NCBI GenBank assembly: GCA_002284915.1
Contig: CP015606.1
Span: 620,001-684,000, forward strand
Length of the DNA: 64,000 nucleotides
Source: Actinobacteria bacterium IMCC26077
GTDB taxonomy: Bacteria; Actinomycetota; Actinomycetes; Nanopelagicales; Nanopelagicaceae
Direction: 5' to 3'
Position numbers and translations under genes: made by a program. The notes beneath the pieces are model-generated. The model was not told the DNA's origin, did no database searches, and saw only the letters and a program-made list of their open reading frames with translations. Shown piece after piece: positions 1 to 64,000 of this stretch. Every line of letters starts with the position of its first letter. Position 1 is the first letter of the stretch.

Positions 1-1711
1 CGAAGAGATCGTCGCCGAAACCTATGCCATCTACCAACGAAAATTACACGAGGGCAATGTCTTCGATTTCGATGACCTAATCATGAAAACGGTCGAACTC
101 CTGCAACGACATCCAGAGGTGAAAGCTCGCTACCGTTCACGCTTTGGTCACGTCCTTGTCGACGAGTACCAAGATACCAACCACGCTCAATATATATTAG
201 TTCGCGAGCTCGTTGGCGATGAGCGCGATGGCTTTCCTCCCGCCGAGCTCTGCGTCGTCGGTGATGCCGATCAATCTATCTATGCATTCCGTGGCGCCAC
301 GATTAGAAACATCCTCCAATTCGAAGAGGACTATCCATTAGCGCGCACGATCTTGCTCGAACAGAACTATCGCTCCACTCAGAACATTCTCTCCGCAGCC
401 AACGCGGTTATCACCAATAACGCCAGCCGTAAAGCGAAGAATCTCTGGTCTGATTCTGGGGCAGGATCTGCAATCGTCACCTACGAAGCAGATGATGAAC
501 GCGACGAAGCTGAATTCGTGATGGGCGAAATTCGCTCCCTTCAACAAGAGGGAATCTCACAACCTGGCGACACCGCAATCTTCTACCGGACCAACAACCA
601 ATCTCGACCCTTCGAAGAAGTCTTCATGCGTAATGCGATTCCATACAAGGTCGTCGGGGGCGTCCGCTTTTACGAGCGGAAAGAGGTTCGCGACCTTCTC
701 GCCTATCTCCGGGTACTTGCCAATCCATACGATGAAATCTCACTCCGCCGGATTATCAATACCCCAAAGCGCGGAATCGGCGATAAGGCGATTGAATCTC
801 TCGATGCGCTCAACATCCCGCTCTGGGATGCGCTCTTTAAGTCTGACCAAGCTCCCGATATCTCTTCCCGCGCGATCTCTGCAATCGATCAATTTGCCAA
901 CCTGATGGCCACCTTGCGCACCATGGTCGAAAAGGGATTCAAACCGTCGGTCATTGCCGAAGCAGTCATTGAGCAAAGTGGTTTAGGTGCCGAACTCTCC
1001 GATAGCACCGATCCCCAAGATGAAGGTCGTCTCGAGAATATCGAAGAGTTAGTTGCAGTAGCTCAGGAGTATGAAGAGGATGAAACTCGAATAGGAACTG
1101 GCATCGACGGCGAACCTGATGAAGTGTCGTTGATTGGTTTCTTAGAGCGCGTATCACTCGTCGCCGACTCGGATCAGATTCCAGACGGTGAAGATCATGG
1201 CGGTGTGGTCACCTTGATGACGCTACACACAGCAAAAGGCCTCGAATTCCCGACCGTCTTCCTCACTGGATTAGAGGAGGGCGTCTTCCCACACTCGCGC
1301 TCACTCGGTGATCCAAACGAAATCGAAGAGGAGCGACGACTTGCATACGTGGGGCTCACTCGCGCCCGCGAACGCCTTTATCTCACTCGCGCCTCCACGC
1401 GCTTCATGTTCGGCACACCGACACACAACGCGCCATCACGATTCTTTGGTGAGATCCCCGAACATCTCTTGGAGCGAAAAGCGCCAACGTTTACCCCGCG
1501 CGTAAAGAGCGCTCCACCAGTTCGTTCCACAGGTAAGCGAGTGATCGCCCTCGATCTCGCCGTTGGCGATCGAGTCCTCCATCAGACCTTCGGTATCGGT
1601 CAGGTTCGCTCCATCACGGGAGCGGGCGACCGCGCCGAGGCAACGATTGATTTTGGAAGCTACGGGGAGCGGCGCCTGCTCCTCCGGTATGCCCCCGTCG
1701 AGAAGGTCTAG
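1..1711 (+). CDS. pcrA: UvrD/PcrA-type superfamily 1 DNA helicase, 5' end outside window
   Basis: An ATP-dependent 3'-5' helicase of nucleotide excision repair and replication restart. The reading frame is already open at base 2, so the N-terminal Walker A domain lies before the window. Helicase motifs follow in order: DEYQDTN (motif II), GDADQSIYAFRGA (III), EQNYRST (IV), TLHTAKGLEF (V) and the YVGLTRARERLYLT stretch (VI). The C-terminal 50 residues (GDRVLHQTFGIGQV onward) look like the Tudor-like RNA-polymerase-binding domain of PcrA/UvrD1. Family identity is certain; the PcrA rather than UvrD2 assignment rests on that tail. The next gene starts 64 bp downstream. Confidence 0.93.
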   Translation, partial: EEIVAETYAIYQRKLHEGNVFDFDDLIMKTVELLQRHPEVKARYRSRFGHVLVDEYQDTNHAQYILVRELVGDERDGFPPAELCVVGDADQSIYAFRGATIRNILQFEEDYPLARTILLEQNYRSTQNILSAANAVITNNASRKAKNLWSDSGAGSAIVTYEADDERDEAEFVMGEIRSLQQEGISQPGDTAIFYRTNNQSRPFEEVFMRNAIPYKVVGGVRFYERKEVRDLLAYLRVLANPYDEISLRRIINTPKRGIGDKAIESLDALNIPLWDALFKSDQAPDISSRAISAIDQFANLMATLRTMVEKGFKPSVIAEAVIEQSGLGAELSDSTDPQDEGRLENIEELVAVAQEYEEDETRIGTGIDGEPDEVSLIGFLERVSLVADSDQIPDGEDHGGVVTLMTLHTAKGLEFPTVFLTGLEEGVFPHSRSLGDPNEIEEERRLAYVGLTRARERLYLTRASTRFMFGTPTHNAPSRFFGEIPEHLLERKAPTFTPRVKSAPPVRSTGKRVIALDLAVGDRVLHQTFGIGQVRSITGAGDRAEATIDFGSYGERRLLLRYAPVEKV

Positions 1712-1775
1712 CGAAGGTCTAGCTGATTTAGTAGTTAATTTGGCGGGGCCTACCTATGCGTGGCACGGTAGCGCT

Positions 1776-2168
1776 ATGGGAAAGCGACCGATCCGAGTGG
1801 TAGTTGCGAAAGCTGGCCTTGACGGCCACGATCGTGGCGCCAAAGTAGTCGCACGTACCCTTCGCGATGCCGGATGTGAGGTGATCTACACCGGCCTACA
1901 TCAAAGCCCTGAAGAGATCGTCACAACAGCTATTCAGGAAGATGCTGATGCGATTGGCCTCTCAATTCTCTCCGGTGCACACCTGACCCTCTTTAAGCGC
2001 ATCATGGAGCTCATTGGCGAACGGAAGATTCTCGTCTTCGGAGGTGGCGTCATCCCCGACGATGACATTAAGGAATTGACCGCGTTAGGCGTGGCCAAAA
2101 TATTTACCTCTGGCGCCTCAACGAATGAGATTGCCGAATGGGTCAAGGAAGCGCTGAGCCATCGCTAG
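1776..2168 (+). CDS. Acyl-CoA mutase small (B12-binding) subunit, methylmalonyl-CoA mutase type
   Basis: A 130-residue stand-alone cobalamin-binding domain. It carries the base-off/His-on signature DGHDRG (Asp16, His18, Gly21), then SILSGAH and the GGG loop of the Rossmann-like B12 fold. In split mutases this subunit pairs with a catalytic TIM-barrel subunit; the only partner candidate here is at 15480–17027. ATG 1776 is chosen because the protein then begins with the conserved strand IRVVVAKAGLDGHD; a longer open frame upstream adds 71 residues without family similarity and overlaps pcrA. The gene lies 32 bp before sucC, so the mutase product succinyl-CoA and its consumer are encoded side by side. 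Confidence 0.9.
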   Translation: MGKRPIRVVVAKAGLDGHDRGAKVVARTLRDAGCEVIYTGLHQSPEEIVTTAIQEDADAIGLSILSGAHLTLFKRIMELIGERKILVFGGGVIPDDDIKELTALGVAKIFTSGASTNEIAEWVKEALSHR

Positions 2169-2200
2169 GATTGCATCAGACGACCGAAAGGTAATAATCA

Positions 2201-3364
2201 GTGGATCTATTTGAGTATCAAGCGCGCGATTTATTCGAGGCGCACGGAATTCCCGTCCTTGCCGGAAAGGTCGCGACGACGCCCGATGAGGCAAAGAGCG
2301 CCGCGGTAGGCATGGGTGGCAAAGTTGTCGTCAAGGCGCAGGTGAAGATCGGTGGTCGCGGAAAAGCAGGCGGCGTCAAACTTGCACTCGATGGTGATGA
2401 TGCCTTCGAAAAGGCAGAAGCAATCCTCGGCATGGATATCAAAGGACACACTGTTCACAAAGTGATGATTGCGCAAGCCGCGCCCATCAAAGAGGAGTAT
2501 TACCTCGCCATCCTTCTCGATCGCGCTGCACGTTCATTCTTGGTCATGGCATCAGTTGCCGGCGGAATGGATATCGAGCAGGTAGCACACGAAACCCCTG
2601 AGAAATTAGCGAAAGTACATGTCGATCCCGCAAAGGGGATTGATGCGGCGCTCGCCGAGTCAATCGCAAAACAAGCGCAGTTCCCAGCCGATGTCCAGAA
2701 GCAAGTGGCAGATGTTCTGGTCAAGCTATGGGCCTGCTTCGTGGCCGAAGATGCCACTCTCGTCGAAGTGAATCCACTGGTGAAAACCGAAGATGGTCGA
2801 ATCATCGCTCTCGATGGCAAAGTCACGCTCGATGACAATGCCGCATTTCGTCATCCACATCATGAAGCGCTAGTCGACCATGCGGCAACTAATCCGCTCG
2901 AGGCGCTTGCTAAGGAGAAGGACCTCAACTACGTCAAACTCGATGGCCAAGTGGGGATTATCGGAAACGGTGCTGGTTTGGTGATGAGCACACTCGATGT
3001 AGTCGCATACGCCGGCGAGAAATTTGGTGGGATGAAGCCCGCGAACTTCCTTGATATCGGTGGCGGCGCTTCGGCACAAGTGATGGCCGATGGTCTTTCG
3101 ATCATCTTGAACGATAAAGATGTGAAGAGTGTCTTTGTCAATGTTTTCGGAGGTATTACCGCCTGCGATGCCGTTGCAAACGGAATTATTCAAGCCCTCG
3201 AGATGTTGGGAAGTAAGGCGACCAAACCAATCGTGGTTCGACTGGATGGCAACAACGTCCTCGAAGGCCGGCGGATCTTGAAAGAGGCAAATCATCCACT
3301 CGTAGAACAAGCAGAGACGATGGATGGCGCAGCTGCACGAGCAGCAGAATTGGCGGCTAAATAA
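2201..3364 (+). CDS. sucC: Succinyl-CoA synthetase (ADP-forming) subunit beta
   Basis: Interconverts succinyl-CoA with succinate and ATP in the TCA cycle, as a complex with SucD. The 387-residue length is normal. The N-terminal ATP-grasp domain starts [19 protein letters not shown], and [10 protein letters not shown] and [15 protein letters not shown] are family signatures. The start is GTG, preceded by a GAAAGG Shine-Dalgarno-like element. The stop codon overlaps the ATG of sucD, so the subunits are translationally coupled. Confidence 0.96.
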
Positions 3365-4245
3365 TGAGCATCTTCCTCAATAAAGATAGTCGGGTCATCG
3401 TGCATGGCATGACAGGTTCTGAGGGAACCAAGCACACCAAACGGATGCTCAAGTCCGGCACCAATGTCGTGGGTGGCGTTACCCCTGGAAAGGGCGGCCA
3501 GAGCGTCGACATGGATGGAAAGTCGCTACCAGTCTTCAACTCGGCAGCCGAAGCGGTGGCAGCAACTGGCGCCAATGTCTCGGTAATCTTCGTTCCAGCA
3601 AAGTTCACCAAAGCTGCGGTCATCGACGCCGTAGATGCGAAGGTGCCACTTGCCGTAGTCATCACTGAAGGAATTCCAGTCCACGACTCAACTCAATTTG
3701 TTGCTTACGCGCAGAGTAAGGGCACGACTCGGATCATCGGCCCTAATTGCCCAGGGTTGATCACACCGGGAGAGTCCAATGTGGGAATCATTCCTGCCGA
3801 TATCACTGGCAGTGGTCCAATCGGATTAGTTTCCAAATCGGGAACGCTCACTTATCAGATGATGTACGAACTTCGCGATATCGGTTTTTCAACAGCGGTA
3901 GGTATCGGTGGCGATCCTGTTATCGGTACTACGCATATAGATTGCTTGCGTGCATTCCAAGATGATCCAAAGACCGAAGCGATTGTGATGATTGGCGAAA
4001 TCGGTGGCGATGCTGAAGAGCGCGCTGCAGCCTTCATTAAAGAGTATGTCCGCAAACCAGTAGTTGGGTACGTTGCCGGTTTCACTGCGCCAGAAGGTAA
4101 AACGATGGGACATGCCGGAGCAATCGTCTCAGGTTCATCGGGCACAGCATCGGGCAAACGAGATGCGCTCGAGGCGGTTGGCGTTCGCGTTGGCGTGACT
4201 CCATCCGAAACGGCGCAACTACTCCGTTCGATCCTCGGACGATAA
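3364..4245 (+). CDS. sucD: Succinyl-CoA synthetase subunit alpha
   Basis: Alpha subunit of succinyl-CoA synthetase (293 residues), binding CoA through an N-terminal Rossmann domain ([13 protein letters not shown]) and carrying the transient phosphohistidine in GHAGAIVSG near the C terminus. ATG overlaps the sucC stop. It is followed without a gap by the PerM-like gene, an order shared with mycobacteria and streptomycetes. Confidence 0.96.
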
Positions 4246-5352
4246 ATGCCGCGCCCGCTCATCGCTGGCGCTTCTGAAGGAGTGCGTGCCGCGCTCTCCA
4301 CTTTTATTCCATTAGCTTTACTTGTGTTGATCGCATGGGCGACTGCGGGCTCGCTCAGCGGGGCAATGGGCGATGCGCTTCGCGGATCATTCTGGGTTTG
4401 GTTAGGCGCACATCACCTCACCTTCTCGCTTGCACTGCCACCATCTGGACTGCCCGGTGTCCTCAGCTTTCTTCCACTTGGCGCGTTGATCTTTCCGTTC
4501 ATTGCCTTTCGCGGTGCGCTCAATCGACTACATCGACAATTTGATTCGACGCGGGCCTTAAATAGTAAGCAGCGCCAGGGAATCATTGGACTTTTTCTCA
4601 GCTATACCGGAATCATGATCATCGCAAGTGTGGGATCCCGCTCAATGGACGTACATCCACGATGGTGGTGGGCGCCAGTCATCGTCATTGCATTGATCTC
4701 AGTTGCAGAATTCACATTGGTCGTGCCAAGCGGTAATTCTTCCGCGCTCCGTGACATCACTCGCATCTCGTTGATTGTCCTCGGTGGGCTTCTTGGAGTC
4801 GGTGCACTTGCTTATTCATTCTCACTTGCATTTCATTTCACAGTCGTTCGCGCTCTCTATGTAGTACTTGATGCTGGAATCATTGGTGGCATTTTGCTCA
4901 CCGTGTTGGCGATACTCACCTTGCCGAATATGGCGATTTCAGCCCTCTCATATCTCTTAGGTTCAGGGTTTGCGGTCGGCAGTGGCACGCTCGTTTCACC
5001 TGGTATCCATCGACTCGAGCAGATTCCTGCCTTTCCATTACTTGGCGCGATTCCGTCAGCGCCACATCCATTTCTCTACAGCGGTGCGCTACTTGGTATC
5101 GGAGCCGGTATCTTTGTCATGACCATCATCAAACGGACTTCGCTAGCAACGCTTCGTTTTGGATTTCTCATTCTTCCGCTCGTGCTCACTGCGTTGATCT
5201 TCGCAATGACCTGGCTAAGCAACGGCACCTTATTAGGTGGTGCGCTCACCACAATTGGCCCGTCACTCTGGCAATTCCCCTTACTCTTCCTCGCAGAACT
5301 TGCAGTAGGTATGGGAGTGAAAGTGGCCTTCGACAAGTGGGGTTTCAAGTGA
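4246..5352 (+). CDS. PerM/DUF6350-like polytopic membrane protein
   Basis: A 368-residue, very hydrophobic protein with roughly nine or ten predicted membrane segments spread along its length and a short polar loop near residues 85–105. The sequence alone gives no enzymatic motif. The assignment rests on position: in actinobacteria a DUF6350 membrane protein (PerM, Rv0955, linked to cell division in M. tuberculosis) sits exactly between sucD and purN. ATG follows the sucD stop directly, and the stop overlaps purN. Function here is inferred only from synteny. Confidence 0.75.
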   Translation: MPRPLIAGASEGVRAALSTFIPLALLVLIAWATAGSLSGAMGDALRGSFWVWLGAHHLTFSLALPPSGLPGVLSFLPLGALIFPFIAFRGALNRLHRQFDSTRALNSKQRQGIIGLFLSYTGIMIIASVGSRSMDVHPRWWWAPVIVIALISVAEFTLVVPSGNSSALRDITRISLIVLGGLLGVGALAYSFSLAFHFTVVRALYVVLDAGIIGGILLTVLAILTLPNMAISALSYLLGSGFAVGSGTLVSPGIHRLEQIPAFPLLGAIPSAPHPFLYSGALLGIGAGIFVMTIIKRTSLATLRFGFLILPLVLTALIFAMTWLSNGTLLGGALTTIGPSLWQFPLLFLAELAVGMGVKVAFDKWGFK

Positions 5353-5942
5353 GCTCCTCGCTACCCAAAAAAGTAGTGTTGCTCGCATCGGGCGAGGGGA
5401 GCGTGGCGCAGGCGCTCTTCGATGCTGTGATGTCACCTGATGGCAAGCTCTATCAAAAGATTGAGATAGCCCGCGTTATCACCGAGAATCCAGAGGCAGG
5501 AATCTTGACTAGAGCCGAACGCGCGGGGATTGAAACTCTCGTGATCACATTCCAATCCGGATCAGAACGGAGCGCGTGGGAAGCAGAACTTCATCGCGCG
5601 GTAAGCGCAAGCAACCCATGGTTAGTAGTGAGCGCAGGTTTCATGAAGATTCTCTCGCCCGAATTTGTCCGAAGCTTTCGGATCATTAACACCCACCCCT
5701 CCTTATTACCGCTCTTTCCAGGGGCGCATGCGGTGCGCGATGCAATTGCGGCAGGAGCAATCGAAAGTGGCTGCACCCTTCATTATGTCGATGAGGGAGT
5801 CGATACTGGGGCCATCATCGCCCAGCGCAGACTTCAAGTCCGTCCAAATGAGGATGCTCAAGCGCTCCATGGTCGGATCAAAGAGTTGGAGAGAGAACTC
5901 ATCATCACTGGCATACTTCAATTACTCGAGGAGGAGAAGTGA
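5349..5942 (+). CDS. purN: Phosphoribosylglycinamide formyltransferase
   Basis: Transfers a formyl group from 10-formyl-THF to GAR in purine synthesis (197 residues). The formyltransferase signature [20 protein letters not shown] with the catalytic Asn/His, and the downstream [12 protein letters not shown] with the catalytic Asp, are intact. GTG 5349 is preferred over an in-frame GTG 12 bp upstream because it overlaps the preceding stop as GTGA, the same coupling used by the next gene. Confidence 0.95.
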
Positions 5943-7489
5943 CCCGTAAGCCAATCAAACGTGCACTTGTAAGCGTCTACGATAAAAGTGGCTTAATTGA
6001 ATTTGCCGGCGAACTTCACCGTCACGGAGTCGAGATCGTCTCAACCGGAAGCACGGCGACAACTATCGAGGGAAGTGGCGTGCCCGTAGTGCGCGTCGAA
6101 GATTTAACTGGTTTCCCGGAATCACTTGATGGTCGAGTGAAGACGTTACATCCGAAGATCCATGCGGGAATTCTCGCTGACCTGCGATTGTCGAGCCATA
6201 CCGAACAACTTCAAGCGTTAGGTATTGCGCCCTTTGATCTTGTGGTCGTCAGTCTCTATCCATTTGCTCAAACCGTGCGCAGCGGAGCAAGTGTCGACGA
6301 ATGCATCGAACAGATAGATATTGGCGGGCCGAGCATGATTCGTGGCGCAGCAAAGAATCACCATAGCGTTGCCGTTCTCTCCAGTACCACCCAATATCCG
6401 ATGATTATCGAAGCGCTAAAAAGTGGTGGCACCACCTTCGAAGAGCGTAAGGCTCTAGCGTTGGCTGCATTCCGCGCGACAGCTAGTTACGACGTGGCAG
6501 TCGCAACCTGGTTAGGCGCCCAATCTGATCCAAGCTCCGAAGGGTTATCTGAATGGGCCGGGATGAGTTTTGAGCGAGTGCGCTCCCTGCGCTACGGCGA
6601 AAATCCACATCAAAGCGGAGCGCTCTACTCGCACAGTGGTGCCACTGGTGGTCTTGCCAATGCGCAGGTGCTCCATGGCAAAGAGATGTCGTATAACAAT
6701 TATGTGGATATCGAAGCAGCATGGCGTGCAGCTCACGATCATAACGAGCCAGCAGTTGCGATTATCAAGCACACCAATCCATGCGGCATCGCGATTAACT
6801 CTACGATTAGCGCTGCTTATCAAAGCGCACATGCTTGCGATCCGATTTCGGCATTCGGTGGCGTTATTGCTGCAAATCGCAGCGTCACCCGTGAAATGGC
6901 TCTAGGAGTTGCAGAGGTTTTTACTGAAGTAATTGCTGCTCCAGATTTTGATGAGGATGCATTAGAGATTTTGAAGCAGAAACCATCTATTCGAATCCTC
7001 AAAATAACTCCAGTTAATTCTCCATTGGAATATCGCCATATCGACGGTGGTCTTCTCGTGCAGAACTTCGATCGCATAGATGCGATGGGGGATAGCGCTC
7101 AGGATTGGAAACTGGTTGCAGGTCCAGCTTTGACGCCGTTGGAGCTGAAGGAGCTTGAATTCGCCTGGCGATCGCTGCGATCAGTGAAAAGCAATGCCAT
7201 CCTGCTTGCAAAGAGCGGCGCCTCGGTCGGTATTGGTATGGGCCAGGTAAATCGCGTCGATTCTGCGCGTCTTGCCATCGCCCGAGCGGGCGAGCGCGCC
7301 CACGGAAGCTTCGCTGCAAGCGATGCCTTCTTTCCGTTCGCAGATGGGGTGGAGATTCTCCTTGCTGGTGGGGTACGCGCTATCGCACAACCTGGCGGCA
7401 GCGTCCGCGATGATGAAGTAATCGCAGCTGTCGAAAAAGCAGGAGTCACGATGTATTTCACTGGGGTACGCCACTTCGCCCACGCCTAA
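5939..7489 (+). CDS. purH: Bifunctional AICAR formyltransferase / IMP cyclohydrolase
   Basis: Catalyses the last two steps of IMP synthesis. The 516-residue length is typical. The N-terminal cyclohydrolase domain shows [15 protein letters not shown] and [15 protein letters not shown]; the C-terminal formyltransferase domain shows [25 protein letters not shown] and FADGVE. GTG overlaps the purN stop (GTGA) with a GAGGAGAA Shine-Dalgarno element inside purN. Its folate cosubstrate is made by folD just downstream. Confidence 0.96.
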
Positions 7490-7520
7490 TCGGAGTAACT
7501 TTTCACCAGGAACCTCCCTC

Positions 7521-7526
7521 TAGACT
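7521..7526 (+). promoter_or_regulatory. -10 element of folD, leaderless type
   Basis: TAGACT followed by 6 nt and the folD ATG. No Shine-Dalgarno sequence precedes the start. The spacing predicts transcription beginning at or next to the start codon. Confidence 0.6.
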
Positions 7527-7532
7527 GAGGCT

Positions 7533-8375
7533 ATGAGCGCAGTAATCCTCGATGGCAAGCAAGTCGCCAGTACGATCAAAGATGAATTAGCTGCCCGAGT
7601 CAGAGCGCTCGCAAATAAACCAGGTTTAGGAACCATCCTCGTCGGCGATGATCCTGGTTCACATGCTTATGTGGGTGGCAAACATAAAGATTGCGCAGAA
7701 GTTGGGATTCAATCGATTCGGGTAGAGCTACCGGCAAGCGCAACCTTTAACGATGTTCGTGCTGCACTTCGCGATCTCAATGATTCTCCCGAGTGCACCG
7801 GGTACATCGTCCAATTGCCGCTTCCTCAGGGAATTGATGCTAATGCGATTCTTGAAGAGATAGATCCTGCTAAAGATGCTGACGGACTCCATCCACTAAA
7901 TCTAGGTAAGTTAGTTCTCGATCAAGCGGCACCACTTCCATGCACGCCACGTGGGATTGTCGAATTACTCGAGCGTTACGATGTGCGAATCAATGGCGCC
8001 GAAGTTGTCGTCGTTGGCCGCGGCTTAACGGTGGGACGTCCACTTGGCCTATTACTCTCCCGAAAACGTGAGAGCGCGACGGTAACTATCACGCACTCAG
8101 CAACGCTCGAACTGCAGGCGCATTTGGCGCGTGCCGATATTGTGGTCGCAGCGTTAGGAAAAGCGCACTTCATTAGAGCGGAGCAGATTAAATCTGGCGC
8201 CGCAGTCTTAGATGTGGGTATCACCAGAAGTCAGGGAGCGCTGCTCGGTGATGTTCATCCAGAGGTACGCGAGCGCGCGGGATTCTTTGCGCCGATGCCT
8301 GGGGGAGTTGGACCCATGACTCGAGCCATGCTCCTTGCTAACGTGGTCGAGGCGGCCGAGCGACATGCTCGTTAA
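7533..8375 (+). CDS. folD: Methylenetetrahydrofolate dehydrogenase / cyclohydrolase
   Basis: Bifunctional C1 enzyme (280 residues) producing 10-formyl-THF used by PurN and PurH. Signatures seen are the [17 protein letters not shown] region with the catalytic Lys, [23 protein letters not shown], the NAD(P)-binding [14 protein letters not shown] and [10 protein letters not shown]. The 3' end overlaps the DUF3017 gene by 11 bp. Confidence 0.96.
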
Positions 8376-8607
8376 TCGCGCGCTGAGCGCCCTGCCACCA
8401 GCCTTCATTGCGCTCTCTCTCGGTGTTGCCCTCCTGCATTCAGTCCAATTAGGGGCCTTGATCCTCGCCGCTGGTCTGGCTCTGCTCGCGCTCCTGGTTC
8501 ACCTCAACCGGGCTACCCGGAGCCCGTGGCGGAGCCATCGGAGCGATCTGTTCACCTTGAGCGCCCTTGCCCTCGCCGTGGCTCTGCTGGCTCTCTTGCT
8601 TCCGTAG
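8365..8607 (+). CDS. DUF3017-like small membrane protein
   Basis: An 80-residue protein with two or three hydrophobic helices (about residues 5–22, 24–40 and 60–79) joined by a short basic loop. A small membrane protein of this kind follows folD in many actinobacteria and is catalogued as DUF3017; its function is unknown. ATG 8365 inside folD is the first start in frame that gives a sensible N terminus. Confidence 0.7.
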
Positions 8608-8624
8608 CGAGTTCGCTGCGGGGG

Positions 8625-8646
8625 TAGAGTTATCTTGATATCAAGA
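8625..8646 (+). promoter_or_regulatory. mdh promoter with perfect 14-bp palindromic operator
   Basis: The perfect inverted repeat TCTTGATATCAAGA (8633–8646) ends 17 bp before the mdh ATG. It directly follows a TAGAGT hexamer (8625–8630) and overlaps an alternative TATCTT hexamer (8631–8636). A protein bound there would cover the transcription start. The regulator cannot be named from sequence. Confidence 0.55.
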
Positions 8647-8663
8647 GAGATTGGGGCCTTTGC

Positions 8664-9614
8664 ATGGCAGGACGCGTCACCGTAGTTGGAGCCGGTTTTT
8701 ATGGATCAACTACCGCACTTCGCTTGGCTGAGTACAACATCGTCGATGAGGTCATCCTCACCGACATCGTCGAGGGTAAACCAGAGGGTTTAGCGCTCGA
8801 CATCAACCAATCGCGTTCGATTGAGGGTTTCGAGACTTTGCTCATTGGCGCGAGCACCTCACCAGATGGTGCGGGATATGAGAAGACTGCCAATTCAGAT
8901 GTTGTCGTGATTACAGCAGGCTTACCGCGCAAACCAGGTATGAGTCGAATGGATCTGATTGGCGTTAATGCTGGAATCGTTCGTGGGGTAGCTGAGAATG
9001 TGGCAAAACATAGCCCAAACGCGGTAATCATCGTCGTCTCAAACCCACTTGATGAGATGACTGCGCTCGCGCAAATCGCATCTGCCTTCCCATACAACCG
9101 TGTTATGGGCCAAGCTGGAATGCTCGATACTGCGCGCTTTACCAATTTTGTTGCTACTAAACTCAAAGTGAAAGTAAGCGATGTTGAGACCTTAACGCTT
9201 GGTTCACATGGCGACACCATGGTCCCGGTACCAAGTCGATGCCGAGTTAACGGTAAGCCATTGAGCGAATTGCTCTCAGCTGAAGAGATCGAAGAATTGG
9301 TAGTCAAGACCCGCAATGGTGGCGCCGAAATCGTTGCGCTACTTAAGACTGGTTCTGCCTATTACGCACCATCCGCTGCTGCAGCTCGAATGGCAAAAGC
9401 AGTGATCGAAGATTCGGGTGCCATCATGCCGGTATGCGCCTGGGTTGATGGTGAGTATGGAATCAATGGCGTCTATCTCGGCGTCGAGGCTGAAATCGGC
9501 AAGAGCGGTGTTCGTCGAGTCGTAGAAACAAAGCTCACCGAAAGCGAATTAGCTGAATTAAAGGTCGCCGCGGAAGCAGTCCGGGCAAAGCAAGCAGATG
9601 TGAAGAATCTCTAA
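8664..9614 (+). CDS. mdh: Malate dehydrogenase, lactate-dehydrogenase-like type
   Basis: NAD-dependent malate/oxaloacetate oxidoreductase of 316 residues from the LDH-like (type 3) branch rather than the usual actinobacterial MDH. The dinucleotide-binding motif is GAGFYGST, with Asp34 at the end of the second strand favouring NAD. Arg89 in GLPRKPGMSR sits where LDH has Gln102, the residue that makes the enzyme malate-specific. Other active-site residues are Arg95, Asp155, Arg158 and His182 (GSHGDTMVP). It is 15 bp upstream of icd and probably co-transcribed with it. Confidence 0.92.
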   Translation: MAGRVTVVGAGFYGSTTALRLAEYNIVDEVILTDIVEGKPEGLALDINQSRSIEGFETLLIGASTSPDGAGYEKTANSDVVVITAGLPRKPGMSRMDLIGVNAGIVRGVAENVAKHSPNAVIIVVSNPLDEMTALAQIASAFPYNRVMGQAGMLDTARFTNFVATKLKVKVSDVETLTLGSHGDTMVPVPSRCRVNGKPLSELLSAEEIEELVVKTRNGGAEIVALLKTGSAYYAPSAAAARMAKAVIEDSGAIMPVCAWVDGEYGINGVYLGVEAEIGKSGVRRVVETKLTESELAELKVAAEAVRAKQADVKNL

Positions 9615-9629
9615 GAGGGAGCGAAGCGA

Positions 9630-10844
9630 ATGTCGAAAATCAAAGTAGCTGGCACGGTCGTCGAACTCGACGGCGATGAAATGACCAGAATCATCTGGCA
9701 ATTCATCAAAGATCAATTAATTTTGCCTTACCTCGATGTCAACCTCGAGTACTACGACCTTGGAATCGAATATCGGGATGCAACCGATGATCAAGTGACC
9801 ATCGATAGCGCTAATGCCATCAAGAAGCACGGTGTCGGCGTCAAATGCGCAACAATCACTCCCGATGAAGCGCGGGTCAAGGAATTTAATTTAAAGAGCA
9901 TGTGGAAGTCTCCGAATGGCACAATCCGAAACATCCTAGGCGGCGTGATTTTCCGAGAGCCGATCATCATTAGCAACGTTCCACGGTTGATCCCACATTG
10001 GACCAAGCCGATTGTCATTGGTCGTCATGCTTTTGGTGATCAATATCGCGCGACCGACTTTAAAGTTCCAGGCGCCGGCAAACTCACCGTGACCTTCACG
10101 CCTGCAGATGGTTCGAAGCCGATGGAGTTCAACGTCTTTGATTTCCCTGGCTCAGGTGTGGCTATGACGATGTACAACTTAGATGATTCGATTCGCGATT
10201 TTGCCCGCGCATCGATGAACTATGGTTTAGCTCGAAAGTATCCGGTGTATCTCTCTACAAAGAACACCATCTTGAAGGCATACGATGGTCGCTTCAAAGA
10301 TATCTTCGCTGAGGTCTATGAGGCCGAGTTCAAGAGCCAATTCCAAGCTGCTGGTATTGAATATGACCACCGGTTGATCGATGACATGGTGGCTACCTCG
10401 CTTCGTTGGGAAGGCGGCTATGTGTGGGCGTGCAAGAACTATGACGGCGATGTGCAGTCAGACACCGTCGCTCAAGGTTATGGCTCACTTGGCTTGATGA
10501 CTTCGGTATTGATGACTCCAGATGGAAAGACCGTCGAGTCTGAAGCTGCCCATGGCACGGTGACGCGCCACTATCGCGATCACCAGGCAGGTAAGGCGAC
10601 CTCAACCAACCCGATCGCTTCGATCTTTGCATGGACTCGCGGCTTGGCTCATCGCGCCAAACTCGATAACAATCCAAGGCTTGCCGAGTTCGCCGATACC
10701 TTAGAGAAGGTATGTATCAAGACTGTCGAAGAGGGGAAGATGACTAAAGACCTTGCCCTATTGATTAGTAAAGATGCCCCATGGTTGAACACTCAAGAGT
10801 TCCTTGCGGCTATCGATGAGAATCTCAAGAAGGCGATGGCGTAA
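9630..10844 (+). CDS. icd: NADP-dependent isocitrate dehydrogenase, homodimeric type
   Basis: Oxidative decarboxylation of isocitrate to 2-oxoglutarate. The 404-residue length and sequence ([12 protein letters not shown] near the N terminus, [12 protein letters not shown] as substrate-binding loop, [21 protein letters not shown] for cofactor binding) place it in the homodimeric NADP family. ATG is preceded by GAGGGAG. The gene ends at a strong terminator. Confidence 0.96.
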
Positions 10845-10860
10845 CAACTAACACGAGCAG

Positions 10861-10898
10861 AAAAAACCGCCCCTGGAATTTCCAGAGGCGGTTTTTTT
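10861..10898. terminator. Bidirectional rho-independent terminator
   Basis: A long hairpin: CCGCC(C)CTGGA pairs with TCCAG(A)GGCGG across an ATT loop with one mismatch, flanked by A6 on the left and T7 on the right. It therefore carries a U-tract on either strand and serves both icd and the convergent ABC ATPase gene. Confidence 0.9.
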
Positions 10899-10907
10899 GT
10901 ATAGCTC

Positions 10908-11996
10908 TTAGAGGCGCTTGCCTGATTGTGCGTCGAATACGTGTACGGCAGATGGATCTGCGGTAACGGAGATGGTGTCGCCAGCCTTCGGTGGGTTCTT
11001 TGGATCCCAACGAACGATGACTTGTGCACCCTCTTCTGCATTCGCATTAGCAAGTGAGATACCAGAGGTAGCAGGCTTGCCATAAACGAAGGCATCGGAA
11101 CCGAGCTCTTCGACGACATCGACCTTGATATCAAAGCCTTGTCCGGCGCCGGTTGGCTTGAAACCTTCTGGACGAACGCCGACGATTGCTGAAGCGCCAG
11201 CTGCTGCTGGAACGGCAATCTTGAGGTTTCCGAGCGATGCCTGACCACCCGATACTGGAGCGGTGATTAAGTTCATCGCAGGGGAGCCGATAAATCCAGC
11301 AACGAATGCATTTGCTGGCTTGTCGTAAAGATTACGTGGGGAATCAACTTGTTGTAGCAAACCATCCTTGAGCACGGCAACGCGATCACCCATGGTCATA
11401 GCTTCGACCTGATCGTGTGTGACGTAGACGGTGGTGATTCCAAGGCGACGCTGGAGCGCTGCGATTTGAGTACGGGTAGCAACGCGAAGCTTTGCATCGA
11501 GGTTTGATAGCGGCTCATCCATGAGGAAGACCTGTGGTTCGCGAACGATCGCGCGACCCATTGCAACACGCTGGCGTTGTCCACCAGAGAGCGCCTTTGG
11601 CTTACGGTCTAGGTAAGGCTCGAGATCGAGCAACTTTGCCGCATCTTGAACGCGACGTGCGCGCTCATCTTTGCTTACGCCTGCGATCTTGAGCGCGAAA
11701 CCCATGTTCTCTGCCACAGACATGTGTGGGTAGAGAGCGTATGACTGGAAGACCATCGCAATATCGCGATCCTTTGGCGCCACATGTGTGACATCACGCT
11801 CGCCGATGCGAATGGAACCGGTATCAACATCTTCAAGTCCTGCAAGCATTCGAAGTGATGTTGACTTTCCGCAACCTGATGGGCCAACTAGTACGAGGAA
11901 TTCGCCGTCATTGACGGTGAGATCGAGTTGGTCTACAGCAGGACGGGTGGTACCTGGATAGGTACGACTTGCTTTATCGAATACAACAATTGCCAT
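10908..11996 (-). CDS. Carbohydrate ABC transporter ATPase, UgpC/MsmX type
   Basis: A 362-residue MalK-like ATPase: Walker A GPSGCGKST, signature ALSGGQRQRVAMGRA, Walker B FLMDEPLSNLD, switch His in YVTHDQ, and a C-terminal TOBE/MalK regulatory domain from about residue 240. No permease or binding-protein gene is adjacent, so it may energise several sugar importers encoded elsewhere, as known for MsmX-like ATPases. A GGGAG element precedes the ATG. Two perfect inverted repeats lie in its upstream region. Confidence 0.93.
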   Translation of the reverse strand: MAIVVFDKASRTYPGTTRPAVDQLDLTVNDGEFLVLVGPSGCGKSTSLRMLAGLEDVDTGSIRIGERDVTHVAPKDRDIAMVFQSYALYPHMSVAENMGFALKIAGVSKDERARRVQDAAKLLDLEPYLDRKPKALSGGQRQRVAMGRAIVREPQVFLMDEPLSNLDAKLRVATRTQIAALQRRLGITTVYVTHDQVEAMTMGDRVAVLKDGLLQQVDSPRNLYDKPANAFVAGFIGSPAMNLITAPVSGGQASLGNLKIAVPAAAGASAIVGVRPEGFKPTGAGQGFDIKVDVVEELGSDAFVYGKPATSGISLANANAEEGAQVIVRWDPKNPPKAGDTISVTADPSAVHVFDAQSGKRL

Positions 11997-12014
11997 GAGC
12001 GTTAGCTCCCTCTC

Positions 12015-12065
12015 CCGGCAGGTACGTGCCGGACGATCCGTTGGAGATAGGTCATCCTCGGATGA
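12015..12065 (-). promoter_or_regulatory. Two perfect inverted repeats in the leader of the ABC ATPase gene
   Basis: CCGGCA-N6-TGCCGG (12015–12032) and TCATCC-N2-GGATGA (12052–12065) lie 19 and 56 bp upstream of the ATPase start codon. They could be operators for a sugar-responsive repressor or form RNA hairpins in the leader. No confident -10 element is visible for this gene. Confidence 0.45.
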
Positions 12066-12134
12066 GGACGGGGAAAAAGTACCGGAAATAGGGGGGAGAG
12101 GGAAGCGATTGGGGCAAGCGCGGGCGAGGAACGC

Positions 12135-12140
12135 TACCCT
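12135..12140 (+). promoter_or_regulatory. -10 element of the CNNM/CBS gene, leaderless type
   Basis: TACCCT followed by 6 nt and the GTG start at 12147. This spacing is what supports GTG 12147 as the start. Confidence 0.55.
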
Positions 12141-12146
12141 TGAAGG

Positions 12147-13481
12147 GTGTCTGGGTCTCTGGGGCAGGTCATCGGCGATATCGCCATCGTCCTCGCTCTC
12201 ATTGGCCTCTCATCCCTCCTGGTGGCTGCGGAGATCGCCCTCATCTCGCTCCGCGAGAGTCAGATCAAACAGCTCTCGAGCACGGGAAGGCGCGGCGCCC
12301 GGGTAGCAGCCCTGACCGCCAATCCCAATCGCTTCCTCGCCGCAATTCAGGTGGGTATCACCGTCTTTGGCTTCCTTTCGGCAGCGATCGGGGCCGAACG
12401 TCTCGGCCGTTACGTGGCTCCGTGGTTTGTCGATCTTGGTCTGAGCGAGAACCTTGCTGAATTATTTGCGCTCATCGGTCTGACGCTCGTCATTGCTTAC
12501 GTCTCCTTAATCATCGGGGAGCTCACGCCCAAACGAATTGCAATCGTTCGAGCAGTGCCTATCTCATTAGCCAGCGCCGGAGCGGTCGAAGTGATCGCGA
12601 GATTATTTCGACCAATCATTTGGCTACTGTCAAAGTCCACTGATGTCCTAGTGCGCGCATTTGGAATTGATCCGAAGGCGGCGCGGGAACAGATGAGTGA
12701 AGAGGAGCTCCTTGACCTCTTGAGTGGACATCACGCATTCACACATGCTGAGAAAGAGATTGTTGAAGAAGTCTTCGAGGCAAGCGATCGCCAAATCCAT
12801 TCAATCATGGTTCCGCGAACAGAGGTCGACTTCTTGGATAGTGAATTAACTGTTGGACAAGCTGTGAAAGTCATTATCGAGACCGGGCATTCCCGGTATC
12901 CGGTGGTCAAAGGCTCATTCGACGACATCATTGGTTTTGTCAACGTTCGCGATCTCTTGGATCCGCAATTACATGAACGACAGACTCGAATCGCTGATCT
13001 CGTTCGCGAAATTGAATTTATTCCGGGCACTCGTGAGTTGCTACCAGTGTTGTCCAAGATGCGGGCCGATGGCTCTCATATCGCGATAGTTGTTGATGAA
13101 TATGGCGGTACCGACGGAATAATCACCCTAGAGGATTTAGTTGAACAATTCATCGGCGAGATTCGAGATGAATACGACAACCACGAAGTAGACGAGGTAC
13201 GAGAGGCCAGCGTGGGCGAATTTCATATAGATGGCCTGACGAACCTCTCTGAGGCGAGCAACGAGATTGATTATCGCTTTCCCGAAGGGCCATACGAAAG
13301 CATTGGCGGATTGGTCACCCACAAATTGGGTCGGATTGCCGAAGTGGGAGATCGAATAACGCTGCCCGGGTGCGAGCTCCTCGTTGAGAGCGTTGAAGGC
13401 AAACGTCCGGCGATGCTTCGGGTACTTTTATCGCCTGAGTCCAATATCGAAGATAAACAGGATGGCAACGGGGTGAAATAG
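12147..13481 (+). CDS. CNNM-type membrane protein with CBS pair and CorC_HlyC domain
   Basis: A 444-residue 'hemolysin family' protein. The N-terminal CNNM/DUF21 membrane domain (about residues 1–190) has hydrophobic helices near 8–30, 65–90 and 100–125. Two CBS domains follow (about 205–330; FVNVRDLLD and DEYGGTDGIITLEDLVEQ are typical). A C-terminal CorC_HlyC transporter-associated domain occupies about 345–435. The family is linked to Mg2+/Co2+ homeostasis; hemolytic activity is only a historical name. The stop abuts the trpS ATG. Confidence 0.9.
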   Translation: MSGSLGQVIGDIAIVLALIGLSSLLVAAEIALISLRESQIKQLSSTGRRGARVAALTANPNRFLAAIQVGITVFGFLSAAIGAERLGRYVAPWFVDLGLSENLAELFALIGLTLVIAYVSLIIGELTPKRIAIVRAVPISLASAGAVEVIARLFRPIIWLLSKSTDVLVRAFGIDPKAAREQMSEEELLDLLSGHHAFTHAEKEIVEEVFEASDRQIHSIMVPRTEVDFLDSELTVGQAVKVIIETGHSRYPVVKGSFDDIIGFVNVRDLLDPQLHERQTRIADLVREIEFIPGTRELLPVLSKMRADGSHIAIVVDEYGGTDGIITLEDLVEQFIGEIRDEYDNHEVDEVREASVGEFHIDGLTNLSEASNEIDYRFPEGPYESIGGLVTHKLGRIAEVGDRITLPGCELLVESVEGKRPAMLRVLLSPESNIEDKQDGNGVK

Positions 13482-14483
13482 ATGGTCAAGCGCGTTCTCT
13501 CTGGAATCCAACCGACCCATGACTCGTTCCACCTTGGCAACTATTTGGGAGCGCTTCAGCAATGGGTGGAACTTCAGAGCACCCATGATGCTTATTACTG
13601 CATCGTGGATTTACATGCCTTAACAGTCGAGGTTGATCCTGCGCTACTGCGGAAGCGAATCCTTGCCTCGGCAGCGCAGTTATTGGCGATCGGAATCAAT
13701 CCAGAGAAGTCGACTCTTTTCATCCAGTCGCACGTTCCAGCACATAATCAACTGGGTTGGGTTTTCGAGTGCATTACTGGCTTTGGTGAAGCCAATCGAA
13801 TGACGCAATTCAAAGATAAATCGCAGAAGAGTGGCGCCGATCGAACTGTGGTTGGCCTCTTTACCTATCCGATGTTGCAGGCGGCCGATATTTTGCTCTA
13901 TCAACCAGAGCTAGTCCCGGTCGGAGAGGATCAACGACAACATATCGAGCTGACCCGCGACCTGGCACAGCGATTCAATTCAAGCTATGGCGAGGTTTTC
14001 ACGGTACCGGGCGCACATATTTTAAAGAGCAAAGCAAAGATCATGGACTTGCAAGAGCCAACATCGAAGATGAGCAAATCTGCGACGAGCTTGGCGGGTG
14101 TGATCGAACTACTTGATACCCCAGAGGCGAATATCAAGAAGATAAAGAGCGCAGTAACCGACACCGGCCGAGAAGTCACCTTTGATGAGGAGCAGAAAGC
14201 AGGAATCAGCAACCTGCTCTCGATTTTTGCTGCGATCACTGGCCGCAGCATCCCCAGTATCGAAGCCGACTATGTCGGTAAGGGCTATGGTGATTTTAAG
14301 AAGGATGTTGCTGAAGTGGTTACTGATTCGCTCAAACCAATCAGAGAGGCGGCGCTGACCTATTTGAAGGATGAAGGTGCGCTTCTAGAGATATTGCGCG
14401 TGGGAGCGGAGCGAGCTGATGCCGTTGCTTCACAAACGCTCGCCGATGTTTATCAGGCGCTTGGGTTGCTCCCGCGCGCGTAA
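13482..14483 (+). CDS. trpS: Tryptophanyl-tRNA synthetase
   Basis: Class I aminoacyl-tRNA synthetase (333 residues) charging tRNA-Trp. The HIGH-type motif is HLGNY in [16 protein letters not shown] and the KMSKS loop is intact (SKMSKSATS). ATG immediately follows the upstream stop, implying coupled expression with the CNNM/CBS protein. Confidence 0.96.
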
Positions 14484-14486
14484 GAA

Positions 14487-15410
14487 TCAGACTAACTCGC
14501 CTACTGGTTCGATCTTTCCGATTGCTTCGAATCCCCAATCGAATAACTTCTTAGCCAGAGCATCGCGACCATATCGAAGATGCATGAAAGTGATAATCAC
14601 AGTTTTGCCATCACGCTCTGCGATACCGATGTAGGTGTTTCGACCATTGGTTGTGTAGCCAGTTTTAACGCCAATCACTCCGGGGTAAGTAAAGAGTAAT
14701 TTATTCAAATTACGAAGCTTTCGATTGGTGTTTCGAGGTCCACTATTTGGGAATACATATGTCTTCGTAGCCACAATCTTCCGGAAAGTCTTATTCTTCA
14801 TCGCAGCGCGCGCAATAAGCGCTAGATCATATGCACTGGATACTTGCCCCGGAGTATCCAATCCATGCGGACTCTTAGGGATAGTGTCGTAAGCCTGAAT
14901 CGAGCGGGCCTTAGCTAACATCAATTTGGAAGTTTTCTTAATGCCACCACTCATATTTGCTAGCGCGACACCGGCATCATTTCCTGATTGCAGCATCAAT
15001 CCGTACCAGATATCTCTCACTTTATACTTACGGTTTTTCCATAGGCCGACTTTGTTTCCGATTGTGCTTGGTTCTCGCCACGTTGCGGTATATCGCTTGT
15101 TCATATTGATTCGCGGCAAGAGCGTCAGAGCGGTAAGGGTTTTTAAGGTGCTTGCCGGAGGTAACTTCTTATGCGGATTCTTCGCTGCCAGCACCTCGCC
15201 ACTCTCAAAATCTGCAATCAGGTAAGAGAGCGCCGAAGTTGAAGGTGGGGCTGAGATGCCATCGCCTTCAACTGAATTGACGATGACGCCTGTTTCGCCA
15301 AGTCGACCCCCGCCAATGACTGACTTCGCTTCAGCACTTCCCGCTATCACGCTCAAAACCATCGCTCCAGAGAGGATTAATGCGAGCAATGAACCAGCTG
15401 GGCGTCTCAT
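14487..15410 (-). CDS. D-alanyl-D-alanine carboxypeptidase (PBP5-like, S11 family)
   Basis: Trims the terminal D-Ala from peptidoglycan stem peptides outside the membrane. The three penicillin-binding motifs are present: STLK (SxxK) in PPASTLKTLT, SGN in LQSGNDAG, and KTG in GVKTGYTTN. ATG 15410 gives a clean signal peptide (MRRPAGSLLALILSG..., cleavage probably after AEA near residue 29); an upstream in-frame ATG at 15458 would add a polar tail. The protein is 307 residues with no obvious C-terminal anchor. Confidence 0.9.
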   Translation of the reverse strand: MRRPAGSLLALILSGAMVLSVIAGSAEAKSVIGGGRLGETGVIVNSVEGDGISAPPSTSALSYLIADFESGEVLAAKNPHKKLPPASTLKTLTALTLLPRINMNKRYTATWREPSTIGNKVGLWKNRKYKVRDIWYGLMLQSGNDAGVALANMSGGIKKTSKLMLAKARSIQAYDTIPKSPHGLDTPGQVSSAYDLALIARAAMKNKTFRKIVATKTYVFPNSGPRNTNRKLRNLNKLLFTYPGVIGVKTGYTTNGRNTYIGIAERDGKTVIITFMHLRYGRDALAKKLFDWGFEAIGKIEPVGELV

Positions 15411-15418
15411 AGCAAGAG

Positions 15419-15473
15419 AGGGTATTGAGTGATTATAGATTTTTTCCTTGTGCCACACCGAGAGAGATAAGAT
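15419..15473. promoter_or_regulatory. Divergent promoters of the carboxypeptidase and mutase genes
   Basis: Minus strand: TACCCT (15424–15419) lies 8 nt from the carboxypeptidase ATG, and a consensus TATAAT (15437–15432) lies 21 nt from it. Plus strand: TAAGAT (15468–15473) lies 6 nt before the mutase GTG at 15480. The whole divergent intergenic region is 69 bp. Confidence 0.5.
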
Positions 15474-15479
15474 TCACAG

Positions 15480-17027
15480 GTGAGCGCAAAATCTGAATCA
15501 GGCTTTCCCATCAAACCTGATTATCTTGAAGATGGCGAGAAGCCTGGTGAATTTCCATTCACTCGAGGGATCTACTCGGAGATGTATCTTCGTAAACCTT
15601 GGACGATGCGCCAATATGCGGGATTTGGTTCAGCGAAAGAATCGAATGATCGATACCACCAATTAGTCAAGGCTGGAACTGGTGGATTATCGGTGGCATT
15701 TGATCTACCGACACAAATGGGCTTTGACTCGGATGCTCCACAATCACTCGGGGAAGTCGGGCGAGTTGGAGTTGCCATTGATTCTCTTGAAGATATGCGT
15801 GAGTTGTTTCGAGGAATTCCGTTAGACAGAGTCTCGACCTCGATGACTATCAATGCTCCAGCGGCCATCTTGTTATTGATGTACCAAATCGTGGCAGCCG
15901 AGCAGGGGATTTCAAGCGACCAACTCAACGGCACAATCCAAAATGACATCTTGAAGGAGTACATCTCGCGCGGAACTTATATCTTCCCGCCGAAACCTTC
16001 GATGCGATTGATCTGTGACATTTTCGAATACTGCTCTAATGAACTGCCGAAGTGGAACACAATCTCAGTTTCTGGTTATCACATGGCCGAAGCAGGTGCC
16101 AATCCGGTCCAAGAGATTGCGTTCACTTTAAGTAACGCAATTGCGTATCTTGACGCAGCGCGAGATCGAGGATTAAACGTCGAGCAAGTTGCAGCGCGAA
16201 TGAGTTTCTTCTTCGTCTCGCGAACGACCGTCTTGGAGGAGGTGGCAAAGTTTCGCGCCGCCCGCCAAGTTTGGGCGAAGATCATCAAAGGACGTTACGG
16301 AATAACAAGCGAACGCGCTATGCACCTTCGATTCCACACCCAGACTGCCGGGGTTCAACTCACTGCAGCTCAACCTGAATTAAATCTAGTCCGGGTAACG
16401 TTACAAGCTATTGCTGCGGTGCTTGGTGGCACTCAATCGCTGCATACCAATTCATTTGATGAAGCCTTGGGCTTACCCACCGAGAAAGCTGCGTTATTAG
16501 CGCTGCGGACACAACAAGTCATCTCCCATGAGAGTGATCTTGCGCGTACCGTTGATGCATTAGCTGGATCTGCAGCCGTTGAAGCGATGACCCAAGAACT
16601 TGTGACAGATATCGAAGCACTCATCGCAAAGGTCGATGGACTTGGTGGCGCAGTAGCTGGAGTTGAGGCCGGGTTCCAAAAGGGCGAAATCGAGAAGAAT
16701 GCTTACCGGATTGCGCAAGAAATCGAAGGCAAAGAACGGATCATTGTGGGAGTCAACGAGTTTGTCACTTCGCCAGAACCATATCAACCGTTACGAGTTG
16801 ACGATGGTGTGTCAACAGAGCAATTGGCGAAGTTAACCGCACTGCGCGCTGGTCGTGACAGCCAGGCGGTATCCAAATCATTAGCAGAAATCACCGCGGC
16901 AGCGAACGGAAGCGAGAATCTGATGCCGGTGATTAAAGAAGCGCTGCTACTCAACGCGACTGTCGGCGAGATTTCTAATGCGCTGCGCAGCGCGTGGGGC
17001 GCTTATCGAGCGCCAGAGAGTTGGTAA
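15480..17027 (+). CDS. Methylmalonyl-CoA mutase large (catalytic) subunit, split form
   Basis: B12-dependent isomerase TIM-barrel subunit of 515 residues without its own B12 domain; it must pair with the small subunit at 1776–2168. Substrate-specificity residues point to methylmalonyl-CoA: Tyr46 (MRQYAGFG) and Arg164 (SRGTYIFPP) fall 118 residues apart, as do Tyr89/Arg207 of P. shermanii MCM, whereas isobutyryl-CoA mutase has Phe/Gln. Other family features are VAFDLPTQMGFDSD and RFHTQTAG. The start is GTG with a -10 element 6 nt upstream. The stop directly abuts the stop of the convergent biotin carboxylase gene. Confidence 0.88.
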   Translation: MSAKSESGFPIKPDYLEDGEKPGEFPFTRGIYSEMYLRKPWTMRQYAGFGSAKESNDRYHQLVKAGTGGLSVAFDLPTQMGFDSDAPQSLGEVGRVGVAIDSLEDMRELFRGIPLDRVSTSMTINAPAAILLLMYQIVAAEQGISSDQLNGTIQNDILKEYISRGTYIFPPKPSMRLICDIFEYCSNELPKWNTISVSGYHMAEAGANPVQEIAFTLSNAIAYLDAARDRGLNVEQVAARMSFFFVSRTTVLEEVAKFRAARQVWAKIIKGRYGITSERAMHLRFHTQTAGVQLTAAQPELNLVRVTLQAIAAVLGGTQSLHTNSFDEALGLPTEKAALLALRTQQVISHESDLARTVDALAGSAAVEAMTQELVTDIEALIAKVDGLGGAVAGVEAGFQKGEIEKNAYRIAQEIEGKERIIVGVNEFVTSPEPYQPLRVDDGVSTEQLAKLTALRAGRDSQAVSKSLAEITAAANGSENLMPVIKEALLLNATVGEISNALRSAWGAYRAPESW

Positions 17028-18743
17028 TTACCGAATCTCGCAGATTGTTGCACCGCTCGAGATATTCGCACCAACTTCTAATGTGAGTCCATGGATGGTT
17101 CCGGACTTATGTGCCAATAGCGGTTGCTCCATCTTCATCGCTTCCAACACTGCGATGAGATCACCCTCGCTCACCTCTGCGCCATTGCTTACGGCAATCT
17201 TGACCACCGTTCCCTGCATTGGACTGGAGAGCGCATTCCCTTGATTCTTAAAAGTTCGCGTGGCGTTGGATCGTCGCCGCTTGAGCTGCTGCCCCAAGAT
17301 TCCCACCTCGAGGCGATGGCCATCCACTTCGACGACTAACCGTTCGAGGACCGGCTCGGCAAGCGCTTCGCTGCTACCTGAGAATGGCGGGATTTGATTA
17401 TCGAATTCGCTCTCGATCCAACCGGTGAAAACCACAAAGGGTTCGCTCGTAAAGGCGGCATCGCCAACAACTGCTCTATGAAAAGGTAAAGCGGTGGCGA
17501 TTCCATCAACAATAAACTCATCGAGAGCACGGCGTGCTCGTTGAAGTGCCTCGGAACGGGTTGCGCCGGTGACAATCAATTTGGCAAGAAGTGAATCGAA
17601 ATTCCCGCTGATTACATCTCCTGAGGTGAATCCAGCATCCACTCGTACGCCTGGACCAGAAGGTGTTTTCCATTTCGTAATCACTCCCGGCGTGGGGAGA
17701 AAATTACGACCCGGATCTTCGCCGTTAATTCGGAATTCAATGGAGTGGCCACGGATCTCGGGGTCACCGTATGTGATCTTCTCTCCCGAGGCGATTCGGA
17801 ACTGCTCTCGCACGAGATCTAAGCCTGTTACCTCTTCACTGACGGGATGTTCGACCTGAAGGCGCGTATTGACCTCAAGGAAAGAGATCGTGCCATCGAC
17901 TCCAACGAGGAATTCGCAAGTACCAGCGCCGACGTAACCTGCCTCTTTAATGATTGCTTTACTTGACGAGTACAACTGATTAACTTGATCTGCACTTAAG
18001 AATGGAGCTGGAGCCTCTTCGACTAGTTTTTGATGGCGCCGTTGCAGCGAACAATCACGGGTGGAGACCACGACAACGGTGCCATGAGCATCTGCAAGCA
18101 CTTGGGTCTCAACATGGCGAGGTCGGTCAAGATATCGCTCAACAAAACATTCACCGCGACCAAAAGCGGCAACTGCTTCACGGACGGCTGAGTCGAAGAG
18201 TTCGGGAATCTCTTCGATGGTGCGAGCAACCTTTAAGCCACGGCCGCCACCGCCATGGGCAGCTTTTATCGCCACGGGTAAGCCATGTTCCTTCGCAAAA
18301 GCGATGACCTCGCTCGCGCTCTCCACTGGATCTGGGGTACCGGCAACGAGAGGCGCACCAACTTTTGCAGCAATCTTTCGTGCAGATACCTTGTCGCCCA
18401 GTGCGGCAATTGCATGTGGTGGCGGACCAATCCAGACCAGACCCGCGTCGATTACAGCGGCGGCAAACGTCGCATTCTCGGAGAGAAATCCATAACCAGG
18501 ATGAATTGCATCGATATTGGCTTTCTTTGCTATGGCAATGATCTTCTCGATGTTCAGATAACTCTCTGCAGCGCTCTTTCCATCAAGCGCATAAGCCTCA
18601 TCGCATGCCAAGACATGTTGTGCATTTCGATCGCCATCAGAGTAGATCGCAACGGGGACAATCCCATGATCACGTGCAGCGCGCGCGACTCGAATGGCTA
18701 TCTCACCACGGTTAGCTATCAATACTCGTGCAATGGGCTTCAT
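17028..18743 (-). CDS. Acyl-CoA carboxylase alpha subunit: biotin carboxylase fused to BCCP
   Basis: Carboxylates its own biotin with bicarbonate and ATP for transfer by the beta subunit. The 571-residue protein has a biotin carboxylase part ([24 protein letters not shown]-binding [24 protein letters not shown] catalytic loop) and a C-terminal biotinyl domain with the acceptor lysine Lys537 in [13 protein letters not shown] 18743 overlaps the maf stop as ATGA, which decides the start against an in-frame ATG 27 bp upstream. Last gene of the pccB–epsilon–maf–alpha operon, probably the propionyl-CoA carboxylase alpha subunit, possibly shared with acetyl-CoA carboxylase. Confidence 0.92.
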
Positions 18744-19345
18744 GATGAGCTCGCTCTCAATGTGTGCCAAGGGTGTCCTAATTCTTCGCAGAGTTGGCGC
18801 AAGTGATTCATGCTCAATCCTAGGACGCCCGTTGCATCGCCAGAGATTCTTGAAATGTAGGCAGATCCGATGCCATCTAACGAAGCCCCGCCAGCAAGCA
18901 AGAGCGGTTCTTCAGTTGCGATATAGGAGTGAATCTCTTCATCAGAGATTTCGGCAAATGAAATTTCAGTCGTTGAGAGCGCACTTCGTGAGGACATCGA
19001 GGTAGTGTCAAACACCGTTTGTCCGGTATGGAGTTGACCTGATTTACCGAGATACTCGCGCCACCAATTGAGTGCAACTTCGGCAGTCTCAGGTTTTGCC
19101 ATGGCCCGTCCATTGAATTCCAATGTGGAATCGGCTCCAATAACCAACGCTGGTTCACCCTGATGCTTCTTTGCGATTGCGCTTGCTTTGGCTTGGGAGA
19201 GTGCCACCACCATCTCCGCTGGTGCGAGCGTTGCGAAATGTTCGCTCTCCTCATCAACACCGCTAACCTCGACTGTATGCAAGATTTGCGCCTCACTGAG
19301 TAACTTGGTGCGCGCAGCTGATGCGGAGGCCAAAATTACCTTCAC
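18740..19345 (-). CDS. maf: Maf-like nucleotide pyrophosphatase
   Basis: House-cleaning NTP pyrophosphatase (201 residues). The N-terminal [16 protein letters not shown] matches the Maf signature, followed by [16 protein letters not shown] and the [16 protein letters not shown] region. The start is GTG overlapping the stop of the epsilon-subunit gene; the stop overlaps the biotin carboxylase ATG. A maf gene within the acyl-CoA carboxylase operon is typical of actinobacteria. Confidence 0.92.
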
Positions 19346-19467
19346 CGCGAATTCCCGTCGGTTCCTTCGATGACAGGTTTTACACCGCTTGCTTCACTAA
19401 GCTTCAAGGCTTTTTCAATCGCGGCAATCTCAAGCTGGGAAGCTGATCCCTTCAGAATCGTGATCAC
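19342..19467 (-). CDS. accE: Acyl-CoA carboxylase epsilon subunit, very short
   Basis: A 41-residue gene between pccB and maf. It starts with GTG overlapping the pccB stop (GTGA) and ends in a TGA overlapping the maf GTG, so it is stop/start coupled on both sides. The product, beginning [20 protein letters not shown], matches the usual epsilon pattern of a short beta strand ('xVxGxP') plus a helix of Glu/Ala/Leu. Actinobacterial epsilon subunits stabilise the alpha–beta carboxylase complex. Position and pattern make the call good despite the short length. Confidence 0.85.
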
Positions 19468-21035
19468 AGCGGAATATTCCCATGTTTACGCGGTGGCAAC
19501 TCCACTCTTTTATTGCGCAACGCTCGGAAGGCGCGACTGATGCTCATGCGAGATTGCGCTGGTTCGATGACTGCATCGATAAATCCACGCTCTGCCGCTA
19601 GATATGGGTTGGCAAGAGTGTCGTCGTATTCGCTCATCAACTGTTTACGAAGCGCATCGGCATCGTTGGCTGCAGCAAGCTCTCTTCGATAGAGGAGATT
19701 GACGGCGCCTTGTGCGCCCATGACGGCAATCTGTGCAGTGGGCCACGCGAAATTTACATCTGCACCTAGATGCTTGGAGCCCATGACGTCATACGCGCCG
19801 CCATATGCCTTACGGGTGATGAGCGTGACCATGGGTACCGTTGCCTCGCCGTATGCGTAGAGGAGCTTTGCTCCTCTACGGATGATTCCGTTCCATTCCT
19901 GATCGGTTCCAGGGAGGAATCCAGGGACATCTACGAGCGTGAGGATTGGCACATTGAATGCATCGCAGGTGCGGACGAATCGCGCTGCTTTCTCGCTCGC
20001 ATCGATATCAAGGGTTCCAGCTAACTGAAGTGGTTGGTTTGCAACCACACCAACTGCCTGACCTTCAATCCGACCAAATCCAATAATGATGTTTGGTGCG
20101 AAGGATTCTTGAATCTCTAGGAATTCGCCGTCGTCGAATATTGCCTTGATCACGACTTTCATATCGTATGGCTGATTTGGGCTATCTGGAATGAGGGTAT
20201 TCAAGGCGTGATCTGATGTGTTTATCTGCTCTGAAGTTGTCGCTGGGAATATCGGGGCTCGCTCACTATTGTTGCTCGGCAAGAATGCGAGCAAGTTTTT
20301 TACATAATCAATTGCATCGAGTTCATTCGCAGCGTGATAATGCGAGTTGCCAGTTTTCGTGTTATGCGTCCGAGCTCCACCAAGCTCTTCCATCTCCACT
20401 TCAGCGCCGGTGACCGCCTTGATAACTTCAGGTCCGGTGATGAACATATGTGACGTGCCTTCGACCATGATGATGAAATCTGTCATCGCAGGGGAGTACA
20501 CAGCGCCACCCGCGCATGGTCCAAGAATCAGTGAAATCTGAGGTATCACGCCTGAGAGTCGCGAATTCCGGCGGAAGATCTCGCCGTAGAGACCAAGTGA
20601 GACAACTCCCTCTTGGATTCGGGCGCCACCTGAGTCATTGATGCCAATTAATGGAATCCCCGCCTTGAGAGCGAAATCCATGACCTTAACTATCTTCTCG
20701 CCAAAGACCTCACCAAGGCTTCCGCCCATAACGGTGAAATCTTGGGAGAAGATTGCAACCTGGCGTCCATCGATCGTGCCATAACCAGTGACGACTCCAT
20801 CCCCATAAGGACGTTCTTTCTCCATACCAAAAGCAACTGAGCGATGGCGTGCAAGTTCATCGAACTCGGTAAATGAACCTTCGTCTACGAGGGCAGCAAT
20901 CCGTTCACGCGCAGTCATCTTTCCTTTGGCATGTTGTTTCTCGATTGCTCGCTCAGAGCCAGCGTGGATTGCCTCATCGAGTCGAGCACGCAAATCGTCA
21001 ATCTTGCCTGCAGTGGTATGAATATCACCGCTCAT
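19464..21035 (-). CDS. pccB: Propionyl-CoA carboxylase beta (carboxyltransferase) subunit
   Basis: Transfers the carboxyl group from biotin to acyl-CoA (523 residues). Crotonase-fold signatures are present: [18 protein letters not shown] near the N terminus, [38 protein letters not shown], and the C-terminal [10 protein letters not shown] and [17 protein letters not shown]. Propionyl preference is inferred from linkage to a methylmalonyl-CoA mutase; acetyl-CoA use cannot be excluded. The ATG lies only 18 bp from the divergent birA start. Confidence 0.92.
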
Positions 21036-21053
21036 AGCCGTACCGTACCTCTC
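21036..21053. promoter_or_regulatory. 18-bp divergent intergenic region with overlapping -10 hexamers (pccB/birA)
   Basis: The heptamer TACCGTA (21041–21047) reads TACCGT on the plus strand (7 nt before the birA GTG) and TACGGT on the minus strand (6 nt before the pccB ATG). Both opposing promoters therefore share five base pairs, both predicted mRNAs are leaderless, and there is no room for a ribosome binding site on either side. Confidence 0.6.
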
Positions 21054-21818
21054 GTGGAACCTTTGGATATAGCGGAAATCATCTCAGCACTAGACCCAGG
21101 TTACTGGCGAGTACAACATTTTAATTTAATAGATTCTACGCAACGATCTTTGGTCTCGGCCGTTATCGCAGGAGAGGCAGAAGCCGGTGATGTATATCTC
21201 GCGGAGTATCAAAGTGCAGGGCGGGGTAGAGGCGCTCGGAGTTTTGAATCTGCAGCAGGCGATGGGATGTTGCTCTCTGCCGTTATATCCCCAAAATCTC
21301 AATCAGAAAACCGATGGGGCTGGGTGCCGTTAATCGTCGGCGTTGCGGCATGCGTGGCAATCATGAAGTCCACCGGCGTGCAGGCAGTGTTGAAGTGGCC
21401 AAATGATCTACTCGTAGCTGATGAGAAAGTTGGCGGAGTGATTGCCGAGAAGGTTAACGAAAAGATCGTGATTGGCATTGGTATCAATTGCCTCCAAGAA
21501 CAAGGTAACCTCCCCGCGATCGGTGCGACCTCGCTTCGAATTCACTCCGCAGAACCAGTAAATCGAAATCTTCTGGTAGCAAATTTCCTCAATGAGCTCG
21601 ATCGAAATATTTCTTCGTGGGAAGAAAAGCCATTTCCGGTCGAAAACCGCTATCGCCAACTCTGCTCCACTTTGGAGCGCGACATACGGCTTCTGCTCCC
21701 CGATGAAAGTCAGGTAACGGGGCGAGCTGCTGCTATCTCTACCTCTGGAGCATTGGTACTGGCAGATGGGCGCGAATTTGTCGCAGCTGATGTCACCCAT
21801 CTTCGCCTCGATAAGTAG
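21054..21818 (+). CDS. birA: Biotin–[acyl-CoA carboxylase] ligase
   Basis: Biotinylates the BCCP lysine of the carboxylase encoded in the opposite direction. The 254-residue protein has no N-terminal helix-turn-helix, so it is a group I ligase without repressor function. Motifs are the FNLIDSTQ start, [15 protein letters not shown] (biotinyl-AMP-binding GRGRR-like loop, here GRGRGAR) and [12 protein letters not shown] 21054 is chosen because the longer frame would run 100 bp antisense into pccB and because of the -10 element 7 nt upstream. Confidence 0.9.
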
Positions 21819-21821
21819 GCT
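21816..21821 (+). promoter_or_regulatory. -10 element of purK overlapping the birA stop codon
   Basis: TAGGCT, whose TAG is the birA stop, lies 6 nt before the purK ATG. purK can thus be transcribed as a leaderless mRNA from within the 3' end of birA. Confidence 0.5.
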
Positions 21822-21827
21822 CCTCCC

Positions 21828-22940
21828 ATGGTGCCGCGAGTGGGAATAGTAGGTGCAGGGCAACTTGCGCAGATGTCACTTGCCCCCGCTGCAGCCTTAG
21901 GAATCGATTTACGCATCTTGGCCGCTAGCCAGAGTGATAGCGCCGCTAAATATTTCCCAGTGACCATTGGTGATTACAAGGATCTCGATCAACTGATTGC
22001 GTTCGCCGAAGAGTGTGATGTGCTCACCTTTGAACACGAGCTGGTACCGAATGGACATGTTCGCCGACTCGAAGAGCTAGGGAAAACTGTTCGTCCCTCT
22101 TCGCAGACGCTCTTACATGCTCAAGATAAATTACACATGCGAAAGAGTTTCAGCGAGATTGATTTACCGCAGCCACGCTGGCACGTTGTTCGCAGTAGCA
22201 ATGAGATCACCTCCTATCCAGTCATTCTCAAATCAATTACCGGTGGATATGACGGCCGGGGCGTGCAGCTGATCACCAATCAATCTGAAGCTGAGCTGGC
22301 ACTTGCTAGCTGGGGCGCTGCGCTCTGCGAAGAGGTCGTCGACTTCGATAGAGAATTAGCAATCATGATTGCGCGTTCACCACATGATCAAGTATCCATC
22401 TGGGCAGTGACCGAAACGGTGCAGCGCGAGGGCATCTGCACCCAAACAATCACACCAGCTCCGCACATCTCTGAAACAACCGCGCTTCAAGCCCAAGAGA
22501 TTGCACTGGCTATCGCAGAACATATTCAGCTCATTGGCGTCATGGCGGTCGAACTCTTTGACGTCAGGGGCGATCTACTTATCAATGAAATAGCTCTCCG
22601 GCCACATAACTCGGGCCACTGGACGATAGAGGGGGCGGTGACCTCTCAATTCGAGCAGCATCTGCGCGCCGTCTTGGATCTCCCGCTGGGAAGTACCACG
22701 CTGACCAATAGCTGGGCAGTGATGGGAAATGTGTTGGGTGGCGAGCAGGGCGATCTCTATCGCCCCTATCTCCATCTCTTTGCTCGCGATCCAGAGCTAA
22801 AGGTTCATAATTATGCAAAAGAGGTTCGACCAGGGAGAAAGGTTGGACATGTGAGCGCAGTTGGGGATGACTTAGAAGATTTGCGCGCGCGAGTCACACA
22901 TGCAGTTGATTACATAAGTGGAGTAATAAGCGAAGGGTAG
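21828..22940 (+). CDS. purK: 5-(carboxyamino)imidazole ribonucleotide synthase
   Basis: ATP-grasp enzyme (370 residues) converting AIR, bicarbonate and ATP to N5-CAIR. It starts [31 protein letters not shown] is the ATP-binding loop and [17 protein letters not shown] the active-site signature. purE, the next enzyme, starts 8 bp downstream. Confidence 0.95.
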
Positions 22941-22948
22941 GTGCGCTA

Positions 22949-23446
22949 ATGGCAGATGTAGCGATTGTCATGGGATCTGATTCCGACTGGCCCACGATGG
23001 AGGGGGCAGCCAAGGCTCTCAACGAGCTTGGTATCACCTTTGAAGTAGCGCTCCTCTCTGCACATCGTATGCCTGAAGAGATGATGGCATTCGGTAAGGG
23101 CGCGGTAGGAAAAGGTTTTCGCGTAATCATTGCTGGAGCGGGAGGGGCGGCACATCTGCCTGGAATGCTTGCATCGATCACCCCCTTACCTGTGATTGGC
23201 GTCCCGATTCCATTAAAAGCACTTGAGGGCATGGACTCCTTGTTATCAATTGTGCAGATGCCGGCCGGTGTTCCGGTGGCGACGGTTGGGATCGGAAATG
23301 CCAAGAATGCTGGCCTGCTAGCCGCTCGAATTCTTGGCGCTAGCGACCCAAGTGCGCTCAAAGCGATCTCTGAACAGATGGCGCGAATGCACACCGAGGT
23401 TCTTGGCAAGGCTGAGAATTTAAAGCGTGCGACCCAGGGCGAGTAA
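22949..23446 (+). CDS. purE: N5-carboxyaminoimidazole ribonucleotide mutase
   Basis: Class I PurE (165 residues) converting N5-CAIR to [28 protein letters not shown] with the catalytic His, and [12 protein letters not shown] are conserved. The 3' end overlaps the convergent ugd gene by 27 bp, with no terminator visible. Confidence 0.95.
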
Positions 23447-24718
23447 TTTCCACCCTGCTTTGCGCCAGCTTTCTACATCAAGAACATTCCGACCATCGAA
23501 AATGATGGGGTTCTTCACGACTTTCTTTACCTCAAGTGGATCTAGTTCGCGATACTCACTCCACTCAGTCAGATGCATTACTAAATCTGCACCACGTAAT
23601 GCTTCGGTAATCGACTCGGAGTAGCCGAGATCTGGAACCTTCACTTGTGCATTCTCCAGTGCGCGCGGATCTGTGACGACCACGTTCGCGCCCAGGGTCG
23701 CAAGTGTTTCGGCAATTTCCAACGCAGGGGAGTCACGTACATCGTCACTTTCAGGTTTGAAGGCTGCTCCAAGGACAGCAACTTTCTTTCCTCGCGGGTC
23801 ACCTAGTTCTTTGAGGGCAAGTGCTACCGCTCGAGTTCGCGCTCGTTGATTGATGAGATCAAATTCACGGAGAAACTGGAGGGAGTCACCGAGACCAAGC
23901 TCATCGGCTCGGGCCAGGAATGCGCGAATATCTTTTGGTAAACACCCTCCACCAAATCCGATGCCAGCGCCAAGGAATTTTCTACCAATGCGATCATCGA
24001 TTCCGATTGCATCAGCAAGAAGTGATACATCAGCTCCGGTTACATCTGCGACTTCGGACATCGCATTGATGAATGAGATCTTCGTGGCTAAGAATGCGTT
24101 AGCGGCAACCTTCACCAATTCTGCAGTTGCAAAATTGGTGATGAATTGTGGCGCGTTGGGGGCTACCGATCTATAAAAATCAGAGAGTAGAGCCGTATCG
24201 CTCTCTTGATTTGCGCCAATGACAATGCGATTGGGTTCGAGAGTATCTGCAACAGCATGACCTTCGCGTAAGAATTCTGGATTCCAATTTAACGTCAAAG
24301 ACTTCTGGCTTTCCTGCAACTCAGCGGCAAGGCGCTCAGCGGTTCCCACTGGCACTGTGGATTTACCCACCACGACCGACCCCTCTGGCGCCACATCTAT
24401 CGTTGCTGCAAATGCTTTGTTGAGAGTCGTTAGATCGGCTCCGAGTTGGCCCGATGCTTGTGGGGTACCGAGGCAGAGGAAATGGATCGCGCTCTCTGAA
24501 ATGGCTGCGATCTCAGTGGTGAAGGTGATGCTCTTGGACTCGCCAACTTTTTTGAGCAGTTCGGTGAGACCAGGTTCGAAGAATGGCAGAGCGCCGCCGG
24601 CTAATTGTGCGATTTTCTCACTATCGATATCGACGACCACGACTTCGTGGCCCAACGAGGCCATGCAAATCGCGTGGGTCGCGCCAAGATAGCCGGCGCC
24701 AATCACCGAAATCTTCAT
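23420..24718 (-). CDS. ugd: UDP-glucose 6-dehydrogenase
   Basis: Oxidises UDP-glucose to UDP-glucuronate with two NAD (432 residues). The NAD-binding motif is [10 protein letters not shown], the catalytic cysteine is in GGGCLPKD, and the C-terminal [17 protein letters not shown] is the UDP-binding signature. It supplies a uronic acid donor, fitting the adjacent glycosyltransferase and polysaccharide export genes. TAACCT (24730–24725, minus strand) lies 6 nt from the ATG, so a leaderless mRNA is predicted. Confidence 0.93.
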
Positions 24719-24724
24719 AGCAGC

Positions 24725-24730
24725 AGGTTA
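24725..24730 (-). promoter_or_regulatory. -10 element of ugd, leaderless type
   Basis: TAACCT on the minus strand, 6 nt upstream of the ugd ATG at 24718. It lies in the 9-bp gap downstream of the LCP gene and its final codon, so ugd can be transcribed independently. Confidence 0.5.
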
Positions 24731-25912
24731 GCGGAGGGCTCCACAGCTATCGACATCTGCCGTTCGGGATTTGAAGAGATCAGTGGGCGTTGGCGTGGGC
24801 GATGCCTTTACTTTCTCTGATTTCTTATCGGGGAGCTCCGCGGCATTCTTGTCAGTAGATGTGGGTTTTGGCGCTGGCTCTGCGAAGACTTCCTCATCAT
24901 TTCGTAATTTCTCCCAGAGCAATGGCGCTAGCTCTTCATCCCAGAGTACTGATGCAGTGACTCCCTTAGCCCAATAATTCTCATTTGAAAGCGGCACAGT
25001 CAACGTTCGGACTTTTTTCGTCGAGATTCCACGAAGTTGTTCTGCGAGAGTAATGAGATCATCTTGCTTCAGCCCTGGATCAGTTGTCACGGAGCCAAGT
25101 GCAGCATTAATGAACTTAATCAGTTTGACCGGATTGAGTAATACTCCTGCGCTGGAAGCTTCACGAATCATCGCTGCGATGAATTGTTGCTGTCGTTGCA
25201 TTCGTCCAAGATCGCCCATGCCATCGAAATATCTCGTCCGAACATATTTGAGAGCAGTGATGCCATCGAGTCGATGGGTACCTGCAGGCAGAACGAGGTG
25301 GCTCTTTGGATCATTGATTTTCCGTTTGGTGCAGATTTCGACCCCACCTAATGCATCGACCATCTCCTTGAATCCCAAGAAGCTCACCTCGATGTAATGG
25401 TCAATGCGTAAGTCAGTCATGCTCTCGAGCGTCTGTACGAGTAGCGGTGCATCGCCCCGGCCAAAGGTCGCATTGATTTTCGAGTATGAAGGGGGATGAA
25501 CTTTGCCTTTGCTGTCGATCCACTCTGGTACTCGAACAAAGGAATCGCGGGGAATAGAGACGATAGTTGCGTGATCTCGAGACTTACTTATATGTACCAG
25601 AAGCATCGTGTCTGATCGTTTTCCAGCTGCCACCTTGGTGGAGCCAACCTTGAGCGCTTTAATCTCGGCGCGGGTCAGACCTTCACGAGTATCAGAGCCA
25701 ACGATGAGGTAGGTGACTGCAGTCCGTGCCACGACCTTTGGCCGCTCTGTTCGGTCTTTGAAGACATCGACTCGCTTGATTTGTGAGGTCGCAGCCCCAA
25801 ATCCACCCCAAATAACGGCGGAAATCAGGACCACCACCACTGAAAGGAGCGCGATTATCCGTTGGCGTTGGCTCTGGTGCGGAAGTATCCGTGCCAACCG
25901 TTCCATAATCAC
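24728..25912 (-). CDS. LytR-CpsA-Psr (LCP) family ligase
   Basis: LCP proteins transfer lipid-linked glycopolymers onto peptidoglycan outside the membrane. The 394-residue protein has one N-terminal transmembrane helix (about residues 20–38) and an LCP domain (about 65–250) with VGSDTRE, DTMLLVHIS, SIPRDSFVRVP and YVRTRYFDGMGDLGRMQRQQ, which holds the phosphate-binding Arg/Asp residues. The C-terminal tail is Pro/Lys-rich. GTG 25912 is chosen because TAGGCT sits exactly 6 nt upstream; an ATG two codons earlier would abut the hexamer and an ATG two codons later is also possible. Confidence 0.9.
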   Translation of the reverse strand: MIMERLARILPHQSQRQRIIALLSVVVVLISAVIWGGFGAATSQIKRVDVFKDRTERPKVVARTAVTYLIVGSDTREGLTRAEIKALKVGSTKVAAGKRSDTMLLVHISKSRDHATIVSIPRDSFVRVPEWIDSKGKVHPPSYSKINATFGRGDAPLLVQTLESMTDLRIDHYIEVSFLGFKEMVDALGGVEICTKRKINDPKSHLVLPAGTHRLDGITALKYVRTRYFDGMGDLGRMQRQQQFIAAMIREASSAGVLLNPVKLIKFINAALGSVTTDPGLKQDDLITLAEQLRGISTKKVRTLTVPLSNENYWAKGVTASVLWDEELAPLLWEKLRNDEEVFAEPAPKPTSTDKNAAELPDKKSEKVKASPTPTPTDLFKSRTADVDSCGALR

Positions 25913-25948
25913 CCACATAGCCTACGTGGAGAGTACCTTCTAACCTTG
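25913..25948. promoter_or_regulatory. 36-bp divergent region with back-to-back promoters (LCP / GT2)
   Basis: Minus strand: TAGGCT (25924–25919) is 6 nt from the LCP GTG. Plus strand: TACCTT (25934–25939) is 9 nt from the GT2 ATG and exactly 6 nt from an in-frame TTG directly before it. The two hexamers are 9 bp apart. Confidence 0.5.
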
Positions 25949-26941
25949 ATGACCACGCCAATTACCAATCAATCTCCGGTTTCGGTAGTACTTCCAGTCC
26001 TGAACGAGGAGCGTTACCTCACAGCTACTGTCGAATCAATCACCAATCAAGATTATGCCGGTGAGATTGAGATAGTCCTTGCCCTTGGCCCTTCACGTGA
26101 TCGGACGAACGAAGTTGCGGCGCAACTTGCCGCGAGCGATTCACGGATCATCATCACTGATAATCCTTCTGGTCGAACCGCGGATGCCCTCAATCGTGCA
26201 ATCGCGGCATCTAAGGCGCCCATCATCGTTCGCGTCGATGGCCACTCGCTTCTTCCGCAGAGTTACATCAAAGAGGCTGTTGCAACTCTGGTGCGGACTG
26301 GCGCGGTCAATGTTGGCGGAATTATGGCAGCTTCCGGCATAACAACATTTGAACGTGCAGTCGCGGCTGCGATGCGAAGTAAGTTCGGAGTGGGCGGCGC
26401 AAGTTTCCATGTTGGTGGCAATGAAGGACCGGCAGAGACTGTCTATCTTGGAGTCTTTCTCAGATCAGCTATCGATGAGATCAATGGTTTCGATCCACAC
26501 TTTGTCCGGGCTCAAGATTGGGAGCTGAATTACCGGTTACGCGAACGAGGTGGTCTGGTTTATTTCAATCCACGATTAGAAGTCACCTATCGACCGCGTC
26601 CTAATTTGCGGGCATTAGCAAAACAGTATTTTGAGTATGGTCGTTGGCGAAGAGAAGTTGCTCGAAATCATCGAGGAACTATCAATGCGCGTTATCTAGC
26701 ACCCCCGGCAACGCTGCTCGGTTCTGTAATTGGCCTAGTTGGTTCGCTCATAAATCCAATTTTTCTCGCTTTGCCAATCTGCTATCTACTATTCAACCTT
26801 CTAGGTTCGATATTGATATTTAGTAAACGCCCAGCACCTTCGATGTTCCTTATGCCAATAATCCTTGCGACCATGCATTTTTCGTGGGCGTGGGGCTTTC
26901 TTACTTCGACAAAGCGGGTCACGGCGAACCGCTCGCGGTAG
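25949..26941 (+). CDS. Glycosyltransferase family 2, ExoA-like
   Basis: A 330-residue membrane-associated GT2. The N-terminal GT-A fold shows SVVLPVLNEERYLTATVESI, the DGHS nucleotide-sugar DxD-type site (RVDGHSLLP), and FVRAQDWELNYRLRERGG, the acceptor/catalytic region. Two or three hydrophobic helices lie after residue 240. It resembles ExoA-type enzymes that extend extracellular polysaccharide. The longer frame upstream overlaps the divergent LCP gene and is not used; start is ATG 25949 or the TTG codon immediately before it. Confidence 0.86.
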   Translation: MTTPITNQSPVSVVLPVLNEERYLTATVESITNQDYAGEIEIVLALGPSRDRTNEVAAQLAASDSRIIITDNPSGRTADALNRAIAASKAPIIVRVDGHSLLPQSYIKEAVATLVRTGAVNVGGIMAASGITTFERAVAAAMRSKFGVGGASFHVGGNEGPAETVYLGVFLRSAIDEINGFDPHFVRAQDWELNYRLRERGGLVYFNPRLEVTYRPRPNLRALAKQYFEYGRWRREVARNHRGTINARYLAPPATLLGSVIGLVGSLINPIFLALPICYLLFNLLGSILIFSKRPAPSMFLMPIILATMHFSWAWGFLTSTKRVTANRSR

Positions 26942-26949
26942 GATTCACT

Positions 26950-27774
26950 GTGGCAAACGTTCAGGTCTATCAGCCTTTCCATAGCGGCTTGCCGAAACTA
27001 GGCACTTATTTCAGGCAGGTGTGGAGACGACGTTCCTTTATCGCTGAGTATTCGCGATCAGAATTGCGAGCACAGAATTTCGGTTCGCTCTTTGGTCAAC
27101 TCTGGCTGATCATCAATCCGCTACTCCTTGCCTTGGTCTATTTCTTGCTCATTATGGTGATTGGCGGAGCTGCAGATGGACGAAGATTTGCCCATCTCAC
27201 GGCTGGACTCTTTCTTTTCTATCTCGTAACAAACGCATTGACGATGGGAGCAAAATCGATTACCAGCGGCGGAAAGTTGATTCTGAACTCAGCCTTCCCA
27301 CGTTTTATCCTCCCGCTCTCAGCAACAGTCATCTCCTTCTTCAAATTCATCCCCACTCTGGTAGTCCTTGCCATCATCACTCTGCTCCTTGCTAATCCGA
27401 TTAGCTTGGCTCTGCTCTTGCTGCCACCAATCCTCTTATTGGTACTTGTTCTTGCACTTGCTTTTGCTCTGCTCTTTGCAACCCTCAATGTCTATTTCCG
27501 TGATACCAAAAACTTCCTGCCATACCTCACCAGAGCCTGGCTCTACCTCTCACCAGTGCTCTATGAATCCGCATCGTTGAAACCCGCGCTCGCACCTTTG
27601 AAGTACATCAATCCACTGGCACCATTCATCGATGCTTGGAGTGGAATATTTGTCTCAGGCGCTGCCCCAACTCCGACTACGTGGCTGTTGATGCTTGCGT
27701 GGAGCATCGGTTTACTTCTGTTATCAAGTTACCTTTTCTTGAGTAGGGAGCGTGAATTTGCTCTCCGTATCTGA
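26950..27774 (+). CDS. ABC-2 type polysaccharide export permease
   Basis: A 274-residue permease with a cytosolic amphipathic N terminus (YFRQVWRRRSFIAEYSRSELRAQNFGSLFG) followed by about six membrane helices, the layout of TagG/Wzm O-antigen and teichoic-acid exporters. Start GTG 26950 lies 8 bp after the GT2 stop. TAGGAT (26939–26944), made partly of that stop, lies 5 nt upstream and may act as a -10 element. Pairs with the ATPase that overlaps its 3' end. Confidence 0.86.
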   Translation: MANVQVYQPFHSGLPKLGTYFRQVWRRRSFIAEYSRSELRAQNFGSLFGQLWLIINPLLLALVYFLLIMVIGGAADGRRFAHLTAGLFLFYLVTNALTMGAKSITSGGKLILNSAFPRFILPLSATVISFFKFIPTLVVLAIITLLLANPISLALLLLPPILLLVLVLALAFALLFATLNVYFRDTKNFLPYLTRAWLYLSPVLYESASLKPALAPLKYINPLAPFIDAWSGIFVSGAAPTPTTWLLMLAWSIGLLLLSSYLFLSREREFALRI

Positions 27775-28546
27775 TCAACATAACGCTGGCGATCGCGCGG
27801 TTACTATTAACGACCTCGCGCTCACATACATCACCACCGTCGAACGTAAACCAACTTTTCGCCAAGCATTGACTAAGACAGGTCGAAAGACCCGCGAAGT
27901 CAAGGCGCTCCGTGGTATCAATATTGAGATTCCATACGGCAGCGTTCTAGGAGTGATCGGCGCCAATGGTGCGGGTAAATCATCATTGATGCGCGTCATC
28001 TCTGGAATCATCCCGCCCACCTCTGGCCGGGTTGAAGTCCAGGGGAAAGTCAGCACGTTGCTCGCATTAGGCGTGGGATTTAATCCGCGTTTGACCGGAC
28101 GAGAGAATGTGATTCTTGGCGGACTTGCGGCTGGTTTAACCAGAGAAGAGATCGAATCACAGTTCGATGAGATTGCCGCTTTTGCTGAGATCGGTGATGC
28201 CATCGATTCGCCGATGAAGACTTACTCCTCGGGGATGTACTCCAGGTTGGCGTTCGCGGTCTCTGTCGTGGTTGAGCCCGATATCTTGATTATCGATGAG
28301 GCTTTAAGTACCGGGGATGCCAAGTTTAAAAAGAAGTGCTTAGAGCGGATTAAATCTCTGCGTAGTCATAATCGAGCAATCATCATCGTCAGCCATGCCT
28401 TGGCAACAGTCAAAGATATTTGTAACGACGTCGTCTGGCTCAATCAAGGTCAGGTGATGATGCGCGGAGAGCCAGAGCAGGTTATTGCTGCATATAAGGA
28501 GTCGTTACAAGTTGCGGCATCACCCGCTGCTGATGAAGATGTCTAA
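27752..28546 (+). CDS. Polysaccharide export ABC ATPase (TagH/Wzt-like)
   Basis: A 264-residue ATPase: Walker A GANGAGKSS, signature motif YSSGMYSRLAFAV, Walker B ILIIDEAL and switch His in VSHALA. The SSGMYxRLAFA form of the signature is characteristic of polysaccharide/teichoic-acid exporters. The start is GTG, overlapping the permease gene by 23 bp, so the two are co-translated. No C-terminal carbohydrate-binding extension is present. Confidence 0.92.
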   Translation: MNLLSVSDQHNAGDRAVTINDLALTYITTVERKPTFRQALTKTGRKTREVKALRGINIEIPYGSVLGVIGANGAGKSSLMRVISGIIPPTSGRVEVQGKVSTLLALGVGFNPRLTGRENVILGGLAAGLTREEIESQFDEIAAFAEIGDAIDSPMKTYSSGMYSRLAFAVSVVVEPDILIIDEALSTGDAKFKKKCLERIKSLRSHNRAIIIVSHALATVKDICNDVVWLNQGQVMMRGEPEQVIAAYKESLQVAASPAADEDV

Positions 28547-30554
28547 ACGGATTATTCCAGCTTTCATTTCGTTTGTAATTCTCTGCGCGCTGGCACCAAT
28601 CGACGCTCAGGCAAGCGAAATTCCATCACGTTTTGAGTTTCGTGGATCTGGTTATGGACATGGCGTGGGAATGAGTCAAATAGGCGCGTACGGGCAGGCG
28701 CTCGAAGGTAGGACAGCGTCCGAAATAGTGAGTTACTACTATCCAGGAACGAGCGTAGCTGTAGTTGAGGATTCGCAATTTGTTCGAGTAAACATCGCTG
28801 ACAAAGTGACGGCAGTGAGTTTCTCGGTCGAAGGGATAACTGGAATAGCAGCGCCGATGCGAATCTATAGCGGAGATCTTCCGCCAGAGGTTCCAGCAAG
28901 TGAACCAGCAGTGGCAGAGATTGGTGGCGGAAGTGAACTTAACTTCTCCTCTCTCAGTGGAACGATGATTGCTACCGCCATTGATGGCACAACGAAAGTT
29001 GCAACTGCGCTACCAGCCAGTCAGATCTTTACTATCCGTTGGTCTGGTACGGCCGTATACCCGGGTGAGACCAACCTCGTAAAGATGCGCCAAGGATCCG
29101 TTATTCGAAAATATAAGTACGGTCAGATTCAAGTTCGTTTTCTCCCGCCTGTTACACCCGCAATTCAGGGATCGATTATCGCTACGACAACCCTTCGCAT
29201 TCATGGTGAATATTTACGCGGTATTGGTGAGGTCCCCTCATCATGGCCAAGCGCCGCTCTCGAAGCCCAGGCAATCGCAGCTCGCTCCTTTGCGATCGTA
29301 AAGTCGAATACCTACCGAAAAGGTTGCGATTGCAATCTTTATTCGTCAGTTCAAGATCAAAATTTCGTCGGATATTCGAAAGAGAGTGAACCGGTCTATG
29401 GTCAACGTTGGGTAGATGCGGTGAGTGCAACGGAGCCTGAGCCGGGCAAAGGTTTGGCCGTCACTTACAACGGAAAAGTGATCTCCACTTTCTATGCCTC
29501 ATCTACTGGTGGTACTACACAAGATGTATCTGAAGTGTGGGGAACTGCAATTGCCTATCTAGTGCCCGTTCCAGATCCGTGGAGCTTAGATCCCACAATC
29601 AACCCCTCCTTTAGCTCCTGGACTAGGCAAGTGAGCCAAAGTGATTTTGCCAAAGCCTTTGGCTTGCCCGATGTAGTTCGCTACGAAATAACCGCGCGCA
29701 CTAAGGCCGGTGGAGTCAAAGCGATAGTGGCAACGAGCTCCAGCGGCAAAAGCGCAGAGTTAACTGGTGAAGTTTTCCGTTCACGGGTGAAGTTGCCATC
29801 GACTTGGATTTCGCGTTCAGTCAATCGAGTCGCTGCGGATGGCGCCGACGAGTTAGCTGTTGCCGTCTCCCGGAATATATGGCCAAGCGCCAAGAGCGCA
29901 GTGTTGGTTAATTTCCAGAAGGATCCGGCTAGCGCGCTAGTAGGAGTTGCTTATGGGAATAAGCGACAGTTCCCGGTGTTAAATCTTTCCAGCTCAGGGC
30001 TCTCCGCTGTAACGCTCAAAGAGTTGGCGCGACGGAAGATCACTTCAGTAATCCTGATCGGGAATTCGAAGGCCCTCCCCGGAAAGTCTGCAATCACAAA
30101 AGCACGGCTCAGTCAACGGCGCCTGACTGGTCGAAGTGAGATTGAGGTGAGCGAAAAGGTATTCGCGGAGCTGCAAGGAGCGCCTCTGGTGCTCATCAGC
30201 AGCGAGCGCGAGCAGATGTTCGTAGATGCCGCAAGAATCCTCGCAGCCAATCGCCCCATTGTCTGGAGTCGAGATTACGAACCTTCATCGAACTTAAGCT
30301 CGATGCTTGCGCTTCGAGGCGGAGAGTCAATCTTCTATGGGCAGGTGAGCGAATTTCGCTTTCCGACCCGAATTGTTATCACCCGTTCGCAATTGGCGGC
30401 ATTTATCGGATCTGGATGGCAATCCCCAATTCTCATCGCTGATGGGAGTGAATTAGAGCAAGCGCAAAACTTGATAACAAGTTATCCAAATATTGCATCA
30501 ATCACTGTTGTTGATAAAGAGTTGGAGCTTAAGCCGTTTCAAGAACTTAATTAG
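28533..30554 (+). CDS. Secreted SpoIID/LytB-domain protein with cell-wall-binding repeats
   Basis: A 673-residue exported protein. The start at 28533 gives a clear signal peptide (Lys-rich MKMSKR, hydrophobic stretch 7–24, cleavage near AQA-S). Residues about 30–90 carry the FRGSGYGHGVGMSQIGAYGQA motif, and 225–370 the SpoIID domain (EAQAIAARSFAI, STGGTTQDVSEVWG). The C-terminal half from about residue 440 (RVAADGADELAVAVSRNIW, then alternating strands) resembles putative cell-wall-binding repeat 2. SpoIID proteins cleave denuded glycan or activate amidases, as in B. subtilis LytB. It overlaps the ABC ATPase by 14 bp. Confidence 0.85.
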   Translation: MKMSKRIIPAFISFVILCALAPIDAQASEIPSRFEFRGSGYGHGVGMSQIGAYGQALEGRTASEIVSYYYPGTSVAVVEDSQFVRVNIADKVTAVSFSVEGITGIAAPMRIYSGDLPPEVPASEPAVAEIGGGSELNFSSLSGTMIATAIDGTTKVATALPASQIFTIRWSGTAVYPGETNLVKMRQGSVIRKYKYGQIQVRFLPPVTPAIQGSIIATTTLRIHGEYLRGIGEVPSSWPSAALEAQAIAARSFAIVKSNTYRKGCDCNLYSSVQDQNFVGYSKESEPVYGQRWVDAVSATEPEPGKGLAVTYNGKVISTFYASSTGGTTQDVSEVWGTAIAYLVPVPDPWSLDPTINPSFSSWTRQVSQSDFAKAFGLPDVVRYEITARTKAGGVKAIVATSSSGKSAELTGEVFRSRVKLPSTWISRSVNRVAADGADELAVAVSRNIWPSAKSAVLVNFQKDPASALVGVAYGNKRQFPVLNLSSSGLSAVTLKELARRKITSVILIGNSKALPGKSAITKARLSQRRLTGRSEIEVSEKVFAELQGAPLVLISSEREQMFVDAARILAANRPIVWSRDYEPSSNLSSMLALRGGESIFYGQVSEFRFPTRIVITRSQLAAFIGSGWQSPILIADGSELEQAQNLITSYPNIASITVVDKELELKPFQELN

Positions 30555-31461
30555 CGTGCAGAACTGAGTTTAAGCCGCCCCAATTTCCTTCTTTGGCAAG
30601 GACTTCGATGGCTCCATTCCGGGAATTCCTACGAAATAGAAGATTGTTGCCTCCGGAGAGTTCGCGAGCTTTGACGACCTGTCCATCTGGTAGCTCCACC
30701 TTGGAGGCGGCGGTTAGATAAAGCCCGGCTTCAACAACGCAATTATTTCCTAGTGAGATTCCTAAACCAGAATTGGCGCCGAGCAAAGTCTTTTCTCCGA
30801 TAGAGATTACCTCTTTTCCGCCACCAGAGAGCGTGCCCATAATTGATGCTCCGCCACCAATATCTGAACCATCACCTACGACTACGCCAGCAGAGATTCG
30901 CCCTTCAACCATCGAGCTTCCTAGCGTTCCAGCATTGAAGTTCACGAAGCCTTCGTGCATCACGGTGGTGCCGCTGGCAAGGTGTGCACCAAGTCGGACT
31001 CGATCAGCGTCAGCGATACGTACTCCGCTCGGTATCACGTAGTCCACCATCCGCGGGAACTTGTCGACGCCAAAGACAGTGACATGGCCACGTCTGCTGA
31101 GCGCAGCGCGAGTGAGCTCAAAATTCTCATTGAGGCAAGGGCCGAACGAAGTCCACACCACATTGGGCAGAAGACCAAAAATACCTTCGAGCGATTGGCC
31201 ATGCGGCTTCACCAATCGATGCGAGAGCAAATGCAGTCGCAAGTAAACATCCGCAGTCGATGTGGGGGCGACTGAGATATCAATTTCGATTTCGATGATT
31301 TTCTTGATGACTGCGCGATCAGGATCCTCGCTGATAAGCGCAGAAAGATCAGGGCGCGGCGCCTTCGAAAGCTGATTGAGGGTCGGCTCAGGGAACCAGA
31401 CATCCAAAACCGTGCCGTTTGCCGCGACCGTTGCTAAACCGACTCCAGATGCCATCACCAT
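30547..31461 (-). CDS. dapD: Tetrahydrodipicolinate N-succinyltransferase, actinobacterial type
   Basis: Succinylates tetrahydrodipicolinate in lysine/meso-DAP synthesis (304 residues). The N-terminal domain begins ASGVGLATVAANG; the C-terminal half is a hexapeptide left-handed beta helix (VVGDGSDIGGGASIMGTLSG, LLGANSGLGISLGNN). The product is processed by an aminotransferase; dapC is at 55940. ATG 31461 is supported by TACGGT 6 nt upstream. The 3' end overlaps the convergent SpoIID gene by 8 bp. Confidence 0.92.
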   Translation of the reverse strand: MVMASGVGLATVAANGTVLDVWFPEPTLNQLSKAPRPDLSALISEDPDRAVIKKIIEIEIDISVAPTSTADVYLRLHLLSHRLVKPHGQSLEGIFGLLPNVVWTSFGPCLNENFELTRAALSRRGHVTVFGVDKFPRMVDYVIPSGVRIADADRVRLGAHLASGTTVMHEGFVNFNAGTLGSSMVEGRISAGVVVGDGSDIGGGASIMGTLSGGGKEVISIGEKTLLGANSGLGISLGNNCVVEAGLYLTAASKVELPDGQVVKARELSGGNNLLFRRNSRNGAIEVLAKEGNWGGLNSVLHAN

Positions 31462-31497
31462 GAGTAAACCGTACCGCTTTCCCCGTATCCTGAGCGG
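31462..31497. promoter_or_regulatory. 36-bp divergent region with two leaderless promoters (dapD / LOG)
   Basis: Minus strand: TACGGT (31473–31468), 6 nt from the dapD ATG. Plus strand: TATCCT (31486–31491), 6 nt from the LOG GTG. The hexamers are separated by 12 bp, so any upstream contacts of the two polymerases must overlap. Confidence 0.6.
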
Positions 31498-32040
31498 GTG
31501 CATATTGCTGTGTATTGCTCAGCTTCAGAGAATATCGCTCCGGAACATATTGAGTTAGCCGGAGAATTAGGCGCGGCGATTGCGCGACGGCAGTGGTCAC
31601 TTGTTTGGGGTGGCGGTCAAATTTCGATGATGGGGGCGGTATCGAAAGGGTGCCGGGAATTAGGCGGCGAGACAATCGGCGTGATTCCGCAGCGCTTAGC
31701 TGAGTATGAATTCGCTGATCATCAAGCGACCGAGCTACATGTCGTCGATGATATGCGCGTTCGGAAAGCGCTTCTTGATCAATTCTCTGATGCATTCATT
31801 ACCTTGCCTGGGGGCGCTGGAACGATGGAGGAGTTCTTCGAGATCTGGGTTGGAAAATCCCTCGGCTTTCATCAGAAACCTGTAATCATCTTGGATCCCA
31901 CCAATTTTTATCGACCACTCCGAGATTTCATCGAATATCTCGCGCAGGAGCGTTTTCTCAAACCGCATCAGCTAGAGCACATTATTTGGACAACCACTAT
32001 CGAGGAAGCGTTAGATGCCTGCATCGACAATTCTCACTGA
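31498..32040 (+). CDS. LOG family protein (nucleoside-monophosphate phosphoribohydrolase-like)
   Basis: A 180-residue Rossmann-fold protein of the TIGR00730/LOG family. It starts IAVYCSASENIAPEH; MMGAVSKGCRELGG and the PGGAGTMEEFFEIW motif (PGGxGTxxE) are conserved. Members release the base from cytokinin- or AMP-type nucleotides; the true substrate in this organism is not predictable. The gene stands divergent from dapD, a pairing common in actinobacteria. Confidence 0.9.
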   Translation: MHIAVYCSASENIAPEHIELAGELGAAIARRQWSLVWGGGQISMMGAVSKGCRELGGETIGVIPQRLAEYEFADHQATELHVVDDMRVRKALLDQFSDAFITLPGGAGTMEEFFEIWVGKSLGFHQKPVIILDPTNFYRPLRDFIEYLAQERFLKPHQLEHIIWTTTIEEALDACIDNSH

Positions 32041-33244
32041 CTTAAAAATGTTGGTTGGTTACCAAGGATTCACCAAACTTGCGACCGCGCGGTTTATCTC
32101 AAATCTGGGTAATGGCATTACGCCAGTTGCTATGTCTTTCGGAGTACTTGGTCTACCTAATGGCTCTGCAACGCAATTAAGCCTCGTTCTCGGTTCGCAG
32201 ATGATTCCACTATTACTGTTCATGCTCTTTGGTGGCGTTGTCGGAGATCGATATAAACGGAACAAGATCGTGGGCGGAAGCGACATCTTGGGCAGCGCTT
32301 TCGTCATGGTAAGCGCTACTAGCTTTATCTTTGGGTTCGTCTCGATTCCATTGTTATGCGTAATGGGCGCTCTCTTTGGTGTGTTGAACGCTCTGTGGTG
32401 GCCAGCCTTCTCCGGAGTACTTCCGGAGATCCTGCCCAAGGAGCAACTCCAGCGCGGTAATAGCGTCATTGGCTTACTCACCAATTTTGGCTACACCGGT
32501 GGCGCGCTAGTGGGTGGCGTATTGGTTGCCATCGCTGGCTCAGGTTGGGCGCTGGCAGTGGATGCGCTCTCCTTCTTCATTGCAGGAGTTCTCGTTTGGT
32601 CTATAGATCTTCCTCGGATCATTCGAGATGAGAGCGGCACTATGTTTCAACAATTGCGAGAGGGATGGCGAGAATTCGTCTCTCGCAAATGGGTGGTCTC
32701 AGTGGTAATCGCCTTCACCTTCATCAATCTTGCCTACGAATCGACATTAGGTGTCCTTGGACCGCTTGCCACCAAAGAGAGTGGATACGGTCCACGTGAG
32801 TGGTCGCTCATGTTGGCAGTTTCAACAGTTGGCATGATTCTTACTGGACTCTTCCTGCTTAAGTTCGCGCTTAGCAAGCCGATGATTTATGGCATCACAC
32901 CTATGCTCTTCGTTAGCGCGTGGATAATTTCGATCACATTTGCCACCGAAATTTGGATTCCCATCGTCATCTCATTTTTTGCTGGGGTTGCCATAGAGAT
33001 CTTCTATGTCGCATGGAGTACTTCCATGCAACATAACATCCCAGAGGAGTCATACTCACGGGTGGTCTCTTACGATGCGCTTGGCTCATATGCTCTTGCG
33101 CCTATTGGATTGATTTTCATCGGGCCACTTGCAGAGCAGATTGGAACAAAAAATGCGCTGTACATACTTGCAGGATTAGTATTGGTGGCAACGGTGAGCG
33201 CACTCTCGGTGCGCGAAGTTCGGATGGTGCGCAATAAAACTTGA
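32015..33244 (+). CDS. Major facilitator superfamily transporter
   Basis: A 409-residue MFS exporter-like protein with about twelve hydrophobic helices; the loop GDRYKRNKIVGGSDI between helices 2 and 3 is the family signature. It resembles the MFS_3/enterobactin-exporter-like group by its LISNLGNGITPVAMSF-type N terminus (here ARFISNLGNGIT). ATG 32015 is chosen because GAGGAAG lies 6 nt upstream, although this overlaps the LOG gene by 26 bp; ATG 32048 is the alternative. Substrate unknown. Confidence 0.85.
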   Translation: MPASTILTDLKMLVGYQGFTKLATARFISNLGNGITPVAMSFGVLGLPNGSATQLSLVLGSQMIPLLLFMLFGGVVGDRYKRNKIVGGSDILGSAFVMVSATSFIFGFVSIPLLCVMGALFGVLNALWWPAFSGVLPEILPKEQLQRGNSVIGLLTNFGYTGGALVGGVLVAIAGSGWALAVDALSFFIAGVLVWSIDLPRIIRDESGTMFQQLREGWREFVSRKWVVSVVIAFTFINLAYESTLGVLGPLATKESGYGPREWSLMLAVSTVGMILTGLFLLKFALSKPMIYGITPMLFVSAWIISITFATEIWIPIVISFFAGVAIEIFYVAWSTSMQHNIPEESYSRVVSYDALGSYALAPIGLIFIGPLAEQIGTKNALYILAGLVLVATVSALSVREVRMVRNKT

Positions 33245-33656
33245 ATTCACTCTCACTCTTGACGCTCCAGTTGAGAAAGTTTGGGGCGCAATCGCGGATT
33301 GGGCCGCACAAGGTGAATGGATGCTGGCAACACGGGTAGATCTCATCGACGATCGCAACGGCGAGGGCACCAAGATTGCTGCCTTCACTGGATTATTTCC
33401 GCGACGCGGATGGGTGGGAATTTGGGATCTCATGGAGGTCACTTCATGGCAACCACCGCACCGATGTGAAGTGCTCCACTATGGGCGCTGGTTACGCGGA
33501 AGCGGCTACTTTGAGTTGACCGCACTTGGTGGCGATCAGACGAGATTTACCTGGAGCGAGGAGCTCTCCGGCGCCATTGCCGCGCTGTTAAAACCGGGCC
33601 TAGCCATTGGGGTCTGGCTTAGTTTGAGACGATTTGGCCGCCAGCTCGCCCAATAG
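33234..33656 (+). CDS. SRPBCC-fold protein with apparent ATA initiation codon
   Basis: A polyketide-cyclase/START-like ligand-binding protein of about 140 residues. The reading frame upstream of the first ATG (33321) encodes KLEFTLTLDAPVEKVWGAI, exactly the first strand and helix of this fold, followed by ADWAAQGEWM. Between the preceding in-frame stop (TGA 33195) and 33321 there is no ATG, GTG, TTG or CTG. The codon at the expected start is ATA (33234), giving MKLEFTLTL. Either ATA is used, the first base pairs contain an error, or a truncated 111-residue protein is made. The gene overlaps the MFS stop by 11 bp, so coupling is plausible. Confidence 0.7.
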   Translation: MKLEFTLTLDAPVEKVWGAIADWAAQGEWMLATRVDLIDDRNGEGTKIAAFTGLFPRRGWVGIWDLMEVTSWQPPHRCEVLHYGRWLRGSGYFELTALGGDQTRFTWSEELSGAIAALLKPGLAIGVWLSLRRFGRQLAQ

Positions 33657-33687
33657 CTGACCCAAAGGATTTACCAAGATTTGGGGG

Positions 33688-33693
33688 TACCGT
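33688..33693 (+). promoter_or_regulatory. -10 element of the region-4-only sigma-like gene, leaderless type
   Basis: TACCGT 7 nt before the ATG at 33701, with no Shine-Dalgarno sequence. Confidence 0.55.
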
Positions 33694-33700
33694 CGCCTAT

Positions 33701-33901
33701 ATGAGCCCGTTTCAGGAGTTGTTGGAGCGCCTGCCAGAGGAGGAGCGAACGATCCTCACCATGGTCTACCTCCAGCAGCGCACCATCCCCGAGATTGCTG
33801 GGCTCCTTGCCGTCCCAGAGCGAGCGGTAATGGCAGTGTTGGAGCGGGGTCGGGCCCGGATTGCTGCCCTAATTTCCCAGGCTGGCGAAGGTGCGAGATA
33901 A
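33701..33901 (+). CDS. Stand-alone sigma-70 region 4-like helix-turn-helix protein
   Basis: A 66-residue protein consisting only of a sigma region 4: FQELLERLPEEERTILTMVYLQQRTIPEIAGLLAVP..AVMAVLERGRARIAAL (helix-turn-helix about residues 25–52). It lacks the region 2 needed for -10 recognition, so it cannot be a complete sigma factor; it may act as a DNA-binding accessory or regulator. It lies 7 bp before the DUF3117 gene. Confidence 0.75.
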   Translation: MSPFQELLERLPEEERTILTMVYLQQRTIPEIAGLLAVPERAVMAVLERGRARIAALISQAGEGAR

Positions 33902-33902
33902 T
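33897..33902 (+). promoter_or_regulatory. Candidate -10 element of DUF3117 gene
   Basis: GATAAT 6 nt before the ATG at 33909. It overlaps the stop codon of the preceding gene and may allow separate leaderless transcription. Confidence 0.4.
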
Positions 33903-33908
33903 TCTCCA

Positions 33909-34088
33909 ATGGCAGCTATGAAGCCCCGCACTGGTGATGGTCCGATGGAAGTCACCAAAGAGAACCGCAGCCTCGTGATGCGAGTACCGCTCGAAGGTGG
34001 CGGCCGTCTGGTCGTTGAGCTCAATGCAGATGAAGCCAACCGCCTCTCTGAATGTCTCTCTGCCGCCGTAGCGCTTGTCAAAAAATAG
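33909..34088 (+). CDS. DUF3117 protein
   Basis: A 59-residue, highly conserved actinobacterial protein of unknown function, recognisable by MAAMKPRTGDGPMEVTKE and VMRVPLEGGGRLVVEL. The ATG at 33909 restores the conserved N terminus; an in-frame ATG 18 bp upstream overlaps the previous gene. The 3' end overlaps nhaA by 14 bp. Confidence 0.9.
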   Translation: MAAMKPRTGDGPMEVTKENRSLVMRVPLEGGGRLVVELNADEANRLSECLSAAVALVKK

Positions 34089-35259
34089 ATTCGCTCCCTT
34101 CCGAGATTTCCTCGAACGGGAGAGTTCCTCTGGCATCCTCTTACTTGGCGCAGCAGCTCTCGGGTTGCTCATCGCCAATTCGCCGCTAGCAGATCAATAT
34201 TTTCGCGTTCTCGATCTCTCGATCTCAATTCCATATATTGGTATCGAACTGACGTTACTCAAGGCAATCAATTATGGATTGATGACGATCTTCTTCTTCG
34301 TCGTGGGCTTGGAAATCAAGCGAGAGCTAAGTTCCGGACACTTATCGCAGCTTCGTCGAGCTGCAGCTCCGTTCTTTGCAGCGCTCGGAGGTATGGCGAT
34401 ACCGGCACTTATTTATCTAGCGATTGCTGGTCGTGATGCGCCAGAGGGTTGGGCAATTGCAGTTGCTACAGATATTGCATTAGCTGTGGGCGTGCTTGCA
34501 TTGATTGGCGCACGCGCTTCCGATGGATTGAAATCTTTCTTACTTGCACTCGCCGTGATTGACGATATCGGAGCGATTATCATCATCGCCCTACTCTTCT
34601 CGGCAGGGGCAGTTTTCTCATGGCTTATTGCTGCGCTAGGAGCTGTCGTTGCGGTGTGGATTCTGCAGCGCCTTGGCGTGATGAGTACCTACCTCTATGC
34701 GCTAGTAGGCATATTGCTCTGGATCAGCCTCTATCGAGCAGGGGTACACCCAACTCTCGCCGGGGTCGTGATGGGGTTGATGACTCCCGCTAAACCGCTA
34801 ACTGATAAGAGATATGAAGATGTTGAAGATGGCACGTTGACCATCGTCGAGAAACTTCAGGGAAGCTTCCATGGTTTTTCTGCCTTTATCGTGGTGCCGA
34901 TATTTGCCTTTGCGAATTCCGGCATTGAACTCACTAGTCGTGCAATCTCTGACGCAATCTCCTCTCCAATTGCATGGGGAATAATCGCCGGGCTCGCGCT
35001 CGGGAAACCTCTAGGAATATTTCTCGCTTCTAAGATCGCCGTAAGGGCGCGCGTGGCGGAGCTACCTGAAGGTGTGCGCAATCCCGCGCTCATTGCAGTA
35101 GGTAGCACAGCAGGCATCGGTTTCACCGTGGCAATATTTATCGCCAAGCTGGCATTTACCGAGCCGGCGATGCAGGAACTTGCTATCGCTGCCGTGATGA
35201 TGGGCTCTTTGGTAAGCGGCCTTCTTGGTGTCGCCCTCTTTCGCTTGATACGAGATTAA
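34075..35259 (+). CDS. nhaA: Na+/H+ antiporter NhaA
   Basis: Electrogenic Na+/H+ exchanger, 394 residues and about twelve membrane helices. IFFFVVGLEIKREL, AVATDIALAVGVLAL (substrate-binding Asp), and LAVIDDIGAIIIIAL (paired Asp of the ion site) are intact. The start is a TTG inside the DUF3117 gene, the only start codon in frame that keeps the conserved N terminus (NRFAPFRDFLERESSSG). Confidence 0.93.
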   Translation: MSKNRFAPFRDFLERESSSGILLLGAAALGLLIANSPLADQYFRVLDLSISIPYIGIELTLLKAINYGLMTIFFFVVGLEIKRELSSGHLSQLRRAAAPFFAALGGMAIPALIYLAIAGRDAPEGWAIAVATDIALAVGVLALIGARASDGLKSFLLALAVIDDIGAIIIIALLFSAGAVFSWLIAALGAVVAVWILQRLGVMSTYLYALVGILLWISLYRAGVHPTLAGVVMGLMTPAKPLTDKRYEDVEDGTLTIVEKLQGSFHGFSAFIVVPIFAFANSGIELTSRAISDAISSPIAWGIIAGLALGKPLGIFLASKIAVRARVAELPEGVRNPALIAVGSTAGIGFTVAIFIAKLAFTEPAMQELAIAAVMMGSLVSGLLGVALFRLIRD

Positions 35260-35266
35260 TAGGCGA

Positions 35267-35272
35267 TACGGT
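35267..35272 (+). promoter_or_regulatory. -10 element of pepA, leaderless type
   Basis: TACGGT 6 nt before the GTG start at 35279, with no Shine-Dalgarno sequence. Confidence 0.55.
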
Positions 35273-35278
35273 TAGGGC

Positions 35279-36793
35279 GTGCCAGCCCATCACCCGCGGA
35301 TACTTCCCTTTACTGCTGCGAGTTTGCGCAGTATCGAGGTGCTTGCTATCCCCGTGAAGCGAGGAGATTCCGATAATCCGGCAAAGATATTCCTCGAAGG
35401 TGGAGCGCAAATCCGCCCTTTACTGAAAAATCTCAAAGATCCTGATGCAGCAGATCGAGCAGGTAGCGTTTCCGTAGATCTCAATGCTTTAGTGATCAAG
35501 CATAAGTTGAGCGGAAAAGCAGGAGAGTTGCTGGAAGTTCCGGTTAAGGCAAATAAGCTACGCGCGATCTTCCTAGTCGGAGTTGGTGATGGCACTCGAG
35601 CTGATCTCGTTAAGGCTGGGAGTGCGATTGGTCGTAAATTACGAAGTTCAGCAATGAAATGCGCCTCTCTTTGTGGCGGTAAAGGTGAGCTCACGCGAGC
35701 GCATGCTCTCGCGCTCGCACTCTCTGCGTATCAATTCAAAGTAAGCATTACTAATGCTGTTAATGACGCACCTACTTTTACTTTGATTCGCAATTACGAT
35801 TATGAACAAGCCCAAGCGATGCTTGAGGGAACGCTGCTAACGCGCGATCTGATCCACACTCCATCGAATATGAAGAGTCCGCAATGGATGGCGGCGCAAG
35901 CTAAGAAGTCGCTCGCTAAATTCCCGGTGACAATTACGGTGCACCAAGGAGAAAAGGCGCTCAGTCGCTTCGGGGGGTTGAGGGCTGTCGGTAATTCTTC
36001 TCCTAAACGGCCCCCGGCGATGATCGAGATTCGTTATAACCCCAACCGAAAAAAACTCCCACATGTGGTCCTGGTCGGAAAAGGAATCATGTTCGATACT
36101 GGCGGTGTCTCACTTAAACGTCCATACGAGAATATGGTTGCGATGAAGAGCGATATGGCTGGCGCCGCAGCGCTATTAGGTGCAGTGCGTGCTGCTGCTG
36201 AACTAAATCTTGAATGTCGAATTACGGCCTTACTTATGTGCGCTGAGAACCTGCTATCTGCTACTGCGCAACGTCCATCAGATGTCATTACACATTACGA
36301 TGGACAAACAGTTGAAGTTATAGACACCGACGCTGAAGGGCGATTGGTGCTCGCAGATGGACTCGGATATGCACTCGCGAAATTGAACCCCGATTATCTA
36401 ATTGATATCGCAACATTGACTGGGGCAGCGACCCTTGGATTGAGTCGCCACTATGCCGCGATGTACACCCGAAATAATTCATTGGCCCGAGAATTCGCAC
36501 GTGCTGGCGAGAGTTCTGGCGACCGAGTCTGGCACATGCCCTTGGTAGATGAATATGCCGAGAGCCTTCGCTCCAATATCGCAGATTTCAAGAATATCGC
36601 GGAGAAACCGAGCGTAGGGGGTGGCTCGATCACTGCAGCTCTCTTCCTTGAGAAGTTCGTAACGAAAGATGTGCCATGGGTCCACTTTGATATTGCCGGT
36701 GTGGGTCGAAGTGAATCTGATTCGGGCGAGAACCCCAAGGGTGGCACAGGATTTGGCGTTCGACTTCTCACGGATTGGTTGCAGACGCTATGA
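35279..36793 (+). CDS. pepA: Leucyl aminopeptidase (M17)
   Basis: Cytosolic two-metal aminopeptidase (504 residues). The N-terminal macro-like domain runs to about 170. The catalytic domain has GKGIMFDTGGVSLK, MKSDMAGAAA and NTDAEGR-type signature (here IDTDAEGRLVLADGL), supplying the Lys/Asp/Glu metal ligands and the catalytic Arg. The stop overlaps the ATG of the methyltransferase (ATGA). Confidence 0.94.
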   Translation: MPAHHPRILPFTAASLRSIEVLAIPVKRGDSDNPAKIFLEGGAQIRPLLKNLKDPDAADRAGSVSVDLNALVIKHKLSGKAGELLEVPVKANKLRAIFLVGVGDGTRADLVKAGSAIGRKLRSSAMKCASLCGGKGELTRAHALALALSAYQFKVSITNAVNDAPTFTLIRNYDYEQAQAMLEGTLLTRDLIHTPSNMKSPQWMAAQAKKSLAKFPVTITVHQGEKALSRFGGLRAVGNSSPKRPPAMIEIRYNPNRKKLPHVVLVGKGIMFDTGGVSLKRPYENMVAMKSDMAGAAALLGAVRAAAELNLECRITALLMCAENLLSATAQRPSDVITHYDGQTVEVIDTDAEGRLVLADGLGYALAKLNPDYLIDIATLTGAATLGLSRHYAAMYTRNNSLAREFARAGESSGDRVWHMPLVDEYAESLRSNIADFKNIAEKPSVGGGSITAALFLEKFVTKDVPWVHFDIAGVGRSESDSGENPKGGTGFGVRLLTDWLQTL

Positions 36794-37425
36794 GCGATCA
36801 ACCAGAGAAAGTTCGCGAGTTCATCGAAAGCTTTATCGTCGAAGAACTTGAGATTCAAGGCGCGCGCAATCGCGGAGATGAATTAGGTAGTGATGAACCG
36901 TCACCTGGAACTGGTGCGTTCATGCAGATGCTTGCCCGCGCGCTCTCAGCACGAAATGTTGTAGAACTGGGAACCGGAACCGGAGTGGGCACTCTCTGGT
37001 TGGCTGAAGGAATCGGTGAAGGGGGCACGCTCACCTCAATTGATTCTGAGGCTGAACATGTTCACTTAGCACGTGAAGCTTGCGCAGAGATGGGAATCTC
37101 AGCACAAAGCGTTCGATTGATTCACGGTGCGCCGTACGACATCCTCGGAAAGCTCACTGACTCTGGTTATGACATGGTGGTTGTTCGTGAGTATTCCGAT
37201 GAGGGCCACGAACTCATCGAACAGGCGCACCGAATCTTGCGCACCGGTGGCGTGTGTTTGCTAGTTCATGCCTTACATGGCGGCAAAGTTGCCGATCTTG
37301 CTCAACGTGATGAAGTGACAGTCTTGCGCAGAGAGATATTGCGCAATCTTCGCGCTGACCGGGAACGCTGGACCTGCTCGCTAGTTGGGCTAGGAGACGG
37401 CCTTTTCCTCGCCGTAAAACGGTAA
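36790..37425 (+). CDS. O-methyltransferase family 3 (Rv1220c-like)
   Basis: SAM-dependent O-methyltransferase of 211 residues. The SAM-binding motif I is VVELGTGTGVGTLWLAEGI, followed by LTSIDSEAEHVHLAREAC and the post-motif VVREYSDEGHELI. ATG 36790 overlaps the pepA stop. In mycobacteria the corresponding gene lies next to sigE–rseA–htrA–tatB–mrp; here htrA, tatB and mrp follow but no sigE or rseA gene does. Substrate unknown. Confidence 0.87.
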   Translation: MSDQPEKVREFIESFIVEELEIQGARNRGDELGSDEPSPGTGAFMQMLARALSARNVVELGTGTGVGTLWLAEGIGEGGTLTSIDSEAEHVHLAREACAEMGISAQSVRLIHGAPYDILGKLTDSGYDMVVVREYSDEGHELIEQAHRILRTGGVCLLVHALHGGKVADLAQRDEVTVLRREILRNLRADRERWTCSLVGLGDGLFLAVKR

Positions 37426-37510
37426 ATCAGAGGTAATTCAGTATAAGTAGCGGCTCAGTCAATTCTGTCTTAGGTTTAGGGTGAAATTCAGCGCGCTCTC
37501 AGCTTTCGGT

Positions 37511-37535
37511 GGAACTCTGGGGAGATAACTAGTAG
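37511..37535 (+). promoter_or_regulatory. Possible ECF-sigma-type promoter upstream of htrA
   Basis: GGAACT (37511–37516) followed after about 15 nt by GTAG (37532–37535) resembles the GGAAC–N16–GTT pattern of ECF sigma promoters that drive htrA in other actinobacteria. The -10 half is poor. The 130-bp region upstream of htrA also holds a TAGGGT hexamer; no other feature is evident in it. Confidence 0.25.
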
Positions 37536-37555
37536 ATAAGAGAAAGTGACAACTT

Positions 37556-38743
37556 ATGAGCCAACCTGAGTGGTGGTCGCCGGCGGCAAATTACAGCCAC
37601 AACCAACCGCCTGCGCGTCAAGCAAATTTCTATCTACCTCCAAGCGCGCAGCCTTTTCCCGAGCGACAAGGATCTGCGCGCACGCGCGGGGCTCGAGTGA
37701 GCGTGGGTCTAGCCGTAGGGATGGCGCTCATCGCCGGTGCCATTGGGGGAGTTGCCGGAAATCTAGCGAATGGTTCCTCGCTCTTGGATTCCTCAGTGAA
37801 GCTCGTAGCGACAAGCGATGTTGTAGAGCGCGCACCGGAGTCGATCGCTGCCATCGCATCCCGAGTTTTACCCTCAGTAGTTTCCATCTCAACTCGCTCG
37901 CGCAGCGGTGGCGGAACGGGCACTGGGTTTGTCATTCGATCTGATGGATACATTCTTACTAATAACCATGTCGTTGAAAGTGTGCTCAGAAGCGGGACGC
38001 TCAATGTCTCTTTCAATGATGGCAAAATAGTGCGAGGGAAGATTGTCGGAGTTAATCCAGCGTACGATCTTGCAGTCATCAAAGTCTCACGCACTGGTGT
38101 GCCGGCGCTTCAATTTGGCGATAGTGAGAAGGTTCAAGTTGGCGATACGGTGATTGCTATTGGTTCGCCACTGGGATTATCCGGAACTGTAACTTCAGGG
38201 ATCATCAGCGCTAAGAATCGTGCAGTTACCGCAGGCGATGGCCAAGGTGAAGGTTCCTTCATCAACGCCCTTCAAACTGATGCTGCAATCAATCCTGGAA
38301 ACTCGGGCGGACCATTAGTCGATCGGAGCGGAGCTGTGGTGGGAGTGAATTCCGCTATTGCCACTCTTGATTCCTCCTTTGGAAGCCAGTCAGGTTCGAT
38401 TGGCCTTGGCTTTGCTATTCCGATCAATCAAGCGCGTCGCACCGCTGAAGAGTTAATCAAGACTGGAAAGTCCTCATATCCGATTTTGGGAGTCTCAGTT
38501 GATACCACCTACAGCGATGGAGGCGCATTGGTCAAAGCTTTGACCTCTGGTGGACCTGCCGAGAGCGCAGGCATCCAGGTAGGAGATGTGATCACTGATT
38601 TCGCTGGACGAGCTATCACAAACTCCGATGAGTTAATTGTTGCGATACGCGACAAGGCTCCCGGGGATAAGGTCTCGATTACCGTGAAACGAGATGGCGT
38701 GACGAAGGTGGTCAAGGCAACTTTGGTTGCCGCAGAGCAATAG
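37556..38743 (+). CDS. htrA: HtrA/DegP-type membrane-anchored serine protease with PDZ domain
   Basis: An envelope quality-control protease, 395 residues. A Pro/Gln-rich cytosolic tail (1–45) precedes one membrane helix (about 48–70); the trypsin-like domain holds the triad in TNNHVVES (His), YDLAVIKV (Asp) and NPGNSGGPLV (Ser). One C-terminal PDZ domain (about 300–390; GGPAESAGIQVGDVITDF) follows. ATG is preceded by a weak GAGAAAG element. Neighbours tatB and mrp match the mycobacterial htrA locus. Confidence 0.94.
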   Translation: MSQPEWWSPAANYSHNQPPARQANFYLPPSAQPFPERQGSARTRGARVSVGLAVGMALIAGAIGGVAGNLANGSSLLDSSVKLVATSDVVERAPESIAAIASRVLPSVVSISTRSRSGGGTGTGFVIRSDGYILTNNHVVESVLRSGTLNVSFNDGKIVRGKIVGVNPAYDLAVIKVSRTGVPALQFGDSEKVQVGDTVIAIGSPLGLSGTVTSGIISAKNRAVTAGDGQGEGSFINALQTDAAINPGNSGGPLVDRSGAVVGVNSAIATLDSSFGSQSGSIGLGFAIPINQARRTAEELIKTGKSSYPILGVSVDTTYSDGGALVKALTSGGPAESAGIQVGDVITDFAGRAITNSDELIVAIRDKAPGDKVSITVKRDGVTKVVKATLVAAEQ

Positions 38744-38746
38744 CGT

Positions 38747-38752
38747 TACGAT
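38747..38752 (+). promoter_or_regulatory. -10 element of tatB, leaderless type
   Basis: TACGAT 6 nt before the tatB ATG, located 3 bp after the htrA stop codon. Confidence 0.5.
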
Positions 38753-38758
38753 AGTTAA

Positions 38759-39055
38759 ATGCTAGATATCGGCGCAGGAGAGCTCTTAGGGTTAGCCCTA
38801 GTTGCTCTTCTACTCGTCGGTCCTTCCAAGCTTCCAACCTTTGCTGCCGATGCTGCTCGTTTTATTCGCAAAGTTCGAAATTTTGCCCAATCCGCGACTA
38901 GTGATCTCCGAGAGAACCTAGGGCCAGGTTTTGAGGATTTGAGCGTGAGCGATCTCAATCCCAAATCATTTATCCGGAAACAGATGCGCCAGGCGCTCGA
39001 AGAGGAACCCACTCTTGATCGAAATTCGGTGCGACAAGATCCAGAGCTCCCATGA
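38759..39055 (+). CDS. tatB: Sec-independent translocase subunit TatB
   Basis: A 98-residue component of twin-arginine export. An N-terminal membrane helix (residues about 4–20, GELLGLALVALLLVGPSKLP with the hallmark Gly-Pro hinge) is followed by an amphipathic helix and a charged cytosolic tail. No tatA or tatC is in the window. The stop overlaps the mrp ATG. Confidence 0.88.
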   Translation: MLDIGAGELLGLALVALLLVGPSKLPTFAADAARFIRKVRNFAQSATSDLRENLGPGFEDLSVSDLNPKSFIRKQMRQALEEEPTLDRNSVRQDPELP

Positions 39056-40170
39056 GCATCGAGGCAATCAACCAAGCGCTCGCAAAGGTAATCGACCCTG
39101 AGCTTCGCAAACCGCTGACCGAGTTAGGTATGGTCAAAAGCGTCGCCATCTCAGGGGCGACTGCTGAGATTGCCATTTACCTCACCATCTCTGGTTGCCC
39201 AATGAAGGATCAGCTGCATGAAGATATTTCACAAGCAGTAGTAGGCATCGGGAATATCACAAAGGTAAATATCGAATTCGATGTCATGAGTGATGAACAA
39301 CGGAATGAGATCAAACGGATTATTCGTGGTGGAAACGAGAAGAGCATTCCATTTGCTCGGCCAGATTCACTAACGCGAGTCTTTGCCGTTGCTTCAGGGA
39401 AAGGTGGCGTTGGTAAATCATCGGTAACAGCGAACCTCGCCGTTGCATTAGCTGCACGAGGACAACGGGTTGGAATTCTCGATGCTGATGTGTACGGCCA
39501 CTCCATTCCTCGAATCTTGGGAATGCTCGGCGCACGTCCGACGGCAATCGATAACACCACATTCATTCCACCTGAAGATAGTCGTGGAATTCGAGTGGCA
39601 TCGATGGAGATGTTCAAACCGCAGCGCGAAGATCCAGTCGCCTATCGGGGTCCGATTCTCCACAAAGTCCTCGAACAATTACTCGCCGACGCATTTTGGG
39701 GAGAGCTCGATTTCCTACTACTTGATCTACCTCCGGGCACTGGCGATATCGCGATCTCGCTCGGTCAATTAATCCCAAATTCCGAGTTGATTGTCGTCAC
39801 CACTCCCCAGATTGCTGCTGCTGAAGTAGCCGAACGTGCCGGGCGTTTGGCTCATCAACTCAAACAACAATTAATTGGAGTAATCGAGAACATGTCTGCC
39901 TTCGCCTGCCCGCATTGTGGCGAACTAATCTCGCTCTTTGGATCCGGAGGCGGCGAAGAAACTGTTGCTCGTTTAGGGCGACTAACTGGCGGATCGATTC
40001 CACTTCTGGGGAAGATTCCCTTCGACCCAGCGCTCCGCGAAGGCGGAGATGCTGGAACTCCAATGGATGAAGGTCGACCCTCTACTCAAGTGATACGTGA
40101 TATCGCAGATCAATTACTCAAGCGCAGTAGCTCACTAGCGGGTAGACGTCTTCCACTCTCAGCTAATTAG
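39052..40170 (+). CDS. mrp: Mrp/ApbC-type Fe-S cluster carrier ATPase
   Basis: A 372-residue P-loop ATPase that assembles or transfers Fe-S clusters. The N-terminal MIP18/DUF59 domain (about 1–85; DPELRKPLTELGMV) precedes the Mrp domain with the deviant Walker A SGKGGVGKSS and the cluster-binding CPHCGE (CxxC). ATG overlaps the tatB stop (ATGA). The gene ends 14 bp from the convergent DUF1003 gene. Confidence 0.94.
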   Translation: MSIEAINQALAKVIDPELRKPLTELGMVKSVAISGATAEIAIYLTISGCPMKDQLHEDISQAVVGIGNITKVNIEFDVMSDEQRNEIKRIIRGGNEKSIPFARPDSLTRVFAVASGKGGVGKSSVTANLAVALAARGQRVGILDADVYGHSIPRILGMLGARPTAIDNTTFIPPEDSRGIRVASMEMFKPQREDPVAYRGPILHKVLEQLLADAFWGELDFLLLDLPPGTGDIAISLGQLIPNSELIVVTTPQIAAAEVAERAGRLAHQLKQQLIGVIENMSAFACPHCGELISLFGSGGGEETVARLGRLTGGSIPLLGKIPFDPALREGGDAGTPMDEGRPSTQVIRDIADQLLKRSSSLAGRRLPLSAN

Positions 40171-40184
40171 CCTTCGAGGAGAAG

Positions 40185-40664
40185 CTACTCGGATTTTGGA
40201 CGCTCGGGTGCCTGCAGCTCCTCGAGCAACTCGCGGAGCTCACTTCTAATGAAGTCTCGAGTAGCAGCGTCGCCAAGGCCTTCGCGCAGCGCAGCAATCT
40301 CGCGAGTGAGATATTCCGTCGCGGCAAGGTTTCGCTCATCGCGTGATCGATCTTCAGCAGATTGAATCCGATCGCGATCGGCCTGACGATTCTGTGCTAA
40401 CAAGATCAACGGTGCAGCGTACGAAGCTTGTAGCGAGAGAATGAGGGTAAGGAAGATGAATGGAAATGGATCAAAGCGCAGATGCGTTGGGGCAAATGCA
40501 TTCCACAGAACCCATGTGAGCACGAAAACCGACATATAAACCAAAAAGTTCGCTGTTCCCAAGAAACGAGCAAATCGCTCAGAGAGTTGACCGAAAGCTT
40601 CGGAGTTATATGTAGGGCGGAGTGAGCGCTTACCACGACGCGGCAGATCGAGTCGATTGCTCAT
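40185..40664 (-). CDS. DUF1003 membrane protein
   Basis: A 159-residue protein with two central membrane helices (about 45–65 and 72–92: FLVYMSVFVLTWVLWNAF and FPFIFLTLILSLQASYAAPL), followed by a charged predicted coiled-coil tail. These match DUF1003. Its ATG overlaps the stop of the MgtE_N/CBS gene, the same pair found next to mrp in mycobacteria. Function unknown. Confidence 0.85.
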   Translation of the reverse strand: MSNRLDLPRRGKRSLRPTYNSEAFGQLSERFARFLGTANFLVYMSVFVLTWVLWNAFAPTHLRFDPFPFIFLTLILSLQASYAAPLILLAQNRQADRDRIQSAEDRSRDERNLAATEYLTREIAALREGLGDAATRDFIRSELRELLEELQAPERPKSE

Positions 40665-41923
40665 TTCAACACCTCCCGGCTGTCATCATCATGTCGAGCT
40701 CGCCAGTTCTCGGGGAGCAAATGGTCAAGAACGTCATCGACAGTAACTACGCCGAGCAGACGATCATTCTCATCGACAATCGGAACTGCAACAAGGTTGT
40801 ACGCGGCGAAGTACGACGAGATCGTTGTGAGGTTCTTGTCAGGGGTGAGCGATTCAGATTCAGTATCGATTATTGAACCAAGAAGCGTTGCCGGAGGCTC
40901 ACGAAGTAACCGCTGAAAATGGGCTATTCCAAGGAACTTTCCCGTGGGCGTCTCGTGTGGAGCTCGTGTGACGAAGACTTGTGCGGCAAGTGCCGGGGTA
41001 ATCTCGCCAGCGCGAAGTGCAGCGAGAGCCTCTGCCACAGTGTTATCGGCAGCGAGAATTATCGGCTCGGTCGTCATCATTCCACCTGCTGAGTAATCCT
41101 CGTAAACCATCAAACGGCGAACATCTTCAGCATCTTCAGGTTCCATCAAGTTAAGGAGGGATTCAGCTTTCTCACTTCCTACTTCGCGAAGTAAGTCAGC
41201 GGCATCGTCTGGATCCATTTCACCGAGGACATCAGCTGCGCGCTCCCCTTCAAGTTGTGCCAACAGCGCAACTCGCTCGCCCTCTTCCATCTCTTCAAGG
41301 ACATCCGCCAAGCGCTCGTCATCGAGAGCGCGAGCAATTTCGACTCGCCGCGCCATCGAGAGATCATGCAAGGCTCCTGCGAGATCTGCAGCTTTGAGCG
41401 TTGCTAATGTCGCCATCAGACTGCGAGCGCCATCATCAGTTTCGCCAGTCATGAACTCAGTCAGTTCAGAATACTCGACAGTACGACCGGGGCCACGTCG
41501 ACGAAGTCCAGTGAGCTTTGGTGCGACATGTACTTTGTTGAGCAACCAATCACCACGTCGAGTTTGTTCCATCGCAATATCTTCGATGACAACTCGGTCG
41601 CTCTTTCCGATAAGCGTTGTGGTGCGATCGAGGAATTCACCAAGGACGAGAAATTCGCCCGGGCGAGGCTGAAACCTGCGGACGTTGAGCAAACCTGTGA
41701 TGACAACGGTGCCAGGTTCGATGGAAGTAATCCGAGTAATCGGAATGAAAATGCGACGGCGAGGTGGAACCTCGACGATCAATCCGAGGACTCTGGGGGC
41801 AACCTGTCCGCTTTGGAGGGTCGCGACAGCATCGCGCACCTTTCCGACTTGGTCACCGGCTGGGTCAAAGACCGCAGTGCCTGCCAGGCGCGCTATGAAG
41901 ACTCGATTCAATGTAGCGCTCAT
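40661..41923 (-). CDS. MgtE N-domain / CBS-pair protein without transport domain
   Basis: A 420-residue soluble protein. The N-terminal third is a PRC-barrel-like region (VFDPAGDQVGKVRDAV). An MgtE intracellular N domain follows at about 215–290 (repeats such as LEEMEEGERVALLAQL and LGEMDPDDAADLLREV), then two CBS domains to the C terminus (YEDYSAGGMMTTEPI; VDENDRLLGVVTVDDVLDHL). No membrane helices are seen, so it is not a magnesium channel itself. The ATG at 41923 is fixed by the divergent EamA gene and by TACCCT 7 nt upstream. Confidence 0.88.
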   Translation of the reverse strand: MSATLNRVFIARLAGTAVFDPAGDQVGKVRDAVATLQSGQVAPRVLGLIVEVPPRRRIFIPITRITSIEPGTVVITGLLNVRRFQPRPGEFLVLGEFLDRTTTLIGKSDRVVIEDIAMEQTRRGDWLLNKVHVAPKLTGLRRRGPGRTVEYSELTEFMTGETDDGARSLMATLATLKAADLAGALHDLSMARRVEIARALDDERLADVLEEMEEGERVALLAQLEGERAADVLGEMDPDDAADLLREVGSEKAESLLNLMEPEDAEDVRRLMVYEDYSAGGMMTTEPIILAADNTVAEALAALRAGEITPALAAQVFVTRAPHETPTGKFLGIAHFQRLLREPPATLLGSIIDTESESLTPDKNLTTISSYFAAYNLVAVPIVDENDRLLGVVTVDDVLDHLLPENWRARHDDDSREVLK

Positions 41924-41954
41924 AGCTCCAAGGGTACCGGTTAGGGTCATCCTC
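41924..41954. promoter_or_regulatory. 31-bp divergent region carrying both promoters (MgtE_N/CBS and EamA)
   Basis: Minus strand: TACCCT (41936–41931), 7 nt from the CBS-protein ATG. Plus strand: TAGGGT (41942–41947), 7 nt from the EamA ATG. Only 5 bp separate the two hexamers and no Shine-Dalgarno sequence fits on either side. Confidence 0.6.
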
Positions 41955-42878
41955 ATGATTTCGCGCAGCGGTGGAGAGCGGGCTTCGCGCTCACCTATTG
42001 GTGGTTCTGACCTTATTCGGTTAGCCATCGGAATCATCGGCATTGGGACCTCAGGTCCACTCATCGCATGGGGCGCAATGGCAGTCCCAGTAGCGATTTT
42101 CTGGCGCAATCTCGGCGGTGCGCTCATCACCATGCCTTTTGCAATCGCGCGCGGCGAGTGGCGTCGACTCTCGAAGAGTTCTTGGGGTTGGTCGATACTT
42201 GCCGGAATTTTTCTGGCGCTTCACTTCATCTGCTTCTTCTATTCCATGCGATTGACGAGCGTAGCCAGTGGCACTGCGCTAACCGCAACGCAGCCGATCT
42301 TCGCCGCGCTTTGGCTTCGCTTCAAAGGTCGACGGGTTGATTATCGAGTTTGGCTTGGAATGGCGATATCGATGGTTGGCGTACTCATCATCACGGGAGT
42401 GGATTCCACTTTGTCGACTAGATCACTTGTTGGAGACCTAGTTGCGTTATTGGGTGGCGCGCTTGCCGCGGCGTATGTCACTGCAGGTTCGCATGTACAA
42501 AAGGTGGTCTCGACGACTACTTATACGACTATCTGCTATTTATTCTGCGCACTTACTTGTTTAGTAGTGATTATTCCCAGTGGCGCATCACTGATCTCAT
42601 ATCCACGTTTTGAATGGTTACTCATCCTCGGGTTGATCGTAGGCGCCCAACTTCTCGGCCATACGATGTTCAATCAGGTATTGGTGCGCGTCAATCCGGC
42701 AGTCGTTTCGTTAATCGTCTTCTTCGAAGTTCCGGTGGGTGCGCTTCTTGCGGCATGGTGGCTCGGTCAGGTACCTCCTGCAGGAATCATTCCGGGCATT
42801 GCGCTGTTGATTTTTGGAAGTGGCTTGGTGGCAACTCGTACCTCGCAATTACAGGGAGGTAAATCAGATGTTGATTGA
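41955..42878 (+). CDS. EamA/DMT family transporter
   Basis: A 307-residue drug/metabolite transporter-like protein with about ten hydrophobic helices in two EamA repeats (first about 20–150, second about 165–295; e.g. IGTSGPLIAWGAMAVPVAIFW and VVSLIVFFEVPVGALLAAWW). Substrate unknown. ATG 41955 excludes a longer frame that runs antisense into the CBS gene. The 3' end overlaps the PHP gene by 11 bp. Confidence 0.87.
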   Translation: MISRSGGERASRSPIGGSDLIRLAIGIIGIGTSGPLIAWGAMAVPVAIFWRNLGGALITMPFAIARGEWRRLSKSSWGWSILAGIFLALHFICFFYSMRLTSVASGTALTATQPIFAALWLRFKGRRVDYRVWLGMAISMVGVLIITGVDSTLSTRSLVGDLVALLGGALAAAYVTAGSHVQKVVSTTTYTTICYLFCALTCLVVIIPSGASLISYPRFEWLLILGLIVGAQLLGHTMFNQVLVRVNPAVVSLIVFFEVPVGALLAAWWLGQVPPAGIIPGIALLIFGSGLVATRTSQLQGGKSDVD

Positions 42879-43731
42879 TCTCCACTCGCATACTCATGTC
42901 AGCGATGGCCAAGACTCGCCAAAAGAATTGGTTGAGTACGCAAAAGAAGCTGGGGTGGCAGTACTTGCTATTACCGACCATGACACGCTAAATGGCTGGC
43001 AGCAAATTCAAGACTCGAGCGATTCCCTCCAGAGTAATCGGGAGCTCACCATTGTTCCTGGCGCTGAAATTTCCTGCCGCACGAGCTCTGGAATGAGCGT
43101 TCACATGCTCGGTTATCTCTTCGATCCGCATAATGCGCCTTTGAATGAGTTGATGGCGCTCACTCGAGACGATCGGATTCCTCGGATGCAGAAGATCATC
43201 GAGTTATTGAATCGAGCTGATATCGAAGTGACGTTTGATGATGTAGTCGCTCAATCGGGAAGTGCAGCGACCGTTGGTCGCCCACATCTTGCTGATGCGC
43301 TTGTCGCCCGTGGCGTGGTAAACACGCGCAACGATGCGTTTACCCGTTTTCTCCATAACGATTCCCCGTTCTATGTTGGCCACTTTGCACCTACTCCAAA
43401 AGAGGCGATAGTTGCGATCAAAGCTGCTGGGGGAGTTAGCGTTTTGGCGCATGGATTAGCAGGTTCGCGCGGAGCTATTTACGAGATTAGTGAGATCGAA
43501 GCCTTGATATCCCAAGGTCTTGATGGGGTCGAAGTCGACCACCGTGACCACGATGATCACTCGCGTGCTGCGCTCCGCGAGCTTGCCGCTTCCTTCGACA
43601 TCTTTGCTACTGGTTCGAGTGATTACCATGGAGCCGGGGTTGGTCAGCGCCTTGCTATGGAAGTTACTGCTCCCGAAGTTTGGGAGGGTATTCTCGCTCG
43701 TGGTAGTGGAATTGAGGTGTTCACAGTATGA
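42868..43731 (+). CDS. PHP-domain metal-dependent phosphoesterase (TrpH-like)
   Basis: A 287-residue PHP hydrolase. Metal ligands appear in DLHSHTHVSDG, AITDHDT and PGAEISC, followed by VGRPHLADAL, VLAHGL and a C-terminal TGSSDYHG. Relatives hydrolyse 3',5'-nucleoside bisphosphates or trim RNA 5' ends. GGGAGG lies 8 nt before the ATG. First gene of a tightly packed run ending at 46692. Confidence 0.9.
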   Translation: MLIDLHSHTHVSDGQDSPKELVEYAKEAGVAVLAITDHDTLNGWQQIQDSSDSLQSNRELTIVPGAEISCRTSSGMSVHMLGYLFDPHNAPLNELMALTRDDRIPRMQKIIELLNRADIEVTFDDVVAQSGSAATVGRPHLADALVARGVVNTRNDAFTRFLHNDSPFYVGHFAPTPKEAIVAIKAAGGVSVLAHGLAGSRGAIYEISEIEALISQGLDGVEVDHRDHDDHSRAALRELAASFDIFATGSSDYHGAGVGQRLAMEVTAPEVWEGILARGSGIEVFTV

Positions 43732-44375
43732 ACGCATTAAATGGCAACATCGCTACTATCAGCGCGCTCACTTTTGGAATCCAGGTTTTCGTCACTCTCA
43801 TTGTCATCATCGATCCACCAGGCGTGATGCCAATCTTCTTGTCATTGGTCTCGAAGTACCCGATTGAAGAGCAGCGCCGTCTTGCCTGGAAGACCGCCAG
43901 CGTCTCCCTCCTAGTAATTATCGTCTTTGCGCTCTTTGGCCAATTCATTCTTGATTACCTCAAGATATCGCTGCCGGCCTTGCAAGGTGCAGGAGGTCTC
44001 CTGCTTTTACTCGTAGCGCTCGATCTCCTTATTGGAAATGAACGTAGCCCATCAAACGACAGCGATGTGAATGTTGCGCTAGTTCCCCTTGGAACGCCGT
44101 TATTGGCGGGCCCTGGTGCGATCGTGGCAACAATCATCTTCGTGAAGCAAGCAACTTCAGAAACTTCAGGTTCAGCGCTGATGATGTCGGCACTTTTAAT
44201 TGCAATCATCGTGTTACATGTTTTCCTTGGCTTAGTACTTGCCTATTCGACAGGAATCATCAAGATCATCAAGAAATCGGGAGTGACGTTAATTGCGCGA
44301 GTTGCCGGCTTATTACTGGCCGCAATTGCAGTACAAATGATCGCCGACTCAGTCCGTGCGTTTATCAGTGCATGA
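43728..44375 (+). CDS. MarC family membrane protein
   Basis: A 215-residue protein with six hydrophobic segments; VIIDPPGVMPIFLSL near the N terminus and PLGTPLLAGPGAIVATI in the middle are MarC signatures. The family's function is unresolved and a role in multiple antibiotic resistance is not supported. ATG overlaps the PHP stop and the stop overlaps the next ATG. Confidence 0.9.
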   Translation: MNALNGNIATISALTFGIQVFVTLIVIIDPPGVMPIFLSLVSKYPIEEQRRLAWKTASVSLLVIIVFALFGQFILDYLKISLPALQGAGGLLLLLVALDLLIGNERSPSNDSDVNVALVPLGTPLLAGPGAIVATIIFVKQATSETSGSALMMSALLIAIIVLHVFLGLVLAYSTGIIKIIKKSGVTLIARVAGLLLAAIAVQMIADSVRAFISA

Positions 44376-45178
44376 ACGAACAGCCTGCTCTAGATGGCAT
44401 GCCCGAGCGGTTATTTGCGTGCACGCCGCACCGATTAGAGACGTGGCTCGATTGTCCGAAGAAGTATCGCTACACCTATATTGATATTCCCAAACCGCCA
44501 CGTGGTGGGCCATGGGGGCATACGAGCATGGGAAGTGCAATTCATAACGCGCTACGCGAGTGGTTCACGTTGGATATCTCGGAGCGGACTTCCGAGCGCG
44601 GCGGAGAGCTCGTTACCAAACATTGGCGAAGTGAGGGATTTCGTGACCAAGAACAATCTGACCGGTACAAGTTCCGCGCGCAGAACTGGGTCCGTAACTA
44701 TCTTGCTGAAATCGATCCGGAATTTGAGCCGCGTGGATTAGAACGAACTGTCAGTACGACGACCGAACGGCTCTCGCTCTCTGGAAGAGTTGATCGAATT
44801 GATGAACGTGATGGTGAATTGGTAATTGTCGACTACAAAACTGGCAAACGCCCACCCGATAGCGCAGAGACTGGCGGCTCCTTAGCGCTAGCGATTTATG
44901 CCTTGGCTGCTGAGCGAACGTTGCGTACGAGATGTCGCACGGTGGAGCTACATCACCTGCCCTCCGAGACTAAGTCGGTCTATCACCACGATGACGCATC
45001 TCTTGCTCGCCATATCAGTCGCGCCGAACGAATCGCGCAAGAGGCGCTGACTGCCACTGCGACCAACACCTTCCCAGCGACTCCGGGAGCGCTTTGCGCT
45101 TATTGCGATTACGCTCGGATATGTACCGATGCCGATCGTCCACCTGCGCAGCCGTGGGCGGGGCTCGACGAAAATTAG
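44372..45178 (+). CDS. RecB-family PD-(D/E)XK exonuclease with iron-sulfur staple
   Basis: A 268-residue nuclease domain protein without helicase. DYKTGK is the PD-(D/E)XK core (preceded by GRVDRIDERDGELVIVDYKTGK-type motif with the catalytic Asp). Cys28 (LDCPKKYRYTY) together with the C-terminal cluster LCAYCDYARIC forms the four-cysteine pattern of AddB/Cas4-like Fe-S nucleases. ATG overlaps the marC stop. Likely single-stranded DNA exonuclease in repair; no cas genes are nearby. Confidence 0.88.
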   Translation: MNEQPALDGMPERLFACTPHRLETWLDCPKKYRYTYIDIPKPPRGGPWGHTSMGSAIHNALREWFTLDISERTSERGGELVTKHWRSEGFRDQEQSDRYKFRAQNWVRNYLAEIDPEFEPRGLERTVSTTTERLSLSGRVDRIDERDGELVIVDYKTGKRPPDSAETGGSLALAIYALAAERTLRTRCRTVELHHLPSETKSVYHHDDASLARHISRAERIAQEALTATATNTFPATPGALCAYCDYARICTDADRPPAQPWAGLDEN

Positions 45179-45187
45179 GAGAAGCAC

Positions 45188-45991
45188 GTGCCCAATGCAC
45201 ATGGTGGATATTTTGCGCCTGATTCGATAGTCGCAAAGATCCATTCCGACCCAGCGCTGATCGTCGGTGGAATTCGTGCGCTGATGGAACAGGCGCTACA
45301 TCCTGGCGCAATGGCAGGTGTGGCGAAGTACTCTGATTTCCGCGACGATGCCTGGGGCAGGCTACGTCGAACGGGCGAATACGTCTCGTTAGTCACCTAC
45401 GGACCAGTCTCAGAGGTAGACCGCGCTGCTGAGCGCGTGCGAATGATCCATCACCGTCTCGGATTAGATTCTCAAGAAGAGTTGCTCTGGGTTCATACCT
45501 CGATGGTCGATGCATTCATCGATATCGCTCGACGGTCAGGAATGCGAATGTCAACTTCTGATATCGATGACTATCTCTCGCAGATGGTCCTCTTTGCGCA
45601 ACTCGTTGGTATCAATCGAGAGAGCGTGCCAGATTCGCTTGACCGGCTTGAGAGTTACATGCAAGAGATGCAACCGAAGTTAATGGCATCCGAAGAGGCA
45701 AAGCGCACGGCAGTCTTTCTTACCTTTCCACCCATGCCCACAGTCGTGCGGATAGCTACACCAGCGACAGCGCTCTGGGCTTCAGTGGCAACGCTTGCAG
45801 CAGCATCGCTACCACGATGGGCGCGCGATATGTATGGATGGCCGAGCCTTCCCGGTCAAGAGCGTTTCACCGATCGTTCGCTGATCGCCTTTCGGAAAAG
45901 CGCCCTTCGCTTGCCTGAGATCGCTCGGATGAGTCCTTATGCACGAGCAGCACGAAAAGAAGAGCACGAACAGTTGGCAGGTGAGCGGTGA
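45188..45991 (+). CDS. MpaB-like oxygenase family protein (DUF2236)
   Basis: A 267-residue protein matching the oxygenase-MpaB/latex-clearing-protein-like family: YFAPDSIVAKIHSDPALIVGG, ALHPGAMAGVAKYSDF with the conserved His, and LLWVHTSMVDAF with the second conserved His. Members use a haem or metal centre; substrate here is unknown. AGGAG precedes the GTG start by 6 nt. The stop overlaps the ParA-like GTG. Confidence 0.85.
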   Translation: MPNAHGGYFAPDSIVAKIHSDPALIVGGIRALMEQALHPGAMAGVAKYSDFRDDAWGRLRRTGEYVSLVTYGPVSEVDRAAERVRMIHHRLGLDSQEELLWVHTSMVDAFIDIARRSGMRMSTSDIDDYLSQMVLFAQLVGINRESVPDSLDRLESYMQEMQPKLMASEEAKRTAVFLTFPPMPTVVRIATPATALWASVATLAAASLPRWARDMYGWPSLPGQERFTDRSLIAFRKSALRLPEIARMSPYARAARKEEHEQLAGER

Positions 45992-46692
45992 GCCGAATCA
46001 TCGCCTACCTGAATTCCGCTGGCGGCGTTGGCAGAACAACAAGCGCGCTCTCGATGGCTGTTGCATTCTCTGAATATGGAAAGCGAGTGCTTATCGTCGA
46101 TTGCGATCCTCAAGGAGCGCTCACATTCACGCTCGGAAAAGAGAATTCGCGTCGCACCGTTTTTGACATCTACTCGGGGCGATCTCGCGCACTCGGCATG
46201 ATTCATCAGACGGCGGAACGAGTAGATCTCATCCCTTCTTCATCAAAGCTCTATGGCCTTGCCCGCATCAAGGATGAGAATCTGCTTTTTGACGCATTAT
46301 CTACATTTGAATATGACATAGTCATTCTCGATTCTGGCTCTGGTTTTAGTGAATTGAATCGGACGGTGTTCGCTGCGGCTGATGAAATCATCATCCCAAC
46401 GCGACTGGATCTCCTCTCAGTCAGGGGAGCGCTTCAGATCGCAGAAGCGAGCAAGGGTTATCGCGGGCGCATCACGGCGGTCTTGCCAACGATGATGGAT
46501 CCACGATCCAAAGTTGGTAACGAGATGATGGCTGAGTTGAAAGTGAAATTTGGCAAGGCTGTTATCGATCCTGGTATTACGAAAAGTCCACTCTTCCTTG
46601 AGGCCACAATCGCTGGCCAATCGCTACTGAATTTCAAGAAAGGTAGCGAACTAGCAGGGCGTTATCGGGAGATTACGTACGACTTCCTCTAA
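45988..46692 (+). CDS. ParA/MinD-like protein with degenerate Walker A motif
   Basis: A 234-residue ParA/Soj-fold protein without a ParB or DNA-binding extension. The deviant Walker A normally read KGGVGKT is here SAGGVGRTT: the signature lysine is Ala11 and the P-loop lysine is Arg16. Walker A' region VLIVDCDPQGALT and Walker B IVILDSGSGF are recognisable. ATP hydrolysis is therefore doubtful; nucleotide binding may remain. GTG overlaps the MpaB-like stop. It is distinct from the chromosomal parA, which normally lies near the origin. Confidence 0.85.
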   Translation: MSRIIAYLNSAGGVGRTTSALSMAVAFSEYGKRVLIVDCDPQGALTFTLGKENSRRTVFDIYSGRSRALGMIHQTAERVDLIPSSSKLYGLARIKDENLLFDALSTFEYDIVILDSGSGFSELNRTVFAAADEIIIPTRLDLLSVRGALQIAEASKGYRGRITAVLPTMMDPRSKVGNEMMAELKVKFGKAVIDPGITKSPLFLEATIAGQSLLNFKKGSELAGRYREITYDFL

Positions 46693-46706
46693 CGAGGGCC
46701 AGATCA

Positions 46707-46979
46707 CTAATTGGTTCCGAAACCAACTTTGCGTTCGGAGCGCGCGCTCACCTCGACGAAGCCCACCTTTGCTGCAGGCACAATAAGGCGGCGCCCTCTC
46801 TCATCGGTGAACGAAATGTGCGATCCAGCGCTTAGTGCTTGCGCAACACTTGCCTCAATATCATCTGCGGTGTTGCTCAATTCGATCGTTAATTCTCTTG
46901 GTGAGTCGGTGATTCCAATCCGAACCTCAACTTTGCTGCTCGAGGTTGGAGCAGCTGCAGCGCTTTTCTTTGTACTCAT
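46707..46979 (-). CDS. DUF3107 protein
   Basis: A 90-residue protein. After a low-complexity Ala/Ser tail (1–15) it shows VEVRIGITDSPRELTIE, ADDIEASVAQAL and FTDERGRRLIVPAAKVGFVE, matching DUF3107 (TB9.4 in mycobacteria, likewise beside a TetR gene). Function unknown. TAGGCT (46991–46986) lies 6 nt from the ATG. Confidence 0.9.
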   Translation of the reverse strand: MSTKKSAAAAPTSSSKVEVRIGITDSPRELTIELSNTADDIEASVAQALSAGSHISFTDERGRRLIVPAAKVGFVEVSARSERKVGFGTN

Positions 46980-46985
46980 CTTCCC

Positions 46986-46991
46986 AGCCTA
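46986..46991 (-). promoter_or_regulatory. -10 element of the DUF3107 gene, leaderless type
   Basis: TAGGCT on the minus strand, 6 nt upstream of the ATG at 46979, just after the TetR stop codon. Confidence 0.5.
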
Positions 46992-46996
46992 CCTAG

Positions 46997-47617
46997 TTAT
47001 CTCTTGCCACGCTCATCAAGGGTTCTTGGGTAGCCCGAGATGCCACGCCACTGGAGATTGGCAACAAGGCGTGCAGCCTCTTCGCGCGGTACGCGGCCAT
47101 CTCGTTCCAACCAATATCGTGCAGTGAATTGGGCGGTGCCTACGAGTCCTATTCCAAGGAGCATCGCAGCTTCATCGGGAATTCCGGTATCGGCTGCGAT
47201 GACAGCGCTTACTGCTGCGGCGCAGTCATAGGTCATACGCGTCAAACGTTCACGGACCGCCGGCTCCACACTCATATCGCTCTCAAAAAGTAAGCGATAT
47301 GCCTCACCCTCTTCTTCGATGAAGTTGAAGTAGGCATCGACTGTCGCACGAACTCGATCTGCATTATCTTGAGTAGAGGCGATTGCACGTTGAATTGAAT
47401 AGACCAATTGATCGACATGAAGGTCAAGTACTGCCAGATAGAGATCGAGCTTGCTCGGGAAATGTTGGTAGAGGACCGGTTTGCTTACGCCGGCTCGATC
47501 GGCGATTTCATCCATGGCCGCCGCGTGGTAGCCCGCGGAAGTGAAGACTTCTAGGGCAGCTGAGAGAAGTTGCGCTCGCCGCTCATCTCTAGGTAACCGC
47601 GCTTTCGCATCGCTCAT
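46997..47617 (-). CDS. TetR family transcriptional regulator
   Basis: A 206-residue regulator. The N-terminal helix-turn-helix (about residues 10–57) reads RRAQLLSAALEVFTSAGY, ADRAGVSKPVLYQHFPSK; the C-terminal half is the variable ligand/dimer domain. It resembles Rv3208 of M. tuberculosis by its DUF3107 and MoeZ neighbours. TACCAT (47630–47625) lies 7 nt from the ATG. Target genes cannot be read from sequence, though the divergent moeZ promoter is the obvious candidate. Confidence 0.92.
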   Translation of the reverse strand: MSDAKARLPRDERRAQLLSAALEVFTSAGYHAAAMDEIADRAGVSKPVLYQHFPSKLDLYLAVLDLHVDQLVYSIQRAIASTQDNADRVRATVDAYFNFIEEEGEAYRLLFESDMSVEPAVRERLTRMTYDCAAAVSAVIAADTGIPDEAAMLLGIGLVGTAQFTARYWLERDGRVPREEAARLVANLQWRGISGYPRTLDERGKR

Positions 47618-47624
47618 AGGGTCG

Positions 47625-47630
47625 ATGGTA
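47625..47630 (-). promoter_or_regulatory. -10 element of the TetR gene, leaderless type
   Basis: TACCAT on the minus strand, 7 nt upstream of the TetR ATG, in the 59-bp divergent region shared with moeZ. Confidence 0.5.
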
Positions 47631-47676
47631 GGGCTTCAAGTGGAGCGGAGATAAATAACCATGGCAGAGTAGGGGT

Positions 47677-48876
47677 GTGAGCCTTCCCATGAACCCCCAA
47701 GTCAAGCCGCTTGTTGAGCCTGGTCCACCGCTCACCGTCGATCAAGTCCGCCGTTATAGCCGCCACCTGATCATTCCTGATGTCGCGATGGATGGGCAGC
47801 GACGTTTGATGGCTGCCAAAGTCCTCTGCGTTGGCGCTGGCGGATTGGGTTCTCCCGCGTTGATGTATCTCGCCGCAGCTGGGGTTGGAACTCTCGGAAT
47901 TGTCGAATTCGATGTAGTCGATGAATCAAATTTGCAACGTCAGATCATTCATGGTCAGAGCGATATCGGAAAAAGCAAAGCGCAGAGCGCTGCCGAAAGC
48001 ATTGCAGAGATCAACCCGTATACGAAGGTAATCGTTCACGAGACACGTCTTGATAACTCCAACGTGATGGAGCTCTTCTCGCAATATGACTTAATCATCG
48101 ATGGCACCGATAATTTTGCTACTCGCTACATGGTCAACGATGCCGCAGTTTTATTGGGCAAGCCTTATGTCTGGGGTTCGATCTATCGCTTCGACGGACA
48201 AGCGAGCGTTTTCTGGGCTGAGCATGGCCCCTGCTATCGCTGTCTCTATCCAGAACCACCACCGCCGGGAATGGTGCCCAGTTGCGCTGAAGGTGGAGTT
48301 CTTGGCGTCCTCTGTGCATCGATAGGTTCTATTCAAGTGACAGAAGCAATCAAATTAATCACCGGTATTGGTGAATCTCTCATTGGGCAATTGATGATTT
48401 ACGACGCGCTCGAGATGTCCTATCGAAAGGTGAAGATTCGAAAGGACCCCAACTGCGTTCTCTGTGGACCTAACGCCACCCAAAAAGAGTTACTCGATGA
48501 TTACGAAGGCTTCTGTGGCGCAATCTCTACCGCTGCAACCGAGGCGGTTGCCGGCTCAACAATTTCAGTCGAGCAGTTAAAGAACAAGATGGATCACCAG
48601 GATAATTTCTTACTTATTGATGTTCGTGAGCCAGCCGAGTACGAGATTGTTCGGATACCAGGGTCAGTTCTCATTCCAAAACAAGAGTTCTTAGATGGTT
48701 CCGTGTTGGCAAAGTTGCCACAAGATAAGCCCATCATCCTCCACTGCAAGAGCGGAGTTCGCTCGGCAGAGTGTTTAGCGGTACTCAAGGGAGCAGGTTT
48801 CTCCGATGCAACGCATGTCAGCGGTGGCGTACTTGCTTGGGCGAAGCAAATCGACACTTCGCTGCCTACTTACTGA
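47677..48876 (+). CDS. moeZ: MoeZ: adenylyltransferase / sulfurtransferase (MoeB–rhodanese fusion)
   Basis: Activates sulfur-carrier proteins for molybdopterin and thiamine/cysteine pathways. The 399-residue protein has a ThiF/MoeB E1-like domain (about 25–260) with GAGGLGSPALMYLAAAG for ATP, and zinc cysteines in CYRCLYPE and CVLCGPN. A C-terminal rhodanese domain (about 295–395) carries the persulfide cysteine in HCKSGVRSA. The start is GTG 47677; ATG 47689 is an alternative. The 3' end overlaps the convergent peptidase gene by 11 bp. Confidence 0.93.
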   Translation: MSLPMNPQVKPLVEPGPPLTVDQVRRYSRHLIIPDVAMDGQRRLMAAKVLCVGAGGLGSPALMYLAAAGVGTLGIVEFDVVDESNLQRQIIHGQSDIGKSKAQSAAESIAEINPYTKVIVHETRLDNSNVMELFSQYDLIIDGTDNFATRYMVNDAAVLLGKPYVWGSIYRFDGQASVFWAEHGPCYRCLYPEPPPPGMVPSCAEGGVLGVLCASIGSIQVTEAIKLITGIGESLIGQLMIYDALEMSYRKVKIRKDPNCVLCGPNATQKELLDDYEGFCGAISTAATEAVAGSTISVEQLKNKMDHQDNFLLIDVREPAEYEIVRIPGSVLIPKQEFLDGSVLAKLPQDKPIILHCKSGVRSAECLAVLKGAGFSDATHVSGGVLAWAKQIDTSLPTY

Positions 48877-50956
48877 TCTGCAACGCTCGTTTCAGAAAAT
48901 CTAGTTCGAGGTGCATTAAGTTCTCGGCAACAACTTCTTGTGGAGTCATATGTGTTACTCCAGTGAGCGGGAGAACTTCATGTGCTTTCCCCGCTTCTAA
49001 TAACGCCGACGAGAGCTTTAACGAGTTAGCGACTAACACATTGTCGTCAACCATGCCGTGAATAATCATCACAGGCACTGAGAGATTCTTCGCCTCGTTT
49101 AAGAGCGAAGAGTTCTCATAGTTTGGATGGTCAGCTACTGGTCCCATGAACCGCTCGGTGTAAAAGGTGTCATAAAGGCGAAAATCAGTGACCGGTGCGC
49201 CAATGATCGCAGCCTTGAAAACTTCAGGACGTCGCATCGCTGCAAGTCCGGCAAGGTAGCCACCGAAGGACCAGCCACGGATGGCAACCCGAGTTGGATC
49301 TATCAGTCCCGGATGGGAAGTAATCAGTGCCTGCACTGCCTCAGCTTGATCTACGACCGGAGCAGTCGAGAGGTCATCGAGAATCTCTCGTTCCCATTGC
49401 GGACTTCTATTGGGGGTCCCTCGACCATCAGAGATGAGCACCGCAAAACCTTGATTAGCAATCCATTGCGCCTCTGCATAGAGGCTCTTTGCACGAAGCA
49501 CGCGCGCATGACCAGGTCCGCCATACGGATCGACAAGCAGCGGCAGATTCTTTGGTTCACGATTTTGTGGAAGCAAAAGGGCCGAATGTACCTCCCGCTC
49601 TCCGAGCGTTAAGAATGTTGGTTGCGCATCAACTTCTGGTTTCTCATTGAGAGCAAGAAGTTTCCGAGTCACGCCATCACGCTTGACGAGAACGGAGAGT
49701 TCATACGAGGCCATGGTTCGAGATATCAATAGCAGCGTTCCACTTGCTGCTCGCGCCATATGAACTCCTGGCTCTGTTGTGAGAACCTCAAATTCACCTC
49801 CCCAACCGCGCCAATAGATATGTGATTCGGTGGGGTCAAAAGTTCCAGCGAAGGTGATGCCATCTCTATCAATCGCGATAATGCCATCAACTTGGAGATG
49901 GGCAGGGGTGACCACCTCTCCGTTGATAGCTATTGCATGGGTGTTTTCGTGAATCACATGGGTAACAAGTTCACCGGCCGGACTCCATGCCGGCACGCCA
50001 CCGACCAAATCAATCCACGCTGAATCTTTGAGCTCTGCGATAACTTTCGCCGCGCCCGTATCCGAATCGATTGCAAGGATCTCAGCGTGCCGTTGATTGC
50101 GGGACATTGTCATTATCAATGGCGGCACTTTGCCATCACCAGGAACCACGTTGCAGAGATATTCATGCTGCGGATTCCACGAAATCTCTTTCCGCGAAGA
50201 GTCTTTTAGGGTGAGAATAAAGAGCGAAGTCTCGACATTTGGCGTGCCAACGAATGGGTAACGAACATCCCGGGGTTGCGCCTCCGGATTCGCCGGATCG
50301 CTAATCCAGATCTTGGTCACAGGGCTTTGATCAAAGCGTTGAACGAAGAGTGAGGCGCTATCGGCGCTCCACCAAAAGCCATGGTGGCGAGACATCTCTT
50401 CGCTGGCGACGAACTCCGCTGTTCCGTAAAAGACATCTTCATGTTCTGGAGTACAGAGCACCCGAACTGAGCCCGCTTGTGAGAGATGTAACTGACCCTC
50501 TGGCGTGATGTACGCGATGGCCTCGCCATTTGGAGATATTTGAGGATCGATGACCACGCCTTGGCTCGCTTGCTCGACCAACTTCCGCTTCGCGATTTCA
50601 AAGGAATACAGCTTTCCGGATAGTACGAAAGCGAGTACCTGACAATTGTGATCAGTTGAGTACGAGGTGATTCCACCAGCAGCTTCACGAGTCCGTTCGC
50701 GGCGAGCTCGCTCTTCGGCAGAGAGTTTTTCTTCACCATCGATGAGAAGGTTTAGTGGGTCAACTAGCAGCGCCTCTTCATCGGTTATTAGGTCATATAG
50801 GTACAACCGGCCAATGCGATCACTCCCGCCGCCGCTACGAACGAAGAGAATCCGTTGACCATCTGGGGAAACGGTGAAAGTCCGGGGCGCGCCAAGAGTG
50901 AACCGTTGCGTCTTCGCTGAGTGACGGGGAAATGAGAGTTGCGACATGGCGACCAT
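48866..50956 (-). CDS. S9-family prolyl oligopeptidase / dipeptidyl peptidase IV-like
   Basis: A 696-residue serine peptidase: an N-terminal beta-propeller (about 1–440) resembling DPP IV and a C-terminal alpha/beta-hydrolase domain. The nucleophile elbow is GWSFGGYL, the Asp lies in HGMVDDNVL and the His in GVTHM. No signal peptide is seen, so it is probably cytosolic. The start is placed at ATG 50956 (TACGGT 8 nt upstream); ATG 50947, three codons on, is equally possible. A longer frame to 51109 would be antisense to mshB and is rejected. Confidence 0.9.
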   Translation of the reverse strand: MVAMSQLSFPRHSAKTQRFTLGAPRTFTVSPDGQRILFVRSGGGSDRIGRLYLYDLITDEEALLVDPLNLLIDGEEKLSAEERARRERTREAAGGITSYSTDHNCQVLAFVLSGKLYSFEIAKRKLVEQASQGVVIDPQISPNGEAIAYITPEGQLHLSQAGSVRVLCTPEHEDVFYGTAEFVASEEMSRHHGFWWSADSASLFVQRFDQSPVTKIWISDPANPEAQPRDVRYPFVGTPNVETSLFILTLKDSSRKEISWNPQHEYLCNVVPGDGKVPPLIMTMSRNQRHAEILAIDSDTGAAKVIAELKDSAWIDLVGGVPAWSPAGELVTHVIHENTHAIAINGEVVTPAHLQVDGIIAIDRDGITFAGTFDPTESHIYWRGWGGEFEVLTTEPGVHMARAASGTLLLISRTMASYELSVLVKRDGVTRKLLALNEKPEVDAQPTFLTLGEREVHSALLLPQNREPKNLPLLVDPYGGPGHARVLRAKSLYAEAQWIANQGFAVLISDGRGTPNRSPQWEREILDDLSTAPVVDQAEAVQALITSHPGLIDPTRVAIRGWSFGGYLAGLAAMRRPEVFKAAIIGAPVTDFRLYDTFYTERFMGPVADHPNYENSSLLNEAKNLSVPVMIIHGMVDDNVLVANSLKLSSALLEAGKAHEVLPLTGVTHMTPQEVVAENLMHLELDFLKRALQISK

Positions 50957-50981
50957 AGGAAAGCACCGTACCCTTTCATCC
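50957..50981. promoter_or_regulatory. 25-bp divergent region with overlapping -10 hexamers (S9 peptidase / mshB)
   Basis: The decamer ACCGTACCCT (50965–50974) holds TACGGT on the minus strand (50970–50965) and TACCCT on the plus strand (50969–50974); the two hexamers share the central TA pair. The plus hexamer is 7 nt from the mshB ATG, the minus one 8 nt from the peptidase ATG. Confidence 0.6.
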
Positions 50982-51854
50982 ATGAATCCTGCGAGACCTG
51001 GGCGACTTTTGCTCGTCCATGCGCACCCTGACGACGAGACCATCAATAACGGCATCACGATGGCAAAGTACGTTGATTTGGGTTTCGAAGTCGCTCTTGT
51101 CACCTGCACCCGTGGCGAAGAGGGCGAAATTCTCGTTCCTGAATTAGCCGCAGCAGCAAGCGATAAGGAGGATCGATTAGCGGAGATTCGGGAGGTGGAA
51201 TTGGCTCAAGCGCTCGCCGCTTTGGGGGTAACGCGCCATTGGTTCCTTGGCTCTCCGCATCGCATCTTTCGCGATAGCGGCATGATGGGTTCACCCCAGA
51301 ACTCTCGAGCTGATGTGTTCTGGAGCGCTGACGTGGAAGATGCATCGGCGCTGCTAGCTAATTACATTGAAGGATTCAAACCAGATGTGATGATCACATA
51401 TGACGAGTTCGGCGGATATGGACATCCCGATCACATCCAAGCGCACCGCATTGCTATGCGGGGAGCAGAAATCAGTGCGGAGCGGGGTTGGGATATCCAG
51501 AAGATTTATTGGAACATCATGCCGCGATCAGTTGTCCAACAAGGAATGGATGCGATGCGAGAGATTGGCTCTGATTTCTTTGGCGTCGAATCAATCGATG
51601 AATTACCGTTCGTCAAAGATGACTCGCTCGTGCATGCAGTCATCGATGGCAGCGCCTTTGTCGATAAGAAAACCGAGGCGATGCGAGCACATCGAACCCA
51701 GATTGCTCTTGATGGACCGTTCTTCGCGCTTTCGAATTCTCTTGGCATGCAGGTCTTTGGACTCGAGTACTACACGCGCGTTAAAGGTGAGTCTGGCCCT
51801 AATCTCAATGGCGAGGGCCAAGAGATCGATCTCTTTTCGGGAGTTGAGCTGTGA
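50982..51854 (+). CDS. mshB: MshB: GlcNAc-Ins deacetylase of mycothiol synthesis
   Basis: Zinc-dependent LmbE/PIG-L-type deacetylase (290 residues). The HAHPDDE motif gives His15 and Asp18 as metal ligands and Asp17 as catalytic base; His148 in YGHPDHIQAH is the third ligand. RDSGMMGSP and TYDEFGGYGHPDH match MshB more closely than Mca. The overlap with the next gene (GTGA) suggests co-expression with the small membrane protein. Confidence 0.88.
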   Translation: MNPARPGRLLLVHAHPDDETINNGITMAKYVDLGFEVALVTCTRGEEGEILVPELAAAASDKEDRLAEIREVELAQALAALGVTRHWFLGSPHRIFRDSGMMGSPQNSRADVFWSADVEDASALLANYIEGFKPDVMITYDEFGGYGHPDHIQAHRIAMRGAEISAERGWDIQKIYWNIMPRSVVQQGMDAMREIGSDFFGVESIDELPFVKDDSLVHAVIDGSAFVDKKTEAMRAHRTQIALDGPFFALSNSLGMQVFGLEYYTRVKGESGPNLNGEGQEIDLFSGVEL

Positions 51855-52183
51855 AGCGAGTGCTCGAGAGCGGATTCGCTCTCGGAGTTGGTATCTGCAT
51901 TGCCGTTCTGGCTACCGCGGTACATAACTACACCATTGCTCGTCTCCCTATAGGTCTCGTTGTTGCCATTGTTGGTAGCGCTGCAGCTTCTAGGTTCCTC
52001 GGAATTCGCTTCGGACGACGTGGGGTTCGCTTCTGGTTCTTTTTAGGCTGGACGGCACTTGTGCTTCGGGGAGCAAGCTTTGGAAATAGTGATGAACTAC
52101 TCATCATGGCAAATGGCACGGGCAATGCCTTCCTGGGGCTAGGGTTCATAGTGGTTTTGTTGAGTATCTGGTCTCGTATCTAG
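51851..52183 (+). CDS. Small four-helix membrane protein (DUF6113-like)
   Basis: A 110-residue protein with four hydrophobic segments (about 8–25, 33–50, 58–75 and 90–108) and Arg-rich short loops. It starts with GTG overlapping the mshB stop. A small membrane protein occupies the same place after mshB in mycobacteria and streptomycetes; the DUF6113 name is by position. Function unknown. Confidence 0.7.
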   Translation: MKRVLESGFALGVGICIAVLATAVHNYTIARLPIGLVVAIVGSAAASRFLGIRFGRRGVRFWFFLGWTALVLRGASFGNSDELLIMANGTGNAFLGLGFIVVLLSIWSRI

Positions 52184-52210
52184 GTAGCCGCACAGGGATT
52201 TGAAAGGGTT

Positions 52211-53938
52211 ATGAGAAAAAAAGAGCGACTCCTGGCAATAGGAGCGATGTCCATCGCTCTGGTTGCTTTGCTCTGGATCGGAATCTGGTTAGCAGTTGGT
52301 TCTGCGCTTCCCCCAAAGACCTACCTCCTTGGCGTTGATATCTCGAACTCTTCGGTTACCGATGCCAAAGCGAAGATTCTTAAGGCCAAGAAGACTGAGT
52401 TAGACGGAAAGATTCGATTAACTGTTGACTCCCAAACTTTCTCCATTCCAGCGAAAGATTCTGGCTTCACACTCGATATAGATTCGACGTTGCAAGAAGT
52501 TCCCAAGCGAACTTGGAATCCCGCGGCGCTGCTAACAGCTCTTTTTTCGACGAAAGAGCTAGAGCCGATCATCAAGAGTGATGCTGAGGCATTTAGGAGA
52601 GCAATTCGAATAGTCGAACGTGAAGTGAATGTGCCACCTCGTAATGCTGACATCGTCTATGACGGCATTCTCCCCAAATTGGTCAAGGCAATTCCTGGCA
52701 AGATTCTTGAACGCGAATCTGCGATTGAAAAGATTTCCAAAGGATGGCTCCGCAATGATTCGATAGAGCTCAACCTAAAAAATCGTACGGCTCGTATCTC
52801 TGATGATGAAGCGCAAGCGCTACTTTCCTTTGCTGAGAGCGCGGTATCCGCACCACTAGCAATCACGATAGAAACGGAGAAGCCGACGACATTCTCGGTC
52901 TCTCCAACAGTGATTGCTCAGGCGTTGACGTTTATTCCAGGCAGGGGAGAGAAGCTCGAGGCCAAGTGGTTAAAAGCAACCTTTATCAATGAAGTGGGGC
53001 GGAAGTGGAGCTCCCATGTAGTGGAGCCGATTAACGCTTCATTCACAATGAGCGCTGGTGTACCCAGAGTGCAGCCATCACGAGATGGACTGGACGTTCC
53101 CGAAGAGAAGTTAAGTAGCGCAATTATCGCCGCGCTCAAGGAAGAGGGCGAAAGTCGTCGAGTGAGGCTTTCCCCGGAACCAGTTGCTGCAAAGATCACC
53201 ACTGAAATGGCGGGAGGACTCGGAATTAAGGAGGTCATCGGAACCTTCACCACCTATTTCCCGTACGCGGAGTATCGAATAATCAATATCCAACGCGCAG
53301 CGCGTTGGATGGATGGCGTGATAGTTCAGCCAGGTGATGTTTTTAGTTACAACACAGCAGTAGGTGAGCGGACTGAGGCTCGTGGCTTTGTTCCCGGAAT
53401 CATGATCGATAAAGGGGTGTTTAAGAAAGATTGGGGTGGTGGCGTTTCACAGGTTGCCACGACTACTTGGAACGCTGCTTGGTTTAGCGGACTGGAGCTC
53501 ATTCAACATAAACCGCATAGCTTCTACATCTCTCGTTATCCCGCTGGACGCGAGTCGACCGTGGCTTGGCCCAGTGTTGATGTGAAATTTCGAAACAACT
53601 CGGGACACCCGATCTTCGTCGATACTTCGTACACCAACAGGTCGGTCACTGTGACAATTTATGGAACCAAGTTTGTCGATGTCGAGACCGAATCTGGACC
53701 ACGCTCGAAAGTCGTGAAGTTCAAAGTTCTCGAGAATGATTCTGAAGAATGTATCTTCCAAGAAGGAGTCTCCGGTTTCACCATCGATGTATGGCGAATA
53801 CTCAAACGTGATGGAGCAGAATTCAAACGGGAGAAGTACCGAACGCGTTATCTCCCCGAAGATCGCATCATCTGTACAAACCCGAAGGCGCGCTGGATGA
53901 ATCCACCGATTGATGTTCAGCGCGCATTAAGTAATTAG
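52211..53938 (+). CDS. VanW-family cell-wall protein with peptidoglycan-binding-like domains
   Basis: A 575-residue single-pass membrane protein: the basic start MRKKER is followed by one helix (about 10–32) and a long extracellular part. Residues about 50–330 contain two PG_binding_4-like domains (IPAKDSGFTLDID; FSVSPTVIAQALTF), and about 345–500 the VanW domain (TYFPYAEYRIINIQRAARWMDG; GGVSQVATTTWNAAWFSGL). The ATG is preceded by GAAAGG. VanW function is unknown, but the domain set implies action on peptidoglycan. Confidence 0.88.
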   Translation: MRKKERLLAIGAMSIALVALLWIGIWLAVGSALPPKTYLLGVDISNSSVTDAKAKILKAKKTELDGKIRLTVDSQTFSIPAKDSGFTLDIDSTLQEVPKRTWNPAALLTALFSTKELEPIIKSDAEAFRRAIRIVEREVNVPPRNADIVYDGILPKLVKAIPGKILERESAIEKISKGWLRNDSIELNLKNRTARISDDEAQALLSFAESAVSAPLAITIETEKPTTFSVSPTVIAQALTFIPGRGEKLEAKWLKATFINEVGRKWSSHVVEPINASFTMSAGVPRVQPSRDGLDVPEEKLSSAIIAALKEEGESRRVRLSPEPVAAKITTEMAGGLGIKEVIGTFTTYFPYAEYRIINIQRAARWMDGVIVQPGDVFSYNTAVGERTEARGFVPGIMIDKGVFKKDWGGGVSQVATTTWNAAWFSGLELIQHKPHSFYISRYPAGRESTVAWPSVDVKFRNNSGHPIFVDTSYTNRSVTVTIYGTKFVDVETESGPRSKVVKFKVLENDSEECIFQEGVSGFTIDVWRILKRDGAEFKREKYRTRYLPEDRIICTNPKARWMNPPIDVQRALSN

Positions 53939-53946
53939 CGCTTTCT

Positions 53947-55329
53947 TTACCGCGTGCGCCAGCTTTGGCCTTCGGGGCCATCAGATACTTCGACACCGAT
54001 TGCTGCAAGCGCTTGACGTAGCTCGTCACTTCGCTGCCAATCTTTGGCAGCGCGCGCTTTAGCTCGTTCGTTAATGAGCTCCTGTATCTCCTCAGAAATC
54101 TCAACAACTTCTGCGCGCTCCAATTCAAGACCAAGGAGCTCATCAGCAACGATGAATGTGGCTCGCTTATCGTTTTCGGATACCGAATCTTCCCGCTCCA
54201 ACTTTCTAAGCAGCAACATCGCAGAGGCGGTATCCAAGTCATCGCTAAATGATTCGAGAATCTTGGCAAGGTATTCGGGGCGAACAACCCCCTCTTTCGG
54301 CCAAGCCGCAACCTTTTTCCGCCATCGCTTCAAGGTGGTATCAGCAGCTTCGATGCTCTCCCACGTCAAATTCATCTGAGTTCGATAGTGGTTCTCAAGA
54401 AAGAGAAATCGGAGCGCAAGCGGATCGATTTTTCGGGCAACGAGATCAGATACGTGTAAGACATTGCCAGCACTCTTTGCCATTTTCCGTCCGTTAAACA
54501 AGAGATGCTCCCCATGCACCCACTGTTCGACGAACTCGGAATTTGTTGCGACGTTGCTCTGTGCACGTTCATTCTCATGGTGAGGGAATCGCAGATCGAT
54601 TCCACCCAGATGAAGCGAGACTCCTTGCGGGAAATAATGGAGCGACATCGCAGAACATTCGATGTGCCAACCAGGAAAACCAACTCCCCATGGAGTTGGC
54701 CAGGTCATCTCTCGATTGGCAGCGGCTGCCTTCCACAAAGCCCAATCAGCGTGGAAAAGTTTCCCAGATTCACCCTCATCGATATCAAAGCGGTGGCCGG
54801 CTCGAAGCTGATCGAGGGTGTTATGGCTGATTGCGCCATAACTTTTGAAGCTACGAACGGCAAAGTAAAGCGAGCCATCAGCGCCTTGATATGCGGCGCC
54901 AAGATAAATGAGTTGGGCGATCAAATCGGTAATTAATGAGATCGATTCACTCGCTTTGGGGTAGGCATCTGCAGGCAGGATATTTAATGCAGCGAGGTCT
55001 TGGTGGAAAGCGCGTTCATAGAAGCGGGCGATGTCGAAGGGATCCTTCTGTTCGAGTTTGGCTTGGGCGAGGATTTTGTCTTCGGCTAACCCTTCGATAT
55101 TCACATCATCGTTAAGGTGGCCGACGTCGGTGATGTTTTGGATGTATCGATAATTCTGGCCTTCAGCGCGCAACGTACGGCGAATTAAGTCGCCTAGTAA
55201 GAAGGTGCGCATATTTCCCACATGTGCAAAGCGGTAAACGGTGGGACCGCAACAATAGATATCGATAGTGCCGCTCGCTGCGGGCTTAACTTCGAGCTTC
55301 TCTTGCTCCTTCGTGTCGTATAACCGCAT
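53947..55329 (-). CDS. cysS: Cysteinyl-tRNA synthetase
   Basis: Class I synthetase of 460 residues. CCGPTVYRFAHVGNMRTF holds the HIGH-type motif and first zinc cysteine; GWHIECSAMS and HHENERAQS give further zinc ligands. The KMSKS loop reads KMAKS (residues 282–286). A C-terminal DALR/anticodon part (NERAKARAAKDWQRSDELR) distinguishes it from the ~410-residue MshC ligase, whose N-terminal motif also differs. AAGGTGG precedes the ATG. It follows the SH3-like gene by 3 bp on the same strand. Confidence 0.92.
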   Translation of the reverse strand: MRLYDTKEQEKLEVKPAASGTIDIYCCGPTVYRFAHVGNMRTFLLGDLIRRTLRAEGQNYRYIQNITDVGHLNDDVNIEGLAEDKILAQAKLEQKDPFDIARFYERAFHQDLAALNILPADAYPKASESISLITDLIAQLIYLGAAYQGADGSLYFAVRSFKSYGAISHNTLDQLRAGHRFDIDEGESGKLFHADWALWKAAAANREMTWPTPWGVGFPGWHIECSAMSLHYFPQGVSLHLGGIDLRFPHHENERAQSNVATNSEFVEQWVHGEHLLFNGRKMAKSAGNVLHVSDLVARKIDPLALRFLFLENHYRTQMNLTWESIEAADTTLKRWRKKVAAWPKEGVVRPEYLAKILESFSDDLDTASAMLLLRKLEREDSVSENDKRATFIVADELLGLELERAEVVEISEEIQELINERAKARAAKDWQRSDELRQALAAIGVEVSDGPEGQSWRTR

Positions 55330-55332
55330 CTA

Positions 55333-55533
55333 TCAATCCACCTTCTTCCAGATCACAATCTGGTTCGGGTCGAAGGCTTTTAGCACCCCGTGCTTGTCGC
55401 GCACATGTGTGAGGTCGACAAGATGCCCGAGAACATCTCGAAACTTCCCTGGCTCTTCATCGTGGAGGCGAATGGTGACCCGGGAGCCAATGTCCTCGGC
55501 CTCAGGGGCGCGCCCTCCCGAATCATTAGCCAT
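55333..55533 (-). CDS. Stand-alone SH3-like domain protein
   Basis: A 66-residue protein: GSRVTIRLHDEEPGKFRDVLGHLV...FDPNQIVIWKK. The pattern of five short strands resembles the N-terminal SH3-like domain of actinobacterial GNAT proteins (Rv0428c-like) that are encoded beside ferredoxin genes, but the acetyltransferase part is missing. ATG 55533 is supported by TATGCT 7 nt upstream (55546–55541). Function unknown; the domain relationship is by eye. Confidence 0.55.
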   Translation of the reverse strand: MANDSGGRAPEAEDIGSRVTIRLHDEEPGKFRDVLGHLVDLTHVRDKHGVLKAFDPNQIVIWKKVD

Positions 55534-55540
55534 GCTCACC

Positions 55541-55546
55541 AGCATA
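55541..55546 (-). promoter_or_regulatory. -10 element of the SH3-like gene, leaderless type
   Basis: TATGCT on the minus strand, 7 nt upstream of the ATG at 55533. Confidence 0.45.
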
Positions 55547-55608
55547 GAGTGGAAATCCGCGAGCGAGGCAGCATAATTAGCTCTGGAATAACGAGTGAGG
55601 GGAATACG

Positions 55609-55923
55609 TTGACGTACATCATCGCAGGGCCATGTATCGATGTGAAAGATAAGTCGTGTATCGAGGAGTGCCCAGTTGATTGCATTTACGAGGGCGGGCG
55701 GATGCTCTACATCCAGCCGGATGAATGTGTCGATTGCGGCGCATGCGAGCCAGTATGTCCGGTCGAAGCGATCTACTATGAAGATGATGTCCCCGGCGAG
55801 TTCAGTGAGTTTAAATCAATCAATGAAGAGTTCTTTGGTGAGCTCGGTTCTCCCGGTGGTGCGAGCAAAGTTGGCGCTCAAGAGAGCGATCACCCAGTAG
55901 TTGCGGCGCGCCCGAAAGGGTAG
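55609..55923 (+). CDS. fdxA: Seven-iron ferredoxin (FdxA type)
   Basis: A 104-residue electron carrier with one 3Fe-4S and one 4Fe-4S cluster. By comparison with Azotobacter FdI, Cys9, Cys17 and Cys50 bind the 3Fe cluster and Cys21, Cys40, Cys43, Cys46 the 4Fe cluster; Cys25 is the extra cysteine. The start is TTG 55609, preceded by GAGGGGA; upstream frame lacks similarity. Always next to dapC in many actinobacteria, as here. Confidence 0.92.
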   Translation: MTYIIAGPCIDVKDKSCIEECPVDCIYEGGRMLYIQPDECVDCGACEPVCPVEAIYYEDDVPGEFSEFKSINEEFFGELGSPGGASKVGAQESDHPVVAARPKG

Positions 55924-55939
55924 TGAAGGCGTTAGTTCC

Positions 55940-56998
55940 GTGAGACTTCCCGACTTTCCGTGGGATCTGCTCGCGCCATACAAGAAGATCGCCAGCAGCC
56001 ATCGCGATGGACTCATCGATCTCTCGATAGGCACCCCGGTCGACGATTCGCCGCTAACGATGCAAAGCGCGCTCGCCTCGAGCGGTAGCGCCCCCGGCTA
56101 CCCCTTGACGATTGGCAACGCCACATTGCGCGCCACATTGGAGCGCTGGATCAGATCAAAATTCTTCGAGGCCGGCCCTCTGGATTTCTTACCGACCATC
56201 GGCTCCAAGGAGCTGGTCGGCCTTCTACCAACGCTTATCCAAGCGAAGAAGGTCTTGATTCCAGAGATCGCCTATCCGACTTATCAGGTAGGCGCATTAG
56301 TTGCTGGCGCTGAGTGCGTTGCCGTTGGCGATGATTGTCGTGAGTGGCCTAAGGATGCCGATCTGGTCTGGATAAATACCCCAGCAAACCCGCATGGACG
56401 AGTCTTAAGTCAATCGCAACTTCGAGAGATCATTTCTTGGGCGCGGGATACCAAGACCATCGTGGTCAGCGATGAGTGTTATTTTGAATTGGGTTGGGAT
56501 TGCGAACCGCTCTCGCTACTCCAAGTTGCCGATGGAGATAGCGCCGGTCTATTGATTGTCCATTCGCTATCCAAAAGTTTTAACGCCGCCGGCTACCGAG
56601 CCGCATTCATTGCTGGCGACCCAGCACTCATTGCGCAGATTCGAGAGGTTCGCAAACATCTCGGATTGATCATGCCGGCGCCAATCCAAGCGGCAATGAG
56701 AGCAGCTCTTGATGACCCCGCAGAGATTGCAATTCAAAAAGAGCGGTATCGCGTGCGTCGCGAGCTACTACGTGCTGCTTTCTTGGACGCAGGTTTCACA
56801 ATCTCGCATTCTGAAGCGGGGCTTTACCTCTGGGCTACGCGCGGAGAAGAGTGTTGGCAGACGATCGAGTGGGCAGCGCAACGAGGAATCTTGATTACGC
56901 CAGGTATTTTCTATGGCGAGAAGGGCGCGAATCATGTTCGCGTTGCATTAACAGCTACGGATGATGATATCCGGCGCGCAGCCGAGCGATTAGCTTAG
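55940..56998 (+). CDS. dapC: Succinyldiaminopimelate aminotransferase
   Basis: PLP-dependent class I/II aminotransferase (352 residues) acting after DapD in the succinylase lysine/DAP route. SIGTPVDDSP, INTPANPHGRVLSQ, VSDECYFELGW, and the PLP lysine in HSLSKSFNAAGYRAAF are visible. GTG 55940 gives the conserved start VRLPDFPWDLLAPYK. The ferredoxin–dapC pair is the usual context. Confidence 0.92.
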   Translation: MRLPDFPWDLLAPYKKIASSHRDGLIDLSIGTPVDDSPLTMQSALASSGSAPGYPLTIGNATLRATLERWIRSKFFEAGPLDFLPTIGSKELVGLLPTLIQAKKVLIPEIAYPTYQVGALVAGAECVAVGDDCREWPKDADLVWINTPANPHGRVLSQSQLREIISWARDTKTIVVSDECYFELGWDCEPLSLLQVADGDSAGLLIVHSLSKSFNAAGYRAAFIAGDPALIAQIREVRKHLGLIMPAPIQAAMRAALDDPAEIAIQKERYRVRRELLRAAFLDAGFTISHSEAGLYLWATRGEECWQTIEWAAQRGILITPGIFYGEKGANHVRVALTATDDDIRRAAERLA

Positions 56999-57006
56999 TT
57001 CACTCG

Positions 57007-58032
57007 ATGGAAGCAATCCTCCTTGTTGGTGGCAAAGGCACGCGATTACTACCGCTGACCATTGACACTCCAAAACCTATGGTCAAGTTGGCAGGCGTTC
57101 GGTTCATTGCTCATCAAATTGCCTATGCCCGCTCCCATGGGATCTCTCGAATCGTGGTCGCGACTTCATATAAAACCGAGCAGTTCCTCGAATATTTAGG
57201 GGATGGCTCGGCATTCGGTGTCGAGATAGTCCATGCGATTGAAGGTGAACCGCTGGGTACGGGTGGTGCCATAGCGAACGCGGCGACCTACTTAATCAGT
57301 GGCGAGCGCGATCCGATCACGGTGCTTAATGGCGATGTCCTGACCGCCCATGACATCAGCGCTCAGATCCGACAACACGTGAGCATGAACTGTCATGCCA
57401 CACTGCATCTAGTCGAAGTGGATGATGCACGTGCATATGGGTCAGTACCTACTGATGATAAAGGTCAGATTATTGGGTTCGTCGAGAAATCTGAGAATCC
57501 GCCGACCAACTTCATCAATGCAGGTTGTTACATCTTCACAAAATCTGTAATCGATCAAATCCCAAGAGGCAGAGTCGTTAGCGTCGAGCGTGAGACCTTT
57601 CCTGAATTGCTTGCTACCGGCGGAAAACTATGGAGTTTCAAAAGTCGTGACTATTGGATAGATATTGGAACTCCCGCAGCGCTGCTTAAAGCATCGCAAG
57701 ACCTACTTACTGGAGTCTTTATCTCTCCTGCATTCACTCCGCAACCAAAAAAGATTTATATCGACCCGCTGGCAGAGGTTGATTCAAGCGCCCTCATCGA
57801 AGAGGGTTCGGCAATTGGTCGTGCGCAGGTGCGCTCTGGTGCGCGTATCGAAGCAAGCATCATCGGCGATGAGGTAGTTATCGAAGCTGGTGCGCAGATA
57901 CTCCATTCGATTATTGGAAATCGGGTCAAAGTGGGCAGCGGAGCAATCATTGAGCGCGCAATCATCGGTGGCGATGAAATCGTGCTGCCACCGAATAGTC
58001 GACATATTGGCACTGCACTGGGTATCGGTTGA
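57007..58032 (+). CDS. NDP-sugar pyrophosphorylase (mannose-1-phosphate guanylyltransferase-like)
   Basis: A 341-residue nucleotidyltransferase. The N-terminal domain begins EAILLVGGKGTRLLPLTIDTPKPMVKLAG, the canonical NTP-binding loop, with the metal-binding Asp in VLNGDVLT. The C terminus from about 235 is a hexapeptide beta helix. It probably makes GDP-mannose together with the phosphomannomutase at 63348; glucose-1-phosphate as substrate is the alternative. Confidence 0.85.
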   Translation: MEAILLVGGKGTRLLPLTIDTPKPMVKLAGVRFIAHQIAYARSHGISRIVVATSYKTEQFLEYLGDGSAFGVEIVHAIEGEPLGTGGAIANAATYLISGERDPITVLNGDVLTAHDISAQIRQHVSMNCHATLHLVEVDDARAYGSVPTDDKGQIIGFVEKSENPPTNFINAGCYIFTKSVIDQIPRGRVVSVERETFPELLATGGKLWSFKSRDYWIDIGTPAALLKASQDLLTGVFISPAFTPQPKKIYIDPLAEVDSSALIEEGSAIGRAQVRSGARIEASIIGDEVVIEAGAQILHSIIGNRVKVGSGAIIERAIIGGDEIVLPPNSRHIGTALGIG

Positions 58033-58071
58033 AGGCGGCAGCGCTCGGTGAAAAAAATCCCATGAGGCAAC

Positions 58072-58100
58072 TTGACGAAATCGAGTTACACGCGTGTAAT
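58072..58100 (+). promoter_or_regulatory. whiB promoter with perfect 14-bp palindrome between -35 and -10
   Basis: TTGACG (58072–58077) and TGTAAT (58095–58100) are 17 bp apart. The perfect palindrome TTACACGCGTGTAA (58086–58099) fills the second half of the spacer and overlaps the -10, an ideal repressor site. The remaining leader carries AGGGG before the ATG. Nothing else is apparent in this 107-bp gap. Confidence 0.6.
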
Positions 58101-58139
58101 TCTCCCTAGGTTCTTTCCCATAGACGTTAGGGGCTTTAG

Positions 58140-58400
58140 ATGAGCGCACCGCTCACTCCGTTCGAGGGTGGAAACCCAACTGAACTTTCTTGGCAGGAGC
58201 GAGCGCTCTGTGCCGAAACTGATCCAGAGGCCTTCTTCCCGGAGAAAGGCGGATCGACCCGCGAGGCAAAGCGCGTCTGCCTCTCCTGTGAGGTTCGAAG
58301 TGAGTGCTTGGAATATGCCCTAGCCCATGATGAGCGTTTTGGAATCTGGGGTGGGCTCTCCGAGCGAGAGCGCCGTCGTCTCAAGCGTCGCCCCGCGTAA
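58140..58400 (+). CDS. WhiB-family Fe-S transcription factor
   Basis: An 86-residue Wbl protein. The 4Fe-4S ligands are Cys24, Cys47, Cys50 and Cys56 (CLSCEVRSEC), followed by the G-I-W-G-G turn (68–72) and a basic C-terminal tail RERRRLKRR for DNA contact. Short length and position before mannosyl-metabolism genes suggest the WhiB2/WhmD-like group involved in division. Wbl proteins act by binding region 4 of the primary sigma factor. Confidence 0.93.
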   Translation: MSAPLTPFEGGNPTELSWQERALCAETDPEAFFPEKGGSTREAKRVCLSCEVRSECLEYALAHDERFGIWGGLSERERRRLKRRPA

Positions 58401-58441
58401 ATAGCGGCAAGTAGGGGCCCAATCACCAGAATTGCGCGACT

Positions 58442-58453
58442 AACCCTAGGGTT
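58442..58453. promoter_or_regulatory. Palindromic -10 region of the large GT2 gene
   Basis: The perfect palindrome AACCCTAGGGTT contains TAGGGT on both strands. The plus-strand copy (58447–58452) lies 7 nt before the ATG at 58460, predicting a leaderless mRNA; the minus-strand copy (58448–58443) would drive antisense RNA across whiB. Confidence 0.5.
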
Positions 58454-58459
58454 GTCGCT

Positions 58460-61400
58460 ATGTCCGTCGAGAGCCAGCCGGAGCTACGTGGTCGCCCAGT
58501 AAGCCACCATCGGGTGAGCGCCATTCTGGTAAGCCATAACGGCGCCCGTTGGTTACCCGAGGTGGTCGCTGCCCTTTCAAGCCAAGAGCGTCCCCCTGAT
58601 TTTCTCCTGGCAGTCGACAATGGCTCGAGCGATGGCTCCATGGAGCTACTGCGCAATTCCCGGATCGAAGTTTTAGAGGGCGCGCATGATTCGGGTTTTG
58701 GCAGCGCCGTTGCGCTCGCCGCATCGACCTTGCCGCCGCCGAACCTCATCCTCTCCGACGATGGTGATCCGGTTGACCATGAGGTCGAGTGGCTCTGGTT
58801 GCTCCATGACGATTGCGCTCCTGCTCCAGATGCGCTCGCCCAATTACTTGCCGCGGTAGCTGAGCGCCCCAATGTGGGCGTCGCGGGACCGAAGATCTTG
58901 GGTTGGCACGATCGAAACCACCTCTTAGAGATTGGGGTGACGATTGCACATAACGGATCCCGATGGACTGGCTTGGAGCGAAATGAACGAGATCAAGGTC
59001 AACATGATGGCGATGGAGTAGTTCCGGTATTAGCAGTCAGCACTGCGGGAGCTTTGATTCGCCGCGAACTCTTTGAAGAGATCGGTGGTTTTGATGAGAA
59101 CTTACCGCTCTTTCGCGATGATGTTGATTTCGGAATGCGGGCTCATATGGCTGGATACACGGTCATCTGTGCCACAGGCGCAAAACTTTTCCACGCCGAA
59201 GCAGCTGCTACTGAACGCCGCACCATTGATGTAGCGGGTGGAACTTTTCATCGCCCCCATTTGTTGGATCGACGCCATGCAGCCTTTGTCCTTTTAGCAA
59301 ATTTGCCGCTTTGGACTCTGCCCTGGATCACGTTAAGAATTTTTGCGTCAGCCATCATCCGAGCCGTTGGATATCTGTTGGTGAAACTCCCTGGTTACGC
59401 ACTTGATGAAGTGGGCGCGATTGCACTCTTATTCACTCGTCTCGATCGCCTACGTGCTGCTCGTCGAGCTCGCCGAAAGAAACGTCTATTACCAGCGCGG
59501 GTAATTCGGCCACTGCTCGCACCGTGGAGTGAACAGATAAAGCTCGGTGCTTTGCGTGTCCGAGATCTTTTGTTGCGCAGAGTCGAGCGAGTACCGGAAC
59601 CGGTAGTGGGAAATATTTTCGCCGAAAGTGATGATGCTTACGAGGGGGAGTTACTCGCCCCCACAAACAGTGGCTTCTGGCGACAACTCCTAAGCCGTCC
59701 ATTAGTGATAGCCATCGCGCCACTCCTGCTTCTCTCGATTATTGCCGCCAGGTCGCGCTTTGGCGCTCTTGCCGGAGGCGCGCTCACAAAAGTAGGTGAT
59801 AGCGCTTTCGCGTACCTACAGTTCTATAGCCAGTCCTGGCACGCAATCGGCGTCGGTTCTGGTCGGGTTAGCCACCCCTTCACCCCGCTTTTGGCGCTGC
59901 TTTCCTTCTCAACTGGGGCTAATCCGTCAACCTTTGTCACACTCTTTTTTCTCTTTGCACCAATCACCGCGCTGCTCACGATGTACCTCTACTTACGTAA
60001 ATCTGGAGCCAATCGATGGAATGCGATTGCTTCGGGATCCATGTATGCCAGCTCAGCCCTATTGGTGACTTCGGTAACTTCTGGATTTCTCACCACCGTA
60101 CTGTTGATTGCCTACCTACCGCTCTTTGCTCTCGTAGTTCGCCCACTCTTTCTGCAGAATCAGCAGGAGATAAGTTGGCGGCGGACTTGTGTCGCCACGT
60201 TAGCGTTGATAATCACCGCTGCCCTTTCATTTCAGGTTTTTCTTGCCATCCTTATTATTCTCATCGCGCACCTTGGTTATTTACGATGGGGCGAGCCCGA
60301 TCCTCAGGCGATACGACGCAGGTCAGCGCAGTATTTAGTTATTGTCGCTGGAACCTTTTTTGCTCTTGCCCCATGGAGCATCTCAAACATTCGCTCCCCG
60401 CAGATGCTCTTCATTGATCCAGGTATTCCAGCGCCACTTGCCACTCCAATACATACTTTGCTCGGCAACCTTCAGCCATTTGATCATGCACCGATATACG
60501 TTATGAGCGCGACTGTTCTGATCGGCGTAGTCGCTCTCTTCTCGCGGCGAGCGTTTCGCGAGTCTTTGCTTATCCTTGGAACGCTATTGCTGAGTGCACT
60601 TACTAGCGCAGTCGCGACGCAATCAGCGGGCAATTCGTTAGCTGAGCAAATTTGGCCAGGTGGGTTCCTCGCGCTCTCAACCTTTTTTGCGGCTCGTGCA
60701 CTCTCGATTCTTAGCGAAGGCCAAGTAGCTCGTCTACGTAACTCCGCATTTGGGCGCGCCCACCTTGCAACTGCTGCAGTCGCAATACTTACCGGATATT
60801 GCATCATGGCAAATCTCTTTTGGATGGTATCGAGTTCGGCAACAGCTCCAGTGAAGGCATCATCAACGTCGGTGCTTCCCGCATTTATTTCGACTTCTAC
60901 GATTAATCCAGATCGACCAAAGACCTTAATTTTGCGGAGCGATCGCGGCGCTCAAACTTCTGGTCGAGCGACCCAGAGTTTCTCCTACATAGTGCTGAGA
61001 GAGCGAGATCTTGTATTGGGAGAGGTCGCTGCAGCACCAGATGAGGTTCCGCTCCTAACGAAGACCGTTGGTGAGATAACTGCCGGCGCTGGTGATGCGC
61101 CCGCCACCACCCTTGCTAAATTCGGAATCAGATATCTCTACTTAGAGAATGGTCGAACCAATAACTCGCTCGCGCGCAAGATTGACGGAATAGGCGGCCT
61201 TACTCGACTCTCTGCAACAGCTGATGGAATTCTCTGGGAGGTTGCTGGTTTAACTTCACGTATCCGTTTCCTCCCTGATGAATCCGATGCTGAGCCGGTT
61301 GAAGTACCTGCAGAAGAAGTGGGAGCTGAATTCGATGTTGCTAGCGGAGGAACGGTTGAGATTGCTGAGGTCTTCGATAGCAGCTGGAAAATTCTCCATG

Positions 61401-61606
61401 GCGGCAAAATTCTCACCCCATCACGTTCAGAGTCCGGGCTCCTCCAATTCACAATCCCCGAAGCCGGACGCGTCGTCCTCTTCCATGACGGAACGATTCA
61501 ACGGGCAGGAATTTCGCTGCAGTTAGCAATTATCGGCTTGCTTATTTTCTTTGCGCTGCCGCGTGGGCGTAGGCAGTCGGAGCTGCGTGACGAGGAGGTT
61601 GCATGA
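58460..61606 (+). CDS. Large membrane glycosyltransferase (GT2 fused to polytopic domain)
   Basis: A 1048-residue protein. Residues about 15–265 form a GT2 domain (AILVSHNGARWLPEVVAAL; DD in WLLHDDCAPAPDALAQ; RDDVDFGMRAHMAGY). From about 275 there are about fourteen hydrophobic segments, and the C-terminal ~200 residues form an extracytoplasmic domain ending in one more helix and a basic tail. The same gene follows whiB and precedes DUF5719 genes in streptomycetes. Probably a cell-envelope glycan transferase using a lipid-linked acceptor; substrate unknown. Confidence 0.85.
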   Translation: MSVESQPELRGRPVSHHRVSAILVSHNGARWLPEVVAALSSQERPPDFLLAVDNGSSDGSMELLRNSRIEVLEGAHDSGFGSAVALAASTLPPPNLILSDDGDPVDHEVEWLWLLHDDCAPAPDALAQLLAAVAERPNVGVAGPKILGWHDRNHLLEIGVTIAHNGSRWTGLERNERDQGQHDGDGVVPVLAVSTAGALIRRELFEEIGGFDENLPLFRDDVDFGMRAHMAGYTVICATGAKLFHAEAAATERRTIDVAGGTFHRPHLLDRRHAAFVLLANLPLWTLPWITLRIFASAIIRAVGYLLVKLPGYALDEVGAIALLFTRLDRLRAARRARRKKRLLPARVIRPLLAPWSEQIKLGALRVRDLLLRRVERVPEPVVGNIFAESDDAYEGELLAPTNSGFWRQLLSRPLVIAIAPLLLLSIIAARSRFGALAGGALTKVGDSAFAYLQFYSQSWHAIGVGSGRVSHPFTPLLALLSFSTGANPSTFVTLFFLFAPITALLTMYLYLRKSGANRWNAIASGSMYASSALLVTSVTSGFLTTVLLIAYLPLFALVVRPLFLQNQQEISWRRTCVATLALIITAALSFQVFLAILIILIAHLGYLRWGEPDPQAIRRRSAQYLVIVAGTFFALAPWSISNIRSPQMLFIDPGIPAPLATPIHTLLGNLQPFDHAPIYVMSATVLIGVVALFSRRAFRESLLILGTLLLSALTSAVATQSAGNSLAEQIWPGGFLALSTFFAARALSILSEGQVARLRNSAFGRAHLATAAVAILTGYCIMANLFWMVSSSATAPVKASSTSVLPAFISTSTINPDRPKTLILRSDRGAQTSGRATQSFSYIVLRERDLVLGEVAAAPDEVPLLTKTVGEITAGAGDAPATTLAKFGIRYLYLENGRTNNSLARKIDGIGGLTRLSATADGILWEVAGLTSRIRFLPDESDAEPVEVPAEEVGAEFDVASGGTVEIAEVFDSSWKILHGGKILTPSRSESGLLQFTIPEAGRVVLFHDGTIQRAGISLQLAIIGLLIFFALPRGRRQSELRDEEVA

Positions 61607-62913
61607 GAATTCGAATCATCGTTCTCCTCTCGTTCATTGCACTAACGGCAGGTACCGCATCGATCACAAGCGCACCCACTTCGAGAGAATTTGTCGAGAG
61701 CGTTTCCACATTCATCTGTCCAGCCAAGTCAGGTAACCAGAGTGGCGTAATTGCTCTCGGGAAAAAGGGAGTGAAGAGCGGGGCTATTGATAAGAAGAAT
61801 CGCGCATTGAAAAAGAGCAAAGCTCGAACGCTCTCGATTTCTCAAAAAGCTCGCGCAGTAGCAGGGGAGAGTGCAACGCCGATCACCCTCGCCTCCAAAG
61901 GTGGCAACTGGCTCGCGCTCACGCAATGCACATCAGCTGCAGGTGAGTTCTGGTTCATTGGTGGCACTGCAGATGTCTCTAGCTTGGGATATTTCCAATT
62001 CACTAATGAAAATCTTGGTAAAGCAATCATCGACTTGGAGCTGTGGAGTGAAGATGGAAGCGAAGCGACACGAACATTGACGATTCCTGCTCGCAGTACG
62101 AAGAACTATTCGCTAACAACGTTCCTTCCTGGAAAGAAATTAACGGCCTTCCACATTATTTCCCGATCAGGCTTAGTTAGTGCAACCCTTTTTGATGAAC
62201 GACGTAAAGGTCTTACAACATATGGTGGCGATTACATTGCACCGAATAGTTCGCCAACGAAAAATCTGATGCTTGCCGGCATCCCAGGCCCAAAACTTGT
62301 CAAAGAATCAGATATCACCTCTCAGAAAATACGGCTCTTCGTTCCTGGTGAAGCTGATGCCATCATTCAAGTTAATTACATCTCTCCATCTGGGGTATTT
62401 GCTCCAGTGGGATTAGATAATCTTCGAATACCTGCGCAAAAAGTGGTCGAAGTTCCACTCACCAATCTTCCTAAAGATCGTCTCTTCTCTATTCAAGTGC
62501 GGGCGAGTGAACCGGTGATTGGAAGCGCCTTGACACGAGGAATTTTTTCGAAGGTCCGCGAACTCTCATGGATTAGTGCTGGTGAACCAACTCGAGGTGA
62601 AAAAATTGCCATGCCAGAGCGAGCTGGCTATCTATCAATTCTCACTGATGCGCCCGAGGTGAGATTTACAACGTCAAAAGCAGGCGGGAAGCGATCAAAT
62701 GTGCGTGTTCGCGTTGATGCGATGGCTATTTGGAAGGTGCCAGCTGATGTTCGGGAGATTCAGTTGAGCACCGGCACAAAACCGATCTACCTTGCTCTGG
62801 CGATCAAGGATCCTTCGGGAGTTACATCAGCTCCGTTTGCGCCAGCCGAAGCAAAAGCGCTCACCGCCCTTCCGGTAGTGGACTCCAGCCTCTACATTCC
62901 ACGGAACGGCTGA
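61603..62913 (+). CDS. DUF5719 secreted protein
   Basis: A 436-residue protein with an N-terminal signal peptide (MRIRIIVLLSFIALTAGTASI) and a beta-rich remainder with no catalytic motif. ATG overlaps the GT2 stop (ATGA). Position between the large GT2 and DUF3499 is the evidence for DUF5719; members are thought to be surface or cell-wall associated. Confidence 0.75.
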   Translation: MRIRIIVLLSFIALTAGTASITSAPTSREFVESVSTFICPAKSGNQSGVIALGKKGVKSGAIDKKNRALKKSKARTLSISQKARAVAGESATPITLASKGGNWLALTQCTSAAGEFWFIGGTADVSSLGYFQFTNENLGKAIIDLELWSEDGSEATRTLTIPARSTKNYSLTTFLPGKKLTAFHIISRSGLVSATLFDERRKGLTTYGGDYIAPNSSPTKNLMLAGIPGPKLVKESDITSQKIRLFVPGEADAIIQVNYISPSGVFAPVGLDNLRIPAQKVVEVPLTNLPKDRLFSIQVRASEPVIGSALTRGIFSKVRELSWISAGEPTRGEKIAMPERAGYLSILTDAPEVRFTTSKAGGKRSNVRVRVDAMAIWKVPADVREIQLSTGTKPIYLALAIKDPSGVTSAPFAPAEAKALTALPVVDSSLYIPRNG

Positions 62914-62969
62914 GGCTTTTTCACCCCTCCGTTCGGAGTGGCAACCTCGTGCGGAAAGTTCTTCAGACA

Positions 62970-62975
62970 TAAAGT
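62970..62975 (+). promoter_or_regulatory. -10 element of the DUF3499 gene, leaderless type
   Basis: TAAAGT 6 nt before the ATG at 62982. It argues for that ATG rather than the GTG two codons upstream. Confidence 0.5.
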
Positions 62976-62981
62976 GTGACT

Positions 62982-63332
62982 ATGGCTAAGTTGCGTCCAG
63001 CGACACGAAGGTGCACTCGCACCGGTTGCACTTCGCCTGCCGTTCTAACCTTGACATACATTTACAGCGACTCAACTGTCGTCTTGGGCCCCTTGGCAAC
63101 GTATGCAGAGCCACATAGTTATGACCTGTGTTCAGAACATGGGGCAAAGTTAACAGCGCCACGAGGATGGGAATTGATTCGCCTCTCTTCAGAGGAAATT
63201 GAACCTGGACCTAGTGATGATGACTTGCTCGCAATTGCCGAGGCTGTTCGAAGTGTGATCTCCAATGCAGCAGAACCTCATCAACCAACCATTGGTCGAC
63301 GTGGACATTTACGTGCGCTACCTTCAGATTAA
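62982..63332 (+). CDS. DUF3499 protein
   Basis: A 116-residue protein with four conserved N-terminal features: RRCTRTGC (paired cysteines), ATLTY-like strand (here VLTLTYIYSD), YDLCSEHG (Cys and His) and TAPRGWELIRL. The Cys/His spacing suggests a zinc ribbon. Conserved upstream of manB in actinobacteria; function unknown. Confidence 0.88.
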   Translation: MAKLRPATRRCTRTGCTSPAVLTLTYIYSDSTVVLGPLATYAEPHSYDLCSEHGAKLTAPRGWELIRLSSEEIEPGPSDDDLLAIAEAVRSVISNAAEPHQPTIGRRGHLRALPSD

Positions 63333-63347
63333 AGAATCAAGTTAAGA

Positions 63348-64000
63348 ATGGTGTCATACACCGAACGCTCACTTGCATCAGTAATTAAATCGTATGACAT
63401 TCGTGGCCTCGTTGGTCGCGAAATCAATGAAGAGCTCTGCCACGATATTGGAATCGCATTTGCTAACTTAGTTGAGTCTGAGGAGATTGTCGTAGGTTTT
63501 GATATGCGACCAACTTCGCAATCTCTTGTTCAAGCATTCTCCGAGGGAGTACGCAAGACTGGAACAAATGTCGTGAACATAGGTCTCTCCGCTACTGACC
63601 AGTTATATTTTGCAACCGGCATCCTCCAGATACCAGGGGCTATGTTTACCGCTAGCCATAATCCGGCGGAATACCATGGAATCAAATTAGCGCGGGCAGG
63701 GGCGCGCCCCATTGGGACTGCGTCTGGTCTTGAAGAGATCAGACGCGCGTTGATCTCGGGAAATCTTCTGATTGCTAACAAGCTGGGCGCGGAGCGTTCG
63801 GTGGATATGCTCGAAAGTTATGGAGAATATCTGCGTGGATTGGTTGATTGCGCATCGATTCGCAAACTCAAGATAGTTGTCGATGCTGGTAATGGAATGG
63901 CTGGGCATACCGTCCCTCACGTTTTGGGTCCGCTTAATCTCGAGATAATTCCCATGTACTTCGAGCTAGATGGCACATTTCCCAATCACGAAGCGAACCC
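63348..64000 (+). CDS. manB: Phosphomannomutase/phosphoglucomutase, 3' end outside window
   Basis: The first 217 residues of an alpha-D-phosphohexomutase. SYDIRGLVG is the family N terminus, the phosphoserine loop is TASHNP, and VVDAGNGMAG opens the second domain. The frame is open to the last base. ATG 63348 and GTG 63351 are adjacent candidate starts. It makes mannose-1-phosphate for the pyrophosphorylase at 57007. Confidence 0.92.
   Translation, partial: MVSYTERSLASVIKSYDIRGLVGREINEELCHDIGIAFANLVESEEIVVGFDMRPTSQSLVQAFSEGVRKTGTNVVNIGLSATDQLYFATGILQIPGAMFTASHNPAEYHGIKLARAGARPIGTASGLEEIRRALISGNLLIANKLGAERSVDMLESYGEYLRGLVDCASIRKLKIVVDAGNGMAGHTVPHVLGPLNLEIIPMYFELDGTFPNHEAN

Follow-up and report, generated by a model that had tools for sequence, protein, structure and literature searches.

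The window, by which we mean the whole 64,000-nucleotide stretch of DNA analyzed here, contains a divergent gene pair encoding an acyl-CoA carboxylase subunit (pccB) and a biotin-protein ligase (birA). The features at and around their junction are, in order of position:

17028 to 18770, minus strand: pccA, biotin carboxylase with a biotin carrier domain (Biotin_lipoyl), by domain match
18740 to 19345, minus strand: maf, likely co-transcribed with pccB
19342 to 19467, minus strand: 41-aa open reading frame that overlaps the stop of pccB and the start of maf, without a Pfam match
19464 to 21035, minus strand: pccB, acyl-CoA carboxylase carboxyltransferase subunit; predicted +1 at the ATG at 21035, with a hexamer 12 bases upstream
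21036 to 21053, no strand: gap between both start codons, from the sequence and from its equal length in 55 relatives across 8 genera
21041 to 21047, no strand: symmetric -10 heptamer TACCGTA (TANNNTA), from the sequence and from TANNNTA in junctions of the family
21054 to 21818, plus strand: birA, biotin-protein ligase; predicted +1 at the GTG at 21054, with a hexamer 13 bases upstream

Downstream of pccB, the 41-aa frame, maf and pccA follow in that order with overlapping starts and stops, and pccA is probably part of the pccB operon. The 41-aa frame occupies the place where other actinobacteria usually carry the acyl-CoA carboxylase epsilon subunit, but naming it as such would be a guess for a product that matches no Pfam family. 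BirA (254 aa) matches the BPL_LplA_LipB domain only, and Pfam detected no N-terminal DNA-binding domain of the kind that marks repressor-type (Group II) ligases. The initial annotation had the ligase biotinylating the carboxylase made by its divergent neighbor; this stands to the extent that the biotin carrier lies in PccA, encoded further down the pccB side and likely the substrate of BirA, and fails for PccB, which does not bear biotin. Since the carrier domain lies in PccA, BirA would modify a presumed product of the pccB operon rather than PccB itself.

The 18 bp are the entire intergenic region, running from the ATG of pccB (the sole possible start in its open frame upstream of the aligned region) to the GTG of birA. 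On the forward strand the junction reads CAT (21033–21035), AGCCG, the heptamer TACCGTA, CCTCTC and GTG (21054–21056). Within the heptamer, TACCGT (21041–21046) faces birA and TACGGT (21047–21042) faces pccB; these overlapping -10 elements have 5 bp in common and carry the reciprocal -11A/-7T arrangement (TANNNTA) of bidirectional promoters. A TANNNT hexamer thus lies at leaderless distance on both sides, 12 bases from the pccB start codon and 13 from that of birA. The reading of the sequence with which the initial annotation began (start codons 18 bp apart, TACCGTA as a common -10, a 5-bp overlap) is therefore correct. The 18-bp sequence offers no Shine-Dalgarno motif to birA, and the GAGAGG before pccB, which is 12 nt away and is not conserved in genera g4 or g16, does not provide one at the usual distance. 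From start codons and hexamer spacing, the divergent transcription start sites are predicted to lie 18 to 19 bp apart; since the birA start lies at 13 and not 12 bases, the distance would be 19 rather than 18 bp if both starts were strictly leaderless.

These spacings match a genome-wide signature. Genes were called with a simple codon-usage script in 864 kb (56%) of the 1.55-Mb genome, comprising 800 kb of sampled sequence and the window, and in 400 kb from each of two genomes of other genera (G007 and G019), and TANNNT was tallied by distance upstream of candidate starts. In the 864 kb, 107 sites fell at 12 bases and 51 at 13, versus about 13 per position elsewhere, and peaks at 12 and 13 were also present in both other genomes. 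With pccB at 12 and birA at 13, both genes bear the leaderless signature of their genome, and the leaderless spacing initially claimed for each side holds. Symmetry of the hexamer is not the default, as the base 3′ of it is A in only 14% (41/287) of ordinary leaderless promoters, and TANNNTA is thus unlikely to arise by default. We found no literature on promoters of Nanopelagicaceae; in the phylum, absence of a -35 element is the norm (PMC8407463, PMC3898074).

Conservation across the family is evidence that the heptamer is more than coincidence. In this genome by itself, the 18-bp pattern around TANNNTA had 6 whole-genome matches versus 5 for a reversed control, so its occurrence at one junction could be due to chance, and its above-chance status follows from its retention across genera. 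We collected pccB/birA junctions from 97 genomes of Nanopelagicaceae, whose members are small freshwater actinobacteria; 89 of these genomes have a hexamer at leaderless distance from pccB, and in 85 of the 89 it is part of TANNNTA. In 55 genomes, spread over 8 genera, the gap between pccB and the start of an open birA frame is exactly 18 bp (L017, where an ATG at +18 is soon followed by a stop, was left out of this count). The initial annotation had made its proposal depend on conservation in relatives, which was borne out: TANNNTA is present in 55/55 of these junctions, though the genomes share ancestry and represent far fewer than 55 independent events.

The pattern of change within these junctions resembles that of a -10 element. 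The T, A, T and A positions are constant in the 55 and the middle differs (TACGGTA, TACCGTA, TAAGGTA), with TAGGTTA and TACGATA as further variants among family junctions. In g4 and g16, identity in the heptamer columns is 1.00 (one column 0.74), and at third codon positions of birA it is 0.42 and 0.60. The first birA codons have diverged while the 18-bp gap and TANNNTA were kept, and BirA as a protein is only about 32–43% identical to its counterparts from other Nanopelagicaceae genera. Where the birA start has been relocated, the heptamer is mostly retained, which indicates that a gap of exactly 18 bp is not essential; some genera have leadered layouts, for example of pccB in g6 and of birA in g10. 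By position, the first T of the heptamer would be needed for birA alone and the last A for pccB alone. Of 34 junctions with the birA start elsewhere, 4 lack the first T, versus 0 of 55 with the start at +18 (Fisher p = 0.019, uncorrected for relatedness, with 3 of the 4 from one genus), a weak hint that the birA-side base depends on the position of the birA start.

Taken together, our data make it very likely that the 18 bp constitute a real and conserved bidirectional promoter that is leaderless on both sides. Its geometry, the leaderless signature of the genome and the conservation are established by sequence and comparison, and from these we infer transcription in two directions, leaders of zero length, polymerase exclusion and a set ratio. 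RNA polymerase would be able to bind TANNNTA facing either gene, since the -11A of each direction is paired with the -7T of the opposite one, and the -35 element would be dispensable. Initiation would occur at the A of the pccB ATG one way and at the G of the birA GTG the other, and with start sites that coincide with start codons neither mRNA would have a 5′ UTR. The site would hold one polymerase at a time, so that both transcription units would compete for one pool of binding events, and asymmetry in the flanking sequence would set the ratio of initiation. Given shared melted bases, mutual exclusion is a reasonable expectation, as is the hard-wired enzyme-to-ligase ratio proposed initially. 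In a toy calculation with made-up rates, sharing held the ratio constant near saturation of initiation, and at low initiation it hardly differed from two separate promoters; a hard-wired ratio is possible.

Bidirectional promoters arising from -10 symmetry were reportedly described by Warman et al. (2021, Nat Microbiol). The pccB/birA junction resembles that type in having one near-symmetric -10 with reciprocal -11A/-7T and divergent starts predicted to lie about 18 bp apart, with presumably no strict need for anything else, and differs in that the two genes, both conserved, are each predicted to give a leaderless mRNA (so that the promoter is the whole intergenic region) and in that the symmetry is conserved across genera. 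Middlemiss et al. 2023 (PMC10268837) supports the earlier statement that such promoters are already known in bacteria, and gives start sites 18 bp apart with reciprocal -11A/-7T. In promoters of this type the divergent start sites lie 7–25 bp apart, most often 18. In Mycobacterium tuberculosis, according to the accessible part of Cortes et al. 2013 (PMC3898074), 26% of genes with a primary start site are leaderless, TANNNT occurs without a -35 motif and closely juxtaposed divergent promoters are common. The leaderless promoters in that part of the study resemble what is predicted here (TANNNT 7–12 bp upstream, no conserved -35, the start codon as +1) and include Rv1129c/prpD, two divergent genes that are both leaderless, but one -10 common to both genes within an 18-bp gap is not described there (PMC3898074). 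The promoter type is thus already known, and what is new, as predicted from sequence, is the reduction of both 5′ UTRs to zero and the unusual compactness.

With promoters, leaders and intergenic region all reduced to the same 18 bp, this would be near the smallest possible divergent promoter, and comparative genomics indicates that the symmetry itself was kept over long evolutionary time. The junction thus offers a natural, conserved case for asking whether promoter bidirectionality in bacteria serves coordinated expression or arises largely as a by-product, and whether expression ratios in streamlined genomes are determined by exclusion between polymerases.

The explanation that competes most closely is that genome streamlining overlapped two ordinary leaderless promoters, an arrangement tolerated without any regulatory role and conserved merely since any change would break one of two needed promoters. 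We give it an even chance; it differs from the bidirectional promoter in selective reason and has the same anatomy, so the confidence placed in the two overlaps. These genomes are small and compact, and the gene pair persists in lineages where the birA start was relocated. The history of the pair points the same way: the genes of the divergent birA/pccB (accD5-type) pair are ordered and oriented alike in Streptomyces, Micromonospora, Nocardioides and others, and throughout the class, Streptomyces and Micromonospora included, birA often carries TANNNT at leaderless distance, whereas outside Nanopelagicaceae the pccB–birA gap is longer and the symmetric heptamer often absent, its seventh base often being G (TAGGCTG in Micromonospora). 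As Streptomyces and Micromonospora often have this G, we rejected a class-wide symmetric heptamer as a general statement. By this comparison, the compact symmetric form looks like a derived state reached in Nanopelagicaceae and partly undone, or not reached, in a few lineages (g10, g15, g6). General compaction, however, should affect many pairs, and of the 98 divergent pairs in the 56% of the genome sampled, only one has an 18-bp gap; pccB/birA was also the only 18-bp pair in the samples of two other genera.

Two further explanations are much less probable. The heptamer might be used in one direction only, with the other gene leadered and its promoter inside the neighbor, and the turn of one gene to a leadered state in g6 (pccB) and g10 (birA) lends this some plausibility; we consider it improbable, as our search of the junction found no conventional sigma-70 promoter pair and both outer heptamer bases are kept whenever both starts lie at leaderless distance. 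Still less probable, and rejected as the main reading, is that the heptamer is all or part of a transcription-factor operator through which carboxylase and ligase would be regulated jointly, for instance in response to biotin or fatty-acid status: the palindrome-like CCTA-CGGTAC-TAGG and the CTAG that several genera conserve would suit it, but the extended motif TACGGTACTAG was absent from the 864 kb of the pccB/birA genome and from the 400 kb of G019 and had a single match in the 400 kb of G007, a lack of recurrence that argues against a regulon, while the middle bases vary and the T/A/T/A positions stay, as -10 recognition predicts, and BirA matches the ligase domain alone.

The bidirectional promoter reading leaves one feature of the junction unexplained. 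About one base past the heptamer, on the birA side, a CTAG is kept in g3, g4, g7, g8, g10, g15 and g16 (e.g., L010).

The earlier description of the pair as notably compact for linked enzymes is justified as to compactness, though the layout is not unique, as at least eight other divergent pairs in Nanopelagicaceae share it. A whole-genome pattern search identified menE/menB as one further real pair in the pccB/birA genome (G000:C1:457641-457664; L192 1501-1524), with CAC, GCCTC, TAGGCTA, TCGCCT and GTG in succession and an 18-bp gap; of 16 family genomes checked, 14 retain this heptamer, including genomes in which menB is leadered. The 18-bp, doubly leaderless layout with a shared TANNNTA occurs in other genera at dapD/dapE (L308), glpK/glpD (L310), ribokinase/nucleoside hydrolase (L297) and nth/CRP-type regulator (L296), and further 18-bp pairs join an FmdB-type protein and its neighbor, an OmpR-type regulator and its neighbor, and a MobA-like protein and a metallophosphoesterase (putative identities, read from sequence). 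In this sample, which is not systematic, five of the nine pairs link steps within a single pathway or an enzyme with the protein that modifies it. Other pattern matches (L191, L194–L196, L295, L298, L300–L307, L309, L312 and L314) were discarded, as none of them is a genuine divergent pair with this spacing.

Over 61 genomes, CAY-N5-TANNNTA-N6-RTG was no more frequent than its reversed control. We therefore rejected a general enrichment of the 18-bp pattern, and the lack of excess indicates that the layout is not generally favored and that these are individual cases rather than a bulk feature. It is conceivable, though we think it doubtful, that shared -10 heptamers with zero-length leaders are a recurrent device of Nanopelagicaceae that would fix the initiation ratios of partner genes by polymerase exclusion without a regulator (pccB/birA, menE/menB, dapD/dapE, glpK/glpD and ribokinase/nucleoside hydrolase).

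A second compact geometry was observed at two divergent pairs with 23-bp gaps in the pccB/birA genome (about 965433–965457 and 1051494–1051518; sample coordinates B 165433 and B 251494), where the -10 hexamers stand head to head and share only TA (ANNNTANNNT).
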